In this document: piece after piece, positions 1 through 64,000 of the stretch
How positions within the stretch are numbered: position 1 is the first letter of the stretch
Layout of the letters: the number at the start of each line of letters is the position of its first letter
NCBI RefSeq assembly: GCF_020523925.1
Contig: NZ_JAJAPW010000001.1
Coordinates: forward strand, 124,001-188,000
Direction: 5' to 3'
DNA: 64,000 bases
Source: Neotamlana laminarinivorans
GTDB lineage: Bacteria > Bacteroidota > Bacteroidia > Flavobacteriales > Flavobacteriaceae
Made by a program: the position numbers and the translations under genes
The notes under the pieces: model-generated
Databases searched by the model: none
Told to the model about the DNA's origin: nothing
Seen by the model: the letters and a program-made list of their open reading frames with translations, nothing else

Positions 1-1
1 A

Positions 2-508
2 GTAGTATCAATGGCTATCATTGTTTCGGCCGCATCAATGCAAGGAAACAATATTAGCAATGCATCAGATTTAGCAAAAGGTTTAGAGCCTTTATTTGGT
101 AGTTTTGCAAAATATTTTCTAGCTATTGGCTTATTTGCTGCAGGTTTAACAAGTGCAATTACAGCGCCTTTAGCAGCTGCTTATGTGGCTAGTGGGTGTT
201 TTGGTTGGTCGTCTCATTTAAAAAGTAAAAAGTTTCAATCGGTCTGGGCAATTGTTTTAATTTTAGGTGTTATATTTTCATCAGTAGGCATAAAACCTAT
301 CGATATTATAAAATTTGCTCAAGTTTCTAATGGAATTTTACTACCGTTTATGGCTGTAATTTTATTATGGTTAGTTAACAAATCATCGGTTTTAGGAGCA
401 TTTAAAAATTCATTAAAGCAAAATATATTGGCTATTTTAATTCTGTTAATTAGTATTTTACTTTCGGTAGCAACAATTAACAAAATATTCAACTTCAACT
501 TATTTTAA
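2..508 (+). CDS. Nramp-family divalent metal transporter, C-terminal part (5'-truncated by window)
   Basis: The reading frame is open from the first bases of the window, so the gene begins upstream; the ATG at 11 is internal. The visible ~168 residues form about five hydrophobic segments with short charged loops, and the segment around GLFAAGLTSAITAPLAAAY resembles a late membrane helix of Nramp-type carriers. The stop overlaps the pxpA start (ATG at 508), so it is translationally coupled to the 5-oxoprolinase genes. Nramp-like proteins often sit next to pxpABC in Bacteroidota, which suggests uptake of the substrate or of a cofactor ion (inference). The family assignment rests on the C-terminal half and on context. 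The metal-binding helices that would prove it lie outside the window. Confidence 0.7.
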   Translation, partial: VVSMAIIVSAASMQGNNISNASDLAKGLEPLFGSFAKYFLAIGLFAAGLTSAITAPLAAAYVASGCFGWSSHLKSKKFQSVWAIVLILGVIFSSVGIKPIDIIKFAQVSNGILLPFMAVILLWLVNKSSVLGAFKNSLKQNILAILILLISILLSVATINKIFNFNLF

Positions 509-1245
509 TGCAAAATATAATCGATATAAATGCCGATGTAGGTGAAGGAATAAACAACGAAGCGCAATTAATACCGCTAGTTTCGTCTTGTAATATTGCT
601 TGTGGTGGTCATGCAGGTGATGAAGAAACGATGCAAACCGTTGTAAAACTAGCGAAACAACATCATGTTAAAATAGGTGCGCATCCATCGTATCCAGATA
701 AAGAAAACTTTGGAAGAGTTATTGTTGACATGCCTTTTAATGATTTAGTTGAATCTTTAAAAAATCAAATTGAAATTTTAATAAAGATTATAAATGAAGA
801 AAACTTAAAACTTCATCATATAAAACCTCACGGTGCACTTTATAATTATGCTGCAATTAACACCGAAGCAGCTACAGCGGTAGTTGAAGTAATGAAGCAA
901 TTATCTATTAAAGTTAAATTGTATGCGCCATATAAATCGGTTTTAGCAGATTTGGCTATTAAAAATAATATTGAAGTTGTTTTTGAAGCTTTTGTCGATA
1001 GAAATTATAATCCCGATTTAACTTTAGTGTCCAGAAACCAGGAAAATGCAGTTATTAAAGATGAAAAATTGGTGTTTAACCATGTTTATAAAATGTTTAC
1101 TCAACAAAAAGTATTAACTATAAAAAACACAGAAACACCAATAAAGGCGCAAACATTTTGTGTGCATGGAGACAACCCCAAAGCCATACAATTAATAAAA
1201 TATTTAGTGATTCAGTTAAAAAGTAAAGGCATATTTATTAGTTAG
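508..1245 (+). CDS. pxpA: 5-oxoprolinase subunit A (LamB/YcsF family)
   Basis: The 245-residue protein matches the LamB/YcsF family in length. It opens with the family signature DINADVGEG (residues ~6-14), followed by NIACGGHAGD (~30-39), KIGAHPSYPDKENFGR (~56-71) and HIKPHGALYN (~108-117). PxpA works with PxpB and PxpC to hydrolyse 5-oxo-L-proline (pyroglutamate) to glutamate using ATP, in the cytoplasm. The gene overlaps the upstream transporter by one base and is 3 bp from pxpB, so the four genes form one operon. No motif is missing. Confidence 0.95.
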   Translation: MQNIIDINADVGEGINNEAQLIPLVSSCNIACGGHAGDEETMQTVVKLAKQHHVKIGAHPSYPDKENFGRVIVDMPFNDLVESLKNQIEILIKIINEENLKLHHIKPHGALYNYAAINTEAATAVVEVMKQLSIKVKLYAPYKSVLADLAIKNNIEVVFEAFVDRNYNPDLTLVSRNQENAVIKDEKLVFNHVYKMFTQQKVLTIKNTETPIKAQTFCVHGDNPKAIQLIKYLVIQLKSKGIFIS

Positions 1246-1248
1246 TTT

Positions 1249-1980
1249 ATGAGTTATAATTTAACATATAAGCAATTTAATGAACGTTCCATTTTAATTG
1301 AATGGCCTAAAACCATTGATGAAGATATTTTAAATGATGTTTTACAATTTAAAGCGAAAATAAAAGCTTTAGAAATGTTTGAAATTACGGTGATAAAACA
1401 CGCGTATCAATCATTATTAATTCAGTTTAAAAATAACATTACAGATGTTGAAAGTTTAATAACTACGCTTAAAAGTATTTATCAATCTCAAACAGAAATC
1501 ATATCATTTCAAAATAAAATTTGGAAAATACCTGTGTGTTACGATCCGTTTTTTGGTATAGATTTAGCAAATTTAGCAAACAAAAAAGGTCTATCTATTG
1601 AAACGGTAATTGAAAAGCATTCGCAAGTTACTTACAAAGTCTATTTTATTGGTTTTTTACCAGGGTTTTTATATTTAGGCGGATTAGACAATGCTTTAGA
1701 AACACCACGAAAAGCGACACCACGTTTACAAATAGAAAAAGGATCTGTTGCTATTGGCGGAAATCAAACTGGAATTTACCCAAGCAATAGCCCTGGCGGT
1801 TGGAATATTATTGGGCAAACGCCTATTAATTTTTTTAACGTTAATAAAAGTGAGCCTTGTTTTGCTAGAGCAGGAGATGGTATAAAGTTTATCCCGGTTT
1901 CTAAAAAAGAGTTTTTAGATATTAAAACTTTAGTTGAACACGATGTTTATATTATAGAAAGCGAGGTGATTAATGATTAA
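1249..1980 (+). CDS. pxpB: 5-oxoprolinase subunit B (KipI family)
   Basis: This 243-residue protein has the allophanate-hydrolase subunit 1 signature: IGFLPGFLYLGGLD (~134-147), then TPRKATPRLQIEKGSVAIGG and the SPGGWNIIGQTP stretch (~183-194). The family forms the B subunit of the ATP-dependent 5-oxoprolinase complex; Bacillus KipI is a homologue that inhibits a sporulation kinase. The pxpA-pxpB-pxpC order makes the metabolic role much more likely here. The stop overlaps the pxpC start by 8 bp, consistent with equimolar B and C subunits. Confidence 0.94.
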   Translation: MSYNLTYKQFNERSILIEWPKTIDEDILNDVLQFKAKIKALEMFEITVIKHAYQSLLIQFKNNITDVESLITTLKSIYQSQTEIISFQNKIWKIPVCYDPFFGIDLANLANKKGLSIETVIEKHSQVTYKVYFIGFLPGFLYLGGLDNALETPRKATPRLQIEKGSVAIGGNQTGIYPSNSPGGWNIIGQTPINFFNVNKSEPCFARAGDGIKFIPVSKKEFLDIKTLVEHDVYIIESEVIND

Positions 1981-2821
1981 AGTAATAAATAGAGGTTTAT
2001 ATAGCACTGTGCAAGACTTTGGTCGTGAAAACTACCAAGACTTTGGTGTGCCATTTTCTGGAGTTATGGACAGAAAAGCAGCCGCTTTTGCTAATGCAAT
2101 TTTAGGCAATAAACCTAATACAGCTGTTTTAGAAATGACCATGCTAGGAGCAAAACTTCTGTTTACTAAACCAACTTTAATCGCTATTTCTGGTGCAAAC
2201 ATGTCGCCTAAGTTAAATAACAAAGCCATTACTATAAATAAGGCTGTTGCTGTAAATTCAGGAGATATTTTGTCTTTTGGTAAACTACAAAAGGGGTTTA
2301 GGTGTTATTTAGCAGTTTTAGGCGGAATAAAATCTGATAAAGTATTGGGAAGTCAATCGATGTATTCTGGTATCACAAAAACATATGTTTTAGAAAATAA
2401 TGATGAAATAGAGTTTGATGATTTAAACACGAACTTTAAACCTGCATTCGCTTCCATTAGGTTTAATGATGCCTATCTAGAAAAAAACAATATAAACGTG
2501 TTTAAAGGTCCCGAGTTTAATTTACTAACCAAGGAACAGCAAGGTCAATTATTATCACAAGAATTTAGTATTTCAAAAGATAATAACCGTATGGCATATC
2601 AATTAAACGAAGTTCTTCCCAATAATTTAAAACCCATTATAACATCGTTGGTTTTACCAGGTACGGTGCAATTAACACCAGCAGGAAAACTCATTATTTT
2701 AATGCGCGATTGCCAAACTACAGGTGGTTATCCCAGAGTTTTACAGCTTAGCGAAGCTTCAATTAATGTTTTATCTCAGAAATTTACGCATCAAAAAATT
2801 ACTTTCAACTTAAAATATTAG
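1973..2821 (+). CDS. pxpC: 5-oxoprolinase subunit C (KipA, biotin-dependent carboxyltransferase-like)
   Basis: The 282-residue protein belongs to the allophanate-hydrolase subunit 2 family. The N-terminus carries the signature GLYSTVQDFGRENYQDFGVP (~8-27) followed by SGVMDRKAAAFANAILGN. It forms a complex with PxpB and completes the pyroglutamate-cleaving enzyme. It starts inside the last codons of pxpB. No clear terminator follows; a lipoprotein gene begins 40 bp downstream on the same strand and may be cotranscribed. The name carboxyltransferase is a fold-based label, and no biotin attachment site is present here. Confidence 0.94.
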   Translation: MIKVINRGLYSTVQDFGRENYQDFGVPFSGVMDRKAAAFANAILGNKPNTAVLEMTMLGAKLLFTKPTLIAISGANMSPKLNNKAITINKAVAVNSGDILSFGKLQKGFRCYLAVLGGIKSDKVLGSQSMYSGITKTYVLENNDEIEFDDLNTNFKPAFASIRFNDAYLEKNNINVFKGPEFNLLTKEQQGQLLSQEFSISKDNNRMAYQLNEVLPNNLKPIITSLVLPGTVQLTPAGKLIILMRDCQTTGGYPRVLQLSEASINVLSQKFTHQKITFNLKY

Positions 2822-2861
2822 GTTACATCATTTTTTCCGACTTTAAAATAAACGAACCATC

Positions 2862-3605
2862 ATGCCTTACAAAAATATCATCATATTAATTTTTACATGT
2901 TTAGCTTTTAGTTGTAAAACGGAACAACCTAATGCTAACGAAATTATAAATACATCAATTTTAAAATCTGGAGGTGAAACACTTAAAAACGCGGTTCTAG
3001 ACTTCGATTTTAGAGACAAACATTACAAAGCAAAACGGGCAGGAGGTAAGTTTGAGTTTCAGCGTGTTTTTAGCGATTCTATAGGTGTCGTGAAGGATGT
3101 TTTAAACAACTCTAGTTTTAAAAGATATATTAATGATACTTTAGTTGATGTTGATAAAAAGAAGGCCGATGCTTATACAAGCTCTGTGAATTCTGTACAT
3201 TATTTTTCGGTGTTGCCTTATGGTTTAAATGATAAGGCTGTGAATAAAACGTTTTTAGCTGAAGTTGAAGTTAAAGGTAAAACTTACTATAAAATAAAAG
3301 TAACATTTAATGAAGAAGGCGGTGGTGAAGATTTTGATGATGAATTTATTTATTGGATAAATAAGAACACATTTTTTGTTGATTATTTAGCCTATTCGTA
3401 CGCTGAAGCTACCGGAAGAGGTTATAGGTTTAGAGAGGCTTATAACGAACGGTTTTTAAATGGTGTAAGGATGGTAGATTACAATAATTACAAACCTAAA
3501 GAAAATGATATAACTCTAGGAAATTTAGACCTATTATTTGAAAAAGGTGAATTAACGTTGCTGTCTAAAATAGAGTTAGAAGCAGTTAAAGTATCTCCAA
3601 TTTAA
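2862..3605 (+). CDS. DUF6503-like lipoprotein
   Basis: The 247-residue protein starts with a short hydrophobic signal ending in a lipobox-like LAFSC, so it is probably anchored to the membrane by Cys18. The rest is a soluble beta-rich domain with alternating charged strands (for example [19 protein letters not shown]), matching my recollection of the flavobacterial DUF6503 family. The function is unknown. It lies 40 bp after pxpC in the same direction, and its last 4 bp overlap the convergent deoD. The family name is tentative; the lipoprotein call is stronger. Confidence 0.7.
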
Positions 3606-4300
3606 GCAAGCTCCAAAGCAATTTCAATCATATTCTTAAAGGTTGTTTCTCGTTCTTTACTCGTGGTTTTTTCTCCTGTAACTAAAGAATCTGAAATGGT
3701 TAAAATAGCAAGCGCATTAGCGTTATGTTTTGCTGCTACTGTGTATAAACCAGCAGCTTCCATTTCTACACAAAGTACACCAAATTCAGCCCATTTTTTG
3801 TACGAATTAAAATCGTCTGCATAAAATTCATCCGATGATAATACATTACCAGCTTTAAAAACTATTTTTTTAGTATTAGCTGCATCTATGGCTTTTTTAA
3901 ATAAATTAAAGCTTGCTGTTGGTGCGTAGTTTGCACCAGTAAAGCGTAAGTTATTTATACCAGAGTTAGATGAAGCCGACATTGCTATAACAATATCTCG
4001 AACTTTTACATCTTTTCTATAAGAACCCGCACTGCCTACACGTATTAAATTTTTTACTCCAAACTCAGTTATAAGTTCATTAGCATAAATAGAAATTGAT
4101 GGAATACCCATACCAGTACCCATAACAGAAATAGTTTTTTCGTTATAAGTACCTGTGTAACCAAACATATTTCTAACTGTATTAAAGCATACAGGGTTAT
4201 CTAAATATGTTTCAGCAATCCACTTTGCTCTTAGTGGGTCGCCTGGTAATAAAATGGTTTCTGCAATATCGCCTTTTACAGCGTCAATGTGTATACTCAT
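3602..4300 (-). CDS. deoD: Purine-nucleoside phosphorylase DeoD-type
   Basis: This 232-residue protein is typical in size for hexameric DeoD phosphorylases. Motifs include [14 protein letters not shown] (~18-31, phosphate site), [17 protein letters not shown] (~61-77), [10 protein letters not shown] (nucleoside-binding Met-Glu) and ISDSLVTGE near the C-terminus. It cleaves purine (deoxy)nucleosides with phosphate in the cytoplasm, giving the base and (deoxy)ribose-1-phosphate. It starts 3 bp after deoC, so the two are one operon for deoxyribonucleoside salvage. Confidence 0.94.
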
Positions 4301-4303
4301 ATT

Positions 4304-4966
4304 TTAATAGTTAGAGTTTGATGTTTCTCCAGATATAATAGCAATACCAGAGGATGTGCCTAAACGTTCTGCCCCTAAATTAATGAATGCCACAGCGGTT
4401 TCAGCATTTTTTATACCTCCAGAAGCTTTTACTTTAGCTTTATTTCCAGTAATTTGTTTCATTAATTTTACATGATGTAAAGTTGCTCCGGCCGTACCAA
4501 ATCCGGTAGAAGTTTTAATAAAATCTGCTCCATTATTGATAGAAATTTCGCTGGCTTGTATAATTTCAGAGTCAGTTAAATAACAAGTCTCTAAAATAAC
4601 TTTTAAAATGGTATTAGGCATTATTGTTTTTACGGCTTTAATATCTTGGGCAACAGCATCAAAATCGTTGCTTTTAATTAAACCTATATTTATAACCATG
4701 TCAATTTCATCTGCCCCGTTTTTAATAGCGTCTTTAGTTTCTTCAACTTTTGCATGAGTGCTCATAGCTCCTAAAGGAAAACCTATAACGCTACAAACCT
4801 TAACATTAGTATTTTCAAGCTGTTTTTTGGCTAATTGTACATAACAGCTATTTACACATACCGAGAAAAACTGATGTGTTTTTGCTTCGTTGCATAGTGT
4901 TATTATGTCTTCTTTGGTTGCTGTTGGTTTTAGTAAGGTGTGATCTATAAATTTATTTAAATCCAT
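4304..4966 (-). CDS. deoC: Deoxyribose-phosphate aldolase
   Basis: The 220-residue protein is a class I aldolase that splits 2-deoxyribose-5-phosphate into glyceraldehyde-3-phosphate and acetaldehyde. The N-terminal FIDHTLLKP, the EIDMVINIG segment, the Schiff-base lysine in ADFIKTSTGFGTAG and the second lysine in KVKASGGIK (equivalent to E. coli Lys201) are all present, so it should be active. It is followed by deoD 3 bp downstream. A long hairpin lies just upstream, separating it from a second deoC-like gene. Confidence 0.94.
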   Translation of the reverse strand: MDLNKFIDHTLLKPTATKEDIITLCNEAKTHQFFSVCVNSCYVQLAKKQLENTNVKVCSVIGFPLGAMSTHAKVEETKDAIKNGADEIDMVINIGLIKSNDFDAVAQDIKAVKTIMPNTILKVILETCYLTDSEIIQASEISINNGADFIKTSTGFGTAGATLHHVKLMKQITGNKAKVKASGGIKNAETAVAFINLGAERLGTSSGIAIISGETSNSNY

Positions 4967-4976
4967 TTATAAAAAA

Positions 4977-5038
4977 TTAAGGGAATAATATTTATTAAAA
5001 AGAAAGTATTCTTTCAAAAATAAATATTATTCCCTTAA
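4977..5038. terminator. Long perfect hairpin between the two deoC-like genes
   Basis: TTAAGGGAATAATATTTATT (4977-4996) and its exact reverse complement (5019-5038) form a 20-bp stem. The 22-base spacer contains a second small hairpin, GAAAG-TATT-CTTTC (5002-5015). It lies between two genes on the minus strand, 10 bp upstream of the deoC ATG. It could end or attenuate transcription from the upstream deoC-like gene, or be an mRNA processing or stability element. There is no long T-tract after the stem, so classic intrinsic termination is not certain. Confidence 0.6.
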
Positions 5039-5059
5039 AAATATAAATAAGGTGTAAAT

Positions 5060-5818
5060 TTAATTATTTAGTTCGGTGGTTTTAGAGGTGATAATATCGG
5101 TATTACTATTTGGATTATCTTTTTTCTCTAAATTCTCAATATACTGCTTAAAAATTTTAGAATTTCTGGCTTGTTGTGTTTTGTTTACTTGCATTACATT
5201 AGCGTTTGTGCCAACCAAATCTGCACCCATTTCAATATATTTTAAAATAGTTTCGTAATCATCTATACCATCAGAAGCAATAATTTTAATTCTGTTTTTA
5301 ACCGTTTTTTTAATAATTTTTACAGCTGTAAGTGTTGCTCCTCCTTTAGCAAATCCACTAGAGGTTTTTATAAAATCTACTTGAGCATCCATGCATATTT
5401 CGCATACCTTAATAATTTCATTTTTTGTTAATTCTGAAATTTCAATTGTTGCTTTTAAAGGTACATCTCCAATGGCACGTTTAACTTCAAAAATATCTTT
5501 TAAAACCGAAACGTAATTTCTACTTTTTAGATAGCCTAAATTAATAGCCATATCGATTTCGTTGGCACCATCATTTATAGCGGTTTTGGCTTCAAAAATT
5601 TTAGTTTTGGTATCGGCAAATCCAAAAGGAAAACCAACAGTAGCACAAATTTTAATTTCGCTTCCTGCTAATAATTGTTTTGCTAAAGGAACATAACAGC
5701 TATTTAATGTTACAGCGTAGTTCCCATTTTTTTTGGCATTATAGCAATGGTCTATAATTTCGTGTTCGGTAGTTGAGGGCGCTACAATTGAGTAATCAAT
5801 AAAATGTGATATATTCAT
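5060..5818 (-). CDS. Divergent DeoC-family protein lacking the second active-site lysine
   Basis: The 252-residue protein aligns with the neighbouring DeoC along most of its length: FIDYSIVAP for FIDHTLLKP, NEIDMAINLG, and the Schiff-base lysine in VDFIKTSSGFAKGG. Where DeoC has KVKASGGIK, this protein reads KIIASDGID, so the lysine equivalent to E. coli Lys201 is isoleucine and the SGG phosphate-binding motif is SDG. A Ser/Thr/Asn-rich C-terminal tail of ~30 residues is extra. It is probably an ancient duplicate with changed substrate or lowered activity. It precedes deoC and deoD on the same strand, so a role with them is likely. Confidence 0.85.
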   Translation of the reverse strand: MNISHFIDYSIVAPSTTEHEIIDHCYNAKKNGNYAVTLNSCYVPLAKQLLAGSEIKICATVGFPFGFADTKTKIFEAKTAINDGANEIDMAINLGYLKSRNYVSVLKDIFEVKRAIGDVPLKATIEISELTKNEIIKVCEICMDAQVDFIKTSSGFAKGGATLTAVKIIKKTVKNRIKIIASDGIDDYETILKYIEMGADLVGTNANVMQVNKTQQARNSKIFKQYIENLEKKDNPNSNTDIITSKTTELNN

Positions 5819-6149
5819 TCGTTCGTTTTAGGGTTAATTATGTAATAAATAACTTTCAAGAGAAGTAGGGTTCTTGTAAGTTATCTTACGGCTAATGTAT
5901 AAATAAAAACTAACCGTTTATCGAGGAATACTTTGTTTTTTGTTAACAAGAGATTGTTGATTTTTATTATAAACCTCATGTTTTTTTATACAATAAAATA
6001 AATGTTAAAAATCCAGTAATGTAAGGTGTTGTCTATCAGAGTCGAGGATTTTGTGTTAAAAAACTAGCCTGGTTTAAGTTGTTAAATCAGGCTAGTTTTT
6101 ATTGTTATTTTATGTTAATTTTAGCTATGTATTTCATCGAAAAAATGTG
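5819..6149. other. Gene-free spacer between clpB and the deoC-like gene
   Basis: This 331-bp spacer is AT-rich. It contains the clpB terminator (6060-6100) and must hold the promoter of the leftward deo genes, but I see no clear TAnnTTTG element. A short inverted repeat GTAAG-TTAT-CTTAC (5876-5889) lies 58 bp upstream of the deoC-like start and is the only operator-like feature. No tRNA or ORF was recognised. Confidence 0.5.
6060..6100 (-). terminator. Intrinsic terminator of clpB
   Basis: AAACTAGCCTG (6061-6071) pairs with CAGGCTAGTTT (6088-6098), extended by TTTAA/TTAAA inside the loop. Read on the minus strand the stem is followed by a run of six T. It lies about 50 bp after the clpB stop codon. 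Confidence 0.85.
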
Positions 6150-8756
6150 CTAAAATTCTTCTTTTACTAATTCTCCTTGATTACGAAACACTAATTTTTC
6201 ATCAAAAGCATCTAATAAAATAATACTATCTGTGGTTACTTTACCAGCTAAAATTTCTTTACTTAAAGCGTTTAAAACTTCTTTTTGTATGATTCGTTTT
6301 ACTGGTCTTGCTCCATACTCTGGATTGTATCCTTTTTTAGCTAAATATTGAATAGCTTCTTGAGTGGCATCAAAAGTAATACCTTGTTTGGCAATCATTT
6401 TTGTAATAGCTTTAAGCTGAAGCCCCACAATATCTACAATGTTTTCTTTAGATAGAGGTGTGAACATTACAGTGTCGTCTATACGGTTTAAAAACTCGGG
6501 GCGAACACTTTGTTTTAACAACCCTAAAACATCTACTTTTGCGGCTTCTATTGCCGAATCAATATCTTTTGTAGCCTCAAATCGCTCTTGTATTATATGG
6601 CTTCCCATATTTGAAGTCATGATAATAATAGTGTTTTTAAAATCGGCAATTCTGCCTTTATTATCTGTTAAATGGCCTTCGTCTAAAACTTGTAAAAGGA
6701 TATTAAATGTATCTGGGTGTGCTTTTTCAATTTCATCTAAAAGTACAACAGAATAAGGTTTACGTCTAACAGCTTCGGTTAATTGTCCGCCTTCATCGTA
6801 ACCAACATATCCTGGAGGTGCTCCAACCAAACGGCTTACAGCATGACGCTCTTGGTATTCGCTCATATCTATTCTAGTCATTGCATTTTCGTCATCAAAT
6901 AAATATTCTGCGAGAGCCTTGGCAAGTTCGGTTTTACCAACACCCGTAGTACCAAGAAATAAAAATGTTCCTATAGGTTTTTGCGGATTTTGTAATCCGG
7001 CACGACTACGGCGCACAGCATCACTTACAGCTTCTATAGCTTCTTCTTGGCCAACAACACGTTTGTGTAACTCATCTTCTAATTTTAAAAGTTTTTCACG
7101 CTCGCTTTGTATCATTTTTGTAACAGGAATTCCTGTCCACTTCGCTACAACTTCGGCAATATCTTCATAAGTAACTTCTTCTTTAATTAAGGAGTTTTCA
7201 GATTGTGCTTGTAATTGTTTTTGGTACGTTTCAAGAGCTTCTTGGGCTTCTTTAATTTTGCCATAGCGTAATTCTGCTACTTTGCCATAATTACCTTCAC
7301 GTTCGGCGCGTTCGGCTTCTAGTTTGTAGTTTTCAATATCTTGTTTTGTATTTTGGATATTATCTACAACTTCTTTTTCGCTTTTCCATTTGGCATTAAT
7401 TTCGTTGCGAGCTTCTTTAAGGTTTGCTAAATCGCTTCTCAAAGATTTTAATTTAGTTTCATCCTTCTCTCGTTTAATGGCTTCAATTTCAATTTCTAAC
7501 TGCATAATTTTTCTGTCCATCACATCTAATTCTTCTGGTTTAGAATTGATTTCCATACGCAATTTTGAAGCTGCTTCATCCATTAAATCAATAGCCTTGT
7601 CTGGTAAATATCTATTGGTTATGTACCGTGTAGATAGCTCTACTGCACCAATAATTGCCTCGTCTTTTATACGAACTTTATGGTGTGTTTCGTACTTTTC
7701 TTTAATACCTCTTAAAATAGAAATTGCACTTTCTGTATCTGGCTCGTCTACCATTACTTTTTGGAAACGACGCTCTAGTGCTTTATCTTTTTCAAAGTAT
7801 TTTTGATACTCATCAAGGGTTGTTGCACCAATAGCTCTTAATTCACCACGTGCTAAAGCGGGTTTTAAAATATTTGCAGCATCCATGGCGCCTTGGCCAC
7901 CACCAGCACCAACAAGTGTGTGAATTTCATCTATAAATAGAACAATATCGCCTTCGCTTGTTGTTACTTCTTTTATAACGGCTTTTAAGCGTTCTTCAAA
8001 TTCACCTTTATATTTTGCACCAGCGATAAGAGCACCCATATCTAGGGCGAAAATTTGCTTATCCTTTAGGTTTTCTGGAATATCGCCATCTATAATTCTA
8101 TGTGCTAAACCTTCAGCAATGGCTGTTTTACCAGTACCAGGTTCGCCAACCAAAATAGGATTGTTTTTGGTACGACGAGATAAAATTTGAAGAATTCTAC
8201 GAATTTCCTCATCTCGACCAATAACTGGGTCTAGTTTTCCATCTTTAGCCAATTGGTTTAAGTTTTTGGCATATTTGTTAAGCGAATTATAGGTGTCTTC
8301 TTGACTTTGAGAGGTTACGTTTTCGCCTTGTCTTAATTCTTCAATTGCTGCATTTAAAGTTGAGGTAGTAACACCTTGATCTTTTAGCATTTGAGCAATT
8401 TTACTTTTAGATTTAAAAATAGCTAAAATTAAATGTTCTATAGATACAAAGTCATCTTTTTTGTTTTTTGCAATAATTGAAGCCTCATTTAATGTTTTTC
8501 CGGCTTCTCTCGATAGCATTAAGTCTGTTCCAGATACTTTTGCAAAACTTTCTAGTTGTTTATCTAAAGCTTGTTTTAAAATACTAACGTTTACATTTAG
8601 TTTTTTAAGTATAAATGGAAGAACGTTTTCATCTACTTCAAAAATTCCTTTGAAAAGATGTTCGTTATCTATTTGTTGATGGCCAAAACTTTGCGCTATT
8701 TGTTGCGCTTGTTGTATGGCTTCTTGCGATTTTATTGTATAATTATTAAAGTTCAT
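6150..8756 (-). CDS. clpB: ATP-dependent chaperone ClpB (Hsp100 disaggregase)
   Basis: At 868 residues it has the full ClpB architecture: paired N-terminal repeats (~1-145), first AAA+ module with Walker [10 protein letters not shown] (~205) and Walker B VLFIDEIH, a coiled-coil middle domain (~400-530), a second AAA+ module with [16 protein letters not shown] (~605) and [11 protein letters not shown], and a C-terminal small domain. ClpB works in the cytoplasm with DnaK to rescue aggregated proteins. There is no ClpP-binding IGF loop that I could recognise, consistent with ClpB rather than ClpA/C. It is monocistronic, ends at a strong terminator, and is divergent from ytxJ. Confidence 0.97.
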
Positions 8757-8913
8757 AGCTTAAATTTGTTTTTCTTTACATTGGGTAATAGTCAATAATC
8801 TTACCAATACAATTTAAAAGACAAAATGTCGGTTTTTTACTTGTTTTAAATGACTTTTAGTCAGTGTGTAAGTAAAGTTAATAAAGTCGACTTAACAATA
8901 AAATTAAAATATA

Positions 8914-9303
8914 ATGGGAATTTTTAAAAATATATTTGGAGGCTCAGGTGAGCCTAAAGAAGAGAAAACTTTGCCTTGGATTGCTTTGAATAGTATTGAG
9001 CAACTTAGTGATATAGAAGTTAAATCGAAAACAAAACCTCAATTAATATTTAAACATTCTACACGATGCGGAATTAGTAGAATGGTAATGAATCAATTTA
9101 TTGATGCTTATAATTTTAGTGAAGATGACTTTGATTTATATTATCTTGATTTGCTTAATTATAGAGAAGTATCGAACGAGGTAGGTTATAAATTTCAAGT
9201 ATTACACCAATCGCCACAATTGTTAGTTATAAAAAACGGAACTGTAATGGTACATGAATCTCATGGAGCTATAAATGGTATAGATCTTAAAACTTATGCT
9301 TAA
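8914..9303 (+). CDS. ytxJ: Bacillithiol-system redox protein YtxJ (monothiol thioredoxin-like)
   Basis: The 129-residue thioredoxin-fold protein has the motif KHSTRCGISRMV (~50-61), with a single cysteine in place of the CxxC. YtxJ-family proteins (Bacillus YtxJ/BrxC) are linked to de-bacillithiolation of proteins. That suggests the organism uses bacillithiol (inference from the family). No signal peptide is visible, so it is cytoplasmic. It is divergent from clpB, with ~157 bp between, and is followed after 5 bp by a gamma-glutamylcyclotransferase-family gene. Both genes relate to thiol metabolism. Confidence 0.87.
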   Translation: MGIFKNIFGGSGEPKEEKTLPWIALNSIEQLSDIEVKSKTKPQLIFKHSTRCGISRMVMNQFIDAYNFSEDDFDLYYLDLLNYREVSNEVGYKFQVLHQSPQLLVIKNGTVMVHESHGAINGIDLKTYA

Positions 9304-9308
9304 CAGGT

Positions 9309-9704
9309 GTGAAAACGTCGTACTTATTTGTTTACGGAACACTGCTTGACCAGTTAGAAAATAACATGTCTGTTTTCTTAAGAGCCAATTCAAAAATTAT
9401 TGGTAAAGGCTATTTTTATGGAAAAGTTTATAAAATATCTTGGTATCCAGGGGCTATATTGTCAAATTTAAATACAGATAAAGTATATGGTACTTTGGTG
9501 CAACTAAATACTCCAGAGAACGCTTTACCTATTTTAGATGATTATGAAGGTTTTGTGCCAAATAACCCAAATAATAGTTTGTTTTTAAGAAAGCAGATTG
9601 GCGTTTATTTAAATGATATTGTTTATAAAGCGTGGGTTTATATTTATAATAAACCAGTTAACGAAGAAAACAGGATTTTTTCTGGAAATTTTTTAAAACA
9701 ATAA
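9309..9704 (+). CDS. Gamma-glutamylcyclotransferase-family protein (GTG start)
   Basis: The 131-residue protein opens with SYLFVYGTLL, the substrate-binding loop of the GGCT/AIG2 family, and contains a glutamate in LDDYEGF that fits the catalytic acid position. The start codon is GTG at 9309, 5 bp after ytxJ; no ATG is available before the YGTLL motif, so the GTG decides the N-terminus. Family members release 5-oxoproline from gamma-glutamyl compounds, but AIG2-like proteins vary in substrate. Its place next to ytxJ suggests a role in thiol or peptide turnover. Confidence 0.83.
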   Translation: MKTSYLFVYGTLLDQLENNMSVFLRANSKIIGKGYFYGKVYKISWYPGAILSNLNTDKVYGTLVQLNTPENALPILDDYEGFVPNNPNNSLFLRKQIGVYLNDIVYKAWVYIYNKPVNEENRIFSGNFLKQ

Positions 9705-9710
9705 TTGTAT

Positions 9711-10799
9711 TTAATTTTTAATTTTTGTTACCATTTTATTTATCATTTTATAAATAAATGTATTTGTTTTTACGTAGTAAAATGCTATGAAACAAACGGT
9801 AACAATAAATATTAATGCGCCAAAAATAGCTTCAACCGGATCAAGGCTTTTGTATAAATAGCGTTTTAAGCCATACCCCGTAAAACTTCCATAAAGTAGA
9901 ATAAAGTGTATTACGTAAATTGATAATGTTTTTTTGCCAATGTTGGTAATTAAAGATTGTTTTAAAAAATGCTCACAAGCATAAAAAAAACCAAATAAAA
10001 CAAAAACATTTCCAAGTCTAGAAAATAAATAATTATAGTTAGCACTTTTAACAAAAAGTTCTACTCCTGTAATTTCGCCAAATACGGTTAATATAAATGT
10101 TGAAAGGTAAATAAGGCTTAAACCACAAATAAAAAAGGTTAAAACAGTAAGTAGTTTAAATTTATTTTTATGAGCGTGGTTAAAAAACACTAAGGATAGA
10201 AAGGCTCCAAACGCAGTATAACCAAACCAAGGTAACATTGTAAAAACCGATCCGTTTGCTTTTGATAGGTAGTTAGAGAAAAATAAAGGCACATTGGGTA
10301 ATGCTAAATTTCTATAAAGTGGTTCTGTTACAAAAATTAATGTTCCTATAAGTAATAAAGTAATGGCATAAAAAATTTGATGTTTTTTTAGTAGCATATG
10401 CAAAAAAACCAATATAATTAATGATAGCCCAATGCATTGTAATACATCAATTACTAAAACATAAGTATTAAAATTACCACTTAACCATCCTAAAATATTT
10501 ATTCTTAAACTGTAGCCTATTACAATTAGAAGTAAACCTCTAAAAAGCCCTTTTTTAATTCGTGGTTTATCATCACCTTTTTGGTGAGCTTTTAATAATA
10601 AATAGGCAAAAACTAAACCAGAAATAGTAAAAAATACAGGTGCCGTAATACCTCTAAAATAACTCCAAGTATTAAAATAAATATTGTTTGTATTTCTGTA
10701 TATAGGGCTTAAAAGTGTGTCTATAAAATGTCCTTGTAGCATCATAAGGATAGCAAATGCACGAACGGCATCAATAAAATATAAACGGGTGGCTTGCAA
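9711..10799 (-). CDS. Membrane acyltransferase-like protein (DUF1624 / heparan-alpha-glucosaminide N-acetyltransferase-like)
   Basis: The 362-residue protein has about ten hydrophobic helices. The N-terminal motif FIDAVRAFAILMMLQGHFID (~8-27) has the arginine and the helix-end histidine typical of membrane acyltransferases, and RGITAPVFFTISGLVFAYLL follows. These features fit the DUF1624/HGSNAT-like branch better than classic acyltransferase 3, although the two are hard to tell apart by eye. The substrate is unknown. It is convergent with the upstream gene and divergent from the AgcS symporter. Confidence 0.75.
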   Translation of the reverse strand: MQATRLYFIDAVRAFAILMMLQGHFIDTLLSPIYRNTNNIYFNTWSYFRGITAPVFFTISGLVFAYLLLKAHQKGDDKPRIKKGLFRGLLLIVIGYSLRINILGWLSGNFNTYVLVIDVLQCIGLSLIILVFLHMLLKKHQIFYAITLLLIGTLIFVTEPLYRNLALPNVPLFFSNYLSKANGSVFTMLPWFGYTAFGAFLSLVFFNHAHKNKFKLLTVLTFFICGLSLIYLSTFILTVFGEITGVELFVKSANYNYLFSRLGNVFVLFGFFYACEHFLKQSLITNIGKKTLSIYVIHFILLYGSFTGYGLKRYLYKSLDPVEAIFGALIFIVTVCFIAFYYVKTNTFIYKMINKMVTKIKN

Positions 10800-10894
10800 T
10801 GTAAGTTAGTTTGTTGGCGATAAATATACTTTTTAAAATTTAAAAACTTTATATTGCTAGAACAAATTACCTTTATTTTTTTAAAAATTTATAC

Positions 10895-12250
10895 ATGGAT
10901 GAAATCATTAAAGTTTTTTCTAATTACGCCTGGGGGTTACCATTGGTTATTTTACTAATTGGTGGAGGCTTATATTTAATAATTCGTTCTAAATTTTTAC
11001 CATTTCGTTATTTAGGTCATGCTATACAGGTTTTACTGGGTAAATATGATAATCCTGATGATGTTGGGGAAATAAGTCATTTTAAAGCCTTAACTACAGC
11101 ATTATCTTCAACCATTGGTATGGGGAATATTGCTGGTGTAGCTGTTGCTATATCAGTAGGAGGGCCTGGGGCTATGTTTTGGATGTGGGTTAGTGCTATT
11201 GTTGGAATGTCTACTAAATTTTTTACGTGTTCTTTGGCTGTAATGTATAGAGGTAAAGATTCCGAAGGTAATATTCAAGGTGGCCCTATGTACTTTATAA
11301 CCGAGGGTTTAGGCAAAAACTGGAAGCCTTTAGCAGTTATGTTTAGTGTGTTCGGAATGGTTGGTGCCTTACCAGTTGTAAATGTAAACCAATTAACACA
11401 GGCAATAAACGATATTGTTTTAACTCCAAATGGATTTGAAGTTGGGCTTAAATCAAACCTTATTTTAGCCTTAATATTAGTAGCGTTTACTTCATTAATT
11501 ATATTGGGTGGTTTAAAGCGAATTAGTAATGCGGCTTCTAAAATGGTGCCAAGCATGGTGTTGCTTTACTTTGTATTAGTATTATTTATTTTAATATCTA
11601 ATTATCAAGTTATTCCTAAATATTTTATAATGATTTTTGAAAATGCATTTTCTGGAAAAAATTATAATGATGAAGCTTTTTATGGAGGTGTTTTAGGCGG
11701 ATTAATTTTGTTAGGTGTTCGCAGAGGAGCTTTCTCAAACGAAGCCGGTATAGGTACAGCACCATTAGTACACGGTGCAGCTAAAACTAACGAACCCATT
11801 CGAGAGGGGTTAGTAGCTATGCTAGGTCCTGCTATAGATACTCTAATAGTTTGTACCTTAACAGCATTAGCTATTTTAGTAACAGGAGTTTGGGAAACTA
11901 CCGAGAGTAACGGAGTAAGTTTAACTGCTAACGCATTTGAGCACGCTATTCCTTTTTACGGAAAGTATTTACTCATGGTTTGTGTTTTGGTGTTTAGTAT
12001 ATCATCTTTATTTTCTTATGCCTATTATGGGGCGAAATGTTTGTCTTTCTTAATAGGAGCGAACAAAAAACATTTTTATAATTACATTTATATTTTAAGT
12101 ATAATTTTAGCTGCAACAACACCATTTACCACCATGTTAAATTTAATTGATGGTGTTTTTGCCCTTATGGCTATACCAACAATGATAGCTACTATAATTT
12201 TAGCACCTAAAGTTATTATTGAATTCAAAAAATATATTGCTAAACTTTAA
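10895..12250 (+). CDS. Alanine/glycine:cation symporter (AgcS family)
   Basis: The 451-residue protein has ~11 membrane helices and the AgcS signatures TTALSSTIGMGNIAGVAVAI, GGPGAMFWMWVSAIVGM, GGPMYFI and RRGAFSNEAGIGTAP. The family imports alanine or glycine with Na+ or H+ at the inner membrane. It is followed by acetyl-CoA synthetase after 181 bp. It is monocistronic as far as can be seen. Confidence 0.93.
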   Translation: MDEIIKVFSNYAWGLPLVILLIGGGLYLIIRSKFLPFRYLGHAIQVLLGKYDNPDDVGEISHFKALTTALSSTIGMGNIAGVAVAISVGGPGAMFWMWVSAIVGMSTKFFTCSLAVMYRGKDSEGNIQGGPMYFITEGLGKNWKPLAVMFSVFGMVGALPVVNVNQLTQAINDIVLTPNGFEVGLKSNLILALILVAFTSLIILGGLKRISNAASKMVPSMVLLYFVLVLFILISNYQVIPKYFIMIFENAFSGKNYNDEAFYGGVLGGLILLGVRRGAFSNEAGIGTAPLVHGAAKTNEPIREGLVAMLGPAIDTLIVCTLTALAILVTGVWETTESNGVSLTANAFEHAIPFYGKYLLMVCVLVFSISSLFSYAYYGAKCLSFLIGANKKHFYNYIYILSIILAATTPFTTMLNLIDGVFALMAIPTMIATIILAPKVIIEFKKYIAKL

Positions 12251-12431
12251 GTATTTCTAATTATTATGATGTTAAAAAAAACATATAGTTAGTAATCTGT
12301 TTAAATTTTATAAATAAAATAATTAACTTAAAGTTTCATTTTCGTCGCAGATATTATGTTGTCGGTAGAAAATGTTTAACAAAAGCACATTATTTTTTAA
12401 CTTTAAAACAACAATTAAAACTAAATAATAC

Positions 12432-14339
12432 ATGAGTAATTACCACATAAAACACTTAGAAGAATACTATCAAGTTTATAGAAAATCTGTAAGAAATCCA
12501 GAAGTTTTCTGGGAAGAAATAGCCGAAGAACATTTTATGTGGCGTAAAAAATGGGACAACGTTTTAAGTTGGGATTTTACAAAACCAGAAGTAAAATGGT
12601 TTGAAGGTGCACAATTAAACATTACCGAAAACTGCATCGATAGGCATTTGTACACGCGTGGCGATAAAACCGCTATAATTTTTGAGCCTAACGATCCAAA
12701 AGAATCAGCCGAACATATTACGTATAAACAACTTCACGACCGTGTTTGTCGTTTTGCCAATGTGTTAAAAGAAAAAGGTATTAAAAAAGGCGACCGTGTT
12801 TGTATTTATTTACCAATGATTCCAGAATTGGCTATTTCGGTTTTAGCTTGTGCTAGAATTGGGGCCATACACTCAGTTGTTTTTGCAGGATTTTCAGCAT
12901 CGGCTTTAGCCACCAGAATAAAAGATTCTGAATGTAAAATGGTAATAACTAGTGATGGTTCGTTTAGAGGTTCAAAAACCATCGATTTAAAAGGGATTGT
13001 AGATGAGGCATTAGATGAATGTGATACCGTTCAAAATGTACTAGTAGCCAATAGAATTGATTCAAAAATTAAAATGAAAGAGGGTCGCGATTATTGGTTA
13101 GAGCCTTTGTTAGATGTAGCAAGTACAGATTGTGAGCCAGAAATAATGAATGCTGAAGATCCGTTATTTATTCTTTATACTTCGGGTTCTACAGGAAAGC
13201 CAAAAGGAATGGTTCATACTACCGCGGGCTACATGGTTTACACTGCATATACGTTTAAAAACGTGTTTCAGTACCGAGAAAAAGATGTGTATTGGTGTAC
13301 TGCCGATATAGGGTGGATTACCGGGCATAGTTACATAGTTTACGGCCCATTGTGTAACGGAGCTACAACAATTATGTTTGAAGGTGTACCGAGTTATCCA
13401 GATTTTGGTCGTTTTTGGGAAATTGTAGAAAAACATAAAGTCAATCAGTTTTATACAGCGCCTACTGCTATTCGAGCTTTAGCAAAAGAAGGTGTAGACC
13501 ATTTAGAGAAACACGATTTATCATCGCTTAAAGTTCTAGGAACTGTTGGCGAACCTATAAATGAAGAAGCGTGGCACTGGTATGATGATAATGTAGGTAA
13601 AAAGAAAGCTCCAATTGTTGACACTTGGTGGCAAACTGAAACAGGAGGTATCATGATTACACCAATTGCTTTTGCAACACCAACAAAACCAACTTATGCG
13701 ACCTTGCCATTTATTGGAATTCAACCTGCTTTAATGGACGAAAACGGAAAAGAAATAAAAGGAAACCAAGTAGATGGTCGTTTATGTATAAAATTTCCTT
13801 GGCCTAGTATGGCACGAACTATTTGGGGAAATCATCAGCGTTATAAAGATACTTATTTTGCAGCGTTTGAAAATAAATATTTTACAGGTGATGGCGCTTT
13901 ACGCGATGAGGTTGGTTATTACAGAATTACAGGTAGAGTAGACGATGTTATTATTGTTTCTGGCCATAACTTAGGAACTGCACCTATTGAAGATGCTATT
14001 AACGAACATCCTGCAGTTGCAGAAAGTGCTATTGTTGGTTTTCCGCACGATATAAAAGGAAATGCATTGTATGGTTATGTAACTTTAAAAGAAACTGGCG
14101 AAAGCAGAAACCATGATAATTTACGTAAAGAAATTAACCAATTAATTACCGAACAAGTTGGCCCAATTGCTAAATTAGATAAAATTCAGTTTACTGCTGG
14201 TTTACCTAAAACGCGTAGTGGAAAAATTATGCGTCGTATTTTAAGAAAAATTGCCTGTAAAGATACCAGTAATCTTGGTGATACAAGTACTTTGCTAAAT
14301 CCAGAAATTGTAAAAGGTATTATGGACGAGGTTTTGTAA
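12432..14339 (+). CDS. acsA: Acetate--CoA ligase (acetyl-CoA synthetase)
   Basis: The 635-residue protein is an adenylate-forming enzyme with YTSGSTGKPKGMVHTT (~252-267, P-loop), WWQTETGG (~401-408, acetate pocket tryptophan), GHNLGTAPIED (hinge) and SGKIMRRILRKIA near the C-terminus, whose first lysine is the conserved catalytic residue controlled by acetylation in the family. It converts acetate, ATP and CoA to acetyl-CoA in the cytoplasm. The stop codon abuts the convergent exonuclease gene. Confidence 0.96.
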   Translation: MSNYHIKHLEEYYQVYRKSVRNPEVFWEEIAEEHFMWRKKWDNVLSWDFTKPEVKWFEGAQLNITENCIDRHLYTRGDKTAIIFEPNDPKESAEHITYKQLHDRVCRFANVLKEKGIKKGDRVCIYLPMIPELAISVLACARIGAIHSVVFAGFSASALATRIKDSECKMVITSDGSFRGSKTIDLKGIVDEALDECDTVQNVLVANRIDSKIKMKEGRDYWLEPLLDVASTDCEPEIMNAEDPLFILYTSGSTGKPKGMVHTTAGYMVYTAYTFKNVFQYREKDVYWCTADIGWITGHSYIVYGPLCNGATTIMFEGVPSYPDFGRFWEIVEKHKVNQFYTAPTAIRALAKEGVDHLEKHDLSSLKVLGTVGEPINEEAWHWYDDNVGKKKAPIVDTWWQTETGGIMITPIAFATPTKPTYATLPFIGIQPALMDENGKEIKGNQVDGRLCIKFPWPSMARTIWGNHQRYKDTYFAAFENKYFTGDGALRDEVGYYRITGRVDDVIIVSGHNLGTAPIEDAINEHPAVAESAIVGFPHDIKGNALYGYVTLKETGESRNHDNLRKEINQLITEQVGPIAKLDKIQFTAGLPKTRSGKIMRRILRKIACKDTSNLGDTSTLLNPEIVKGIMDEVL

Positions 14340-14999
14340 TTATTTAAGCAAATAATCCCACTCCAAATTTTTTCGTTTATCTAAGCGCGATAAAATTTTT
14401 AAGAAAATAATAGCAGTAATAAGCGCATCGCCAGTGGCGGTGTGCCTATCTGTTTTTGGTACATTTAATTCTTCACACAAATCATCTAAACTATAATGTT
14501 CTTTTAAATTTTCTCTGTAAATAATGTGTTTCGATTTGTTGTAAAGGTGTCCAGTATCAATAAACTTATTTTTTAGTTTACCCAAATTATGTCTTAAAAG
14601 CATTTCATTTACCATATTTTTATCAAAACCAGCATGATGGGCTACTAAATCAGAATCTTTTATATAAGCTAAAAATTTTTTAATTGCTTCAATTTCAGAT
14701 ATTTTTTCTAATGATCCATGTTTTAGAATACCATGAATTTTAACAGTTTCTGGTTTAAAAATATCTTGTTCTATATAAAGTTCTAGGCTTTGGTTTACTT
14801 GAATTGTTTTTTTTGTGATTGAAACAGCTCCAATAGATAATATACGATCTTCTTTTCTGTCGAATCCGGTAGTTTCGGTATCAAAGGCAACAAAACGAGT
14901 TTCTTTAATAATTGTTCGCTTTTTAGATTTGAAGTGGTTAAGATACTCTAACCAAAAATCGGGATAATTTTTTTTCTTGCTTTTAAACCAGTTCAACAT
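14340..14999 (-). CDS. 3'-5' exonuclease, DnaQ/PolC epsilon-like (DEDDh)
   Basis: The 219-residue protein carries the DEDDh nuclease residues: RFVAFDTETTGFD (D and E), LVAHHAGFDKNMVNEML (D) and DRHTATGDALITA (H and D). It therefore should be an active metal-dependent 3'-5' exonuclease. It lacks polymerase or helicase domains. It lies 9 bp after the cNMP/CBS/DUF294 gene, a pairing in which the exonuclease commonly appears in several phyla. The role could be proofreading or nucleotide/RNA turnover; the sequence does not decide. Confidence 0.88.
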   Translation of the reverse strand: MLNWFKSKKKNYPDFWLEYLNHFKSKKRTIIKETRFVAFDTETTGFDRKEDRILSIGAVSITKKTIQVNQSLELYIEQDIFKPETVKIHGILKHGSLEKISEIEAIKKFLAYIKDSDLVAHHAGFDKNMVNEMLLRHNLGKLKNKFIDTGHLYNKSKHIIYRENLKEHYSLDDLCEELNVPKTDRHTATGDALITAIIFLKILSRLDKRKNLEWDYLLK

Positions 15000-15008
15000 A
15001 TGGTGTGC

Positions 15009-16913
15009 TTATAAATCAAATTTATACTTTAGTGTTTCTTGTATTTCGTTTATAGGTTTGAAACAGCGGCGTAATTTTAATTTTTCTTCTTTTGTTAAGC
15101 TTTCTAGGGCTATAAATTTACCTGAATTTTTATGAAGAAGCCCTTGCTTAGCTTTAAATTTTGAAAGCGCCTTAAATGCATAAGCACAAGAGTTGTATAA
15201 TGCTTTGTTTTCAGGCTCGAGTTCGGCCATTTTTTCATAGCGTTCTGCGGTATTGTTAATACCTTTAATTTTGTTTATTAATACCAGCAATCTTGCAGAA
15301 TCTATTAAAGGCATTAAAGCTCTGTTTTTTATGTTAAACAAATCTTTTTGTTCTCCATTTTGTTCAACAACAAATTTTTTGAAAAACCCAACAGGCGAAG
15401 GACTTTTAATAGCATCTCGACCTAAAAATTTAAAAAATTGAGAAGTATTATCAATAGTATTAAAAATGGTTTCCGTTAAATTTTCAACCAAGTACTTGTT
15501 ACCATAAATATAGTTGTAATCGAAAAATATAGAAGATAACAAAACGGCTTTTTCATCGGGTTGAAGAATCCAGTTTTTAAATTGAGTCTGCCATTCACTC
15601 GCAGATTTACACCATTCTGGATTACTAGCCATCATATCGGCTTCACAATATTCAAAACCTATTTTATGTAGTCTTTCTGTAATTCTTTTAGAGAGTTCTA
15701 AAAAGTAGTTTTTAGTGTCTTCATATTTATCAGTATCAACATCTTCAAAAATAAGCGCATTATCTTGGTCTGTAAATAATAATTGCTCGTGTCTGCCTTG
15801 ACTTCCTAAGGCTAACCAAGCAAAGGAGGTTGGTGGAGGTGTAGGCATTCTGTTTACAGCAATTTCAACAACTTTAAAACTTATGGCGTCGTTAATTTGC
15901 GCCATAATTTTAACAATATGCGATAACGGAATATTTTGTTCTAGGTAACTTTTAAGTAAGGTGTTGGCCTTTAGGCGTGCAGTTCTAAGTTTTTTTGTGC
16001 GGTTTGCACGTTTTATTTCTTTTAATATAACACTAGGGCTGTTTCCTAAAGCAACTAAAATGTCGTGATGGGTTAATATTCCAATTATTTTGGTATTGGT
16101 TGTGCCATCGTGAGTTATACACAAGTGGCCAATGCTATTTTTTATCATTTGTAATTGAGCATCGGCAATTGTTAGCCCTTTTTTTCCAGTAAATACGGGA
16201 CTAGACATTATGTTTGTTACCTCGGTTTCAATAGGGAATTTACCCGTTGCAATTTTATTTTTAATATCACTATTTGTAATTATACCTAATGGTTTTTTTT
16301 GGTCATCTACAACAATAATACAGCCTATTTTTAAGGTACTCATTTTTATGGCAGCATCTCTTAAAGAGGTTTTTGCATTGCAGGTAACTGGATTTTTTGT
16401 GTAATCTGCTGTTTGGAAATTAGCAACATCGTTTGCAGTATTAGGTAAATAATCTACAAATACTTTAGAGTTTTCTTCAGTGGTATATGGGTCGTAAGCG
16501 TTTGTTGCAAAAGCGGTTACTAAATATTTGCTTACTTGAGAGTTGTTGTAGGTAATGGATTGAAAAAGATCGATAGGTATGCCATAAACAATAGATTCCT
16601 CGTTGGCGGTAGCCGTATGTTTGTAATTTTCTTTAGCAATTAAAGGTCTTACACCAAAAACATCGCCAACATCGTTAATGTTTAGGTTTTTATCTGAGTC
16701 ATTTAATGTGTAGTGTAAGTTTATAGCCCCATCTCTAACAATAAAAAAATGATGATTAAAACTATCGTCTTGATTGTAGACCGTGTCGCCCTTTTCAAGG
16801 TATACAATGTTTACTTCTTTGGCAATTTGTAATAAATCTTGAGAAGAAATCATGTTAAAAGGAGGATACCTATTTAAGAAATCGGCGACACGTTCTGCAA
16901 TGGAATTTTTCAT
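15009..16913 (-). CDS. Cyclic-nucleotide-binding/CBS/DUF294 nucleotidyltransferase-like protein
   Basis: The 634-residue protein combines a Crp-like cyclic-nucleotide-binding domain (~10-140), two CBS repeats (~165-290, each with an IIVVDDQKKPLGIITNSD-type strand), a DUF294 nucleotidyltransferase core with LALGSQGRHEQLLFTDQDNA (~370-389; GSxGR plus DxD) and a helical DUF294 C-terminal domain. Such proteins (GlnD-like signalling proteins) are cytoplasmic sensors with unknown targets. It is cotranscribed with the downstream exonuclease and follows the FAH-family gene by 24 bp. Confidence 0.9.
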   Translation of the reverse strand: MKNSIAERVADFLNRYPPFNMISSQDLLQIAKEVNIVYLEKGDTVYNQDDSFNHHFFIVRDGAINLHYTLNDSDKNLNINDVGDVFGVRPLIAKENYKHTATANEESIVYGIPIDLFQSITYNNSQVSKYLVTAFATNAYDPYTTEENSKVFVDYLPNTANDVANFQTADYTKNPVTCNAKTSLRDAAIKMSTLKIGCIIVVDDQKKPLGIITNSDIKNKIATGKFPIETEVTNIMSSPVFTGKKGLTIADAQLQMIKNSIGHLCITHDGTTNTKIIGILTHHDILVALGNSPSVILKEIKRANRTKKLRTARLKANTLLKSYLEQNIPLSHIVKIMAQINDAISFKVVEIAVNRMPTPPPTSFAWLALGSQGRHEQLLFTDQDNALIFEDVDTDKYEDTKNYFLELSKRITERLHKIGFEYCEADMMASNPEWCKSASEWQTQFKNWILQPDEKAVLLSSIFFDYNYIYGNKYLVENLTETIFNTIDNTSQFFKFLGRDAIKSPSPVGFFKKFVVEQNGEQKDLFNIKNRALMPLIDSARLLVLINKIKGINNTAERYEKMAELEPENKALYNSCAYAFKALSKFKAKQGLLHKNSGKFIALESLTKEEKLKLRRCFKPINEIQETLKYKFDL

Positions 16914-16937
16914 TTAATAATAGTTAGTAAAAGACTT

Positions 16938-17552
16938 TTAAACTAATTTGAAATCTAGTAATAACTCACCTTCAATTGAAGCTTGTAAGTGATCGCCTTT
17001 TACATTTAAGCCTACACCTGAAGCTGGAGTTCCAGTAAAAATTAAATCACCAGGTTCTAGAGTCATATATTCAGAAACAAAAGCAATAATTTCACTAAAA
17101 TTGTAAATCATTAAATCGGTGTTACCAATTTGTCTATCTTCACCATTAATTTTTAAGCTAAAGTTAATGTTGTTTAAATCCGGAAAATCGCTAATAGGTT
17201 TAAAATTTGAAATTGGCGAAGCGCCATCAAACCCTTTTGCTAAAGCCCAAGGGCCTTTTTTTTCTCTACTTTTAGCTAAAACATCTTTAGCTGTAAAATC
17301 TATACCAACAGCAATTTCAGAAATGTAAGATTCAGCATCTTCTAATGCAATGTTTTTTCCTTGTTTACCAATTTTTGCAACAAGCTCTACTTCATAAGCA
17401 AGTTGTTCTGTAATTGCAGGAAAAGTAATGTTGTTGTTATTGGTAACTATTGTAGAATTTGCTTTAATAAATATGGTTTGAAAACCTGTTTTTATGGCTT
17501 CAATTTCCGATTTATCGTTTACGTAGTTTTTACCAATTCCTATTAATTTCAT
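16938..17552 (-). CDS. Fumarylacetoacetate hydrolase-family protein
   Basis: The 204-residue protein has the compact single-domain FAH fold: GKNYVNDKSEIEA at the N-terminus, the metal-binding YEVELVAKIGKQG, VGIDFTAKDV, KGFDGASPIS and GDLIFTGTPASGV. Members include oxaloacetate tautomerase/decarboxylase, acylpyruvate hydrolase and 5-carboxymethyl-2-hydroxymuconate isomerase; the sequence alone does not tell which. It differs from the true fumarylacetoacetase encoded at 47.6-48.9 kb. It is 54 bp after the MFS exporter gene on the same strand. Confidence 0.87.
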   Translation of the reverse strand: MKLIGIGKNYVNDKSEIEAIKTGFQTIFIKANSTIVTNNNNITFPAITEQLAYEVELVAKIGKQGKNIALEDAESYISEIAVGIDFTAKDVLAKSREKKGPWALAKGFDGASPISNFKPISDFPDLNNINFSLKINGEDRQIGNTDLMIYNFSEIIAFVSEYMTLEPGDLIFTGTPASGVGLNVKGDHLQASIEGELLLDFKLV

Positions 17553-17606
17553 TTTATTTTTAGTTTATAAATTAGGCTATAAAAATACTAAATATAACCA
17601 CATAAT

Positions 17607-18812
17607 TTATGCATTTTGTAAGGCTCTTTTTCGTTTTAAAATTAAAAAAACGGTCAGAGATAAAATGCCAAAAAATGAAAACCCAATAAATAAAGGTAAA
17701 ACCGAAGTGTTTACGTAAGTGCCAATAAAATTTGCAATGGGAACAGCCAAAACAGTAGATAGAAATCCGTTTATTGCAGCACCTATACCAGCAATATGAC
17801 CAAGAGGTTGCATAGCTAAAGCACGTAAATTTCCAAACAGAAAGCCAACAGCAAAAAATTGCATGGCAAAAAATGGAACTAAAATATAAATACTAGGGTT
17901 TTGTCCACTTGAAAATAATACTACAAATAAAAGTGATATAAAGGCATAAGCTATACAAGAGTTAAATGCTATGTTAAACATACCAAACCTTTCTACAAGA
18001 CGGCTATTTAAAAAAGTAGCGAAACCAATTGATATAGCCAAACTTGCAAATATGTATGGAAATAATTCTTCTAATTTATACTGAACTTGAAAAATTTGTT
18101 GCGATGTACTTAAATACACCATAAACGAACCAGTTATAAAACCAGATATAAAGGTGTAAGCAACAGCATCTTTACTTTTAAAAAATTCTTTTGTACCATC
18201 TATAAACAAATGTGATGAGAATTTTATTCGATTTTCTTTAGCTAGTGTTTCGGGTTGCCTAAAATAAAACCAAAGCATAATAATAAGGCCAAATGCTAGA
18301 TTGAAATAAAATATTGCCTGCCAATTAAAGGCATGAAATAATAATTGTCCTAAAGTTGGAGCAATAACCGGTACTAGTAAAAAGAACATAACAATTATTG
18401 AAATGATTTTAGCCATATAATCGCCCTCAAATTGGTCGCGAACCATAGAAATACTTATTGTCCTTGCTGAAGACAAGCCAAAACCTTGTAAGGCCCTACC
18501 AAAAATCATTACCGTAAAACTTTCGGTGGTTAAGCAAATTATGCTAGCAATTATAAAAATTAAGAAACCCGCATAAACAATGGGTTTACGCCCAAAACTA
18601 TCCGATAAAGGTCCCAGAACTAATTGTCCGCAACCAATACCCAAAAAAATCATGGTGATTAGTAATTGGTTTTTACTTGGGTCGAACGAGTTAAGTGTTT
18701 TTCCAATTTCTGGTATAGCAGGTAATAAGGCATCTATTGAAAGTGCTACAATAGACATGAGTGATGCCATAAGTGCTACAAATTCAAACTTAAATTCTTG
18801 TGGTTTTTGCAT
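17607..18812 (-). CDS. Bcr/CflA-type multidrug efflux MFS transporter
   Basis: The 401-residue protein has 12 predicted membrane helices. The loop between helices 2 and 3 carries GPLSDSFGRKPIVYAG (~71-86), the MFS motif A, and the first helix contains SIDALLPAIPEIG with the acidic residue typical of drug/H+ antiporters of the Bcr/CflA group. It should export toxic compounds at the inner membrane; specific substrates are not visible. Confidence 0.88.
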   Translation of the reverse strand: MQKPQEFKFEFVALMASLMSIVALSIDALLPAIPEIGKTLNSFDPSKNQLLITMIFLGIGCGQLVLGPLSDSFGRKPIVYAGFLIFIIASIICLTTESFTVMIFGRALQGFGLSSARTISISMVRDQFEGDYMAKIISIIVMFFLLVPVIAPTLGQLLFHAFNWQAIFYFNLAFGLIIMLWFYFRQPETLAKENRIKFSSHLFIDGTKEFFKSKDAVAYTFISGFITGSFMVYLSTSQQIFQVQYKLEELFPYIFASLAISIGFATFLNSRLVERFGMFNIAFNSCIAYAFISLLFVVLFSSGQNPSIYILVPFFAMQFFAVGFLFGNLRALAMQPLGHIAGIGAAINGFLSTVLAVPIANFIGTYVNTSVLPLFIGFSFFGILSLTVFLILKRKRALQNA

Positions 18813-18889
18813 GTTGTAAAATTACAGTAATTAATCTGTGGGTATTGCTTTTAATAGTTAATTAACAAAATGATATTATGCAATGTTTT

Positions 18890-19564
18890 TTAAGATTTAA
18901 ATACGGAGTTGTTTTGGTGTCGTTTAATAGCTTTTCTAGATAAAACTAACCCAATAAAAAGCGATATAAAAGCTCCAATCCAGATTCCCGGAATAAAATC
19001 TATAAATAAAAAGAAATCGTATGCGCCATGAAAAATTATTGCTAATAACAAACCAGACAGGTTTAATATAATTCTATTTTTAGAGAATTTAGCTTTTCCC
19101 ATAAAATACCCCATTAAAACCCCAAATGTAGCATGGGCTGGTACTGCGGTAAAAGCTCTTAAAATGGCTGTTTGGTAGCCGTTTTCAATAACATAAAATA
19201 TATTTTCGGTGGCAGCAAAACCCATAGATACCATTACAGCATAAACAATGCCATCAAAAGGTTCGTTAAAATCTCTTTTTTTCTGAGCGTAGTATCGTAC
19301 AATAATATACTTACTGAACTCTTCGGTTAAACCAACAACTAAGAAGGCTTTAACAAATTGCTGAATTACACTTAATGCATTAGTTAATGGTAAAAATATA
19401 TCGAAAAAATAGTAAAGTATACTAGTTATAATTATGCTTACAATGGCACCAAGCATAAAGCAAATAGCTAACAGTTTTTTAGGTTCTTTTTCGTATAAAT
19501 CGCGAGTGTAAATGTATATAATTATTATAAAAATAGGCGCTACGGCCAAAAGTAGTAATGTCAT
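18890..19564 (-). CDS. PrsW-family intramembrane metalloprotease
   Basis: The 224-residue protein has about seven membrane helices with the PrsW motifs: GLTEEFSKYIIVRYYA (EExxK, ~97-112), HATFGVLMGY (~144-153) and HGAYDF (~180-185), whose acidic and histidine residues form the metal site. In Bacillus, PrsW cleaves an anti-sigma factor; the target here is unknown. The start codon directly abuts the NUDIX gene stop, so the two are cotranscribed. Confidence 0.85.
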   Translation of the reverse strand: MTLLLLAVAPIFIIIIYIYTRDLYEKEPKKLLAICFMLGAIVSIIITSILYYFFDIFLPLTNALSVIQQFVKAFLVVGLTEEFSKYIIVRYYAQKKRDFNEPFDGIVYAVMVSMGFAATENIFYVIENGYQTAILRAFTAVPAHATFGVLMGYFMGKAKFSKNRIILNLSGLLLAIIFHGAYDFFLFIDFIPGIWIGAFISLFIGLVLSRKAIKRHQNNSVFKS

Positions 19565-20122
19565 TTATTGTAATGATTCTTTTATTTTTTCAAGCACAAT
19601 TTGGTAGTATGCTTTATTGCTAGGTATTAAATGGTTACTGTTGTTAGTTTCTATAGTGTTTATTAAATCTTCAAAGTTGTTTAATTGTATTAATTTTAAT
19701 GCTTCAACTTCTTCTTCCTGAGGAGTTAATTGAGAAATAGGTACTTTTAATTCTGCTATAAATGTGTTGTGAAACTCGTTATCAGTAATTCCATTAATGT
19801 AAGACTGGAAACATTTAAAAACACCTATTTTTTTTAATTCTTTTTCTTTAATTGTTAAACCAATTTCTTCAAAGGTTTCTCTAACACAAGCTTGCTCTGG
19901 GGTTTCACCAGCATCAATATGCCCTGCTACAGAAACGTCCCAAAGTAACGGACAAATAAGTTTTTTTGAAGAGCGTTGCGATAATAAAATGTCTCCATTT
20001 TTAGTGTAAAGCCACAAGTGAGCTGTATTGTGTAATAAACCTTTACTATGTATAACAGATTTTAATGCGGTCTCACCTGTTGGTATACCTTTGTTATCAA
20101 CAATATCTATAAGTTCGTCCAT
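19565..20122 (-). CDS. NUDIX hydrolase (IPP-isomerase-like, YfcD type)
   Basis: The 185-residue protein has an intact Nudix box, GHIDAGETPEQACVRETF followed by EEIG (~67-88), fitting Gx5Ex7REUxEExGU. The N-terminus (DELIDIVDNKGIPTGE) and HNTAHLWLY resemble the IPP-isomerase-like branch of the family, but the Nudix box is that of a hydrolase. It acts on a nucleoside-diphosphate-type substrate in the cytoplasm; the substrate is unknown. It is followed immediately by prsW. Confidence 0.85.
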   Translation of the reverse strand: MDELIDIVDNKGIPTGETALKSVIHSKGLLHNTAHLWLYTKNGDILLSQRSSKKLICPLLWDVSVAGHIDAGETPEQACVRETFEEIGLTIKEKELKKIGVFKCFQSYINGITDNEFHNTFIAELKVPISQLTPQEEEVEALKLIQLNNFEDLINTIETNNSNHLIPSNKAYYQIVLEKIKESLQ

Positions 20123-20138
20123 AAGTTTTTTTAAAGCA

Positions 20139-20177
20139 AAGCGAAGAATTTTTCGATATTAGAAAGATTCTTCGCTT
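20139..20177 (-). terminator. Hairpin downstream of the M42 peptidase gene
   Basis: AAGCGAAGAAT (20139-20149) pairs with ATTCTTCGCTT (20167-20177), and TTTC/GAAA extends the stem across one mismatch. It lies ~45 bp after the peptidase stop and just before the NUDIX start on the same strand. On the minus strand it is followed by TTGCTTTAAAAAAAC, a weak T-tract, so termination may be partial. Confidence 0.55.
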
Positions 20178-20195
20178 GGTATTAAATTAAAAAGA

Positions 20196-20213
20196 TTACC
20201 GCTTTCGCGGAAA
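20196..20213 (-). repeat. 18-bp GNRA-tetraloop hairpin repeat, copy 1
   Basis: TTACCGCTTTCGCGGAAA here is the exact reverse complement of 29225-29242. On the minus strand it forms CCGC-GAAA-GCGG, a four-pair stem with a GAAA tetraloop. Both copies lie within a few bases of a stop codon on the minus strand (7 bp after the M42 peptidase here), in an otherwise GC-poor setting. Confidence 0.6.
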
Positions 20214-20219
20214 TTTATG

Positions 20220-21308
20220 CTATTCGAAATAACTAAACGTATCGCCATCATTGATTTTTAATAACGATTCGTAAATTAGTTTAATTACATTTTCTACATC
20301 TTCGCGATGCACCATTTCTACAGTGGTGTGCATGTAGCGTAGAGGTAAAGATATTAATGCAGAAGCTACGCCACCGTTACTATAAGCAAAGGCATCAGTG
20401 TCGGTTCCCGTAGCTCTAGATAATGCAGAACGTTGAAACGGAATTTTTTTAGCTTCTGCAGTATCAATAATTAAGTCACGTAATTTTTGTTGTACCGCAG
20501 GAGCATAAGCTACAACCGGCCCTTTGCCAAGTTCTAAATGGCCTTCTTTTTTCATTTCAATCATTGGTGTAGTGGTGTCGTGCGTTACATCGGTAACTAT
20601 AGCCACATTAGGTTTAATGGTTTGCGTAATCATTTCTGCACCACGTAAACCAATTTCTTCCTGTACCGAATTAGTAATGTATAGCCCAAAAGGTAATTCT
20701 TTTTTATTTTCTTTAAGCAATCGAGCTACTTCAGCAATCATAAAGCCACCCATGCGGTTATCAATGGCCCTACATACAAATTTATTATCATTTAAAATAT
20801 GAAATTCATCTGGATAGGTAATCACACAACCCACGTGTACGCCTAGTTTTTCAACTTCTTCTTTATCTTTACAACCACAATCTATAAAAATATTGTCTGG
20901 TTTTGGAGCTTCTTCTTTGGCGCGATTTCTGGTGTGTATTGCAGGCCATCCAAAAACACCTTTTACAATACCTTTTTTAGTATGTATGTTAACTACTTTA
21001 CTTGGTGCAATTTGATGATCGCTACCTCCGTTTCTAATAACGTAAATTAATCCATTATCCGAAATATAATTTACATACCAAGAAATTTCGTCGGCATGTC
21101 CTTCAATAACTACTTTATATTTAGCGTCTGGATTAATTACACCAACAGCAGTTCCGTAGGTGTCAGTTATAAAATCATCGACGTATGGTTTCAGGTAATC
21201 CATCCATATTTCTTGGCCTTTCCATTCGTAACCAGTTGGTGATGCGTTATTTAGGTATTTTTCTAAAAACTCTATTGATTTTGTATTAAGAATACTGTTT
21301 TCTGACAT
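20220..21308 (-). CDS. M42-family metallopeptidase (glutamyl aminopeptidase/endoglucanase type)
   Basis: From the ATG at 21308 the protein has 362 residues, a typical M42 length. Metal and catalytic motifs are present: EGHADEISW (~68-76), RAIDNRMGGF (~184-193), NSVQEEIGLRGAE (~211-223) and VTDVTHDTT. The frame is open 27 codons further upstream to 21389, but those codons are hydrophobic and unlike the family, and they overlap the divergent promoter, so the inner start (MSENS) is preferred. It is a cytoplasmic, two-metal aminopeptidase assembling into large tetrahedral complexes in the family. Confidence 0.92.
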   Translation of the reverse strand: MSENSILNTKSIEFLEKYLNNASPTGYEWKGQEIWMDYLKPYVDDFITDTYGTAVGVINPDAKYKVVIEGHADEISWYVNYISDNGLIYVIRNGGSDHQIAPSKVVNIHTKKGIVKGVFGWPAIHTRNRAKEEAPKPDNIFIDCGCKDKEEVEKLGVHVGCVITYPDEFHILNDNKFVCRAIDNRMGGFMIAEVARLLKENKKELPFGLYITNSVQEEIGLRGAEMITQTIKPNVAIVTDVTHDTTTPMIEMKKEGHLELGKGPVVAYAPAVQQKLRDLIIDTAEAKKIPFQRSALSRATGTDTDAFAYSNGGVASALISLPLRYMHTTVEMVHREDVENVIKLIYESLLKINDGDTFSYFE

Positions 21309-21373
21309 AAGAATAAATTTTCCACTAAAATAATAATATAAAAAGAAATACTGTTTTAAATGCTGTAAATTAG

Positions 21374-21381
21374 TAATTTTG
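21374..21381 (+). promoter_or_regulatory. -7 promoter element of the DUF4294 gene
   Basis: TAATTTTG fits the Bacteroidota -7 consensus TAnnTTTG. Transcription would begin near 21386, which places the ATG at 21411 (not 21384) as the true start of the downstream gene. No TTG is present at the -33 position. Confidence 0.5.
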
Positions 21382-21410
21382 AAATGCAAATTGATTATGC
21401 TTTTTCTGTT

Positions 21411-22094
21411 ATGAACAATTTAAAATTTATATTACTATTATGTCCTTTTTTTGTGTTTGCTCAAATCAATGAAGTTGAGCAGGATACAATTAAGGATAGG
21501 TATATAATTATTGAAGGAGATTCTATTCATAAGACCGCGATTGATTTGGGAGAGGTTAGGCTATTACACAAATTACGATTTAATAGCAGAGAAGAACGGA
21601 TACAATATTTAATTTTACGACGAAAAACACTTAAAGTGTATCCTTATGCAAAATTAGCTGCTGAACGTTTAGATTCTATGAATACACGTTTAGCGCAAAT
21701 TACAAGAACAAGAGAAAAAAAGCGATACACAAAACGTGTGCAAAAATATATAGAGAGTGAGTTTTCTGAAGAATTAAAAAAGTTTTCAAGAACAGAAGGG
21801 CAAATATTAGTAAAATTAATTCATAGGCAAACAGGAAAAACTGCTTTCGATTTGGTTTCTGATTTGCGAAGTGGTTGGCGAGCATTTTGGTACAATACAA
21901 CGGCTAGTATGTTCGATATTTCATTGAAAAAAGAATTTGATCCAGAGCATGAAAAAGAAGATTATTTTATTGAAGATATCTTGCAACGTAATTTTCAAAG
22001 CGGCCGATTAGAACGCCAAAAGTCAGCTTTAAAATTCGATTTTTACGATTTAACTAATAAATGGATTTATAATAAAGAAAACGCGAAATATTAA
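21411..22094 (+). CDS. DUF4294-domain exported protein
   Basis: From ATG 21411 the protein has 227 residues, beginning with a signal peptide (NNLKFILLLCPFFVFAQ). An upstream ATG at 21384 would put nine residues ahead of that signal and lies before the predicted transcription start. The mature part is highly charged, with the Arg/Lys-rich stretch RLLHKLRFNSREERIQYLIL and a helical LRSGWRAFWYNTTASMFDI region characteristic of DUF4294, a Bacteroidota family of unknown function. The last base overlaps the HlyIII start, so they are cotranscribed. Confidence 0.82.
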   Translation: MNNLKFILLLCPFFVFAQINEVEQDTIKDRYIIIEGDSIHKTAIDLGEVRLLHKLRFNSREERIQYLILRRKTLKVYPYAKLAAERLDSMNTRLAQITRTREKKRYTKRVQKYIESEFSEELKKFSRTEGQILVKLIHRQTGKTAFDLVSDLRSGWRAFWYNTTASMFDISLKKEFDPEHEKEDYFIEDILQRNFQSGRLERQKSALKFDFYDLTNKWIYNKENAKY

Positions 22095-22720
22095 TGCGTA
22101 TACAATCGCCTTTTGAAGAAAAATTAAACACATTTTCTCACGCCGTTGGAGCTCTATTTGGCGTAATTGCTCTGGTTTTATTAATACAGCGAGATATAAA
22201 TAAACCATTTTGGAGCTTGTTTAGTGTTGTGGTTTATGGGGGGTCTATAGTAATTCTTTTTACGGCTTCCACCTGTTATCACGCTATTGTAAGCGAAAAG
22301 CGTAAACATTATTTTAGAATTCTAGATCACATAAGTATTTACTTTTTAATAGCTGGAACTTACACGCCGGTTTGCCTAATTGCATTATCCGAAAGTAAAG
22401 GTTGGTTATTATTTTATTTGGTTTGGGCTATAGCTGCCTTTGGTGTTATTCTAAAACTGTTTTTTACAGGAAAGTTTGAAGTGTTTTCAACGCTTTTGTA
22501 TTTGGTAATGGGGTGGCTTGTGGTTTTTGATTTTTCTGCATTATCTCAACAAATTGGAGATAACGGAATTTGGTTTTTATTTGCCGGAGGTATTGCTTAC
22601 ACAGGCGGTATTGTGTTTTATGCCATTGATAAAATACCATTTAATCATGTAATTTGGCATGTGTTTGTTTTGGCAGGTGCTGTATTTCATTTTATTATGA
22701 CTTATTTTTATATTCTTTAA
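22094..22720 (+). CDS. Hemolysin III family membrane protein
   Basis: The 208-residue protein has seven membrane helices and the HlyIII/PAQR pattern: SHAVGALFG early, STCYHAI (~58-64) with a conserved His, DHISIYFLIAGTYTPV (~77-92) and HVIWHVFVLAGAVFHF near the C-terminus. The histidines form a probable zinc site. The family name is historical, and the bacterial function is unclear. It is coupled to the DUF4294 gene upstream and a GNAT gene 1 bp downstream. Confidence 0.9.
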   Translation: MRIQSPFEEKLNTFSHAVGALFGVIALVLLIQRDINKPFWSLFSVVVYGGSIVILFTASTCYHAIVSEKRKHYFRILDHISIYFLIAGTYTPVCLIALSESKGWLLFYLVWAIAAFGVILKLFFTGKFEVFSTLLYLVMGWLVVFDFSALSQQIGDNGIWFLFAGGIAYTGGIVFYAIDKIPFNHVIWHVFVLAGAVFHFIMTYFYIL

Positions 22721-22721
22721 A

Positions 22722-23216
22722 ATGATTGAATTTTTTAAAGCAGAAAGTATAAGTGATTTTGAAACGATTGAAATTTTAGCAAAAACCATTTGGCAAGCAC
22801 ATTATACACCAATAATAGGCGAACAGCAAGTAGCGTATATGTTGAAGAAGTATCAATCTGCTGAAGCTGTACAAATGCAGATAGAATCTGGTTATATTTA
22901 TTTTATAATAAAGTGGGCTAATGAAGCCTTAGGATATTTGGCCATAAAGCCAGAAAAAGACTCACTTTTTTTAAGCAAACTATATATTTTAAAACGCTTT
23001 CGCGGAAAAGGTTTTGGTAAGGAAGCTATCGCTTTTGTTGAAGCAGAAGCACTAAAAATGGGGCTTTTAAAAATTAGACTAACAGTAAATAAGTATAATA
23101 GCCAATCAATAAAAGCTTATGAAAACATAGGATTCATAACTACTAAAAAATTACTAATAGATATAGGCAACGGTTTTGTAATGGACGATTACGAAATGGT
23201 AAAAACGCTTGCTTAA
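22722..23216 (+). CDS. GNAT-family N-acetyltransferase
   Basis: The 164-residue protein has the GNAT acetyl-CoA-binding motif RFRGKGFGKEAIAFVE (Q/RxxGxG/A, ~92-107) and the C-terminal NKYNSQSIKAYENIGF that precedes the last strand. The substrate is unknown. It starts 1 bp after HlyIII and ends 3 bp before the convergent periplasmic protein gene. Confidence 0.9.
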   Translation: MIEFFKAESISDFETIEILAKTIWQAHYTPIIGEQQVAYMLKKYQSAEAVQMQIESGYIYFIIKWANEALGYLAIKPEKDSLFLSKLYILKRFRGKGFGKEAIAFVEAEALKMGLLKIRLTVNKYNSQSIKAYENIGFITTKKLLIDIGNGFVMDDYEMVKTLA

Positions 23217-23219
23217 TTT

Positions 23220-23657
23220 TTAATCGAGAAGTTTAACTTCACATTCACTTAAAATATAATTAAAGTGCTCTACATCGTCTGCGTTTAATGTTAATTTACC
23301 AGTTACAGAAACAATATCGTCGGTTTTTAAATCTTGTCGGTCTTCAAATTGCATTTCTATAGCTGTTTCCGGACCGCCAACACCACAGAAAAAACAAGAC
23401 GACATTGGGCCTTTGGATAGCATGTACAATTTATCCTTTGGAGAAATATGTAAAAAGTAGCCTGTAATTGTAATACGTTTTCCTTCTAAAGCCTTTATAG
23501 ATTCAGAAAATTCTGGAACTAAAAACACGTCATCGTAAATTGGGAAAAACTTCTCTACAAATTTTACTTCCGATAAATCTTCCCAAGTAATTAGTTTTTG
23601 ACCAAAAGAAGTTGCAGATGTTATTAAAAATAAGGCTATTATTATTTTATTTTTCAT
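23220..23657 (-). CDS. Small exported CxxC protein (DUF3299-like) of the ABC module
   Basis: The 145-residue protein has a cleavable signal peptide ending TSFGQ. The mature part resembles the OB-fold-like DUF3299 family: ITITGYFLHIS, then SSCFFCGVGGPETAIEMQF (~86-104) with a CFFC motif, then VSVTGKLTLN. The CxxC pair may bind a metal or heme or act in redox. Its start overlaps the end of the permease gene by 11 bp, so it belongs to the same transport system. I recognise no experimentally characterised relative. Confidence 0.7.
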   Translation of the reverse strand: MKNKIIIALFLITSATSFGQKLITWEDLSEVKFVEKFFPIYDDVFLVPEFSESIKALEGKRITITGYFLHISPKDKLYMLSKGPMSSCFFCGVGGPETAIEMQFEDRQDLKTDDIVSVTGKLTLNADDVEHFNYILSECEVKLLD

Positions 23658-24975
23658 TGCTTAAAATAGTTGAAATATTCATTTTTAAAATTGGGTAAAT
23701 CGCCAAAGCAATGGACAAAGTTACCATTATAAAAACTAATATTGCAACTTGCATGCCATCTTCAAAGGTTAAAGTTTTAATAATATTTTGTTTAAAACCT
23801 AATCGAGCTGTTTTTAAAACTAGGGTTAAACCAACCTTTACAAACAAGAAACCTGCTAAAAAAGCAATTATTGCAACAGTAAAACCTTCGTAAGCAATCA
23901 TTTTAATTAATTGCAAGTTACTTGCGCCGTAAGTTCTTAAAATGGCTAAATCGAAAGCGCGTTCTTTTACCATTTTATACAGATTTACAAAAATGGTAAT
24001 TCCAGAAATAATAAGTATTAAATAGGCTATCCAAGTAATGGTTTTAAACCCAATGCTTGTAAATTCGTATAATCTGTCTAACTCATATTTAGGAATTGCC
24101 GCTTGTAAATTACTGCTTTCGTTTACTTTTCTTGGAAAATTTAAAAGTGCTACTGGGCTTCTAAATTGTACTAACAGCGAGGTGATTTCTTTGTCTTCCT
24201 CATGATGATTTTCGTGCTCGTGATGAGCTTCATCCGTAGTTTCATGATCGTGTTCATCGTGCTCGTCGTGTTCATGATGCTCATTATCATGTTCATGTAC
24301 TTCATGAGTTTCAGAGTCGTTATGTTCCGCTTCATGCGAGTTAGTGTGTTCTTCGTCATCATGATCATGAACATCCCAAACCGTTTCTAAATTGGTTACA
24401 ATTAAACGATCTATTACTTTTTGCGTGGGTTTTAAAATACCAACAACAATTAACTCATCGTCATGTACATCAATAGCATTATCCACCAAACCGTGCGAAC
24501 TTTTAAAAGTGTCGCCTAGTTTTAAATTTAGGTTTTTGGCTAAAGTTGCGCCAATAACAACTTGCGAAGATTTTTCTGTAAACTTACCTTCGGCTAATTC
24601 AGCGTTATAAAAATTATAGAATTCATCGGTCGTACCAACGATCCGATAGCCTTTGTAATTATCGCCGTAAGAAATAGGAACTGCCGTTTTAATTAATCGG
24701 TTTTTTGCTAATTTTTTAGCTTCAGCGTAATTTATATTTCCCGTAGGATTATCTAAATGAAGAATAGAAGCTAAAACGAGTTGCAACGGACTTCCTTTTG
24801 CGCCTATTACCAAATCTATATCACCTAAATTATTTTCCATTTGGTATTCAAATGAAGATTTTATTTGCTGAATACCCAACAATAAAGTGATACTCAATGC
24901 TAAAATAACTATACTTAAAACCGTGTAGAACGATTTCGACTTTAGGTTTTTTATGCTAATTTTCCAGATGTTCAT
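23647..24975 (-). CDS. ABC transporter permease (FtsX/MacB type) with a His-rich extracytoplasmic insertion
   Basis: The 442-residue permease has one N-terminal membrane helix (~17-37), a large extracytoplasmic domain and three C-terminal helices (~312-440), the FtsX/LolC topology. Residues ~203-262 form an insertion with about 19 histidines plus many Asp and Glu (for example HEHDEHDEHDHETTDEAHH), a plausible metal-binding or sensing loop outside the membrane. It overlaps the ATPase gene by 4 bp and the exported CxxC protein by 11 bp. With the COG0523 GTPase and Zur-like regulator upstream, a role in metal supply or in a zinc-dependent envelope process is inferred. Confidence 0.85.
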   Translation of the reverse strand: MNIWKISIKNLKSKSFYTVLSIVILALSITLLLGIQQIKSSFEYQMENNLGDIDLVIGAKGSPLQLVLASILHLDNPTGNINYAEAKKLAKNRLIKTAVPISYGDNYKGYRIVGTTDEFYNFYNAELAEGKFTEKSSQVVIGATLAKNLNLKLGDTFKSSHGLVDNAIDVHDDELIVVGILKPTQKVIDRLIVTNLETVWDVHDHDDEEHTNSHEAEHNDSETHEVHEHDNEHHEHDEHDEHDHETTDEAHHEHENHHEEDKEITSLLVQFRSPVALLNFPRKVNESSNLQAAIPKYELDRLYEFTSIGFKTITWIAYLILIISGITIFVNLYKMVKERAFDLAILRTYGASNLQLIKMIAYEGFTVAIIAFLAGFLFVKVGLTLVLKTARLGFKQNIIKTLTFEDGMQVAILVFIMVTLSIALAIYPILKMNISTILSNEK

Positions 24976-25601
24976 AGCGTCATGGTATTTTCAAAAAAGG
25001 ACTTTATGCGCTGGTCGTGTGTAATTACAATTAAATGCGCCTTGTTTTTTTCGGCTTGCTGTTTTAACAAGTTAATTACAGCCTCACAGTTTTCATCATC
25101 TAAACTCGATGTGGGCTCATCGGCTAAAATGACTTGTGGATTGTGCACTACAGAAAGCGCAATGCCTAAACGTTGCAGTTGGCCTTCGCTTATCTGGTTT
25201 ATTTTGTTGTTTTTACAAGTGGTTAAATTAAGTTGCTCTAAAAGGTCGTTTAGTTTGTTTTGATTTTCTTTTTTATTGCTGAAGAATAAGCGGGCTTGTA
25301 AATTCTCTATAACGCTTAACGATTGTATGGCGTGTTTTTGCTGAAATACTAAACCAACATTTTTACCTCTAAATTTATCAAGTTTACTACTCGATAATGT
25401 GTTAATATTGGTGTTGTTTATAGTAAGATTTCCGGTTTCTGGTTTTAATAAACCTGCTAAAAGATGCAAAAGCGTGGTTTTACCAATACCCGATTTTCCT
25501 AGAATTAAAAGATGTTCGTTTTCTTTTAAATGAATATCAGGAAAGCCAATAGTGGTTTTCTGGTTTTTATATTTAAACGTAAGATTTTGGGTTTGTATCA
25601 T
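24972..25601 (-). CDS. ABC transporter ATP-binding protein (LolD/MacB type)
   Basis: The 209-residue ATPase has Walker A LGKSGIGKTTLLHLLAG (~33-49), Q-loop VGLVFQQKHAI, signature ISEGQLQRLGIALS, Walker B VILADEPTSSLDDEN and an H-loop VITHDQR. All catalytic residues are present; the signature reads ISEGQ rather than LSGGQ. It pairs with the overlapping FtsX-like permease gene and follows the COG0523 GTPase by 37 bp. Confidence 0.93.
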   Translation of the reverse strand: MIQTQNLTFKYKNQKTTIGFPDIHLKENEHLLILGKSGIGKTTLLHLLAGLLKPETGNLTINNTNINTLSSSKLDKFRGKNVGLVFQQKHAIQSLSVIENLQARLFFSNKKENQNKLNDLLEQLNLTTCKNNKINQISEGQLQRLGIALSVVHNPQVILADEPTSSLDDENCEAVINLLKQQAEKNKAHLIVITHDQRIKSFFENTMTL

Positions 25602-25638
25602 TGTTAATTCAAAAAAATCTTTAAAACTAAATAAGGTA

Positions 25639-26544
25639 TTATTTTATTACATTTAATTGAGACGTAATCGCCTCATTTAAAACTTCTGGCTTACTGCCAG
25701 GACCAATAGTTAGTAATTTTGCGCCTGTAATAGGAACACCTTTAAACGGACGGATATTAACAGAACCATCGGGTTTGCGCTCAAAATAAGTGTAGTTATT
25801 TTTATTAGCAAGCTTTGTACAACCTTTAACACGTAAAATACTTTTTGGCAAGTGGTCGCATATGTTTTTTATAATTTGCTCCGAAGGCAAGTTAGGTAAA
25901 TCTACAGAACAAGATGCCCAATGTGCTTTTAAATGATCTAGTTTTTCGGCATTGTTTTTAGATGGTAATAATTCGGGCAATAACAACACATCTAAGGCAT
26001 TAAAATCTATAATTTGCGCAGATGGATTTAGCTGTTTTAAATCTTGAATAACGGTGTTTTTTCGGTGTGCATTAACCTGATCTAAATGTGTTAAAACTAG
26101 GAGGGAAGACACTTGAATTTGATTTGCTTCTAATTCGTTATGCTCGCCTCGTTTTTGCCAGTTATTTACATCGACCACAGAGAGTTGAATGGGTGGTAAA
26201 AAGCGTTCGTTTAGCCCAACGCCTAAAAATTCCATAAGCGAACACGCATCTGATGTGCCGTTAGCTTCAATTAATGTAACCCCATTTTTGCGTTCAGGAA
26301 TTCGATTTACAGTATCGCGCAGCTCTACAATGCCACTGCAACAAATACAGCTTCCGCTTAAAGGTTTTATAGAGTTTAAGTTAAGCTGTTCTCTAAACTG
26401 TTGTACATCCATATTGGCGTTTTCGTAATCGTTTAAAATTACAAAAGGTTGCCAGTTTTTAGCTTGAAAATTTTCAATTAAATACTTTAAAAGAGTGGTT
26501 TTACCAGCTCCTAAAAATCCAACTATGGTAATTACAGCTTCCAT
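25639..26544 (-). CDS. COG0523 (CobW/ZNG1-like) G3E GTPase, probable metallochaperone
   Basis: The 301-residue protein has Walker A IVGFLGAGKTTLLKYL (~7-22), the metal-binding GSCICCSG (~64-71; the family's CxCC) and an LTHLDQV guanine-specificity motif. The C-terminal half is shorter than in classic CobW and lacks a His-rich tail. COG0523 members deliver zinc (or cobalt, iron) to client enzymes, and a client is often encoded nearby. The zinc enzyme folE lies in the same gene run, making FolE the obvious candidate client here (inference). Confidence 0.87.
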   Translation of the reverse strand: MEAVITIVGFLGAGKTTLLKYLIENFQAKNWQPFVILNDYENANMDVQQFREQLNLNSIKPLSGSCICCSGIVELRDTVNRIPERKNGVTLIEANGTSDACSLMEFLGVGLNERFLPPIQLSVVDVNNWQKRGEHNELEANQIQVSSLLVLTHLDQVNAHRKNTVIQDLKQLNPSAQIIDFNALDVLLLPELLPSKNNAEKLDHLKAHWASCSVDLPNLPSEQIIKNICDHLPKSILRVKGCTKLANKNNYTYFERKPDGSVNIRPFKGVPITGAKLLTIGPGSKPEVLNEAITSQLNVIK

Positions 26545-26547
26545 GGT

Positions 26548-27081
26548 TTATTTGTTTTTAGGTCTAAACGGTTTAATAACGTTTTCGTTACACTCTAAAT
26601 AAGGCCCTTGCATAAGGTCGATGCAATAAGGCACTGCAGGAAAAACAGCATCTAAACATTCTCGAATAGATTTTGGTTTACCGGGTAAATTTATAATTAA
26701 ACTGCTGCCTCTAAGTCCAGCAGTTTGCCTAGATAAAATAGCCGTTGGCACATATTTTAAAGATTCGGCGCGCATAAGCTCACCAAAACCAGGCATCATA
26801 CGGTCGCAAACAGCTTCGGTGGCTTCAGGAGTTACGTCGCGTTTTGCGGGTCCTGTGCCGCCTGTGGTTACCACTAAACAACAATTTTCGTTATCAACCA
26901 TATCAATAATGGTTTGCTCAATAACATCTTGTTCATCTGGAATAATTTTATAAATGGGTTGTCAGTTTGAAGTTAAATAATCGTTTAGCGTATTAATAAT
27001 GGCTTTTCCGCTTAAATCTTCATAAACGCCATTACTGGCTCTATCGCTTACGGTTATTATTCCTATTTTAATGGATTGCAT
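26548..27081 (-). pseudogene. mogA: Molybdopterin adenylyltransferase MogA interrupted by an in-frame TGA
   Basis: Reading from the ATG at 27081 gives a normal MogA N-terminus (IKIGIITVSDRASNGVYED), then TGA at codon 40 (26964-26962), then the rest in the same frame: IPDEQDVIEQ, LVVTTGGTGPAKRDVTPEAT and SLIINLPGKPKSIRE, to a normal stop at 26548. No indel is needed. The TGA sits where a tryptophan is plausible, so a single TGG-to-TGA change would explain it. Without suppression only a fragment from an internal ATG (26901) could be made. It lies between a 39-codon ORF and the GTPase gene, 3 bp from the latter. Sequencing error is possible. Confidence 0.82.
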
Positions 27082-27103
27082 AGTTGCTGTTTAATACACA
27101 AAG

Positions 27104-27223
27104 TTAAGCATTTGTTGGTGCGAAATTTTCAATTGGCCAAGAATCTGTATTAGGAAATAGGTTGTTTTTCCAAAGGTTTACTTCGTTATCGGTTAGTAAA
27201 CATTTATTGAGTTGTGCTATCAT
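27104..27223 (-). CDS. Possible 39-residue small protein between folE and mogA
   Basis: An ATG at 27223 opens 39 codons ending with TAA at 27106-27104. It starts 20 bp after the folE stop and ends 22 bp before the mogA ATG, a spacing that fits a gene within the run. The sequence (MIAQLNKCLLTDNEVNLWKN at the N-terminus) is soluble with three tryptophan/proline-rich turns. I recognise no family. It may equally be a remnant of a larger gene. Confidence 0.35.
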   Translation of the reverse strand: MIAQLNKCLLTDNEVNLWKNNLFPNTDSWPIENFAPTNA

Positions 27224-27243
27224 GTTAAAATAAGTTGGTTAAT

Positions 27244-27906
27244 TTATGTTGATGAATTATTAACAATACCGAAAAACTCGTTTCGTTGTAGTTCGTTGTT
27301 AAACTCGCCATCATATTCAATAGTTGTGGTAAAACTATCTTTGTCTTTAATGCCTCTGGAAGATACGCAGAGGTGTTTTGCAGAAATCATTACAATAACG
27401 TCTTTGGTGTTTAAAACCGCTTGCAGGTCTTTTAAAATTTGAAGCGATAAACGCTCTTGCACCTGTGGACGATGGGCATAGTAATCTACCAGCCGGTTAA
27501 TTTTAGATAAGCCAATAACTTTATCTTTAGGGATGTAAGCAATATGCGCATGCCCAGTAATTGGTAAAAAGTGATGCTCGCAGGACGAATCGATAGTAAT
27601 GTTTTGTTCTACAAGCATTTTTTTATACTTGTATTTGTTTTCAAAAATCGAAAGTTTAGGTTTGTTTTTTGGGTTTAAGCCATAAAACAACTCTTTAACG
27701 TACATTTTTGCAAAGCGGTATGGCGTTCCAGATAAGCTATCGTCGGTTAAATCTAAACCTAACTCTTCCATTATTTTTGCAAAGTGATGTTTTATGTTTT
27801 CTATTTTTTCGTCATCACTTTTATCAAAAGCATTTGGTAGTAAAGGCGTTTCTATGTTTGTAGAGATATGGTTGTCTCCAATGTTTTCAATTAAATCTTT
27901 ATTCAT
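27244..27906 (-). CDS. folE: GTP cyclohydrolase I (FolE)
   Basis: From the ATG at 27906 the protein has 220 residues. That ATG overlaps the TGA of the upstream MerC gene (ATGA), a typical coupling, so it is preferred over the ATG at 27921. The zinc ligands are present in DSSCEHHFLPITGHAHIAYI and SAKHLCVSSRGIKD. FolE converts GTP to 7,8-dihydroneopterin triphosphate for folate and pterins. Its presence in a Zur-like gene run next to a COG0523 GTPase suggests an extra copy made under zinc shortage (inference; another folE would be expected elsewhere). Confidence 0.93.
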   Translation of the reverse strand: MNKDLIENIGDNHISTNIETPLLPNAFDKSDDEKIENIKHHFAKIMEELGLDLTDDSLSGTPYRFAKMYVKELFYGLNPKNKPKLSIFENKYKYKKMLVEQNITIDSSCEHHFLPITGHAHIAYIPKDKVIGLSKINRLVDYYAHRPQVQERLSLQILKDLQAVLNTKDVIVMISAKHLCVSSRGIKDKDSFTTTIEYDGEFNNELQRNEFFGIVNNSST

Positions 27907-28310
27907 TTTTTTGTGCAGCATTTATCGGTTTTGCATTGGCAATAATTCAAATTATATAGGTGTAAAATAACCAGTGAAATAGCAACTATATACATAACCA
28001 TTTCAGGTATGGCTAACCATTCTATTTTTTCATTTATTATTAAGATAAAAAGTAGGCTCCAAGACACCCAAAGCCCGTTTTTTATACTGTTATTACTTGA
28101 TGTTTGAGTAGAACGATACACCGCAAAAAACGAAATAACTATAAATATAAAATCGATGGTGTGCCACCAAGTAGGAACTGCCTCTGAAGCGCAACAAGCA
28201 GCAACAGTAGTTTGAGCCATAAATAAAAACGGTGTAGCTATGCAATGTATTAAGCAAATAGAGTTTGCTAAAGCACCCAACGTATCGGGTTTTTTAATAG
28301 AAATGTTCAT
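27903..28310 (-). CDS. MerC-domain membrane protein
   Basis: The 135-residue protein has four membrane helices. The first contains SICLIHCIATPFLF, the paired-cysteine motif of MerC-type proteins, and the C-terminus is a cysteine-rich tail (NYCQCKTDKCCTKK). MerC carries mercuric ions in mercury operons, but homologues in Bacteroidota stand alone beside Fur/Zur genes. A role in metal handling fits the cysteines. It is the first gene of the leftward run facing the Zur-like gene, and a palindromic box ends 12 bp before its ATG. Confidence 0.83.
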   Translation of the reverse strand: MNISIKKPDTLGALANSICLIHCIATPFLFMAQTTVAACCASEAVPTWWHTIDFIFIVISFFAVYRSTQTSSNNSIKNGLWVSWSLLFILIINEKIEWLAIPEMVMYIVAISLVILHLYNLNYCQCKTDKCCTKK

Positions 28311-28321
28311 TTAAATTTATA

Positions 28322-28340
28322 TTAATGCAACTAAGTTGTA
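28322..28340. promoter_or_regulatory. Palindromic operator-like box 1 (probable Zur box)
   Basis: TTAATGCAACTAAGTTGTA contains the palindrome CAACT-A-AGTTG (28328-28338) with flanking TG/TA. An identical 19-bp copy lies at 28360-28378. It is in the intergenic region between the Zur-like gene and the MerC-folE run, 12 bp before the merC ATG. The identity of the binding protein is inferred from position. Confidence 0.7.
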
Positions 28341-28351
28341 AATATAAGTAT

Positions 28352-28359
28352 TAAGTTTG
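28352..28359 (+). promoter_or_regulatory. -7 promoter element of the Zur-like gene
   Basis: TAAGTTTG fits TAnnTTTG and lies exactly between the two palindromic boxes. Transcription would start near 28364, inside box 2, leaving a leader of about 28 bases, so a bound repressor would block it. A second match, TAAATTTG at 28380-28387, would give a leaderless transcript. Confidence 0.45.
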
Positions 28360-28378
28360 TTAATGCAACTAAGTTGTA
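28360..28378. promoter_or_regulatory. Palindromic operator-like box 2 (probable Zur box)
   Basis: This is an exact 19-bp copy of the box at 28322-28340, with the palindrome at 28366-28376; the two centres are 38 bp apart. It ends 13 bp before the ATG of the Zur-like gene, as expected for autorepression. Confidence 0.7.
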
Positions 28379-28391
28379 TTAAATTTGTAAT

Positions 28392-28772
28392 ATGGGAGTT
28401 GTACGCAAAACACAATCGGTTAATTTGGTATTAAACGCATTTAAGGCAGAAAATAAAGCTATTTCTGTAATAGATTTGGTTGATAGATTTAGCGATAAAA
28501 TAAATAAAACCACAGTGTATCGTGTTTTAGATAGGCTAGAAGACGATGGCGTTTTACATTCCTTTTTAGGAGTTAACGGTATAAAATGGTATGCGCCCTG
28601 TAAAGATTGTAGCGAGCACAAGCATACCGATGTGCATCCGCATTTTCAATGTACCGATTGCGGAAAAATAGATTGTTTAAATGTAGATATTATAATACCA
28701 AAACTACCCAATAGGGAAGTAGCAGGCGCTCAAGTATTAATTCAAGGAAAATGTGAAGCTTGTTGTAATTAA
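28392..28772 (+). CDS. Fur-family transcriptional regulator (Zur-like)
   Basis: The 126-residue protein has a winged-helix DNA-binding region (SDKINKTTVYRVLDRLEDDG, ~38-57) and a C-terminal dimerisation domain with HTDVHPHFQCTDCGKIDCL and a terminal GKCEACCN. The two cysteine pairs form the structural zinc site of the Fur family. Zur rather than Fur is inferred from neighbours: folE, a COG0523 GTPase, MerC and ZIP genes. Palindromic boxes just upstream suggest that it represses itself and the divergent run. Its stop abuts the convergent DUF4268 stop. Confidence 0.87.
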   Translation: MGVVRKTQSVNLVLNAFKAENKAISVIDLVDRFSDKINKTTVYRVLDRLEDDGVLHSFLGVNGIKWYAPCKDCSEHKHTDVHPHFQCTDCGKIDCLNVDIIIPKLPNREVAGAQVLIQGKCEACCN

Positions 28773-29201
28773 TTAGCCTTCAATAACCTCTTTATATTCT
28801 TCAAAAAAGGCTTCGAATAAGCTCATGTTTTCATTAAAAAACTCCATAACTTGTTGCCAGGTGTTTTTGTTGTGTATAGAAACCTTTTCTTCTAAAGGCA
28901 CGTAAATTCTAGAAATTTCTTTGTGGTTTTCAAGAAAATATTCTTCTTCGTAAATGGCGTTTGGTAAATAATCGTCGTGTAAAATACTTTTTAAGGCTAC
29001 TAATTTTTCCCAGTATTTAATTCTAAATTCTAAATCGTCTTCAACATCAAGCGCTACTAAAGCTTTTTTAGTATCAAAATGAAATTTAAAGCTAAAGCCT
29101 TTCAGTTTTGTATCGTACAAAATCCATTTCCTCGGAAAAGATTTTCCGAAGCTAATCCAAAAGTCTTGTCGTAATTTTCGCGATTCTTCTTTACTAAACA
29201 T
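28773..29201 (-). CDS. DUF4268-domain protein
   Basis: The 142-residue soluble protein is rich in aromatic and acidic residues (REDFWISFG-like RQDFWISFGKSFPRKWILYD near the N-terminus) and matches the DUF4268 family, related in fold to restriction-endonuclease-associated modules but found alone in many Bacteroidota. The function is unknown. It lies 42 bp after the ZIP transporter gene on the same strand and could be cotranscribed. Confidence 0.75.
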   Translation of the reverse strand: MFSKEESRKLRQDFWISFGKSFPRKWILYDTKLKGFSFKFHFDTKKALVALDVEDDLEFRIKYWEKLVALKSILHDDYLPNAIYEEEYFLENHKEISRIYVPLEEKVSIHNKNTWQQVMEFFNENMSLFEAFFEEYKEVIEG

Positions 29202-29224
29202 TTAAAAACTCTCTTTTTCGGTAT

Positions 29225-29242
29225 TTTCCGCGAAAGCGGTAA
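29225..29242 (+). repeat. 18-bp GNRA-tetraloop hairpin repeat, copy 2
   Basis: TTTCCGCGAAAGCGGTAA is the exact reverse complement of 20196-20213. It lies 1 bp after the ZIP transporter stop (minus strand) and contains CCGC-GAAA-GCGG. Two identical copies of a GC-rich 18-mer in an AT-rich 64-kb window are unlikely by chance. Confidence 0.6.
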
Positions 29243-29243
29243 C

Positions 29244-29918
29244 TTATATAAAATAGGCTACTGTAACCCCTAAAATAATGGCTACAAATTTCGATAAATT
29301 AAATTTATGTCCGTCGCCACTTTCAAACAAAATCGTAGTACTAATATGTAAAAATATACCAATAACAATAGCGTTTATAGCGCTTACCGTGTCGTGATTT
29401 AAGTTGGCGGTGTTCGATATTAAAGTGCCCAAAGGCGTCATTAACCCAAAAACTACTAAAAACAAAATACGCTGTGTTTTACTAAAATGCGACTGTAACA
29501 AAAACAGTGTAATCATTGTTGCAATGGGAATTTTGTGCACTAAAACCCCAAGCACCATGGTGTTGTGATCGTGTATAGGGAAGCCTTCTAAAAAACTATG
29601 AATACATAAACTAATAAATAATAGCCACGGGAATGTACTGTCGTTTTTATTTACATGTACATGTCCATGCTCTGCGCCTTTAGAGAAAAGCTCTAAAACA
29701 ATTTGCAGTAAAATACCGCCCATTATTAAAAGGCCAGTAAATTTGGTGTCCAGGTGATGGTAAACTTCTGGTAGTAGCTCAAATAAAGTTAATGCCAATA
29801 AAAAGGCACCACTAAAAGATAATAATAATTTATTGTTCCAAGACTTTTGATTTTTAGTAAAAAAAGCCAAAACAATACCTAAAATAACAGCAATAACAGG
29901 TAAGAGAAACTTAATCAT
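29244..29918 (-). CDS. ZIP-family metal transporter
   Basis: The 224-residue protein has about eight membrane helices. The metal-path motifs are LCIHSFLEGFPIHD (helix 4, HxxxE) and LVHKIPIATMITL (helix 5), where the usual HxxxE is HxxxA, so one conserved glutamate is missing. A short His-rich loop (GAEHGHVHVNK) lies between helices 3 and 4. ZIP proteins import Zn2+ or other divalent metals. It follows a methyltransferase gene by 11 bp. Proximity to the Zur-like gene supports zinc, but I saw no palindromic box upstream. Confidence 0.88.
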   Translation of the reverse strand: MIKFLLPVIAVILGIVLAFFTKNQKSWNNKLLLSFSGAFLLALTLFELLPEVYHHLDTKFTGLLIMGGILLQIVLELFSKGAEHGHVHVNKNDSTFPWLLFISLCIHSFLEGFPIHDHNTMVLGVLVHKIPIATMITLFLLQSHFSKTQRILFLVVFGLMTPLGTLISNTANLNHDTVSAINAIVIGIFLHISTTILFESGDGHKFNLSKFVAIILGVTVAYFI

Positions 29919-29929
29919 TTAACTTAAAA

Positions 29930-30661
29930 TTATTTAAATATCATAATTAAACGTTCCGATTGTTTTACATCGAACTTATTTAATTTATAGTCACCAAAAG
30001 TATCCAATAAAAAAATATTTGCCGCTTCAAACAACGCTTCAAAATCTTTTAAAGTAAACCCACGCACACGCTCTTGAAAATTATAGTTTTCGCCTTCGTG
30101 TGTAAAACTAATATCTTTAACAATATAGCCATTATCAACAAAACGCTTTAAATAAAAGGTAATATCATCAACGGTTTTAACCTCTTCTGGTACTAAATTA
30201 TCAATAACAAAATCGCTATTCATAAAATCGATAACCCCAAACCCCGTTTCGTTAAGGTTGGTTTTAATGGCTTTTAAGGTTTTAAGGTTATCCTCATCGT
30301 TTTCAAAATACCCAAAACTAGTAAACAAGTTAAAAACAGCATCAAAAGTTTCGCCAAAAGGTTGGCACATATCATGCACTTTAAAATGTAGGCTGCTATT
30401 TTCAAACTGTTTAGCAAAAGCAATACTATTTTCGCTTAAATCGGCACCCGTAACGTTGTAACCAATACTGTTTAAGTATTTAGAGTGCCTGCCTTTGCCG
30501 CACGCCAAATCTAAAATTTGTCCGTTTTCGGGTAAATTAAGGTAATTGGTAAGGTTATTCATAAAAACCTCGGCCTCTGTAGTATCTCTATCTTTGTATA
30601 GCGTGTGGTAAAACGGGGTGTTAAACCACGAAGTAAACCATTTAGTAGTTTGTTTTGTCAT
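29930..30661 (-). CDS. Class I SAM-dependent methyltransferase
   Basis: The 243-residue protein has the SAM-binding motif ILDLACGKGRHSKYL (~46-60), then VTGADLSENSIAFAK and FDAVFNLFTSFGYFE. It resembles small-molecule methyltransferases of the Methyltransf_25 type. The substrate is unknown. It is the first gene of the leftward methyltransferase-ZIP-DUF4268 run. Confidence 0.87.
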   Translation of the reverse strand: MTKQTTKWFTSWFNTPFYHTLYKDRDTTEAEVFMNNLTNYLNLPENGQILDLACGKGRHSKYLNSIGYNVTGADLSENSIAFAKQFENSSLHFKVHDMCQPFGETFDAVFNLFTSFGYFENDEDNLKTLKAIKTNLNETGFGVIDFMNSDFVIDNLVPEEVKTVDDITFYLKRFVDNGYIVKDISFTHEGENYNFQERVRGFTLKDFEALFEAANIFLLDTFGDYKLNKFDVKQSERLIMIFK

Positions 30662-30689
30662 AATTTTTTGGAGGTTACCACGCTTAGGC

Positions 30690-30785
30690 GCGGTCAGGCT
30701 TTCCGTTATATCTTTTTATTTAGTTCGTTGCAATGCTTATTGCATTACACCAACCTAAATAAAAAGGATGCCACTGCAATCCTTA
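30690..30785. repeat. REP-like imperfect inverted repeat
   Basis: Arms 30712-30736 (CTTTTTATTTAG...AATGC) and 30742-30766 (GCATT...CTAAATAAAAAG) pair over 25 positions with about five internal mismatches around a 5-base loop. The hairpin is flanked by GGCTTTCCGTTATAT and GGATGCCACTGCAATCC. A decayed half-copy occurs in reverse orientation at 55967-55990 (21 of 24 bases). It lies between two divergent methyltransferase genes and looks like a dispersed flavobacterial intergenic repeat. Confidence 0.65.
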
Positions 30786-30827
30786 ACCTAAATATCAGTA
30801 AACTTTATGTTTCGGGCAAAATTACAT

Positions 30828-30835
30828 TATTTTTG
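30828..30835 (+). promoter_or_regulatory. -7 promoter element of the THUMP methyltransferase gene
   Basis: TATTTTTG matches TAnnTTTG exactly, with transcription expected to begin near 30840 and the ATG at 30856. This supports that ATG rather than the internal one at 30874. Confidence 0.5.
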
Positions 30836-30855
30836 CAATGTATTTTATATAAACT

Positions 30856-32010
30856 ATGGAAGAAAACTTTAAAATGATAGCCAAAACCCTTTTTGGCTTC
30901 GAAGATATATTAGAAAACGAGCTTATACAGTTAGGCGCGCAAAACATAAACAAAGGTGTGCGAATGGTATCGTTTGTAGGCGATAAAGGCTTTATGTACA
31001 AGGCAAACTTAGCGTTGCGTACGGCTATAAAAATTTTAAAGCCTATACATTCGTTTAAAGTAAAAAACGAAAACGATTTATATAAAAACATTTACGCCAT
31101 GGATTGGAGCCAATACCTAAAATCCAACGGTACCTTGGCTGTAGATGCTACCATACACTCCGATTTGTTTTCGCATTCCCTATTTATAGCACAAAAAACA
31201 AAAGATGCTATTGTAGATAAGTTTCGTGAAACTACCGGCGAGCGCCCAAGTGTAGATTTAAAGTTTCCCGACGTTAAAATAAACGTACACATTAGTAAAA
31301 ACCACTGTAATATTTCGTTAGATACCTCTGGCGATTCTCTGCATAAACGCGGTTATAAAACCGCAACCAATATTGCGCCTATAAACGAAGTGTTGGCAGC
31401 AGGATTAATAATGCTATCTGGTTGGGATGGGCAAAGCGATTTTATGGACCCCATGTGTGGCTCGGGCACCATGCTAATAGAAGCGGCTATGATTGCCTGT
31501 AACATACCACCAAACTTAATGCGCAAAGAATTTGCTTTCGAGCGTTGGCCAAATTGGGATGTAGAATTATTTGAAAAAATTGAAGAATCGTTGCTTAAAA
31601 AAACACGCGATTTTCATCATAAAATAATAGGTTACGATAAAGCACCAAGTGCTGTAAAAAAGGCACAAATAAATGCAGAAAACGCCCAATTAGACGATTT
31701 TATTACCGTAAAACACGAAGATTTCTTTAAAACCCAAAAAGGCGGAAACGAAAAACTTCACATGGTGTTTAACCCGCCCTACGGCGAACGTTTAAATATT
31801 GATATGGAATTGTTTTACAAAAACATAGGCGATACCCTTAAACAAAGTTACCCAGGTACCGATGCATGGTTTATTACCAGTAATTTAAATGCTTTAAAAC
31901 ATGTTGGTTTGCGCCCTTCGAGAAAAATACAACTGTACAACGCTAAATTAGAATCGCGTTTGGTAAAATATGTAATGTACGAAGGCAGTAAGAAGGCTAA
32001 ATTTAATTAG
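30856..32010 (+). CDS. THUMP-domain class I SAM-dependent RNA methyltransferase (RlmL/Trm11-like)
   Basis: The 384-residue protein has an N-terminal ferredoxin-like/THUMP region (~1-155) and a methyltransferase domain with FMDPMCGSGTMLIEAAMIAC (~195-214) and the catalytic FNPPYGERL (~306-314). NPPY indicates base-amine methylation of rRNA or tRNA guanosine, as in RlmL (23S m2G2445). Its last 20 codons (31951-32010) recur twice downstream, so the gene end appears to be an integration site while the protein stays intact. Confidence 0.93.
   Translation: MEENFKMIAKTLFGFEDILENELIQLGAQNINKGVRMVSFVGDKGFMYKANLALRTAIKILKPIHSFKVKNENDLYKNIYAMDWSQYLKSNGTLAVDATIHSDLFSHSLFIAQKTKDAIVDKFRETTGERPSVDLKFPDVKINVHISKNHCNISLDTSGDSLHKRGYKTATNIAPINEVLAAGLIMLSGWDGQSDFMDPMCGSGTMLIEAAMIACNIPPNLMRKEFAFERWPNWDVELFEKIEESLLKKTRDFHHKIIGYDKAPSAVKKAQINAENAQLDDFITVKHEDFFKTQKGGNEKLHMVFNPPYGERLNIDMELFYKNIGDTLKQSYPGTDAWFITSNLNALKHVGLRPSRKIQLYNAKLESRLVKYVMYEGSKKAKFN
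31951..32010 (+). repeat. Methyltransferase 3'-end repeat, copy A (inside the gene)
   Basis: These 60 bases encode the last 19 residues (ESRLVKYVMYEGSKKAKFN) and the stop. Copies lie at 32986-33045 (54/60 identical) and 34290-34349 (50/60 identical). The copies keep the reading frame and stop codon although no gene precedes them. Confidence 0.9.
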
Positions 32011-32080
32011 TTGGTTTTTGGACTTTTGTTGCTTATCGGGCTTGACTATGAGTAGTTGCGTGTTTTGATACGGACTTTTG

Positions 32081-32120
32081 CAAGTACACAACAAGCTGAA
32101 AATTCCCTAGGAATTTTCAG
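32081..32120 (+). repeat. Post-tail repeat, copy A, with hairpin
   Basis: CAAGTACACA followed by an inverted repeat CTGAAAATTCC-CTA-GGAATTTTCAG (32096-32120) lies 71 bp after the methyltransferase stop. A related sequence of nearly the same length is at 33097-33135, in the same position relative to tail copy B. The hairpin may also act as the methyltransferase terminator, although no T-tract follows. Confidence 0.65.
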
Positions 32121-32197
32121 GATAAGACTGTAATAGCAATTGTTGGTAGTAGTAATTATTTTACAATTTCTGATTTTATCAAAAAAACCTCTTATAG

Positions 32198-32827
32198 TCA
32201 TTCTTTTATTTCAATTAAAGGATCTATGTCAAGTAGTTCAGGAAGGTCAGGTGGTTGAGCATAGCTTCCTTCTATTGATCCCATACATTCTTTGCCAGTT
32301 GTTTTGTCTATAAAGTATTTTCCAAAGGCTATTTCATTATCTATGTAAATACTATACATATTAGCATTCTCAATAATTTTATTATTGAATCCAAAGCGTG
32401 GTAATCCAAATGCTTTGATAACAAAATCAATTTTCTCTTGTTCTTCGATTGTTGGTAAGTAAAAACGATCTAATCCCCAAGTATCAAAAGGAAAAACATT
32501 CTGGCTGATTAAGTCAACTTCAAAGTCGTAAATTAAATTTTCATCCTTTTTGTCATAAGGGGTAAATCTGATTATTCGTCTGTAGTTAACGATTGTTTTT
32601 TTTGAATTTTCCCATGTTGTGATTTCATATAATAAAGGGTTAAATACAAAATCAGGATATTTGGAAGCAATAATTTTATTGGCTTGATTTATTAGTTCAT
32701 TTTTATTCAATTTAATTGTTTTTTTAATAGAGTCCTCTTTACTAATTATTTGGTCTATTGCATTTTTTTGAGCATAGCTTGATAAACTAAGAATAAGTAA
32801 TAATATAGATAGCCTTGTCATGTTCAT
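32198..32827 (-). CDS. Exported protein of unknown function (module 1)
   Basis: The 209-residue protein begins with a signal peptide (MTRLSILLLILSLSSYAQ after MN). The mature part is soluble and mixed alpha/beta; ITTWENSKKTIVNYRRIIRF and AFGKYFIDKTTGKECMGSIE are typical of an unassigned exported flavobacterial protein. I recognise no family. It is the only gene of the first repeat-delimited module: the methyltransferase tail lies on its 3' side and a ~100-bp repeat starts 14 bp upstream of its ATG. Confidence 0.7.
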   Translation of the reverse strand: MNMTRLSILLLILSLSSYAQKNAIDQIISKEDSIKKTIKLNKNELINQANKIIASKYPDFVFNPLLYEITTWENSKKTIVNYRRIIRFTPYDKKDENLIYDFEVDLISQNVFPFDTWGLDRFYLPTIEEQEKIDFVIKAFGLPRFGFNNKIIENANMYSIYIDNEIAFGKYFIDKTTGKECMGSIEGSYAQPPDLPELLDIDPLIEIKE

Positions 32828-32840
32828 AGCTTTAATTACT

Positions 32841-33045
32841 GCTAACTTTATTGATATAACACCTGTTATAATGATTTATATCAGACGATAAGCAAGTTCG
32901 CCTTTTTCCATTAAAAAGAAAATAGATATATACGTTTTTTTAGTTATTTGTTATTTAAAATAATAAAATAAACTAAGCGAAAACAGAATCTTGTTTAGTA
33001 AAATATGTAATGTACGAAGGTAGTAAGAAAGCTAAGTTTAATTAG
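32841..33045 (+). repeat. Composite module-boundary repeat 1 (leader repeat plus tail copy B)
   Basis: From GCTAAC at 32841 this repeat matches 34150-34349 and, for its first ~100 bp, 36202-36305. The most conserved block is GACGATAAGCAAGTTCGCCT (within 32883-32908). It ends in tail copy B (32986-33045), which differs from the real gene end by six bases, five of them synonymous. A perfect palindrome TATAACA-CC-TGTTATA (32855-32870) is present. It fills most of the 357-bp gene-free stretch 32828-33184. Confidence 0.88.
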
Positions 33046-33096
33046 TTGGGTTTGATCTCTGTTATTGTTGGTTGCTTGGTTTAACAATTAACTTTA

Positions 33097-33135
33097 CAAG
33101 TACACACCAAACTATAAATCCGCAAGGATTTTCAG
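33097..33135 (+). repeat. Post-tail repeat, copy B
   Basis: CAAGTACACA is followed by AAATCC-GCAA-GGATTT (a small hairpin) and TTTTCAG, matching 32081-32120 in order and length, 52 bp after the stop of tail copy B. This shows that the duplicated unit extended past the methyltransferase stop. Confidence 0.6.
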
Positions 33136-33184
33136 AATTAGTCGGGAACAAGCAATTAATTATACTCAATGTTGTATACCGTTT

Positions 33185-34123
33185 TTATTCACAATTTAGT
33201 ATTTGTGGAACATATTTTATTATTTCATCTGTAGTCGACAAGATGTTACTTGTTCGTCCAAGACCTAGAACTCTAGATGTGTTAAAAACTAAATCATCTG
33301 TTGTTATAAGTGGGTTTACCGAGCGAATAGATATAATTTGAGGTCTAATTTCAATATCATCATCATAAATTTTAGACTTGATAGTCGCCATTGCTTGCAT
33401 TGCACTTTGTATTGATGCTGAACTAATTTCTGATGGCATTGGTAGTAAAGTTGTTATTTCTCTTGATTCTATTCCTAAAACGTTAACACTCAAAGAACCA
33501 CTAACTTCGTTTCTACTCGCGGCAAAACCAATAGCAAATAAATCACCAAGATTGATTCCGCTCTTTTTAGTTTCTATTGATGCAACTATTCTCAATCCAA
33601 CACCAACTCTTGCATATGAATAAATACTCAGGTTTTCTAATTGGATATTATTTTTGGCGTAATTTAAAGTATCGACAACATTTATTGTTACAAACTTAAC
33701 ATAGTCCATTGTTACTTGATAGCTTGTGTTTTTTGCTGAAATTGCAGCAGCTCCTTTTAATGAAAGACCACCTTGTTTAGTGATTTCTGAAATTTGAATT
33801 TCGACAGTTTCATTAGGTAATAGGTCAACAATTTTTTTATTCGGGATATCAGAAAAATAGATATTTCTGTCTTCTCTTGAATAACAAGTGTCAGTTTTGA
33901 CTGCATAATTTTTGAGTTCTTTTTTCGAAACTCCAGACATTAATTTTTGGAAATATTCATTCGAGAATTTATAGTATGCTATTGGATAAACATAATTTAT
34001 TGGGTCAACAGGTCTAAACCCTACACTAGACATTAAATCGTCGGAAGGATTAACTTTTTCTTGTGCTTTGGTATTAGAATTAAATGCTACTAGAAGGATT
34101 AATAGAAAAATAGTTTTATTCAT
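33185..34123 (-). CDS. Exported protein of unknown function (module 2)
   Basis: The 312-residue protein has a signal peptide (MNKTIFLLILLVAFNSNTKA) and a soluble mature domain with beta-rich segments (YARVGVGLRIVASIETKKSG; LSVNVLGIESREITTLLPMP). A long N-terminal part carries YSREDRNIYFSDIPNKKI. I recognise no family. It is the only gene of the second repeat-delimited module; the boundary repeat starts 27 bp upstream of its ATG, as in modules 1 and 3. Confidence 0.7.
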   Translation of the reverse strand: MNKTIFLLILLVAFNSNTKAQEKVNPSDDLMSSVGFRPVDPINYVYPIAYYKFSNEYFQKLMSGVSKKELKNYAVKTDTCYSREDRNIYFSDIPNKKIVDLLPNETVEIQISEITKQGGLSLKGAAAISAKNTSYQVTMDYVKFVTINVVDTLNYAKNNIQLENLSIYSYARVGVGLRIVASIETKKSGINLGDLFAIGFAASRNEVSGSLSVNVLGIESREITTLLPMPSEISSASIQSAMQAMATIKSKIYDDDIEIRPQIISIRSVNPLITTDDLVFNTSRVLGLGRTSNILSTTDEIIKYVPQILNCE

Positions 34124-34149
34124 ATTGTTGGTTTTTTAAATGGTGCATA

Positions 34150-34349
34150 GCTATATTAATATAACGTCCGTTTTAGTGACTTATATTAGACGATAAGCAA
34201 GTTCGCCTTTTTCTGTTAAAAAGTAAATAGGTATATATACTTATTTTTTAGTGATTTGTTATTAGAATAGAACAAACCACGCGAAAATAGAATTTTGTTT
34301 GGTAAAATATGTAATCTATAAAGGTAGTAAGAAAGCAAAGTTTAATTAG
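34150..34349 (+). repeat. Composite module-boundary repeat 2 (leader repeat plus tail copy C)
   Basis: This matches repeat 1 over its whole length, including the 26-bp block 34188-34213 identical to 32883-32908, and ends in tail copy C (34290-34349). Copy C keeps the frame and the stop codon but encodes three further amino-acid changes relative to copy B (S to F, M to I, E to K), so it is the most diverged. Confidence 0.87.
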
Positions 34350-34377
34350 GATTAGTTTGTGTTGCTTATAGGTTTTG

Positions 34378-35112
34378 TTATGCGTATAGTCTTGTTTTTA
34401 ATTTTTCTATTATTGAATTTATTGAATCACTTCGGTGCATTTTATAACAATGCTCTAGAAGGGACTTTTTGTTATGTTTTACGTCCCTATTTTTTGCACT
34501 CAAAAATCTAATTAATAAAGCGAAAAGAGATTTGCCTCTAATTAGTACATCATACTCATTTTGCAAATACTCGATTGTCTCTTCACTTGGACTTTCAAAG
34601 TTGATTTCATTTAAAAAATCCTGCTTAAGATTTTGAGCGTCACATAGAACCTGGTTTGGGTGATTGGCGAAGTTGTAAATTAACTTTTTCTGAAATTGTT
34701 CAATTTCAAATGCGTAATATGTTATAAAATTTCTAATAGCTTTTCTAAACTTTACATTTTCATTTATATCAAGTAATTGTTCTATTTTCTGTCCTTGATA
34801 TAAGTCATTTTCTATCGAATAACCTTTTGTCCAAATAATTTCTTCAAGTTCCAAAGGTGTTTCTTCATAAACAAAAGAATCTTTATCTGCTATGAATACA
34901 GTTTTAATGTGATTAAATTCATCTCTTCTTTCAAAAACCTTTAATAGTCTGTCTCTTCCGCCACAAGACAAAAAATTGGCGTTTTGAATTCCAATTTCTT
35001 CTTCAATCCATCTGTAAATTAGCATGTCGTCTTTACCTTCAACCAATACAGTTGTTAGAGAAGAGCGTTTCAATGTCTCAACGATTTCGTCTTCAGTTAA
35101 ATGTAAATTCAT
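34378..35112 (-). CDS. DUF4435/TOPRIM-like protein (AriB-like, candidate PARIS effector)
   Basis: The 244-residue protein begins SSLTTVLVEGKDDMLIYRWI (Glu25) followed by VFIADKDSF (Asp76, Asp78), the glutamate and DxD of a TOPRIM nuclease core as in DUF4435. In PARIS anti-phage systems a DUF4435 protein (AriB) is released by an ABC-type ATPase (AriA) on infection and cleaves host tRNA. The gene follows the ATPase gene by 2 bp in the same order as ariA-ariB. The similarity is at motif and architecture level, so a related two-gene system (OLD/Gabija-like) remains possible. Confidence 0.8.
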   Translation of the reverse strand: MNLHLTEDEIVETLKRSSLTTVLVEGKDDMLIYRWIEEEIGIQNANFLSCGGRDRLLKVFERRDEFNHIKTVFIADKDSFVYEETPLELEEIIWTKGYSIENDLYQGQKIEQLLDINENVKFRKAIRNFITYYAFEIEQFQKKLIYNFANHPNQVLCDAQNLKQDFLNEINFESPSEETIEYLQNEYDVLIRGKSLFALLIRFLSAKNRDVKHNKKSLLEHCYKMHRSDSINSIIEKLKTRLYA

Positions 35113-35114
35113 CC

Positions 35115-36176
35115 TTATTGACCTTTATCGTTAGACAGTATTATTTCCTTGTCTGAATATTTTGAATATATAAAAGGACTGTGAGTTGCCATGAAGAATT
35201 GATTACTATTCCCTTGATTTAGAAGGGTAGGGACTAATGTCCTTTGCCAATCAGGGTGTAGGCTTAATTCTGGTTCATCAATAAATATAGTGCTGTTCTT
35301 TGTGAAGATATTATAGCAAATAAAACTTAACATTTGTTTTTCCCCTGCTGATAGTTTTTCTGAAGCCACAGAGTCACTTACATCCCCAAATGTTAAATTA
35401 CTTAAATGAATTCCTTTATGCTGGAAAATAGTTGTGATTAAATCAGATAAAATTGTGAATGGCTTAAACAATGAGTTCCTTTCATTTTCCATTCCTTCAA
35501 TATCATTTTGAATATCGTTTAATATAGAGGTTTCATCCTTTGTTCTATTTTTTATTTTGGCAATAATTGAATCGGATTTCTCTTTTTGCATTTTATTGAT
35601 TTTGCTGTTGATTTCAGCATATTCTTTTGTCAAGAGTGAAACGATATCGTCAGTTGAGATTGAAGCTACGAATTTCTGATTAAAACTAGATAGTCTTTCC
35701 GAAAACTCATTCATTGCATCTTTCAATGAGTCGGAATGAAACCGAGGGTCATGTCTGTCCATTGAAAAACCACCTTCAATTCTTCTAAAAGTGGGAAAGA
35801 ATACAGTTGGAATGCTCTTATTCTGTATTTCATGAAACCTCTTTTGATAGCGAGGGTGCATTCTAAACTCAAAATTTCTTAAGTCCTGTTGACTTAATGA
35901 CCAAGTCGGGTCATTATTGAAGTTAACTGAGATTTTTTCTGAATTTGAATCTTGTTTAATAGAGATTCTAAATTCAGAAGTTGTTAATTCAGCATATTCG
36001 AAAACAATTTCTCTTATCAAACTCACAATTCTCCCTGAATTTAGAAACCAAATTAGTTTCAATATAGTAGTTTTACTTGAACCATTTTTCCCTGTTAGTA
36101 AATTTAAATCTGGTTCAAACGAGAGGTCTAAGTTTGTTTTATTATTTAATTTCTTCACAATTAGTCTTTCAATCAT
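35115..36176 (-). CDS. ABC/SMC-type AAA ATPase (AriA-like, candidate PARIS sensor)
   Basis: The 353-residue protein has an ABC-ATPase head: Walker A LTGKNGSSKTT (~27-37), a coiled-coil insertion (~185-240), signature KLSAGEKQML (~274-283), Walker B STIFIDEPELSLHPDW (~295-310) and H-loop MATHSP. The Walker A glycine before the lysine is serine (GSSKT, not GSGKT), which is unusual. Together with the downstream DUF4435 gene it resembles AriA of PARIS. The boundary repeat starts 26 bp upstream of the ATG. Confidence 0.83.
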   Translation of the reverse strand: MIERLIVKKLNNKTNLDLSFEPDLNLLTGKNGSSKTTILKLIWFLNSGRIVSLIREIVFEYAELTTSEFRISIKQDSNSEKISVNFNNDPTWSLSQQDLRNFEFRMHPRYQKRFHEIQNKSIPTVFFPTFRRIEGGFSMDRHDPRFHSDSLKDAMNEFSERLSSFNQKFVASISTDDIVSLLTKEYAEINSKINKMQKEKSDSIIAKIKNRTKDETSILNDIQNDIEGMENERNSLFKPFTILSDLITTIFQHKGIHLSNLTFGDVSDSVASEKLSAGEKQMLSFICYNIFTKNSTIFIDEPELSLHPDWQRTLVPTLLNQGNSNQFFMATHSPFIYSKYSDKEIILSNDKGQ

Positions 36177-36201
36177 AATTTTTCGTTGTTTTCTGCTTAC
36201 G

Positions 36202-36305
36202 TCTAACTTTATTGATATAAATTCCGTTTTAATGACTTATATCAAGCGCTAAGCAATTTCGAGTTTTTCTGTTAAAAAGTAAATACGTAGTTATACTTAT
36301 TTTTA
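36202..36305 (+). repeat. Module-boundary leader repeat 3 (truncated, no tail copy)
   Basis: TCTAACTTTATTGATATAAA begins a ~100-bp match to the first half of repeats 1 and 2 (Rep3 contains CTTATATCAAGCGCTAAGCA). The match ends near 36305 and no methyltransferase tail follows; the next gene starts its 3' end 17 bp later. It marks the right end of the accessory stretch. Confidence 0.8.
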
Positions 36306-36321
36306 AAGCCTGTAAGGTATT

Positions 36322-37230
36322 TTAAAAAGCTTCATTAATTAAAGCATTATTTGCAGCAGCACCTGCAATAGTTCCTGTAGATACGGCATAAGATACGGCT
36401 CGAAATGGGCTAGTATTATCTCCGCAGGCATAAATACCAGCAATGGTGGTTTGTTGCATAGTATCTACTTTTATAAAATTTTGTTCTGTAAGCTCGCAAC
36501 CTAATAGTTTTGGTAAGTTGCAATGTTGCTCAACATTTGGTTTTGCATAAATGGCTTTTACAGAAAAAGCGCTTTCATTATTAAAAATAATAGCTTGGAG
36601 TTGCCCATTTTTATGTTGTAAATGGCTTATTTTATTTTCTATAACTTTTATGTTATGCTTTGCTATTTTTTGGTTTTGTTCGTTGGTTAAAGTGGAGGTG
36701 CCGTTGGTAAAAATGGTTAATTTTTTGGTCCAGTTTGTAATAAGTTGTGCATAGTGAAATGCCATATCTCCGTTGGCTAAAATACCTGTGGCTTCATGTT
36801 TTACTTCGTAACCATGGCAATATGGGCAATGTATTACTGTTTTTCCCCAGCATTTTGAAAACCCAGGAATGTTTGGCATAATATCTTTTAAACCTGTAGC
36901 AAATATTAGTTTTTTTGCTGTAAAGGCATCGTTGTTTTGTGTAATTATTTCAAAACCTTCTTGGTTTTGTTTGGCTTTTATAGCTAAACCATCGTAAAAT
37001 TTTATTGTTTTGTAAACACTAACTTGCTGTTTGGCAACGGTTGTAATTTCTAGAGGTGTTTTACCATCTTGAGTAATAAAATTATGCGAGTGTGGTGTAG
37101 CTTTATTACATGGGTTTTGGTTGTCTATTACTAAAACACGTCTTAAAGCTCTACCTAAAGCCATTGCAGCAGATAGGCCTGCGAAGCTTCCGCCAATAAT
37201 TATAATTTCAAATTTTTTTATGTGTGCCAT
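36322..37230 (-). CDS. Thioredoxin-reductase-like FAD/NAD(P) oxidoreductase
   Basis: The 302-residue protein has an FAD-binding N-terminus GGSFAGLSAAMALGRA (~13-28), the redox-active CPYCHGYEV (~134-142) in the NAD(P)-binding half and a C-terminal GIYACGDNTSPFRAVSYAVS FAD motif. It resembles TrxB in size and layout, but its partner is not encoded nearby. It is cytoplasmic and probably monocistronic. Confidence 0.87.
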   Translation of the reverse strand: MAHIKKFEIIIIGGSFAGLSAAMALGRALRRVLVIDNQNPCNKATPHSHNFITQDGKTPLEITTVAKQQVSVYKTIKFYDGLAIKAKQNQEGFEIITQNNDAFTAKKLIFATGLKDIMPNIPGFSKCWGKTVIHCPYCHGYEVKHEATGILANGDMAFHYAQLITNWTKKLTIFTNGTSTLTNEQNQKIAKHNIKVIENKISHLQHKNGQLQAIIFNNESAFSVKAIYAKPNVEQHCNLPKLLGCELTEQNFIKVDTMQQTTIAGIYACGDNTSPFRAVSYAVSTGTIAGAAANNALINEAF

Positions 37231-37296
37231 AGCTTTATTTTTATTACGATATTTTAAACATTATTTAATTATGTTTAAAAGTAATAATTGTATTAA

Positions 37297-37327
37297 AAAA
37301 AACGAGTAACTTTTCGTTACTCGTTTT
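37297..37327 (-). terminator. Intrinsic terminator of the DUF3500 gene
   Basis: AACGAGTAAC (37301-37310) and GTTACTCGTT (37316-37325) form a 10-bp perfect stem with a 5-base loop. On the minus strand it is followed by a run of eight T. It lies ~50 bp after the DUF3500 stop. Confidence 0.85.
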
Positions 37328-37375
37328 ACAATTCAAACAAAACAAATTTTAAAAAATTTGTAAAAAAACATGAAT

Positions 37376-38692
37376 TTAACCATGATTGTGAGAGTAATCG
37401 TGGTTATGATGCTCAGGTATTAAGCCTTCAACTGTGTAATCAAATTTAATAGTACTCAGGTTATGGTGATCTGCCAATGCATAATGTTCTAGCAATGTTC
37501 TAGGGCCACCATTATTAATTATTTGTGCAAATATGCCGTAATCTCCACCATTATCTGTGGTTGGGTTGTTAGGTATTCTGGTTATGGCATGCACATGGTT
37601 ATAATCTGCAATAGTATTTTCGTTGGCACCAGTAACATCTTCGGTGTTAAATTCTGCCCATAAATAAGGGTTGTAAACACGGTAATAAAATTGCGATGTT
37701 GTAGATGGTGCTTCGTCGTAAACAAAAGCAAAATAGGTATCATCTAAATTTGCCGAAATATCTGTCCACCAATCATCTGCAAAGGTATCGGTAAGGTTGT
37801 AAACATGTTCTTTCATTAAGGCAATTACATTGGCTTGAGTATCAGTAGACATATCTGAATATTTTAAACCTGTTGTAAAGCCAGAATAATCGTAAGTACC
37901 ACGGTATGGGTCTGGATCGCCAGACATATCTGCAGCGCCAACTCTTAAATCTCTGTCGGTTGTGCTTATTAATGCCGAAGAAAGTTCGGTATCTGTCATG
38001 CCGCTGTAAAGGGCAATAGCTAAAGCTTTTTCGTTTTCAAAAATGTTGTAATCAATACCATTGTAGGTTTCTTCGGCAGGCTCGCCGCCCATAAAAGCAG
38101 GAACCATAGATACGTTATCGCCGTGTACTAAAAAGTTTATAGCACAATGGTGGCCATCTAATTGAAATCCCCAAGAACCACTAGTTTCTGGATCGCCAAA
38201 CATATCGATAGAGTAGTAGCCTGGAGACCAAGCATCCATATTACTGCTATCTTCTAGCCAACCTTCTGCTAATTCTGTAATTTCGTATACTTTTTCGTAA
38301 CCTTCTGCACTTAAAAATAACTGCAGCATTTCTTTAAAAGCTGTAAGTTGTGCATCGGTTAAATCGTTGTAAATAATACCATCTCTGTTTGTACCGCTGG
38401 TATTTGGTGTGTTGTGCCAAAGGTAGAAGCGCTCGTTGTCTAAACAATTATCTGCTTCATCTAAAAGTGTAGAAGATAATGAGGCTCTAAAATTAACCAT
38501 GGCTTCTCGCATGGCTTCAATTTCGGTGTCTGTACTTTGGTCTACTTCACCATCGGTTTCACATGCTGTAGTGGTGTCATCATCATCGTCATCGTCTGTT
38601 GATGAGCCACTATCGTCACTTCCGCAGGCTACAAATAAGCCTAGAAATATCATTAATAAAAATGATTTTATCGTTCTTAAATTTAAATGCAT
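37376..38692 (-). CDS. DUF3500-domain lipoprotein
   Basis: The 438-residue protein has an SPII signal with lipobox LFVACG (Cys23) and an acidic linker (STDDDDDDDTTTACETDG). The large mature domain matches DUF3500: NERFYLWHNTPNTSGTNRDG, GSWGFQLDGHHCAINFLVHG and RIPNNPTTDNGGDYGIFAQI. The C-terminus ends in a His-rich tail (EHHNHDYSHNHG). The function is unknown; such proteins are often predicted to be exported to the cell surface. It lies next to a sensor/regulator pair on the same strand, with 76 bp between. Confidence 0.82.
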   Translation of the reverse strand: MHLNLRTIKSFLLMIFLGLFVACGSDDSGSSTDDDDDDDTTTACETDGEVDQSTDTEIEAMREAMVNFRASLSSTLLDEADNCLDNERFYLWHNTPNTSGTNRDGIIYNDLTDAQLTAFKEMLQLFLSAEGYEKVYEITELAEGWLEDSSNMDAWSPGYYSIDMFGDPETSGSWGFQLDGHHCAINFLVHGDNVSMVPAFMGGEPAEETYNGIDYNIFENEKALAIALYSGMTDTELSSALISTTDRDLRVGAADMSGDPDPYRGTYDYSGFTTGLKYSDMSTDTQANVIALMKEHVYNLTDTFADDWWTDISANLDDTYFAFVYDEAPSTTSQFYYRVYNPYLWAEFNTEDVTGANENTIADYNHVHAITRIPNNPTTDNGGDYGIFAQIINNGGPRTLLEHYALADHHNLSTIKFDYTVEGLIPEHHNHDYSHNHG

Positions 38693-38768
38693 ATATCTTT
38701 TTTTAGTGAAAATACTAATGCTTAAAATGAAATGAAATAATTTGCGATTAACCTAGGTTATTTTGCGG

Positions 38769-39455
38769 TTAAAATAAGTTGTTGAAATTTTCTAATTGTT
38801 TTTTGTATTTGTTGCCAATAGGTAGCTCTATAAAATCTAGTGTAATTTTATCTTTTTCTATAGATTTAATTCGCGTTGTAGAAATAATGAACGATTTATG
38901 AATACGAATAAAATGTTTGCAATGTATTTTTTTTAAAACATTGGTCATGGTAGATCGTGCCACGATATTTTTGTTTGAATCTAAGTGAATTTTTACGTAG
39001 TCGTTCATGGCTTCAATATACTTAATATCAGACAGTTTTATTCTGTTTAATTTATAGTCGGCTCTAATTTTAAGGTATTTGTGCTCGCAGTTTTCATCAT
39101 CTTCTTTGTTATCTTTAACACGATTAATGGCTTCAATAAAGCGCTCTTTAGAAAATGGTTTTAGTAAATAATCTGTTGCATTAACATTAAAACCCTCAAC
39201 AGCAAATTCGCTAAAGGCTGTTGTAAAAATAACATGAACATTTTGGTTTAAAGCTTTATAAAAATTTATGCCATTTACATTGGGCATTTTTATATCTAGA
39301 AAAACAACATCTACAGGAAAATTATTTAAATATTTTTTTGCCTTGGTGGTGTTGGTAAACGTTTTTACCAATTTTATATACTCAATGGCATTACAATATT
39401 CTTCAATAATTGTTAATGCAAGTGGTTCATCATCAATGGCAACAGCTTTAATCAT
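38769..39455 (-). CDS. LytTR-family response regulator
   Basis: The 228-residue protein has a receiver domain with AIDDEPLA (~6-13), the phosphoacceptor in DVVFLDIKMPNVNG (~50-63), TTAF and LLKPF, and a C-terminal LytTR DNA-binding domain (IKYIEAMNDYVKIHL; HKSFIISTTRI). It works with the kinase encoded just upstream, with 4 bp of overlap. The DUF3500 gene lies downstream. Confidence 0.93.
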   Translation of the reverse strand: MIKAVAIDDEPLALTIIEEYCNAIEYIKLVKTFTNTTKAKKYLNNFPVDVVFLDIKMPNVNGINFYKALNQNVHVIFTTAFSEFAVEGFNVNATDYLLKPFSKERFIEAINRVKDNKEDDENCEHKYLKIRADYKLNRIKLSDIKYIEAMNDYVKIHLDSNKNIVARSTMTNVLKKIHCKHFIRIHKSFIISTTRIKSIEKDKITLDFIELPIGNKYKKQLENFNNLF

Positions 39456-40519
39456 TCTAAGTTTAGGTCTAAATTTACTTGATACGTTTGGTTTTCTTTA
39501 GCGATTACTAATTTGTGTTTATTTGGGTAAAAAAGGTTTAATTGGGTTTTTGTGTTGCTAATTCCTTTTTTAGTAGTAAAAGGTATATTGGGGTTTACAA
39601 TATTGTTTTTTACTTCTAAATTTAAATTATTGTTTTTTATTATTAAACTTATAGCTATTTCTGAACTATTTTCGGTGTCTGAGCCGTATTTAAAGGCATT
39701 TTCTACTAAACAAATTAAAATAAATGGCGAAACTTTATAGTTTTCAAAATCGCCAGTAAAATGTGTTGTTATTTTAGTTTTATTAGTTAATCTTAGTTTT
39801 TGTAAATCTATAAAAGCATTTATTATTTGTACTTCTTTATCTAAATTTACAAAATTGTTGCTACTTTCTGTTGTTGCATAACGCATTAGCTCAGATAGTT
39901 TTAAAATAGCATTTGGGGCGTCTTCAGACTTTGTTAGTACTAACGCATATAAACTGTTTAAAGTATTAAATAAAAAATGTGGGTTTATTTGTGCCTTTAA
40001 ATAAGCTATGTCTGCTTTAAGTTTTTCGTTTTTTATTTTATTTGCTTGTTCGTTAACTCTTAAAAGAGCCGATAAAAAAAATACGCCTAAAAATTGCATT
40101 AAATGGCTGTCTTTTGATATTAAATGACTTAAAATAGGATGGTTTCTTATATATTGAAAATCTGGATTATGCATATACCTTGGCAGGCGATAGGCTTTTT
40201 GCAATCCACTAATTAAGTTATTGTTAATTACAAATTTTGGAATTTCAAGTACTAAAAAATAGCACATTAGTCCGGTTAAAAATAAAAACACCCATTGTTT
40301 GGTGATGTAAAATTTGGGTATAACAAAGTAGTAACTAAAAAAGAAAAATAAGGCTAGTAAAAAATAGCTGATAAAATTTCGTAAAAACGGAGCAAATTTA
40401 AACATAGCCCAACCTTTTACAATATCTGGCGATGTAAAAACAGGAATAGTAAGTAACCCAAACCCTATTAAAATGTTTATGAATAATTTTTCATTTTTCA
40501 TAATGTTGCTATTCTTCAT
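39452..40519 (-). CDS. LytS-type sensor histidine kinase (His_kinase domain)
   Basis: The 355-residue protein has an N-terminal membrane region of about four helices and the His_kinase signature LKAQINPHFLFNTLNSLYAL (~173-192), where the histidine is autophosphorylated. The C-terminal ATP-binding part has VENAFKYG (N box). It pairs with the overlapping LytTR regulator. An internal ATG at 40501 is a possible alternative start. The signal sensed is unknown. Confidence 0.9.
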   Translation of the reverse strand: MKNSNIMKNEKLFINILIGFGLLTIPVFTSPDIVKGWAMFKFAPFLRNFISYFLLALFFFFSYYFVIPKFYITKQWVFLFLTGLMCYFLVLEIPKFVINNNLISGLQKAYRLPRYMHNPDFQYIRNHPILSHLISKDSHLMQFLGVFFLSALLRVNEQANKIKNEKLKADIAYLKAQINPHFLFNTLNSLYALVLTKSEDAPNAILKLSELMRYATTESSNNFVNLDKEVQIINAFIDLQKLRLTNKTKITTHFTGDFENYKVSPFILICLVENAFKYGSDTENSSEIAISLIIKNNNLNLEVKNNIVNPNIPFTTKKGISNTKTQLNLFYPNKHKLVIAKENQTYQVNLDLNLE

Positions 40520-40635
40520 TTTTACTTTAACAAGCCTAAAAAAGTAAAACGGTTAATTACTTTATTATAAGAATTATAACTTTTTTTGCTGTGAATGTAT
40601 TAAATATCTATTTAAATTTACAATAAAAAAATTAG

Positions 40636-40643
40636 TACTTTTG
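40636..40643 (+). promoter_or_regulatory. -7 promoter element of the pyrR operon
   Basis: TACTTTTG matches TAnnTTTG; transcription would begin near 40648 and the pyrR ATG is at 40671. The leader is short and no PyrR-binding hairpin or attenuator is seen. Confidence 0.5.
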
Positions 40644-40670
40644 TAAGCCAAAAACAGGATTCTTGTATTT

Positions 40671-41210
40671 ATGAGTCATAAAGTGTTACTTAACGAAAAA
40701 GAGGTAAACATCATTCTTCATCGATTGGCTTGTCAACTTATTGAAAAACATGGCAAATTTAAAAATACTGCTTTAATTGGTTTACAACCAAGAGGTGTGT
40801 ATTTAGCCGATAGATTAGCAAAAATATTATCTGAAAATTATAACATAAAAAACATACCATTAGGTTATTTAGATATAACGTTTTTTAGAGATGATTTTAG
40901 ACGCGGCGAGAAACCTCTTGAAGCTAATAAAACAAAAATTAACTTTTTAGTTGAAGATAAAAATATTGTTTTTATAGATGATGTTTTATACACCGGAAGA
41001 AGTATTCGAGCAGCACTTACGGCAATTCAATCTTTTGGAAGACCAAATGAAATTGAACTACTTACATTAATAGATAGGCGTTTTAGTAGGCATTTGCCTA
41101 TACAACCTAATTATAGAGGTAGGCAAGTAGATGTAATTAACAATGAAAAAGTACGAGTAAATTGGAAAGAACGCGATAACGAAGATTCTGTTTACTTAAT
41201 AGAAAATTAA
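40671..41210 (+). CDS. pyrR: PyrR-type phosphoribosyltransferase
   Basis: The 179-residue protein has the PRPP-binding loop VFIDDVLYTGRSIRAAL (~103-119) and the PyrR-like basic region (GRQVDVINNEKVRVNWKERD). PyrR is a uracil phosphoribosyltransferase and, in Bacillus, an RNA-binding attenuation protein. It is the first gene of a pyrimidine-biosynthesis run with pyrB. The lack of an evident attenuator upstream leaves the regulatory role unproven here. Confidence 0.9.
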   Translation: MSHKVLLNEKEVNIILHRLACQLIEKHGKFKNTALIGLQPRGVYLADRLAKILSENYNIKNIPLGYLDITFFRDDFRRGEKPLEANKTKINFLVEDKNIVFIDDVLYTGRSIRAALTAIQSFGRPNEIELLTLIDRRFSRHLPIQPNYRGRQVDVINNEKVRVNWKERDNEDSVYLIEN

Positions 41211-41275
41211 AATATTAACTAAAGCTATGTGTTGTAAATAATAAACACGCAAGTTTTAAATTTTAAACCAACGTA

Positions 41276-42205
41276 ATGAGCGAGTTAAGTGTAAATCACT
41301 TGTTAGGAATAAAATATCTTAATAAAGCAGATATTAAACTTATTTTTGAAACAGCCGACCATTTTAAAGAAGTTATTAATCGCCCTATAAAAAAAGTACC
41401 ATCGTTACGAGATATTACCATTGCCAATTTATTTTTTGAAAATTCTACACGCACCAAGTTATCGTTTGAATTAGCAGAAAAACGATTATCTGCCGATGTT
41501 ATAAATTTTTCATCAGCTCAATCTTCAGTAAAAAAAGGAGAAACTTTAATAGATACGGTAAACAATATTTTATCAATGAAGGTTGATATGGTTGTTATGC
41601 GTCACCCCAACCCTGGGGCAGGTGTGTTTTTATCAAAACACGTTAATGCAAGTATTGTAAATGCAGGCGATGGAGCCCATGAACACCCAACACAAGCTTT
41701 ACTAGATTCGTATTCTATACGCGAAAAATTAGGCGAAGTAGGTGGTAAAAAAGTGGTTATAGTTGGAGATATTTTACACAGCAGAGTAGCTTTGTCTAAC
41801 ATTTTTGCCTTACAATTACAAGGTGCCGAAGTAATGGTTTGTGGGCCAAAAACTTTGCTGCCTAAATACATTAACGAACTAGGTGTAAAAGTAGAAACTA
41901 ACTTGCGCAAAGCGTTAAATTGGTGCGATGTAGCCAATATGTTACGTGTGCAAAACGAACGTATGGATATAAGTTATTTTCCATCAACACGAGAGTACAC
42001 TCAACAATTTGGTGTAAACAAGGCATTGCTAGAAAGTTTAGATAAAGAAATTACAATTATGCATCCCGGGCCAATAAATAGAGGGGTAGAAATTACTAGT
42101 GATGTTGCAGATTCAAATCAATCTATTATTTTAGATCAAGTACAAAATGGAGTAGCCATAAGAATGGCTGTTATTTATTTATTAGCTTCAAAAATTAAAC
42201 AATAA
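41276..42205 (+). CDS. pyrB: Aspartate carbamoyltransferase catalytic subunit
   Basis: The 309-residue protein has the carbamoyl-phosphate site FENSTRTKLSFELAEKRL (~55-72; STRT), HPTQALLDSYSI and the aspartate-site HPGPINRGVEI near the C-terminus. It catalyses the first committed step of pyrimidine synthesis (carbamoyl phosphate + L-aspartate). No regulatory subunit gene (pyrI) is adjacent. It lies 65 bp after pyrR. Confidence 0.95.
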   Translation: MSELSVNHLLGIKYLNKADIKLIFETADHFKEVINRPIKKVPSLRDITIANLFFENSTRTKLSFELAEKRLSADVINFSSAQSSVKKGETLIDTVNNILSMKVDMVVMRHPNPGAGVFLSKHVNASIVNAGDGAHEHPTQALLDSYSIREKLGEVGGKKVVIVGDILHSRVALSNIFALQLQGAEVMVCGPKTLLPKYINELGVKVETNLRKALNWCDVANMLRVQNERMDISYFPSTREYTQQFGVNKALLESLDKEITIMHPGPINRGVEITSDVADSNQSIILDQVQNGVAIRMAVIYLLASKIKQ

Positions 42206-42209
42206 GCTC

Positions 42210-42542
42210 ATGATTATAGATCAAAACGAAAATATTACAGTTATTACTCAAGAAAGTGCAACAATTATTGAGTTAGTAAAAAAAATAGAAAGCTTATACC
42301 CTAAATTTAAAAACAACAATATTATAGTTGATTTAAATACGCTGAAACCAATTTCTTTAGAAGAAATTATTGAGTTTTTACAACTTTCAAATAAACATCG
42401 AGGAGCAAAAAACTCTTTTGTTATAGTAAATAAAGGAATTGATGCAACCAAAACTCCAGATGAAATTATAATTGTACCAACGCTACAAGAAGCTTACGAT
42501 ATAATTGAAATGGAAGAAATGGAACGCGATTTAGGTTTTTAA
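42210..42542 (+). CDS. STAS-like small protein upstream of rnz
   Basis: The 110-residue protein has alternating strands and helices (NNIIVDLNTLKPISLEEIIE, SFVIVNKGIDATKTPDEIII) typical of an STAS-like fold, with a glutamate-rich end. Homologues in flavobacteria are sometimes labelled ribonuclease Z because of the gene next door, but it has no metallo-beta-lactamase motif. Its function is unknown. It starts 4 bp after pyrB and ends 2 bp before the DUF3291 gene. Confidence 0.7.
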   Translation: MIIDQNENITVITQESATIIELVKKIESLYPKFKNNNIIVDLNTLKPISLEEIIEFLQLSNKHRGAKNSFVIVNKGIDATKTPDEIIIVPTLQEAYDIIEMEEMERDLGF

Positions 42543-42544
42543 AT

Positions 42545-43021
42545 ATGCAGCATTACAATCTTGCTCAAGTAAATATTGCTAAATGTTTAGCACCTTTAAA
42601 CGACCCAATTATGCAAGGTTTTGTAAATAATGTACAAAAAATGAATGCTATTGCAGACCAAAGCGAAGGATTTATTTGGCGTTTACAAGACGAAGATAAA
42701 AGCGAGGTTGCTCAAATATTTAAAGATCCAACACTTATTGTAAATATCTCGGTTTGGAAAAATATAGATAGCCTGTTTAATTACACTTATAAAACCGAGC
42801 ATGCCAATATTTTTAAACATAAAAACAAGTGGTTTAGTAAAATTAAATCAAACCACATGGCTTTCTGGTATATACCAGAAAATAAAATACCAACCTTACA
42901 AGAAGCCAAACATAAGCTAGACTACTTAAATAAAAACAACTCTACACCTTACGCTTTTACTTTTAAGGATAAGTTCTCGGTTACAGATTTTATTAACTAT
43001 AAACCTATAATAAAATTATGA
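42545..43021 (+). CDS. DUF3291-domain protein
   Basis: The 158-residue protein resembles the dimeric alpha/beta barrel-like DUF3291 family: YNLAQVNIAKCLAPLNDP at the start, DQSEGFIWRLQDED in the middle and WYIPENKIPTLQEAKHKLDY. It is usually cytoplasmic and of unknown function (ABM-like). It overlaps the rnz start by 4 bp. Confidence 0.75.
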   Translation: MQHYNLAQVNIAKCLAPLNDPIMQGFVNNVQKMNAIADQSEGFIWRLQDEDKSEVAQIFKDPTLIVNISVWKNIDSLFNYTYKTEHANIFKHKNKWFSKIKSNHMAFWYIPENKIPTLQEAKHKLDYLNKNNSTPYAFTFKDKFSVTDFINYKPIIKL

Positions 43022-43923
43022 GGCTTACCATTTTAGGCTGCTATAGTGCCACACCACGTACTTTAAATAACACAACATCTCAGGTGTTAGAAATTAACAA
43101 TCATATGTTTTTAATAGATTGTGGAGAAGGCACACAGGTAGAACTACGCAGGCATAAAATAAAGTTTAACAGAATAAAACATGTTTTTATTTCTCATTTA
43201 CACGGCGATCATTTTTTTGGGTTGGTTGGCTTAATTTCAACATTTAGGTTGTTAACTCGTGAAGCCGATTTACACATATATGGCCCTAAAGGAATTAAAG
43301 AAGCAATTACTTTACAGTTAAAGTTATCCGATTCATGGACTAACTACAAATTATATTTTCATGAATTAACATCAAAAAAATCTGAATTAATTTTTGAAGA
43401 CGATAAGGTTGAAGTGCATACCATTCCGCTAGATCATAGAATTTATACTAATGGCTATTTGTTTAAAGAAAAACAAGGGCAACATAAATTAAATTTAGAT
43501 GCAGCTCAAGAAGCTAATGTAAATGTTGCTTATTACAGAAAATTAAAACAAGGTTTTGATGTAAAAAACGAAGATGGTGTTTTAATTGATTATAAAACTG
43601 TAACATTTCCAGCCGAATTGCCTAAAAGTTATGCCTTTTGTAGCGATACCAAATATAAAGAAGATATTGTGCCTATTATTAAAGATTCTGATGTTTTGTA
43701 CCACGAATCTACGTTTTTAGATAAACACGCACATTACGCTGAAAAAACAAAGCATGCAACCGCAAAACAAGCAGCAACTATTGCAAAAATGGCAAATGTT
43801 AAAACTTTAATTTTGGGGCATTATTCTACAAGATATAGTGATTTATCAGTTTTTAAAAATGAGGCTAAAGAAGTGTTTAAAAATGTTAAATTAGCCGATG
43901 ATGGTAAGGTTTTTAACTTTTAA
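43018..43923 (+). CDS. rnz: Ribonuclease Z
   Basis: The 301-residue protein has the metallo-beta-lactamase core: ISHLHGDHFFGLVGL (~58-72, HxHxDH), the HTIPLDHRIYTNGY exosite-linked region, FCSDTKYKEDI and a final LILGHYSTRYSD. It processes the 3' ends of tRNA precursors in the cytoplasm. It closes the pyrR-pyrB operon and its end overlaps the convergent gene by 11 bp. Confidence 0.94.
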   Translation: MRLTILGCYSATPRTLNNTTSQVLEINNHMFLIDCGEGTQVELRRHKIKFNRIKHVFISHLHGDHFFGLVGLISTFRLLTREADLHIYGPKGIKEAITLQLKLSDSWTNYKLYFHELTSKKSELIFEDDKVEVHTIPLDHRIYTNGYLFKEKQGQHKLNLDAAQEANVNVAYYRKLKQGFDVKNEDGVLIDYKTVTFPAELPKSYAFCSDTKYKEDIVPIIKDSDVLYHESTFLDKHAHYAEKTKHATAKQAATIAKMANVKTLILGHYSTRYSDLSVFKNEAKEVFKNVKLADDGKVFNF

Positions 43924-44344
43924 GAGTTGTTTTTTTAAACTCTTTTAAATTTTTCACCCAACAAATACCTTCATCTAAACTCGTACAACGCTTCAAACTT
44001 TTTTTTGCAAAGTGTTTTTCTATTGATGCGTTCATAAAAGTAGCATTGTTGTATATAATTATAGCACTAGCTACTACAAAATCAAAAGTTTCTTCCCATA
44101 GTGTCCATATTTGTGGATTTATTGAGTAATCGTTAATGCGATGAGATATGTACGCCAGTTTAGTATTTTTATCATAAAGAGCTTCAACATTCATTAGCAT
44201 ACATTCAATTTTATCCCAATCTACATGTTGTCCTTCAAAAAATTCACCAATCACCATTTTATCTGCTAAGTAAAAATCACCAAAAGGTAGAGTAAGTTTT
44301 CTAGTATTCAGTTCTTTATAGTAAACAGAATCTTCAAATTTCAT
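43913..44344 (-). CDS. Unassigned soluble protein (SpoIIAA/STAS-like features)
   Basis: The 143-residue protein has strand-helix alternation (DFYLADKMVIGEFFEGQH; FVVASAIIIYNNATFMNAS) that resembles SpoIIAA-like proteins common in Bacteroidota, but no functional motif stands out. No signal peptide or membrane helix is present. It is convergent with rnz, with 11 bp of overlap, and divergent from pdxH. Confidence 0.7.
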   Translation of the reverse strand: MKFEDSVYYKELNTRKLTLPFGDFYLADKMVIGEFFEGQHVDWDKIECMLMNVEALYDKNTKLAYISHRINDYSINPQIWTLWEETFDFVVASAIIIYNNATFMNASIEKHFAKKSLKRCTSLDEGICWVKNLKEFKKTTLKS

Positions 44345-44431
44345 ATATTAGTATCTTAAGGGAGCTAAAAATAGAAATTCTACTTAAAACTAAACTATTT
44401 TATTCTTATAATTTTCATTTATTTTGTAACC

Positions 44432-45079
44432 ATGGATGCAGATTTAAGTAATTACAGAAAGTCTTACGAGAAAGGAACTTTACTATTAACAGAAACACCA
44501 GAAAATCCCATTGAACTATTTCAAAGATGGTTTTTTGAGGTAGATTCTTTTTTTGTTGAAGACGAAACTAACGCTATGACCTTATCTACAATAGGGTTAG
44601 ATGGATTTCCAAAAAACCGAGTTGTTTTATTAAAAAAATACACTTTTGAAGGGTTTATATTTTATACCAATTATAACAGCGAAAAAGGAAGAGCTATTGC
44701 TAAAAATCCCAATGTATGTTTATCCTTTTTTTGGCATGGTGCAGAACGACAAATTATAATTAAAGGAAAAGCCGAAAAAATTGCAGAAAACTTAAGTGAT
44801 GGATATTTTGAGTCTAGGCCACGTGGCAGTCAACTAGGGGCATTAGTTTCTAACCAAAGCGAAATTATTGAAAGTAGAGATTTTTTGGAAAAAAAATTGA
44901 GCGATCTAGAAAAACAATTTGAAGGCAAGGACATTGAGCGACCTTTACATTGGGGCGGATACATTGTTAAGCCAATAGAAATGGAATTTTGGCAAGGTAG
45001 ACCTAATCGTTTACACGATAGAATTCGCTACACACTTCAGTCTGATTATAATTGGCAAAAAGATCGATTATCTCCTTAA
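44432..45079 (+). CDS. pdxH: Pyridoxamine 5'-phosphate oxidase
   Basis: The 215-residue protein has the family motifs NAMTLSTIGLDGFPKNRVVL (~45-64), GFIFYTNYNSEKG, SFFWHGAERQIIIKG and the C-terminal EFWQGRPNRLHDRIRY. It uses FMN and O2 to make pyridoxal 5'-phosphate, the cofactor of GlyA, RocD and the cysteine desulfurase encoded in this window. It is monocistronic. Confidence 0.96.
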   Translation: MDADLSNYRKSYEKGTLLLTETPENPIELFQRWFFEVDSFFVEDETNAMTLSTIGLDGFPKNRVVLLKKYTFEGFIFYTNYNSEKGRAIAKNPNVCLSFFWHGAERQIIIKGKAEKIAENLSDGYFESRPRGSQLGALVSNQSEIIESRDFLEKKLSDLEKQFEGKDIERPLHWGGYIVKPIEMEFWQGRPNRLHDRIRYTLQSDYNWQKDRLSP

Positions 45080-45249
45080 TAAATCGATGTAAGACTTGTT
45101 TTTGTATTTTGACTTAAAATTTCATCGATTAAAAACGATTTTTCACCGACAAAATGCGCTTGCTTCATCGATTTTAACATTTAATTAACATTCGTTTTCT
45201 AGGATGTAGGTTATTTTTATAATCCCGAATTAATAAACTTAACCTACAA

Positions 45250-45744
45250 ATGAATTCGTTTTACAAAGTAACGTTAGTGTTGCTATTGCTTTTTAGCAGT
45301 CTAACATCATGCACATCAGAGTCTATTGATGATGCAGATAGCTTAATTATTCCAGAAGAAACACTGGTAGCAAAAGACATTGAAGTTGAGATTTTAAGCT
45401 TAATAAATCAACATCGTAGCAATTTAGGCTTGTCTTCTTTAGATGATATGTCTATTATTAAATCCGTAGCTTTTAGCCATACAGATTATATGGTAGATGT
45501 TAATCAAGTTTCTCATGCAAATTTTTACACACGTAGTGCTTACTTAAAAGAAAATGCTGGAGCACAAACCGTAACCGAAAATGTTGCATACGGATATAGC
45601 TCTGCAGAAGCGGTTGTAAATGCATGGTTGCGCAGTGATTCTCACAAAGAAAATCTTGAAGGCGATTTTACCAATTTTGATGTTTCAGCAGAAACAAATG
45701 CAGATGGTCGTTGGTATTTTACCAACATATTTATTAAAATTTAA
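45250..45744 (+). CDS. CAP-domain (SCP/PR1) lipoprotein
   Basis: The 164-residue protein has a signal ending in the lipobox LTSC (Cys21) and a CAP domain: ILSLINQHRSNLGLSSL, AFSHTDYMVDVNQVSHANF, VTENVAYGYS and WLRSDSHKENLEGDF. The His and Glu residues of the CAP cavity are present. The function of bacterial CAP lipoproteins is largely unknown. A likely terminator follows at 45834. Confidence 0.88.
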   Translation: MNSFYKVTLVLLLLFSSLTSCTSESIDDADSLIIPEETLVAKDIEVEILSLINQHRSNLGLSSLDDMSIIKSVAFSHTDYMVDVNQVSHANFYTRSAYLKENAGAQTVTENVAYGYSSAEAVVNAWLRSDSHKENLEGDFTNFDVSAETNADGRWYFTNIFIKI

Positions 45745-45833
45745 ATTCTCATAGTTCCAATGGCTTGAAATTTTAACTTTTAATAGAAGCATATATAGTT
45801 TTGTATGTTATTCAAGTTTAACTTTGTTGTTAT

Positions 45834-45870
45834 AAACGCTCTCATTAACTTTGGCAGCGTTTTTGTTTTT
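45834..45870 (+). terminator. Probable terminator after the CAP lipoprotein gene
   Basis: AAACGCT (45834-45840) pairs with AGCGTTT (45856-45862) around a 15-base loop and is followed by TTGTTTTTTC. It lies ~90 bp after the CAP stop and ~65 bp before the next gene on the same strand. Confidence 0.5.
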
Positions 45871-45933
45871 TCTATACCTATTTTAAATATCATGAAATAA
45901 CAAAAAATATAAAGCTTTTCAACAAACGTATAC

Positions 45934-47616
45934 ATGCCTGAATTTAATTTTCAAGAAGCGTATTTTCATAATTTACAAAGTACGGCTTTTAGTTTACCTC
46001 AAAAATTTACGTATCCATTTTATTATACACCGCATAAATTAAGTGTTCTAGCAGCACAGCATCTTCAAAATTATCTTAGTAAGGCTAATCTTAATCATAA
46101 TTTTGGTTTATGTCCAGATTCTAAAGGCTTAATTATTGGCAAAATGTTTGGGGTTATGGTAGTAAAAAATAATGATAATACTTTGGGGTATTTAGCAGCA
46201 TTTTCAGGTAAACTTGCTAATACTAATAATCTGCCTGGTTTTGTGCCAACTGTTTTCGATACTTTAAATCCTAATGGATTTTACAAAAAAGGAGAGCAGG
46301 AGTTAAATGAAATAAATAAACAAATTGAAATCCTTGAAGCTTCAAACGAATATGTTGTAGCCAAACGCAATTTAGAATTAAGTTTATCATTGTATAATGA
46401 AGAATTAAGGGCTTTAAAAGAAACCATAAAACAAAAAAAGATAGCTCGAAAAAAACTTCGAATTTCTGAAGCAGATAAACTATCAAATGAAGATTATAAT
46501 ATTTTTTTAGAAACACTAAAAAACGAAAGTATACAGTATAACTTGAAGTTAAAACATTTTAAAAAGTTTCATGAATCAAACATTGATGATTTAAAACAAA
46601 AATGGAATAACTTAAAACATAAAATTGATTTATTAAAAGATTTACGCCAAACAAAGTCTGCAGCGCTTCAGAAACAAATTCATCAACAATATAAATTTTT
46701 AAACGCATTAGGTGAAACTAAAGATTTACTAGATATTTTTAAAGATACAACATTACGAGTACCACCAGCTGGTGCAGGGGAGTGTGCTGCACCAAAACTT
46801 TTTCAGTATGCATACGAGAATAATTTAAAACCAATAGCAATGGCAGAGTTTTGGTGGGGAGCTTCACCAAAATCTGAAGTAAGGAAACATAAACAGTTTT
46901 ATCCTTCCTGTAGAAGTAAATGTGAACCCATTTTAGGCCATATGATGCAAGGTTTAACTGTTGAAGATAATCCAATTTTAGAAGTAAAAAAGCATAACGA
47001 ACCTTTAGAAATATTATACGAAGATGATTATTTATTGCTGGTAAATAAACCCGCAGAATTTTTATCTGTTCCCGGAAAAACAAGTTTACAGTCTGTGCAA
47101 ACTAAAATGCAGGAATATTTACCAAATAATAAGGTACTTCTTGTTCATCGTTTAGATATGTCTACATCTGGTATTTTATTAGTAGCAAAAAATGAAAGAA
47201 CCCATAAAAAGCTTCAAAAACAGTTTATTAATAGAAGTGTAAAAAAACGCTACGTTGCCATTTTAAACGGTGAAATAGATACACAAGAAGGTGAAATAGA
47301 GTTACCGCTTCGGGTTGATTTAGATAATCGTCCGCAACAATTAGTTTGCTTTCAGTATGGTAAACCAGCTAAAACAAAATACAAAGTTGTAGCCGTTAAA
47401 AACGGAAAAACAAGAATTCATTTTTTCCCAATTACAGGTAGAACACACCAATTACGAGTTCATGCAGCTCATAGCAGTGGATTAAATACACCTATTTTTG
47501 GAGATGACTTATACGGTTTAAAAGCAAATAGATTACATTTACATGCAGAATTTTTAAGCTTTGAACATCCGGTTAAAAAAAAAGAGCTAAACATTTTCTG
47601 TAAAGCTCCTTTTTAA
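45934..47616 (+). CDS. RluA-family pseudouridine synthase with a long N-terminal extension
   Basis: The 560-residue protein has a C-terminal RluA-type synthase (~350-560) with the catalytic aspartate in HRLDMSTSGILLVAKNERT (~407-425), RYVAILNGEI and GRTHQLRVHAAH. The first ~340 residues are unlike bacterial RluA: a small domain, a coiled coil (~125-250) and a conserved stretch with PPAGAGECAAPKLFQYAYEN and an FYPSCRSKCEPIL cysteine pair. Such long RluA proteins occur in Bacteroidota and some proteobacteria. The target RNA (23S rRNA or tRNA) is not clear. Confidence 0.88.
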   Translation: MPEFNFQEAYFHNLQSTAFSLPQKFTYPFYYTPHKLSVLAAQHLQNYLSKANLNHNFGLCPDSKGLIIGKMFGVMVVKNNDNTLGYLAAFSGKLANTNNLPGFVPTVFDTLNPNGFYKKGEQELNEINKQIEILEASNEYVVAKRNLELSLSLYNEELRALKETIKQKKIARKKLRISEADKLSNEDYNIFLETLKNESIQYNLKLKHFKKFHESNIDDLKQKWNNLKHKIDLLKDLRQTKSAALQKQIHQQYKFLNALGETKDLLDIFKDTTLRVPPAGAGECAAPKLFQYAYENNLKPIAMAEFWWGASPKSEVRKHKQFYPSCRSKCEPILGHMMQGLTVEDNPILEVKKHNEPLEILYEDDYLLLVNKPAEFLSVPGKTSLQSVQTKMQEYLPNNKVLLVHRLDMSTSGILLVAKNERTHKKLQKQFINRSVKKRYVAILNGEIDTQEGEIELPLRVDLDNRPQQLVCFQYGKPAKTKYKVVAVKNGKTRIHFFPITGRTHQLRVHAAHSSGLNTPIFGDDLYGLKANRLHLHAEFLSFEHPVKKKELNIFCKAPF

Positions 47617-47635
47617 AATAAATTTTATAAATCTT

Positions 47636-48919
47636 TTATTTTTTGTTAAAAACTGGAAGTAACTTGGTTGAAACTTCGCCAAAACCAATACGTGTACCGT
47701 CTTTTTCGCAATAACCTCTCATAATTACAGTATCATTATCATTAATAGCTGCACGTTCACTTCCATCTGTCATTTTTATTAGGTTTTCGCCTTTCCAAGT
47801 TAATTCTAACATCGATCCGTAAGTATCAGGTGTTGGTCCAGAAATGGCACCACTTCCCATTAAATCGCCAGAATTTACAGAGCATCCGTTAATGGTATGG
47901 TGAGCTAATTGTTGCACCATATTCCAGTACATATATTTAAAGTTCGAGTTGCTTACAACAGTTTCTTTAGCGCCTTGAGGTTGTATAGCAACTTCTAAAT
48001 TAATGTCGTAGCTTTTTTTTCCTTTATATTTTAAATAATTTAATTGAGGTTTTTTAGGTTTAGGACTTTCAACTCTGTAAGGTTCTAAAGCATCAAGAGT
48101 TACAATCCATGGGGAAATAGAGGAGGCAAAACTTTTTGCTAAAAAAGGACCAAAAGGCATTTGTTCCCATTCTTGAATATCGCGGGCACTCCAATCGTTA
48201 AGAAGTACAAGTCCAAAAATATATTCTTCAGCTTCTTCAATAGGTATAGGTTCTCCTAAGTCGTTAGCGGCAGTTGTTATAAATGCCATTTCAAGTTCAA
48301 AATCTACTAATTTACTTGGGCCAAAAACAGGATTAGTTTTACCATTTTGTAAAATTTGTCCTTGTGGTCTGTGAATTGAAATTCCTGATGGAATTACAGA
48401 AGAGCTTCTACCGTGATAACCTATAGGCATTTGCAGCCAATTTGGAGCTAACTCAGCATCGGCACTTTTAAAAATTGAACTTACGTTAGTGGCGTGTTCT
48501 ATACTAGAATAAAAATCTGTATAATCTCCAACTTGAACAGGTAGTTGCATTTCAATTTCATCTAGCCTAAATAAAACAATTTCTTTGTGCTTTTTATTTT
48601 GTTTTAAGCTATCGTTATTATCATCAAAAATTTCTGCAATTCTATTTCTTACGGCGCGCCATGTTTTACGCCCATCTGCAATAAAATCGTTTAAAGTATC
48701 TTGCAAGAAAATATCATCAGTTAGGGCAATTCCATCAAAATATCCAAGTTGGTGTAAGGCACCTAAGTCAATTGCTGTATCACCAATTCGTGTACCAATA
48801 GTTATAATATCGTCTCGGGTTAAAAACACCCCAAAAGGAATGTTTTGTATAGGAAAATCAGAGTTTTTATCGACGTGTAACCACGACTTTCTATCTGGGT
48901 TATTTGCTGAAAGCGGCAT
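47636..48919 (-). CDS. fahA: Fumarylacetoacetase
   Basis: The 427-residue protein matches full-length eukaryotic-type FAH. Visible motifs are DFYSSIEHATN (metal ligand), LPIGYHGRSSSVI-like MPIGYHGRSSSVIPSG (~167-182), DFELEMAFI (Glu-x-Glu), LLNDWSARDIQEWE and GSGAISGPT. It cleaves fumarylacetoacetate to fumarate and acetoacetate, the last step of tyrosine degradation, in the cytoplasm. No other tyrosine genes are in the window. Confidence 0.95.
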   Translation of the reverse strand: MPLSANNPDRKSWLHVDKNSDFPIQNIPFGVFLTRDDIITIGTRIGDTAIDLGALHQLGYFDGIALTDDIFLQDTLNDFIADGRKTWRAVRNRIAEIFDDNNDSLKQNKKHKEIVLFRLDEIEMQLPVQVGDYTDFYSSIEHATNVSSIFKSADAELAPNWLQMPIGYHGRSSSVIPSGISIHRPQGQILQNGKTNPVFGPSKLVDFELEMAFITTAANDLGEPIPIEEAEEYIFGLVLLNDWSARDIQEWEQMPFGPFLAKSFASSISPWIVTLDALEPYRVESPKPKKPQLNYLKYKGKKSYDINLEVAIQPQGAKETVVSNSNFKYMYWNMVQQLAHHTINGCSVNSGDLMGSGAISGPTPDTYGSMLELTWKGENLIKMTDGSERAAINDNDTVIMRGYCEKDGTRIGFGEVSTKLLPVFNKK

Positions 48920-48954
48920 AGTTATAATGTAATTATTTTGTTTTAAGTCTTATC

Positions 48955-48962
48955 AAACCTAC
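48955..48962 (-). promoter_or_regulatory. -7 promoter element of fahA
   Basis: On the minus strand this reads TAGGTTTG, a TAnnTTTG match, 36 bp upstream of the fahA ATG. No TTG is found at the -33 distance. Confidence 0.4.
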
Positions 48963-49085
48963 ACAAAATTTTCGTTTTTATTGTTAAAATCTATTAAAAT
49001 TTAAATTTTATCAAAAAGTTGATAATTTGGTTAAAAACTTGGCTCGAATTATAACATTTTTACCATTTATAAGTAATGTATTTTC

Positions 49086-49093
49086 TATTTTTG
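49086..49093 (+). promoter_or_regulatory. -7 promoter element of glyA
   Basis: TATTTTTG matches TAnnTTTG exactly; transcription would begin near 49098, 24 bases before the glyA ATG. Confidence 0.5.
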
Positions 49094-49121
49094 CACATCA
49101 TTAAAATAGAAACTAAATATT

Positions 49122-50393
49122 ATGCAACGCGACGAACAAATTTTTGAACTTATTCAGGCAGAAAAAGAACGCCAACTTCATGGTATAGAACTTATAGCAT
49201 CCGAGAATTTTGTAAGTGAACAAGTTATGGAAGCAGCTGGTTCTGTATTAACAAATAAATACGCCGAAGGTTACCCAGGAAAACGCTACTATGGTGGTTG
49301 TGAAGTGGTTGATGAAGTAGAGGCAATAGCCATAGAACGTGCAAAAACTTTGTTTGGAGCCGAATATGTTAATGTACAACCTCACTCTGGTAGTCAGGCT
49401 AACACAGCGGTTTACCATGCCTGTTTAAAACCAGGAGATAAAATTTTAGGTTTCGATTTATCTCACGGTGGTCATTTAACACACGGTTCGCCGGTAAACT
49501 TTTCAGGTAAATTATATAGCCCTGTTTTTTATGGTGTGGAAGAAGAAACAGGTGTCTTAAATTATGATAAAATTCAAGAAATTGCAACCAAAGAACAACC
49601 AAAATTAATTATTGCAGGTGCTTCAGCTTATTCTCGCGATATAGATTTTAAACGTTTTAGAACCATTGCTGATAGTGTAGGTGCTATTTTGTTAGCCGAT
49701 ATATCGCATCCAGCAGGCTTAATAGCAAAAGGTATTTTAAACGATCCGTTGCCTCATTGTCATATTGTTACAACAACAACTCATAAAACATTAAGAGGTC
49801 CTCGTGGAGGTATGATTATGATGGGGAAAGATTTTGAGAACCCATTTGGAATTACTTTAAAAAATGGAAGCTTACGTAAAATGTCGTCGCTTTTAGATTC
49901 TGCTGTATTTCCAGGAAACCAAGGCGGACCTTTAGAGCACATTATTGCAGCGAAAGCAATTGCATTTGGTGAGGCTTTAACAGATGATTTTTTAAACTAC
50001 CAATTACAAGTTAAGAAAAATGCCAATGCTATGGCAAACGCTTTAGTTGCTAAAGATTATAAAATTATTTCTGGAGGAACAGATAATCATATGATGCTTA
50101 TCGATTTAAGAAATAAAAATGTTTCTGGTAAAGATGCAGAACAAGCCCTTGTAAAGGCAGATATTACTGCAAATAAAAACATGGTACCTTTTGATGATAA
50201 ATCGCCATTTGTAACGTCTGGTATTCGTTTAGGAACTGCAGCAATTACTACAAGAGGTTTAAAAGAAACCGATATGACTGCTATTGTTGATTTAATTGAT
50301 GAAGTTATTACAAACTTTGAAGATGAAGCAACCTTAGAAGCTGTAAAAATTAAAGTTAATGCTATGATGAAGGATAAGCCTTTATTTGTATAA
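49122..50393 (+). CDS. glyA: Serine hydroxymethyltransferase
   Basis: The 423-residue enzyme has [18 protein letters not shown] at the N-terminus, the [17 protein letters not shown] motif, [19 protein letters not shown] and the PLP lysine in [15 protein letters not shown] (~219-233). It interconverts serine and glycine with tetrahydrofolate. It ends at a strong terminator. Confidence 0.97.
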
Positions 50394-50414
50394 CAATAGA
50401 TAAATACACATAAA

Positions 50415-50443
50415 AAAAATCCTGCCTTTTCAGCAGGATTTTT
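50415..50443. terminator. glyA terminator, shared with the end of the opposite ORF
   Basis: AAAAATCCTGC (50415-50425) and GCAGGATTTTT (50433-50443) form an 11-bp stem with a 7-base loop and T-tracts on both strands. The convergent ORF at 50430-50948 has its stop codon inside the loop (50430-50432). Confidence 0.87.
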
Positions 50444-50948
50444 TATTAATAATGAGTTTGGTATAAAACCTTACTGTTATTTTTATAAAACAGAGAAATT
50501 CATGTTTTTCTTCATTATTTTTTAATTCTTTCGATAAAAAATATCCACCAACTATTCCGTGAATTATTCCGAATATTCCGTAAATCCAAAGTTGATAAAT
50601 CGAATAACCAAGAAGCGATTCCAAAATTTGTATGCGTTCAAATTCGAATGAATTTATTATTCCGATTACTAGTGCTTTAAAGTATAATATTAAAATCCAC
50701 GAAGCAAAAAGAATAAAAAATGATATCCCGAAATATTTTTGGTTTTCTATTCTAACATATCTGTTCAGATATTTAAAAGCTAATAGTCCAATAATTAATG
50801 GTATCGAAATTATTGTAGTAATCCATTCAACCCAATCTCTCTCGATTGTGTGCCAACTTGGAATTTCTCCAATAACGACATAAAAAATGAAAAGAAAAAT
50901 CAGTCCGAAAGAATAATATTTAGTTATTAAAATTTTAATATTTTTCAA
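50430..50948 (-). CDS. Unknown membrane protein running into the glyA terminator
   Basis: The 172-residue protein has four or five membrane helices (for example YYSFGLIFLFIFYVVIGEIP and GISFFILFASWILILYFKAL). I recognise no family. Its last ~8 codons are encoded by the glyA terminator stem and the stop lies in the loop, so the original C-terminus may have been lost or replaced. The gene uses more TCG/CCG-type codons (GATATTCCG, GAATATTCCG) than its neighbours, hinting at transfer. Confidence 0.6.
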   Translation of the reverse strand: MKNIKILITKYYSFGLIFLFIFYVVIGEIPSWHTIERDWVEWITTIISIPLIIGLLAFKYLNRYVRIENQKYFGISFFILFASWILILYFKALVIGIINSFEFERIQILESLLGYSIYQLWIYGIFGIIHGIVGGYFLSKELKNNEEKHEFLCFIKITVRFYTKLIINKKSC

Positions 50949-51031
50949 TTCCGCGTTGCGTTTTTCTTAAATCGTACATAATGCTAAATATATGAAAAGT
51001 AGATGATTTCGAAGCACTATCTTTTGGTTGA

Positions 51032-51047
51032 GTATCAAGTTTGATAC
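51032..51047. repeat. 16-bp palindrome downstream of an SRPBCC gene
   Basis: GTATCAA-GT-TTGATAC is a 7-bp perfect inverted repeat with a 2-bp spacer. It lies in the 171-bp spacer 50949-51119, between two genes on the minus strand. It could be an operator for the membrane-protein gene start or a leftover of a mobile element. Confidence 0.35.
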
Positions 51048-51119
51048 GAGCCAAAGCCTTTGAGTTTATAACTTTCTAGCCTATTTTTATTTAAGTTGAT
51101 GTATATCGTTTATAAATCA

Positions 51120-51548
51120 TTAACTAATTAATAGGCCTTGGAGTATCCCGATGTCCTCGTTTATTCCTTGTTTAATTTTATTAAAGATAAGAGGCAATAT
51201 TATTTTTGCAAATCCTTTCGCTTGAAAAGAAAATGAAATATGAACAAAACTTTTTCCATTAGTTTCTTTAATATCCCAATTTATATCAGCAAACAAACCT
51301 TTAGATTCAATGGTCTTGTATCTAACTTTATTATTTGGTTTAAGCTCGGTAAATTCAAGAATCATTGTTCCTTTATTAGTATTCTCTTTAAATTTACTGC
51401 CAACCGTAATAGGGCTATCTAATAATTCTACTTTTTTTATTATTGAAATCCACTCGCTTCTTCTTTCAACATTTTTTGCAAAATCATACACTGAATTACT
51501 AGAAGCAGGTGTTTGAAATTCAATGTTATGAATAAATTGTTTTTTCAT
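51120..51548 (-). CDS. SRPBCC-family protein
   Basis: The 142-residue protein has a START/SRPBCC pattern: SVYDFAKNVERRSEWISIIK, SKFKENTNKGTMILEFTEL and VHISFSFQAKGFAKIILPLI. No signal peptide is present, so it is cytoplasmic. SRPBCC proteins bind hydrophobic ligands; the ligand is unknown. It follows a second, exported SRPBCC gene by 11 bp. Confidence 0.82.
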   Translation of the reverse strand: MKKQFIHNIEFQTPASSNSVYDFAKNVERRSEWISIIKKVELLDSPITVGSKFKENTNKGTMILEFTELKPNNKVRYKTIESKGLFADINWDIKETNGKSFVHISFSFQAKGFAKIILPLIFNKIKQGINEDIGILQGLLIS

Positions 51549-51559
51549 TTCTATGAATT

Positions 51560-52075
51560 TTATTTATTCAATTCTTCTGCCAATACCTTTAAATACTTCT
51601 TCATTGTGCTACCGTAAAACATTTTGGTCATAAATTTGGGTATTACAAAAGGAGCCGTTTCTCCGGTCATTTTATTATCAAAAATTAAAGTGTAAGTAAA
51701 TCTAGATTCTCCATTTTCGAGCGTAGTTACTTCTCTAATACTTTGCAAGTAATATTTTGCGCTATCTGGAGTGGTATAAACAATTTTATGATCTTTATTT
51801 TCCGTTACGTATGTTGGAGTTATTGTACGCTTTTTTCCAAACGAAGAATATTCGGTAAAACCTTTACCATATTTTGGTGAAGTAATTTGTACCATGCTAT
51901 CAACTTCAGCTCTCCACACGACATCGTTATTTAAGTCTGATATATAATTGAATAATTTATCCTTACCTATAGGAATATCAATAGTTTTAGTTATTGAAAC
52001 ATTTTTTTGAGCCTGAAGTTGGGTACTGATAATAATCACTAGTATAATGAGTGAAAATTTTAATGAAGTTTTCAT
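51560..52075 (-). CDS. Exported SRPBCC-family protein
   Basis: The 171-residue protein begins with a signal peptide (LKFSLIILVIIISTQLQAQ) and has an SRPBCC fold pattern: IPIGKDKLFNYISDLNNDVV, FTEYSSFGKKRTITPTYV and SRFTYTLIFDNKMTGE. It is predicted to be periplasmic. Two adjacent SRPBCC genes, one with and one without a signal, suggest a shared ligand or a duplication. Confidence 0.82.
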   Translation of the reverse strand: MKTSLKFSLIILVIIISTQLQAQKNVSITKTIDIPIGKDKLFNYISDLNNDVVWRAEVDSMVQITSPKYGKGFTEYSSFGKKRTITPTYVTENKDHKIVYTTPDSAKYYLQSIREVTTLENGESRFTYTLIFDNKMTGETAPFVIPKFMTKMFYGSTMKKYLKVLAEELNK

Positions 52076-52145
52076 GTTTTTTAGATTGCTACTAAATTTT
52101 ATTGAACACGATCAAATTAGATATTGATGTATTTTAAAGTACTGA

Positions 52146-52511
52146 TTATACGTATAGTCTTCCTACAACTATAAATAGAGCTAGTAATAAAAGGATAAGG
52201 TTTACAATTACTTTGTCTTTTTCTTTTCTTTTAAGATGAAGAATTAACGCTCCAATCATGGTTATAGACAATCCAATTGCAGCAATAGGCACTAGTATTG
52301 CTATAGAGCTTATAAATATGGGTAAAACAATACCTATGGCACCTAAAACTTCTAAAAGACCTATTAATTTTAGTTTGTTTTCAGAATAGTTATCTGTCCA
52401 ATCTCCTAGTTTTTCACGAAGTGTTTCTTTATTTTTTGCTACTTTCATTATTCCTGCCATAAAGAATATACAGGCTAATAAACCTTGTATTACGTAAAGT
52501 GTAATATTCAT
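52146..52511 (-). CDS. DoxX-family membrane protein
   Basis: The 121-residue protein has four membrane helices with the DoxX pattern: LLACIFFMAGIMKVAKNKET near the N-terminus, LIGLLEVLGAIGIVLPIF and ALILHLKRKEKDKVIVNLIL. DoxX-like proteins are linked to oxidative stress in several phyla. It lies between a Crp/Fnr regulator gene and the SRPBCC pair on the same strand and probably shares regulation. Confidence 0.85.
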   Translation of the reverse strand: MNITLYVIQGLLACIFFMAGIMKVAKNKETLREKLGDWTDNYSENKLKLIGLLEVLGAIGIVLPIFISSIAILVPIAAIGLSITMIGALILHLKRKEKDKVIVNLILLLLALFIVVGRLYV

Positions 52512-52599
52512 TTTTTCTGGTATTTTGGTTAAAAATTATTTAGAATGTAAATAACAGAAGAAGTGAATTTATATGCATTAATGTAGATTAAGAAATCTA

Positions 52600-53085
52600 C
52601 TATTGTTTTGAACGAAGTCTTTGACTCTTTAGTGAGCTCAAAGCTTCAGGTGTAATGCCAAGATAAGAAGCAATCATATGTTGCGGTACTCTTTGTATAA
52701 TATTTGGGTAGGTAGATATAAAATGCTCATATCTATCACTTGCTGTAGCGCTCATAAGCATGATTACTCTGTTTTGTAATACCCGAATTCGTTTTATAAA
52801 CTTTTTTAAGTCAATATCTTGAGAAGATGTTTTTTCTATAGCAACAATCACAGAATCTTCTAAAGCATCAATATATAATTCACAAGGTTCATTAGGGGAG
52901 ACGTAGTCTGTAACAATCCAACCCTCAGGGCCGAACATAAAAATATGTTCTTTTCCTTTTTCATCAATCGTATAACTTCTTAGTAAACCTGATTCTACTT
53001 TATAAGATTTACTGTATAAATCACCTTTTCGTTGTAGAATCTGTTTTTTTAGTACTTTGATTTTTTTCATTTGAATTGTATTCAA
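52600..53085 (-). CDS. Crp/Fnr-family regulator, apparently lacking its N-terminal helix
   Basis: The 161-residue protein aligns with Crp/Fnr from the first beta-strand (KIKVLKKQILQRKGD) through EHIFMFGPEGWIV to the helix-turn-helix HMIASYLGITPEALSSLKSQ. Flavobacterial members usually carry ~25 more N-terminal residues. Here the frame opens only with a TTG at 53085 (or ATG at 53070), and upstream codons contain stops, so those residues are missing. The effector pocket may be altered. The nearest upstream gene ends 36 bp away. Confidence 0.75.
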   Translation of the reverse strand: MNTIQMKKIKVLKKQILQRKGDLYSKSYKVESGLLRSYTIDEKGKEHIFMFGPEGWIVTDYVSPNEPCELYIDALEDSVIVAIEKTSSQDIDLKKFIKRIRVLQNRVIMLMSATASDRYEHFISTYPNIIQRVPQHMIASYLGITPEALSSLKSQRLRSKQ

Positions 53086-53120
53086 TGATATACAACAGGT
53101 TTTAAAAGGTCAAATTCCGT

Positions 53121-53912
53121 CTATTTGCTCCTTTTATACAAAGGAATACGGTAACTTAAAAAATAGCTGTAGCCTGCTCCTATAATTCCACTATCGTAGG
53201 TTTTGCCATATCCGGGAATGTATAAAACTTCAAAATTATCAGGCTGAGATTCACTAGCAAGAAATTTTAATTGTAGGTTAGCTCCTAAATATAAGTTGTT
53301 AAAAAGTTCTACTTTAAAACCTAATAAAACTTCTGCCCAAAAAGCTGTTAAACCATCATAATCTATGGCTTCGGTAGAGGTTAGTTGTGGTGCCCAATAT
53401 TGGTCTGTGGTATAAATAGTATATTCATTTAAGGTTTGGTTAAATGTACTTGCTCCAACGCGAAACCCAAAGTAAATCATATTATCCATATCTAACCAAT
53501 TATCATAGGCGTTTAAGTCTATACCTGCTTTAAGATAAGATCCTGTTGTGGTAACATCTAAATAATCTGTAATGGTGTTCTTTTCTTCAATACCTAATTC
53601 TCCTGCAATGTATAAATTTGGTTTTAAGCGATAATCTACTAAAACTTCAAAACCAGAATAATCATCATCTAAATATGATTGAAGTATTTTACCTAAATCT
53701 ATTCCAGCACGTAAACCATACTTTAATTTTACAGCAGTAGAATCGTTTTCTTGGGTGTTAATTATAGTGTCATTTACTTTTGTTAGTTCTTTTTCCGGTT
53801 TTGGTTTAGGCGGATTTTGATTGTTTTGTGCTTGGGTTTTAGCACAAAGCACTAACAAAGAAAATGCTATACTAATGTGTAATGCTAAAGTGTGCTTCAT
53901 CTTCGTCATCAA
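53121..53912 (-). CDS. DUF6048-family outer-membrane-like protein
   Basis: The 263-residue protein has a signal peptide (SIAFSLLVLCAKTQAQ), a proline/lysine-rich linker (NNQNPPKPKPEKELTKVNDT) and a C-terminal beta-barrel-like pattern of ten-residue amphipathic strands (LKYGLRAGIDLGKILQSY; LYLGANLQLKFLASESQPD). It fits DUF6048, a Bacteroidota family usually paired with DUF6452. The gene overlaps the DUF6452 gene by 41 bp, so the start may be internal (ATG at 53900). Confidence 0.8.
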   Translation of the reverse strand: MMTKMKHTLALHISIAFSLLVLCAKTQAQNNQNPPKPKPEKELTKVNDTIINTQENDSTAVKLKYGLRAGIDLGKILQSYLDDDYSGFEVLVDYRLKPNLYIAGELGIEEKNTITDYLDVTTTGSYLKAGIDLNAYDNWLDMDNMIYFGFRVGASTFNQTLNEYTIYTTDQYWAPQLTSTEAIDYDGLTAFWAEVLLGFKVELFNNLYLGANLQLKFLASESQPDNFEVLYIPGYGKTYDSGIIGAGYSYFLSYRIPLYKRSK

Positions 53913-54414
53913 TAGTTTGATCGTCTGTTAAAGGTGTTCTTGATAATAACCAGTTATCATCATCTGATTCTATGGTTAAGGTTATGTTTGTGTAAATTGT
54001 TCTGTAACCACAGGCTCTGGAAACATATTCTTCCGAAAGCACATAGCCAACTGTTATGGTATCCCAATTGCTACCATCATAAAAGTCGTCCGAATCGTCA
54101 TCCTCTGTACCATTGTCATCTAAATAAGCATCAGATATGAGTACAAATTGTGTTGGAGATTCATGGGTTTTTAAAGGTAAAACTAGCTGATTAACATCTA
54201 CAATTTCATAGTCAGTTAGCACACTATCGGTGTCGCCACCAATACCATAAATTAATAAGTCGGATGCGTATTCTAAATCTTCGGGGCTGGAAGCATCGTA
54301 TAAATCGATAACTAATCGTGGCGTTGTAGAAGTGCCTTCGGCGCAAATATCATCTTTCTCGCAGCTTATGGCTAAAGCAACTATAAGTATTATAAAAAAT
54401 ATGGTTTTCTTCAT
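53872..54414 (-). CDS. DUF6452-family lipoprotein
   Basis: The 180-residue protein has a lipobox LAISC (Cys18) after a hydrophobic signal. The mature domain is beta-rich and acidic (TDSVLTDYEIVDVNQLVLPL; CGYRTIYTNITLTIESDDDN) and matches DUF6452, seen beside DUF6048 in many flavobacteria. It starts 3 bp after rlmD and overlaps the DUF6048 gene, so all three are cotranscribed. The function is unknown. Confidence 0.8.
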   Translation of the reverse strand: MKKTIFFIILIVALAISCEKDDICAEGTSTTPRLVIDLYDASSPEDLEYASDLLIYGIGGDTDSVLTDYEIVDVNQLVLPLKTHESPTQFVLISDAYLDDNGTEDDDSDDFYDGSNWDTITVGYVLSEEYVSRACGYRTIYTNITLTIESDDDNWLLSRTPLTDDQTIDDEDEAHFSITH

Positions 54415-54417
54415 AAA

Positions 54418-55869
54418 TTATTTTTCGAATAAAACTACAGTTTCAATATGTGCTGTATGTGGAAACTGGTCTACTAAACTTATTTTTTTTATTTGGTAAC
54501 CCGATTGCATTAATTGTTCGGTATCTCTAGCTTGGGTAGCCGGATTACAAGATACATAAACCAAACGTTCTGCATTTAGGTTTATTATTTTTTTTAGAGT
54601 TTTAGGAGCAATTCCTGCGCGGGCAGGATCTAAAACTATAGTCCTAATTTTATTTTTATACTCAGGATGTTCGGTTAGGAATTTACCAACATCTGCTGCA
54701 TAAAACTTTAAGCCTTCAATGTTGTTACGTTTAGCGTTTTCCTTAGCATCTTCAATGGCAGATGCAACAATATCAACACCTACAATTTTGGTGTTATTGG
54801 CTTTATTAGCAATTATTTGCCCAATGGTTCCTGTGCCGCAAAACAAATCTAAAACTACAGAATTATCTACAGCTTCCTGTTTTTCAAGTACATATTCTAC
54901 AACTTTACTGTATAGTTTTTCGGCACTCTTTGGATTGGTTTGAAAAAAGCTTTTCATACTAATTTCGAAGTTTAATCCTAATAACTCTTCAACTATTTTG
55001 TCCTCACCATAAATTAACTTAATGCTTCCTGTAGTAGCAATGGTACGATCTCCAATTTCATCATTTATAGTATGTAAAAAGCCAGCAACTCGATTGCCAA
55101 ATAATTCGGTTAAATACTCGGCAAATTTGTTTAAACTAAACTTTGGTAAATCGTAAGACGTAGTTACTAGGTTAAATAATAACTTGTTGGTTTTATAAGA
55201 TTTACGAACAACAAAATACCTAAAAAAACCTTCTTTTTTTGGCGCGTGCCAAGGCGCTAAACCTGTGTTTTGGCAATATGCTCTTATATTTTTAAGGTTG
55301 TTCTCAAGTTCTGCATCAAATAAACCAGAATCGTTATTTAAATTATCGCCGCACCACCAAGTACCTCGTTTTTTAAACCCTAAAGTAAACTCATCTACAT
55401 CAGTTTTTAACTCGTGATTGTAGCCAATGGCAGAAAAGCCATATTCCATTTTATTGCGGTAATGAAAAGTGTTTGGGGAGTTAATAAACTCATCGAATTT
55501 ATCTTCGATATCTGCTACTTTACCAATGCGTTTAAACAATTGGAGTGTACTTTGTTTTTTATACTCGTGTTGTTTTTCGAGGGGTAATTTTATGTAAGGC
55601 GCACCCGGAATATCTTGGTATGGGCTATCAATTTCATCGTCAGACGATTTTAAAACTTCAAACAATTTGCATTCAGCATATTTTTTGCTTGCTTTTTTTA
55701 CTTGAGCCTTTACTAATTGCCCTGGTAACGTATTTGGTACAAAAACCACAAATTCACCATGTTTATTCCTAATACGGCCAATACCTTTACCACCAAAGGC
55801 GTAGTCTTCGATTAGTATTTCGATGACTTGTCCGCGTTTTACAAATTTATTTCGTTCTCTTCTTGGCAT
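54418..55869 (-). CDS. rlmD: 23S rRNA (uracil-1939-C5)-methyltransferase
   Basis: The 483-residue protein has an N-terminal TRAM-like domain (GQVIEILIEDYAFGGKGIGR), the SAM motif VLDLFCGTGTIGQIIANKA (~343-361), a DPARAG motif and the catalytic cysteine in VYVSCNPATQARDTEQL (~438-454). The family usually carries a cysteine-rich iron-sulfur motif after TRAM; I do not see the full set here, as in other Bacteroidota members (RumA-like). It is the first gene of the rlmD-DUF6452-DUF6048 run. Confidence 0.92.
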   Translation of the reverse strand: MPRRERNKFVKRGQVIEILIEDYAFGGKGIGRIRNKHGEFVVFVPNTLPGQLVKAQVKKASKKYAECKLFEVLKSSDDEIDSPYQDIPGAPYIKLPLEKQHEYKKQSTLQLFKRIGKVADIEDKFDEFINSPNTFHYRNKMEYGFSAIGYNHELKTDVDEFTLGFKKRGTWWCGDNLNNDSGLFDAELENNLKNIRAYCQNTGLAPWHAPKKEGFFRYFVVRKSYKTNKLLFNLVTTSYDLPKFSLNKFAEYLTELFGNRVAGFLHTINDEIGDRTIATTGSIKLIYGEDKIVEELLGLNFEISMKSFFQTNPKSAEKLYSKVVEYVLEKQEAVDNSVVLDLFCGTGTIGQIIANKANNTKIVGVDIVASAIEDAKENAKRNNIEGLKFYAADVGKFLTEHPEYKNKIRTIVLDPARAGIAPKTLKKIINLNAERLVYVSCNPATQARDTEQLMQSGYQIKKISLVDQFPHTAHIETVVLFEK

Positions 55870-56275
55870 GCTGCAAAAGTAATGAAGCCACAGCTATTTT
55901 TATATTTTGGCTTATTAATTTTTTTTGATTTTGATAATTTGTTTGATAAATGACTGCATTCGTGCAAAGGATTGAAACGGCATCCTTTTTTGTGCTATTA
56001 ATTTTAATTGAAATACGATAATTATAATGTTAATTTAAAGCTGTTTATAAGACAGAAACTTTAACACAAAAAAGATATAGTGTAAAGCCTGACGCTATTA
56101 TTTATTGAAAAAATAATAGGGTTGCACCCAAATAAAATATGAATATTTATTAAATTGCACGTCTATCCAGGGATGATTTCTCTCCCACGCTGCTTTTTCG
56201 CCCCGAAACTTGTCGGGAAACCGAAAAAATAAAGGTACAGAAGGAATTTATTTTAACAATTTAAATTCAATTAAG
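55870..56275. other. Gene-free spacer between rlmD and rocD
   Basis: The 406-bp spacer holds a -7-like element for rlmD at 55874-55881 (TACTTTTG on the minus strand), the decayed REP-like half-copy (55967-55990) and, near 56195-56227, an imperfect dyad around CCCGAAACTTGTCGGG. A frame open from 56210 into rocD begins with a TTG and encodes no recognisable residues. No tRNA was recognised. Confidence 0.5.
55967..55990 (-). repeat. REP-like repeat, decayed half-copy
   Basis: AAGGATTGAAACGGCATCCT and the following TTTT match the reverse complement of 30762-30785 at 21 of 24 positions. Only the outer arm remains; the ~55-bp hairpin part is gone. Confidence 0.5.
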
Positions 56276-57517
56276 ATGGCTGTTTTAGAGCAATTAACGT
56301 CGCAACAAGCGATAGATTTAGAAAACGAGTATGGAGCGCACAATTACCACCCGTTACCTGTGGTTTTAACTAAAGGAGAAGGTGTATATGTTTGGGATGT
56401 AGAAGGGAAGCAGTATTTCGATTTTTTATCGGCATATTCTGCGGTAAACCAAGGACATTGTCACCCAAAAATTGTGGGCGCTATGGTAGAGCAAGCGCAA
56501 AAATTAACTTTAACATCTCGTGCATTTTATAATGATATGTTAGGAAAATACGAGAAGTTTGCTTGCGAATTTTTTGGTTTTGATAAGTTATTACCAATGA
56601 ATACAGGTGCAGAAGCGGTTGAAACAGCTTTGAAAATTTGTAGAAAATGGGCATACGAAGTTAAAGGTATTGATGAGAATGAAGCCGAAATTGTGGTTTG
56701 TAAAAACAATTTTCATGGGCGTACTACAACTATAATTTCGTTTAGTAACGACCCTGTTGCTCGTAAAAACTTTGGACCTTATACTAACGGGTTTATAAAG
56801 ATAGATTATGATGATTTAGAGGCACTTGAAAACGCTTTTAAAAACAACCCAAATGTGGCTGGCTTTTTAGTTGAGCCTATTCAAGGTGAGGCAGGTGTTT
56901 ACGTGCCAACCGAAGGTTATTTGGCTAAAGCTAAAGTACTTTGTGAAAAATATAATGTACTTTTTATTGCAGATGAAGTACAAACTGGTATTGCTAGAAC
57001 AGGAAAGTTATTAGCTGTACACCATGAAAATGTTACTCCCGATGTTTTGATTCTAGGTAAAGCTATTAGCGGAGGAGTTTATCCGGTTTCGGCTGTTTTG
57101 GCTAATAACAATGTTATGAATGTTATAAAACCTGGAAATCATGGTAGTACTTTTGGTGGTAACCCTGTGGCTGCGGCTGTAGCTATTGCTGCTCTTGAGG
57201 TTGTAAAAGATGAAAAATTAGCCGAAAATGCTGAAGTTTTAGGTGAATTGTTTCGTGCTGAAATAAATAAATATATTAAAACCAGTGGTATTGTTAACTT
57301 AGTTCGTGGTAAAGGTTTGCTAAACGCCATTGTTATTAATGATGATGAAGATAGCGATACAGCTTGGAATATTTGCTTGGCTTTACGTGATAACGGACTG
57401 CTAGCTAAACCAACTCATGGTAATATTATTAGGTTTGCGCCTCCTTTAGTTATGAATGAAGCACAACTACAAGAATGTGTTGCTATTATTATAAAAACCT
57501 TAAAAGGTTTTGAATAG
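56276..57517 (+). CDS. rocD: Ornithine--oxo-acid transaminase
   Basis: From ATG 56276 the enzyme has 413 residues, matching RocD. The N-terminal [18 protein letters not shown] motif, [13 protein letters not shown], the [15 protein letters not shown] segment and the PLP lysine in [20 protein letters not shown] are all present. The frame is open upstream to a TTG at 56210, but the extra 22 residues are unlike the family, so the ATG is preferred. It converts ornithine and 2-oxoglutarate to glutamate semialdehyde. It is monocistronic with a strong terminator. Confidence 0.95.
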
Positions 57518-57537
57518 TAATTAGTAATAACTATCAT

Positions 57538-57575
57538 AAATAAAAATCCCACGCATTTACGTGGGATTTTTATTT
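57538..57575. terminator. Bidirectional terminator between rocD and the CCC-motif gene
   Basis: A perfect 16-bp stem is formed by 57538-57553 (AAATAAAAATCCCACG) and 57560-57575, with the 6-base loop CATTTA and T/A tracts on both sides. The flanking genes converge, so it serves both. Confidence 0.9.
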
Positions 57576-57595
57576 ATGTTGAGGTGTAAGTATTA

Positions 57596-57958
57596 TTATC
57601 TACAACCAGCTCTTTCTGCAGCTTCGTAAATTTGTTCCATAGATTCTGCTGGAACATTAGGGTTGCCCTCGAACATACCGATGTACCAATCAAAGAAAGC
57701 ACAAGGATTAATTAATGTCCAAACAATAAAAGCAAGTCCTATTAGAGATATTATTAAAGAAACAATGGCAAAAGTTTTTGCATTTTTCATAGCAGAATAA
57801 TTGCTATAAGCCTCAGGGTTTTCATTATATTTTTTAAGTTCTTTATTGGCCATTACAATGGCTATAATAGCAGCCACGGTACCTAGGCCATACACACAGC
57901 AACATAATATACCAAGTATAGATAAAATAATAACCAGTGTTGTGTTAAGTTTTTGCAT
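57596..57958 (-). CDS. CCC-motif membrane protein
   Basis: The 120-residue protein has two to three membrane helices and the diagnostic ILSILGILCCCVYGLGTVAA (~11-30) with three successive cysteines, then IAIVMANKELKKYNENPEAY and a second helix pair. The C-terminus reads EQIYEAAERAGCR. This Bacteroidota family is of unknown function. It lies 16 bp after a DUF2752 gene on the same strand. Confidence 0.83.
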   Translation of the reverse strand: MQKLNTTLVIILSILGILCCCVYGLGTVAAIIAIVMANKELKKYNENPEAYSNYSAMKNAKTFAIVSLIISLIGLAFIVWTLINPCAFFDWYIGMFEGNPNVPAESMEQIYEAAERAGCR

Positions 57959-57974
57959 AAGTTAATTTGATTAG

Positions 57975-58256
57975 TTAATAAATAAGAAACATTTTTAAAA
58001 CATAGTTAATTATAGCTGTAAGAAAAGCTAAAACTCCTAAAAGTAATTTAATTTTTTCTCCATTTTTAATGGTTGTAAAGCTATTTAAAATTAGAAAAAT
58101 AAAAAAAAATGCCATAGGATATATGGCAGGATACATATGAAATGCAGCAGTAAATTCTCCTTTAAAAAGCAAAAGCGTTGCACGTTGAATACCGCAACCA
58201 GGACAGTCTATTCCTATAAGCTTTTTGGTTAGGCAAGGCAGCATATATTTTTCCAT
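57975..58256 (-). CDS. DUF2752-domain membrane protein
   Basis: The 93-residue protein has three membrane helices and the DUF2752 motif IGIDCPGCGIQRATLLLFKG (~13-32), whose CPGCG cysteines are conserved. It is often beside the CCC-motif gene in flavobacteria, as here. The function is unknown. The cysteines face the membrane border and may bind a metal. Confidence 0.85.
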   Translation of the reverse strand: MEKYMLPCLTKKLIGIDCPGCGIQRATLLLFKGEFTAAFHMYPAIYPMAFFFIFLILNSFTTIKNGEKIKLLLGVLAFLTAIINYVLKMFLIY

Positions 58257-58311
58257 AAATTAGTTTTACATGTTAAATGTAATAAAACTATATAAGAAAA
58301 AAGATGGATAT

Positions 58312-60183
58312 TTATTTTTTGTGTTTAATGGCTATTTTTTTACTAAGTGTTTGCTGATTGTCTAACCTTATTTTTACAATATAAATACCATCACTAATAT
58401 TTTTTGTACTGAAACTGTATTCAGGTTCTGCTTTCAAAATATTGTGGTTTAAAACTTGTTTCCCAGAAATATCAAAAACAGTAAGTCTTTTAATATTTAA
58501 TAAGCTAGGGTTTGTAAGGTTAAGTTCTGCGGTAGTGTTGTTTTGGTAAATGTTTAAGTTGGTAAAAGTGGCTTCGTCTTCGGTATTTAAGGATTTGTTG
58601 GTAAAAGTGATTTCAAAACGGTTGTGGTATTCTCCCGAATCTAATGTTATATTAAAAGTGTTGTTTATAATATCTGTAAATATTCCACTTTCTTTATCTA
58701 GTAAAAACACTTCTAAATTGTTTGGTGTGTTATTAAGTTTATTAATGGTTATGTTAAATTCAGTGTTATTTTTATCGGTTTTAAGTCCTAATGGAATTGT
58801 AGTATTAACATCATAAATAATAGATTTTATTGAAAGGTGTTCGTTTTCAGATATTAAGTATGCATCTGTATTTAGCGAATTAATATTTAACGCATCAAAA
58901 AATTTATTATATGTATGGTTGTTTGGTGTTGTATTACGGAAAGCGATTACGTTTTCTTTGTAATAGGTATTATTTAATCTAGTGTGAATTCTTATTTCTG
59001 GAATAATGGTTGGATTTTCAAAAATGCTTTTATAATTAACACCATTGTGCGATATAGGGTAATTAATGGTGTTAGTTGATTTTGCATCTTTATTTTTTGC
59101 GAATACAGCACCGCTTCCTGTAGGATTAGAATCTTCATTAAATGCTAAACGCATATCGTTTGTAAATTCAGCATAACCACCGTTAACATTACTGGCTATT
59201 ATAAAACCTTGGCCAACAGCAGCATATCTTCTTGAATTGTTGGTTGAATAATCCGTAGTGCTACCGCCTGTAGTTGAACCATCACTACCATCGTTATTAT
59301 AATTTATAAAAGGAGCAATGGTGTAGGTTCCGTTGTCACTTAAATCGGCTGGGTCTCCGGGAATGTAAGTAGCATAACCACCTTCGTAATCTTGTAAATA
59401 ATGCGAAAATTTTGGTTTTTGTTCCCAAAAGTATAATTGCGGGCTTAAAACCGCTTGGTTATTTGCCGAATTAACAAAAAACAATTTTAAATCAATGGCC
59501 GAAGGATAAGGGTTTCCTGTTAACGTTTCAGCGTAGTTTGGTGTTCCAGAGGGTTGATTATCTACACCATCAAAAGAACAACTTACTGTAATTGTGCCAT
59601 TGTTTGGGCGTCCTCTAAAATCTAAAACGTTGTTTGCATTTGGGCTTCCTTTTAATGTAAAGCCATAACCAGCTTCTATATTTCCGGTATCAAAAACTTG
59701 TTGCCAATTGTGGTAACCTTCTGCATCTCTTAAAGTGTAAATCCAGTAATTAGAAAGTTCGGTTGCTGTACCATTAAAATCTGTAGTGTAAGTGTAGACT
59801 GATGAGTTAACATTACTAGTATCGGTATCGTCCATTGGATCATAAATATTACTTCCATTAAAATCGGCATTAATATTTACGGTTCCATCTGAACCTAAAC
59901 CTACAGGTGAGCAAAAATAATTGTATTCGTAAACATTAGTAGTTTGGTTTTGATAAAGTGATAAAGATCCAGCATCGGAGTTTTTAATATCGTTGTTTTG
60001 AGTTAATTGTGCATCACCTCTAAGATAGAGATAAGAAGTTGCTGTTTCTAACCTAATATCATTATTAACAAATATGTGGATGCCATTAGAAAAAAGATAG
60101 CTATTATCTGCTACATATAAATCTTGTGAATATGATAAGACTGTAGTAAATACCAAAACTATAAACGTTAGAATGTTTTTCAT
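58312..60183 (-). CDS. Secreted protein with type IX secretion (T9SS type A) sorting domain
   Basis: From ATG 60183 the protein has 623 residues. It starts with a signal peptide (MKNILTFIVLVFTTVLSYSQ); the frame upstream to 60258 adds 25 residues ahead of it and is rejected. The middle is a large beta-rich surface domain. The last ~75 residues form the T9SS sorting domain: NLNIYQNNTTAELNLTNPSL, LTVFDISGKQVLN and GIYIVKIRLDNQQTLSKKIA followed by a basic end. The protein is carried across the outer membrane by T9SS. Its function is unknown. Confidence 0.9.
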   Translation of the reverse strand: MKNILTFIVLVFTTVLSYSQDLYVADNSYLFSNGIHIFVNNDIRLETATSYLYLRGDAQLTQNNDIKNSDAGSLSLYQNQTTNVYEYNYFCSPVGLGSDGTVNINADFNGSNIYDPMDDTDTSNVNSSVYTYTTDFNGTATELSNYWIYTLRDAEGYHNWQQVFDTGNIEAGYGFTLKGSPNANNVLDFRGRPNNGTITVSCSFDGVDNQPSGTPNYAETLTGNPYPSAIDLKLFFVNSANNQAVLSPQLYFWEQKPKFSHYLQDYEGGYATYIPGDPADLSDNGTYTIAPFINYNNDGSDGSTTGGSTTDYSTNNSRRYAAVGQGFIIASNVNGGYAEFTNDMRLAFNEDSNPTGSGAVFAKNKDAKSTNTINYPISHNGVNYKSIFENPTIIPEIRIHTRLNNTYYKENVIAFRNTTPNNHTYNKFFDALNINSLNTDAYLISENEHLSIKSIIYDVNTTIPLGLKTDKNNTEFNITINKLNNTPNNLEVFLLDKESGIFTDIINNTFNITLDSGEYHNRFEITFTNKSLNTEDEATFTNLNIYQNNTTAELNLTNPSLLNIKRLTVFDISGKQVLNHNILKAEPEYSFSTKNISDGIYIVKIRLDNQQTLSKKIAIKHKK

Positions 60184-60308
60184 GCATGAGATTTTAAATG
60201 TAGTTTTAAATATACGTATAATACATGAAAATTCTTTCAAAAAATTGCTTTTTAACATTAAAAAAAAGAGTTTTAAATAATTGACTTTACAGCTTTTTAA
60301 TAAAAACT

Positions 60309-60316
60309 TACATTTG
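60309..60316 (+). promoter_or_regulatory. -7 promoter element of the small membrane-protein gene
   Basis: TACATTTG fits TAnnTTTG; transcription would begin near 60321, placing the true start at the ATG 60335 rather than at 60281. Confidence 0.45.
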
Positions 60317-60334
60317 CATTCAACATTATTTTGT

Positions 60335-60529
60335 ATGAAATATTTAAATTATATTTTAATTATTATTGGAGCTGTAATTGCAATGTATGCAAAGGCAGGA
60401 GCCAACCAAAACCAATTTATTTTAATAGCAGGTATTGTTTTATTAATGGTTGGTGCTTATCGTGTTTCTAGAACTATTTCTAGTAAAACAACAGATGATT
60501 CTGATGAATTCTATCAAGATAAAAATTAA
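60335..60529 (+). CDS. Small two-helix membrane protein
   Basis: From ATG 60335 the protein has 64 residues: two hydrophobic segments (YLNYILIIIGAVIAMYAKAG; FILIAGIVLLMVGAYRVSRT) and an acidic soluble tail (TTDDSDEFYQDKN). An upstream start at 60281 would precede the predicted promoter. It lies 5 bp before the Smr gene and is cotranscribed with it. No family recognised. Confidence 0.7.
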   Translation: MKYLNYILIIIGAVIAMYAKAGANQNQFILIAGIVLLMVGAYRVSRTISSKTTDDSDEFYQDKN

Positions 60530-60534
60530 GTAAG

Positions 60535-61077
60535 ATGAGTTTTAAGCTAGGTGATTTAGTTCTGGTTTTAGATGAAGATTTACAAGGCACTGTAAAAAAA
60601 ATTATTGGGCAAACTATAACTATTGAAACTGACGACGGATTTTTAATAGATTTTGATGCATCAGATTTAATAAAGCAAAAAAACGACTTTAGTAAGCAAT
60701 CGTTAACTTCAAATTTTAATTTAGCGGAAAAGGAAGAGAAAAAGCGTAAAGCATCTCCTGTAAAAAAAGGTAAGGCTAAATTTGAGCCAACAATGGAGGT
60801 TGATTTGCACATTCACCAGTTAGTGCCATCTACTCGAGGTATGACCAATCATGATATGCTAACCTTGCAATTAGATACCGCAAGGCGTAAGTTAGACTTT
60901 GCCATTGCCAAACGCATACAAAAAATTGTATTTATTCATGGAGTAGGCGAGGGCGTTTTAAAATTAGAACTTGAATACTTGTTTGGCAGATACGACAATA
61001 TAAAATATTATGATGCCAATTACCAAAAGTATGGTTTAGGAGCTACCGAAGTTTACATTTTTCAGAATGTTAATTAA
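60535..61077 (+). CDS. Smr-domain protein (MutS2-like C-terminal nuclease type)
   Basis: The 180-residue protein has an N-terminal SH3-like part (LGDLVLVLDEDLQGTVKKII) and a C-terminal Smr domain with VDLHIHQLVP (~95-104) and VFIHGVGEGVLKLELEYLFG (HGxGxG, ~138-157). Smr domains nick DNA or RNA. Free-standing Smr proteins have unclear targets; a role in RNA or ribosome quality control is known for some. Its end overlaps the convergent lipoprotein gene by 8 bp. Confidence 0.88.
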   Translation: MSFKLGDLVLVLDEDLQGTVKKIIGQTITIETDDGFLIDFDASDLIKQKNDFSKQSLTSNFNLAEKEEKKRKASPVKKGKAKFEPTMEVDLHIHQLVPSTRGMTNHDMLTLQLDTARRKLDFAIAKRIQKIVFIHGVGEGVLKLELEYLFGRYDNIKYYDANYQKYGLGATEVYIFQNVN

Positions 61078-62062
61078 AATCTGGTGTTGTAGTAACTGTA
61101 TCTGGCCCATCTATCATGTAGCCAAAATCTAAAGTGTCTTGCGAAATTATACTTAAACCAATTTCTTTAATATCTAAAGTAATATAATAACTTGTATAAT
61201 AAGTATTTGACCTGTAAGCTGTTGCCGGTACTGTTATTTTTATTAGGTCGTTTAAATAATCTGGTGTTACACCATCTGAAATATCGTTGGTGGGGTTTTG
61301 GTCTGCAGAGTCGTTTTCTTCATCTCTGGTTAAAACGCCGTCTTCATCATCGTCATTATCTAAATAATCTGGTATGCCATCTTCATCGGTATCTTGGGCG
61401 TCACTATAATCGCCATTACCATCTGGGTCTGGGTTTTCATCGGTAGTTAAAACGTTGTCGCCATCATCATCAGCATCAATAAAGTTTGGTATACCATCAC
61501 CATCAGTATCAAAGCCAGCTTCAATCTCTCCGTCTTCATCACCAATTGTATCATCAGTAGAGTCATCATCTAAATAGTTATAAACACCATCACCGTCTTC
61601 ATCTCCTAAGGGGCTATAGCCATTTACATTATTAGTATCATATTCATCCTCAGTATCAACATCATCGTCATCATAAGACGTTAAAATAGTTACTATATCT
61701 AGTAAAACATCATCAGTTTCATCTATATTAATGTTGAGATTGGTTGGTATTTCATTACAAAAAATATCGTCAATACTGGTGTCGTAGTAACTTCTGTAGG
61801 TAAAAGAGGCATCTACATCTTCAAGAGATAAAGAATTATCGTCTCCAACTTCTAAAAGATCTGCTAATTCATAATTAGAAATAAGCAAAGACATAGATTC
61901 CGATGGATCGGTTTTTGTTTTGTAAAGCACTAAATCGCTGACGCCTTCGCAGTATTCAAATTCTTCATCAAATTCAAATTCAAAGTCTAGAATATCGCCA
62001 TCGTCGCAAGACCAAATGGTTAATAAACAAAAAGAGAAGATATATAAAAAAGGCTTACGCAT
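61070..62062 (-). CDS. Lipoprotein with thrombospondin type-3 calcium-binding repeats
   Basis: The 330-residue protein has a lipobox TIWSC (Cys19) and a very acidic middle (~145-265) with repeated DxDxDG motifs: GDEDGDGVYNYLDDDS, FDTDGDGIPNFIDADDDGD and DTDEDGIPDYLDNDDDEDG. These TSP3 repeats bind calcium and often form rods. The flanking domains are unassigned. It is probably exposed at the surface. It is divergent from the cysteine desulfurase gene. Confidence 0.85.
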   Translation of the reverse strand: MRKPFLYIFSFCLLTIWSCDDGDILDFEFEFDEEFEYCEGVSDLVLYKTKTDPSESMSLLISNYELADLLEVGDDNSLSLEDVDASFTYRSYYDTSIDDIFCNEIPTNLNINIDETDDVLLDIVTILTSYDDDDVDTEDEYDTNNVNGYSPLGDEDGDGVYNYLDDDSTDDTIGDEDGEIEAGFDTDGDGIPNFIDADDDGDNVLTTDENPDPDGNGDYSDAQDTDEDGIPDYLDNDDDEDGVLTRDEENDSADQNPTNDISDGVTPDYLNDLIKITVPATAYRSNTYYTSYYITLDIKEIGLSIISQDTLDFGYMIDGPDTVTTTPDFN

Positions 62063-62116
62063 TATACTTAAATTTTAAAGCAAAAATAATAGAATTGTTA
62101 TTTATAACGCAGCTTA

Positions 62117-62146
62117 TTGATAATAATTTTATTTGAAGTATTTTTG
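62117..62146 (+). promoter_or_regulatory. Promoter of the cysteine desulfurase gene (-33 TTG, -7 TATTTTTG)
   Basis: TTG at 62117-62119 and TATTTTTG at 62139-62146 are separated by 19 bp, the best match in the window to the Bacteroidota TTG-N17-19-TAnnTTTG promoter. Transcription would begin near 62151, 32 bp before the ATG. Confidence 0.6.
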
Positions 62147-62182
62147 AGGTTTACTTTTAACAAAAGTTAAACGTTTATTTAG

Positions 62183-63325
62183 ATGATTAAAAAAGTTTAT
62201 TTTGATAATGCAGCAACTACAAAAGTACATGATGAAGTGGTGGATGCCATGGCCGAAGTTTTAAAAAATAATTATGGAAACCCATCGTCTACGCATAGTT
62301 TTGGGAGATCATCTAAAGTTTTATTAGAAAAATCTAGAAATACAATAGCAAAGCATTTAAATGCAGAGCCTGGTGAAATTATATTTACTTCTGGCGGAAC
62401 AGAATCTAACAATTTAATATTACAAAGCGCTGTTAATAATTTAAATGTAACGCATATTATTACATCTAAAATAGAACATCATGCTGTTTTAAACACGGTT
62501 AACATGTTACATGAAAATTATGGTGTAAAAGTAAGTTATGTAAAATTGGATATTAGGGGAGATATTGATTTAACTCATCTGGAAACATTAATGCAAACCG
62601 AAGCTAAAACTTTGGTTAGTTTAATGCATATAAACAACGAAATAGGCAATGTTTTAAATTTACAAAAGGTTGCTAATTTGTGTAAAAAAAATGATGTTTT
62701 ATTTCATAGCGATGCGGTTCAGTCTGTAGGGCATTATAAACTTAATTTAAAAGAAATCCCCATTGATTTTATTGTTGCTTCTGCGCATAAATTTCACGGT
62801 CCAAAAGGTGTAGGTTTTGCTTTTGTTAGAAAAAATTCAAATTTAAAACCTATTATAATAGGTGGCGAGCAAGAACGGGGTTTGCGTGCCGGCACAGAAA
62901 ATTTACACAATATTGTAGGTATGGAAACGGCTTTAAAAATGGCTGATAAAAACTTAGAAAGTACTACAAGTTACATAACAGACTTGAAACAATATTTTAT
63001 AGAGCAATTACAAAATAAAATACCAAACGTTGATTTTAACGGCACTAGTAGCAATTTAAATAATAATGCTTACACTATACTAAATGTACAGTTACCTTAT
63101 TTAGCAGAAAAATCGAATATGATTTTGTTTCAACTAGATTTAAAAGGTATAGCTTGCTCAAGGGGAAGTGCATGCCAAAGCGGAAGTGAAAAAAAGTCGC
63201 ATGTTTTAACCGAAATTTTGAATGAAACGGAATTGCAAAAGCCTTCGTTAAGATTTTCATTTAGTAAATACAATACAAAAGCTGAAATAGATTATGTAGT
63301 TGAAGTTTTGAAAGAATTATATTGA
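62183..63325 (+). CDS. Cysteine desulfurase (NifS/IscS family)
   Basis: The 380-residue PLP enzyme has YFDNAATTKVHDEVV at the N-terminus, the GGTESNNL motif, HSDAVQSVGHYKL, the PLP lysine in ASAHKFHGPKGVGF (~199-212) and the catalytic cysteine in ACSRGSACQSGSEKKSH (~326-342). It releases sulfur from cysteine for iron-sulfur clusters and thiolation. No IscU, SufBCD or other partner is in view, so its pathway is open. It is followed by a secreted protein gene. Confidence 0.94.
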   Translation: MIKKVYFDNAATTKVHDEVVDAMAEVLKNNYGNPSSTHSFGRSSKVLLEKSRNTIAKHLNAEPGEIIFTSGGTESNNLILQSAVNNLNVTHIITSKIEHHAVLNTVNMLHENYGVKVSYVKLDIRGDIDLTHLETLMQTEAKTLVSLMHINNEIGNVLNLQKVANLCKKNDVLFHSDAVQSVGHYKLNLKEIPIDFIVASAHKFHGPKGVGFAFVRKNSNLKPIIIGGEQERGLRAGTENLHNIVGMETALKMADKNLESTTSYITDLKQYFIEQLQNKIPNVDFNGTSSNLNNNAYTILNVQLPYLAEKSNMILFQLDLKGIACSRGSACQSGSEKKSHVLTEILNETELQKPSLRFSFSKYNTKAEIDYVVEVLKELY

Positions 63326-63415
63326 TTTTTGATATGTTAAAAATCTTTCAATATTTTATTGATGTATGAAAAATCGTTAACTTAGTAATGTTGATAAATT
63401 CAATTAAACTAAGTT

Positions 63416-64000
63416 ATGAAGAAACAATTACACTTTTTAATATGCCTATCTGTATTACTTTTACTTTCATTAAAAGTAGATGCACAAGTTGGAATTGGAA
63501 CAACTACACCCGATGTTTCTTCTATTCTAGATATAGAATCTACAACCCAAGGTGTTTTAACACCTAGAATGACTACAGTGCAACGTCTTGCTATAGCAAC
63601 ACCAGCCGAAGGACTTTTAGTGTTTGATACCGATGAAGATGCATTTTATTATTACGATGCAACTGGAACAAATTGGGTTGAATTAGGAAATGCAGTTTTA
63701 AGAGATAATTACAAATTAGTAAAAAACGTTGCCGATTTAGCAGATGAACTTGCTGCTGGTGGAGGTATAGAATATCTACTTAACACAGATACATATTATG
63801 AAATAAATGGAACCATTAATTTAGCTTTTCCTATAAATTTAAATGATGCCTATATTGCTGGCGAAGATACAAATGAAGATGTACTTATAGGTACTGGTGC
63901 TATTTTCTCTGGTGCTGCAGGTGGCTCTATTAGAAATCTTACACTAATAACCCCAGGAGCAGTGTTTAACTTAAATGGTACAGGATCAGAAAACTTAATA
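63416..64000 (+). CDS. Secreted surface protein, N-terminal part (truncated by window end)
   Basis: The first 195 residues are visible. They begin with a signal peptide (LLLLSLKVDAQ) followed by VGIGTTTPDVSSILDIES and TTQGVLTPRMTTVQRLAI, the N-terminal module shared by many large flavobacterial surface proteins that carry C-terminal T9SS sorting domains. From ~110 on a beta-helix-like repeat region begins (LNTDTYYEINGTINLAFPIN). The C-terminus and thus the secretion route lie outside the window. Confidence 0.85.
   Translation, partial: MKKQLHFLICLSVLLLLSLKVDAQVGIGTTTPDVSSILDIESTTQGVLTPRMTTVQRLAIATPAEGLLVFDTDEDAFYYYDATGTNWVELGNAVLRDNYKLVKNVADLADELAAGGGIEYLLNTDTYYEINGTINLAFPINLNDAYIAGEDTNEDVLIGTGAIFSGAAGGSIRNLTLITPGAVFNLNGTGSENLI

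Follow-up and report, generated by a model that had tools for sequence, protein, structure and literature searches.

The window analysed here, a 64,000-nucleotide stretch of the Neotamlana laminarinivorans genome, carries a gene for an RNA methyltransferase whose 3' end is followed by three minus-strand modules lying between repeats (Table 1). The third module pairs an ATPase gene with a gene for a TOPRIM-type protein, which also matches the Pfam OLD-like TOPRIM family at 0.0066, below that family's cut-off. Family and profile searches matched none of the four module genes of the window to any recombinase family. Our covariance model of attC hairpins (R2) matches the locus twice; it detected no attC behind tail copy T2 in slot 3, and a third match elsewhere in the window is at chance level (E 0.58).

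Table 1. Features of the methyltransferase locus, in window positions; the terms docking and cassette follow the interpretation proposed in the text, and a slash marks a join.
Feature	Position	Strand	Evidence
THUMP/UPF0020 RNA methyltransferase gene, 3' end adjoining the putative docking site	30856..32010	+	Pfam UPF0020 2.7e-39, THUMP 5.6e-24
Native tail T0 (tail A), final 60 bp of the methyltransferase gene	31951-32010	+	
Methyltransferase-side arm GCTTAT of the putative docking site	32031..32036	.	Same CTTAT/CG join at occupied L049, L033, L027, L072, L055
attC hairpin of putative cassette 1 (model match takes in the arm)	32030..32162	-	Covariance model R2, 49.8 bits, E 4.3e-11
Putative cassette 1 gene, 209 aa, without family match	32198..32827	-	
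Putative docking (leader) hairpin 1; repeat extends toward the tail copy	32841..32902	-	
Methyltransferase tail copy T1 (tail B), no gene in front	32986..33045	+	
attC hairpin of putative cassette 2, partial match (R2 positions 15-118 of 135)	33063..33164	-	R2, 59.7 bits, E 1e-13
Putative cassette 2 gene, 312 aa, without family match above cut-off	33185..34123	-	
Putative docking (leader) hairpin 2	34145..34207	-	
Methyltransferase tail copy T2 (tail C), then GCTTAT arm at 34364	34290..34349	+	
Module 3 gene b, AriB-like TOPRIM-type protein	34378..35112	-	PADLOC AriB 1.7e-11
Module 3 gene a, AriA/PtuA-like AAA ATPase	35115..36176	-	PADLOC PtuA 1.9e-24, AriA 2.7e-23
Putative docking (leader) hairpin 3, without tail copy behind; repeat extends to 36304	36201..36263	-	

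The repeats largely bear out the original prediction, made from the window alone. The methyltransferase tail recurs twice with frame and stop codon kept (identities 54/60 for tails A and B, 50/60 for A and C, and 54/60 for B and C). A leader of 101 nt begins at 32843, 34148, and 36204, its outer copies matching the middle copy at 80% and 84% identity; it had been placed before every tail, which holds for tails B and C but not for native tail A, and the third copy (36204-36304) indeed stands alone, with no tail behind it. The repeat described behind the tails was also recovered (32055-32116 versus 33071-33132, 71%). A 24-base core of the leader occurs exactly twice in the window and had no match in 100 shuffles. 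Leader plus tail, searched across the organism's own genome, had no match beyond the locus at E 0.001 or better; raising the limit to E 1 added six matches of 20-36 bases each.

Tail duplication is enriched at this gene. A downstream copy was found behind 6/76 methyltransferase genes versus 9/824 other gene ends, about sevenfold commoner (Fisher p 8e-4; 5/75 and p 0.004 without the sister array L019), in a count that skipped loci with less than 2.5 kb behind the gene end, L043 among these. Other genera likewise carry tail copies, at five loci (L030, L040, where the copy is weak, L043, L075, and L084), and in all of these except L075 neither of our models matches beside them, so that some other process must also duplicate the methyltransferase end. 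Five of the six differences between tails A and B are synonymous, as claimed, and tails A and C differ by 10 bases in 9 codons, 5 of them synonymous. The pattern had been read as a hint that tail B has an evolutionary past as part of a functional gene elsewhere, a reading that the synonymous excess does not support. Pooled tail changes are synonymous in 32/102 cases against 18% expected, a count to which the out-of-register tail L019_6802 supplied 6 synonymous and 37 other changes (26/59 without it), and we draw nothing from the p-value of this excess since tail changes are shared by descent. A common non-native Arg-to-Cys change is present in 7/10 array tails; Arg is retained in one, and premature stop codons interrupt two.

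The repeats behind the tails are diverged members of an attC hairpin family that forms long arrays elsewhere in the genome. The element has at least 40 matches in its own genome (40 of the 97 first-look candidates scored), many of them arranged in rows along contigs C29, C30, C33, and C11, and a profile search found 78 attC matches across 8 contig stretches, with 77/78 sharing one orientation per stretch. Both ends were read in 64 array cassettes. Comparing the 7 nt that follow GTT at one end with the 7 nt that precede AACG at the opposite end, we found complementary bases at 359/448 positions (shuffled mean 159, sd 12, maximum 206 in 5000 shuffles), a count that retains some borders placed on the wrong triplet by our script. 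In an alignment of 44 sites chosen from the 78 matches, 95.9% of stem cells are paired, 7/16 pairs have changed on both sides, and covariation is 0.290, versus 0.083 after shuffling and at most 0.062 after sliding. Within the core (GTTRRRY / RYYYAAC), AAC and GTT are invariant in 44/44, while the adjacent bases vary. attC matches occur in 133/149 Flavobacteriaceae genera sampled, and the counts per genome are lower bounds, with at most 22 candidates scored per genome in one survey and 28 in another. Integrons have been reported as almost absent from Bacteroidetes in the published text available to us, and our search of the literature at hand found no description of flavobacterial integron arrays.

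A recombinase gene linked to the repeat had been named as something to look for, and a candidate was found, but on another contig. This tyrosine recombinase lies at an array edge on C11, with a conserved attI-like sequence just behind its gene: a single search pattern finds ATATAACNAGTT, or a sequence close to it, in that place in 28/30 loci, and the remaining two read GTATAACAAGTT by eye. The conserved sequence presumably functions as attI. Among the genomes listed, attC sites within 100 kb of the recombinase gene share its strand and lie to its 3' side in 17/17. The protein resembles XerA and IntI and has an extra N-terminal domain (alignments of 25 of the 30 open frames found, and of 24). 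The IntI-specific domain is missing: profile positions 276 to 297 span IntI4 residues 180 to 244 (2a3v), 43 residues fewer, and XerA aligns straight through the stretch in which the family is shorter than IntI4. The C11 protein scores 198.3 bits against the curated integron-integrase model TIGR02249, below its cut-off of 265. The N-terminal domain had no Foldseek match below E 0.1, with XPB II at 0.13 and 0.16 and the HARP domain of SMARCAL1 at 0.52 and 0.87; Pfam HARP matches 1/24 members (6.3e-5), so a likeness to HARP is a lead only.

That the methyltransferase 3' end is a hotspot, as originally predicted, is supported by the commoner tail duplication, by empty sites, and by different modules in sister species. 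In two Hyunsoonleella species (L036 and L093), an empty leader directly follows this methyltransferase gene, and in L036 the empty hairpin begins at the same C at which leaders begin at occupied sites. Occupied leaders were seen at this gene in one Algibacter and two sister species of Tamlana; rather than the same three modules at fixed positions, the sister species, with methyltransferase proteins 99% identical, hold other modules at the gene end, including DRT3 in L018 and ParDE in L019. T. nanhaiensis has neither tail copies nor leader at the methyltransferase. Leader-like sites with a cassette were also found beside unrelated genes, where the original prediction had proposed to look. Joins at the nine attC-bearing loci listed read CTTAT/CG (five), CTTAT/TG (one), TTTAA/CG (two, L053 and L040, both with the hairpin core GTTAAACG), and CTAA/CG (one, L081); in slot 1 of the window, the join between arm and attC would fall between 32036 and 32037.

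Evidence from cassette ends and pairing is more mixed at these sites than in the arrays. Cassette ends match clearly by eye in 4/9 attC-bearing loci (L053, L040, L049, and L027). At the methyltransferase slots, 10 of 11 end positions match in 4/15 tested and 9 in 3/15, window slot 1 among them, versus only 6-8 in 8/15, including window slots 2 and 3, where the chance level, taken from the ends of other modules, is about 7.4 (the stretches tested for L018_7275 and L033 were shorter than the others). RNAalifold predicted no pair on the leader alignment. The stem that we propose is 82.6% paired, with covariation of 0.211 versus 0.128 shuffled and up to 0.097 slid, weaker than attC, in an alignment in which 13/23 sequences come from Tamlana and from which L049, with its interrupted hairpin, was left out. 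Single folds of six composites of leader, tail, and post-tail sequence revealed no evident common structure.

Taken together, our data suggest that the locus is quite probably a row of docking slots for integron-type gene cassettes, and the three modules are best read as such cassettes rather than as integrase-bearing elements. This reading builds on features legible in the sequences themselves: array cassette ends, attC pairing, the insertion site, empty and occupied sites, cargo turnover, and a recombinase gene with an attI-like sequence at the array edge. The proposed flavobacterial system would comprise the tyrosine recombinase gene, the attI-like sequence behind it, and long arrays in which each cassette consists of one or a few genes plus an attC hairpin of about 125 nt. 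Just past the methyltransferase stop codon, a solitary attC-like leader hairpin (arms GCTTATC...GATAAGC) would receive a cassette precisely in its arm, giving methyltransferase-GCTTAT/CG-attC-gene(minus)-NNNNAA/C-leader hairpin. In the Tamlana lineage, the unit of tail and leader appears to have been multiplied in tandem, which would account for a series of adjacent slots that each hold a separate cassette; the window has three leaders, and two sister species have four to six in the parts that were read. The array-edge recombinase may act at the slots in trans, with attC as a folded single strand and the leader itself recombined as a hairpin, and slots may have multiplied by tandem duplication or by homologous recombination between tails. 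Counting against this explanation, 60/75 family genomes without a recombinase match (E 1e-60) still carry attC matches. The partial end matching at the slots, the lack of a detected attC in slot 3, the less well supported leader stem, the low integron-integrase score and missing IntI-specific domain of the recombinase, the tail copies with no model match beside them, and the absence of tail copies and leader in T. nanhaiensis weigh against it as well.

Alternatively, successive elements bearing their own copy of the gene end could have been inserted by a phage- or ICE-type integrase acting in trans, with crossover in the methyltransferase tail, much as the original prediction held. The tails do flank the modules as direct repeats, the tail duplications in this and other genera are consistent with such events, and in L075 the native tail has a different flank, with a displaced tail carrying GCTTATCG and attC 1.8 kb behind it. 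However, the modules are bounded by the arm on the methyltransferase side and by the leader hairpin, and they end at that hairpin and at attC, outside the tail, so the crossover maps to the hairpin rather than to the gene tail, and the modules look cassette-like. Moreover, tblastn with four recombinases from L099-L103 (for L101 the query was an adjacent ankyrin-type frame) gave matches in only 3/80 loci, 7-9 kb past the stop codon in L052 and L024 and on the upstream side of the gene in L036, and the non-native substitution common to most array tails also argues against this model. Although the hotspot itself stands, we therefore consider insertion by a gene-end integrase unlikely.

Tandem duplication and unequal homologous recombination of tail, leader, and module, with modules later diverging or being replaced and no site-specific recombination, is less likely still. 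Tail-leader junctions are homologous in ten aligned units (G000, G002, and G003), complete units are found at this locus only within the genome, and tandem duplication of one ancestral segment of tail and leader, which the original prediction had itself listed as refuting it, is the simplest source of the tail copies. Yet duplication leaves unexplained the unrelated genes at hairpin and attC borders, the matching ends of the arrays and of part of the slots, the empty sites, and the single occupied sites at other genes; it is probably right for the multiplication of slots and wrong for their cargo. Finally, a leader that is a mere shared promoter or 5' untranslated region, with the post-tail repeat as a shared terminator of ordinary genes, is very improbable: the leader does lie upstream of every minus-strand module, the post-tail repeat lies downstream of two, and many attC sites hold a terminator-like GAAAATCC-GGATTTTC hairpin, but the module genes are unrelated to each other, the end matching and attI-like sequence are left unexplained, and a search for TAnnTTTG (the Bacteroidetes -7 box) in the 300 nt upstream of each window module found none.

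Beyond this locus, we lean slightly towards an integron-like system that spans the Flavobacteriaceae, in which XerA-like recombinases without the IntI domain, their HARP-like N-terminal domain perhaps reading folded DNA, would serve chromosomal arrays storing dozens of genes or more, and would send single cassettes, some of them anti-phage, to docking hairpins conserved behind core genes; slots there could be multiplied in tandem with the host gene end. If so, Bacteroidota would harbour large gene-capture arrays that have been overlooked, and a second engine would be available for comparing how folded attC sites are recognized. Docking hairpins would further show how single cassettes, including whole defence systems, settle outside arrays, and would allow empty and occupied states to be tracked strain by strain.

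Among known systems, PARIS (AriA/AriB) offers a candidate likeness for slot 3, where an ATPase adjoins a TOPRIM-type partner, although this ATPase scores slightly higher with PtuA models. Integrative elements that rebuild gene 3' ends likewise leave gene-end copies flanking modules, but no integrase was found in the modules here, and the crossover maps outside the tail. Integrons, gene-capture systems noted for disseminating antibiotic resistance, and above all the sedentary chromosomal ones, share with the system a tyrosine recombinase beside an attI-like site, a long array whose cassettes mostly hold one gene, imperfect inverted repeats of attC type in which the stem is conserved and the border falls at G/TT, and complementarity between attC and the cassette 5' end (in the arrays, and only partly at the methyltransferase slots). 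Unlike in integrons, the recombinase is XerA-like, with an extra N-terminal domain in addition to lacking the IntI-specific one, array genes are oriented as the recombinase gene, the bases behind GTT are not strictly RRRY, and solitary docking hairpins lie at other chromosomal places. Integron recombination is described as depending on the IntI-specific domain, which integron-finding software also requires (PMC9668308). Cassettes at secondary (attG) integron sites, which follow a GWT rule, resemble those described here in lying away from an integrase and in the GAT-type core of the target. Clusters of attC sites lacking an integrase, termed CALIN (PMC9024848), are alike in these respects. The targets described here differ from both, being attC-like hairpins that several genera carry at the same gene and that, in Tamlana, are tandemly repeated together with the methyltransferase tail.

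The tail, leader and post-tail repeats claimed in the original prediction were found in the window, which is part of contig C37 in a draft genome of 3.6 Mb, and they exceed chance: the three tails (the native methyltransferase end, T0, and its copies T1 and T2) share 83-90% pairwise identity, and the two outer leaders are 80% and 84% identical to the middle one. No further tail plus leader match was found in the same genome at E 0.001. The methyltransferase protein is present in three other Tamlana genomes, 99% identical to the window's in T. sedimentorum and T. sargassicola and 92% in T. nanhaiensis. From sequence, the reading that best fits the modules between the repeats is that of cassettes belonging to an integron-like system and docked behind the methyltransferase at a hairpin (the leader), with the tail repeats marking duplicated slots.

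A search of the organism's genome with the stretch 3' of a T. sedimentorum tail copy scored 40 of 97 candidates and gave at least 40 matches, many of which line up one after another on short contigs (C29, C30, C33, C11 and others). One or a few genes separate successive copies, and the longer frames read nearly all in the same direction. The aligned copies are attC-like, AAC-ACCGTATA ... TATAC-AAACAC-GTT, with AAC and GTT in 44 of 44. The 16 named stem pairs are formed in 95.9% of cells, seven show both-sided changes, and covariation is 0.290, whereas shuffled controls give 0.083 and slid controls no more than 0.062; RNAalifold, unaided, returned 10 pairs, four with both-sided changes. In integrons, the first bases of a cassette are the complement of the R'' box in the attC that the same cassette carries. 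For the 64 cassettes in which both ends could be read, 359 of 448 such positions match, while dealing the ends among cassettes gave 159 ± 12 (maximum 206; 5000 shuffles). The attC covariance model, R2, matched two post-tail repeats in the window but gave no match at the third module.

attC matches in the window (covariance model R2)
Feature	Position	Match
First post-tail repeat	32030-32162	E 4e-11
Second post-tail repeat	33063-33164	E 1e-13, partial

A short cassette with ends ACAAAAT and TTTTTGT and 315-332 bases between attC sites recurs at loci L134, L135, L136 and L141 (own-genome contigs C29, C11, C30 and C31), where it makes up 12 of the 64 cassettes; most copies lack any 60-codon frame. 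Promoter-bearing cassettes without genes have been described in Vibrio.

The docking hairpin is shorter than the attC, and its covariation is present but weaker; RNAalifold alone found no pairs in the leaders. Modules in the Tamlana arrays are bounded by GCTTAT on the gene side and C-TTTATTGATATAACG on the leader side, or by local variants. Joins at the nine listed attC-bearing loci (a slash marking the join) were CTTAT/CG at five, TTTAA/CG at two, and CTTAT/TG and CTAA/CG at one each; on inspection by eye, four of these nine loci have clearly matching cassette ends. In Hyunsoonleella the hairpin is undivided and directly 3' of the methyltransferase stop, with perfect arms CGCTTATCG...CGATAAGCG at locus L093 and the sequence GGCTTGT/CTTTAATGATATACG at L036; the join that occupied sites predict thus exists in the empty state. 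The prediction had proposed looking for the leader beside unrelated genes, and the hairpins of L053 and L040, the loci with TTTAA/CG joins, do have other neighbours; their core, GTTAAACG, matches the arm-rule prediction. Among 80 related methyltransferase loci, the leader model, R1, placed a leader within 3.2 kb 3' of the stop in 14, and R2 an attC within 2 kb in 10 (both E 0.05). At L096 (11160-11257) an attC match with left end TTAACG lies 2 nt past the methyltransferase stop, with no leader match.

Insertions rebuilding the gene end had been proposed as the source of the tail copies. The aligned Tamlana units run T0-attC-gene-leader-T1-attC-gene-leader and onward, every tail copy being preceded by a leader across an identical junction, and some leaders have no tail after them. 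Complete tail plus leader units are confined to this locus in the four Tamlana genomes, with none in T. nanhaiensis. Among ten tail copies, seven carry an Arg-to-Cys change, one keeps the Arg, two have premature stops and one is out of register: they are mostly one family of non-coding repeats. Their origin is most simply explained by tandem duplication of the tail-to-leader segment, each copy of which would become its own slot. However, tail duplication within 2.5 kb was found at 6 of 76 methyltransferase loci, compared with 9 of 824 for the ends of other genes (Fisher p 8e-4); leaving out the sister array L019 gives 5 of 75 and p 0.004. At L075 a displaced tail, its docking site retained, lies beyond a newer native tail; thus, gene-end rebuilding may hold for some events. 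Tail copies 3' of the methyltransferase, with no adjoining docking-hairpin or attC match, also occur at L030, L040, L043 and L084, L040 being the weakest.

The cargo turns over rather than staying fixed: by eye, no module gene looked common to the three Tamlana species with arrays. No known relatives were found for two of the window's cassette genes, and the third module is an AriA/AriB-like pair. Slot 1 of T. sedimentorum holds a DRT3 pair (Drt3b 6e-201, Drt3a 3e-105), and the T. sargassicola array region two acyltransferases, ParDE and a methyltransferase. Across 15 slots (Tamlana and three others), cassette ends match at 10 of 11 positions in four, 9 in three and 6-8 in eight, chance expectation being about 7.4. 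In an Algibacter genome, a cassette docked close to the methyltransferase gene (L045:6683-7495) holds two small genes that, by eye, resemble a ParE-type toxin and an antitoxin partner. To the right of the slots (window:36322-38692 and its counterparts in L018/L098, L019 and L020) the Tamlana species differ, having an oxidoreductase, lacking it or carrying other genes, so this flank is itself rearranged.

A tyrosine recombinase of 393 aa lies at an array edge on C11, with neighbours resembling dnaG and nadE (by eye from frames). Just 3' of the gene is the attI-like ATATAACNAGTT, which, itself or in close variants (one pattern), occurs in 28 of 30 loci, the remaining two reading GTATAACAAGTT; in many loci a start codon comes within some tens of bases after it. 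Relatives of the recombinase are present in all three other Tamlana genomes (78-79% identity) and, at E below 1e-60, in 74 of 149 sampled family genera. Among the matches listed with an attC within 100 kb, attC lie on the recombinase's strand and 3' side in 17 of 17 genomes (G009, G015, G017, G027, G035, G041, G052, G066, G071, G087, G090, G096, G103, G104, G111, G116, G124), spanning up to about 70 kb. At its N terminus the recombinase has 80 additional residues that make up a conserved domain (beta-beta-alpha-beta-beta-alpha), possibly like HARP, the substrate-recognition domain of SMARCAL1, to which it has a weak match. In L142, residues 1-80 show a conserved F.Y ... WS.T...WY pattern.

Matches to attC were found in 133 of 149 sampled family genera (E below 1e-3) and, at 1e-5, in 33 of 118 phylum-wide genomes (9 from the same family, 24 from others). 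Family genomes with the recombinase at 1e-60 have attC in 73 of 74 cases, but so do 60 of 75 without it, which counts against a strict link; more distant recombinases may serve these attC, or cassettes may outlive them.

As summarized in the IntegronFinder 2.0 paper (PMC9024848), its authors' previous study found Bacteroidetes integrases only without cassettes; in addition to the integrons of Chlorobi and Ignavibacteriae, the paper contributes one that is complete, from Salinibacter ruber. The Bacteroidetes/Chlorobi group is listed for integrons in a 2008 survey, and a 2021 review includes Bacteroidota among integron-bearing phyla. No account of flavobacterial integron arrays was found in the literature searched; most subscription papers lay outside it, so novelty is not proven.

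The closest sequence and fold neighbours of the recombinase are XerA and IntI4. It is 43 residues shorter at a stretch of IntI4 that we take to be the IntI-specific domain, and the C11 protein falls under the curated integron-integrase cut-off. A paper on archaeal integrons (PMC9668308) describes this domain as a defining trait, and as one that integron-finding software needs.
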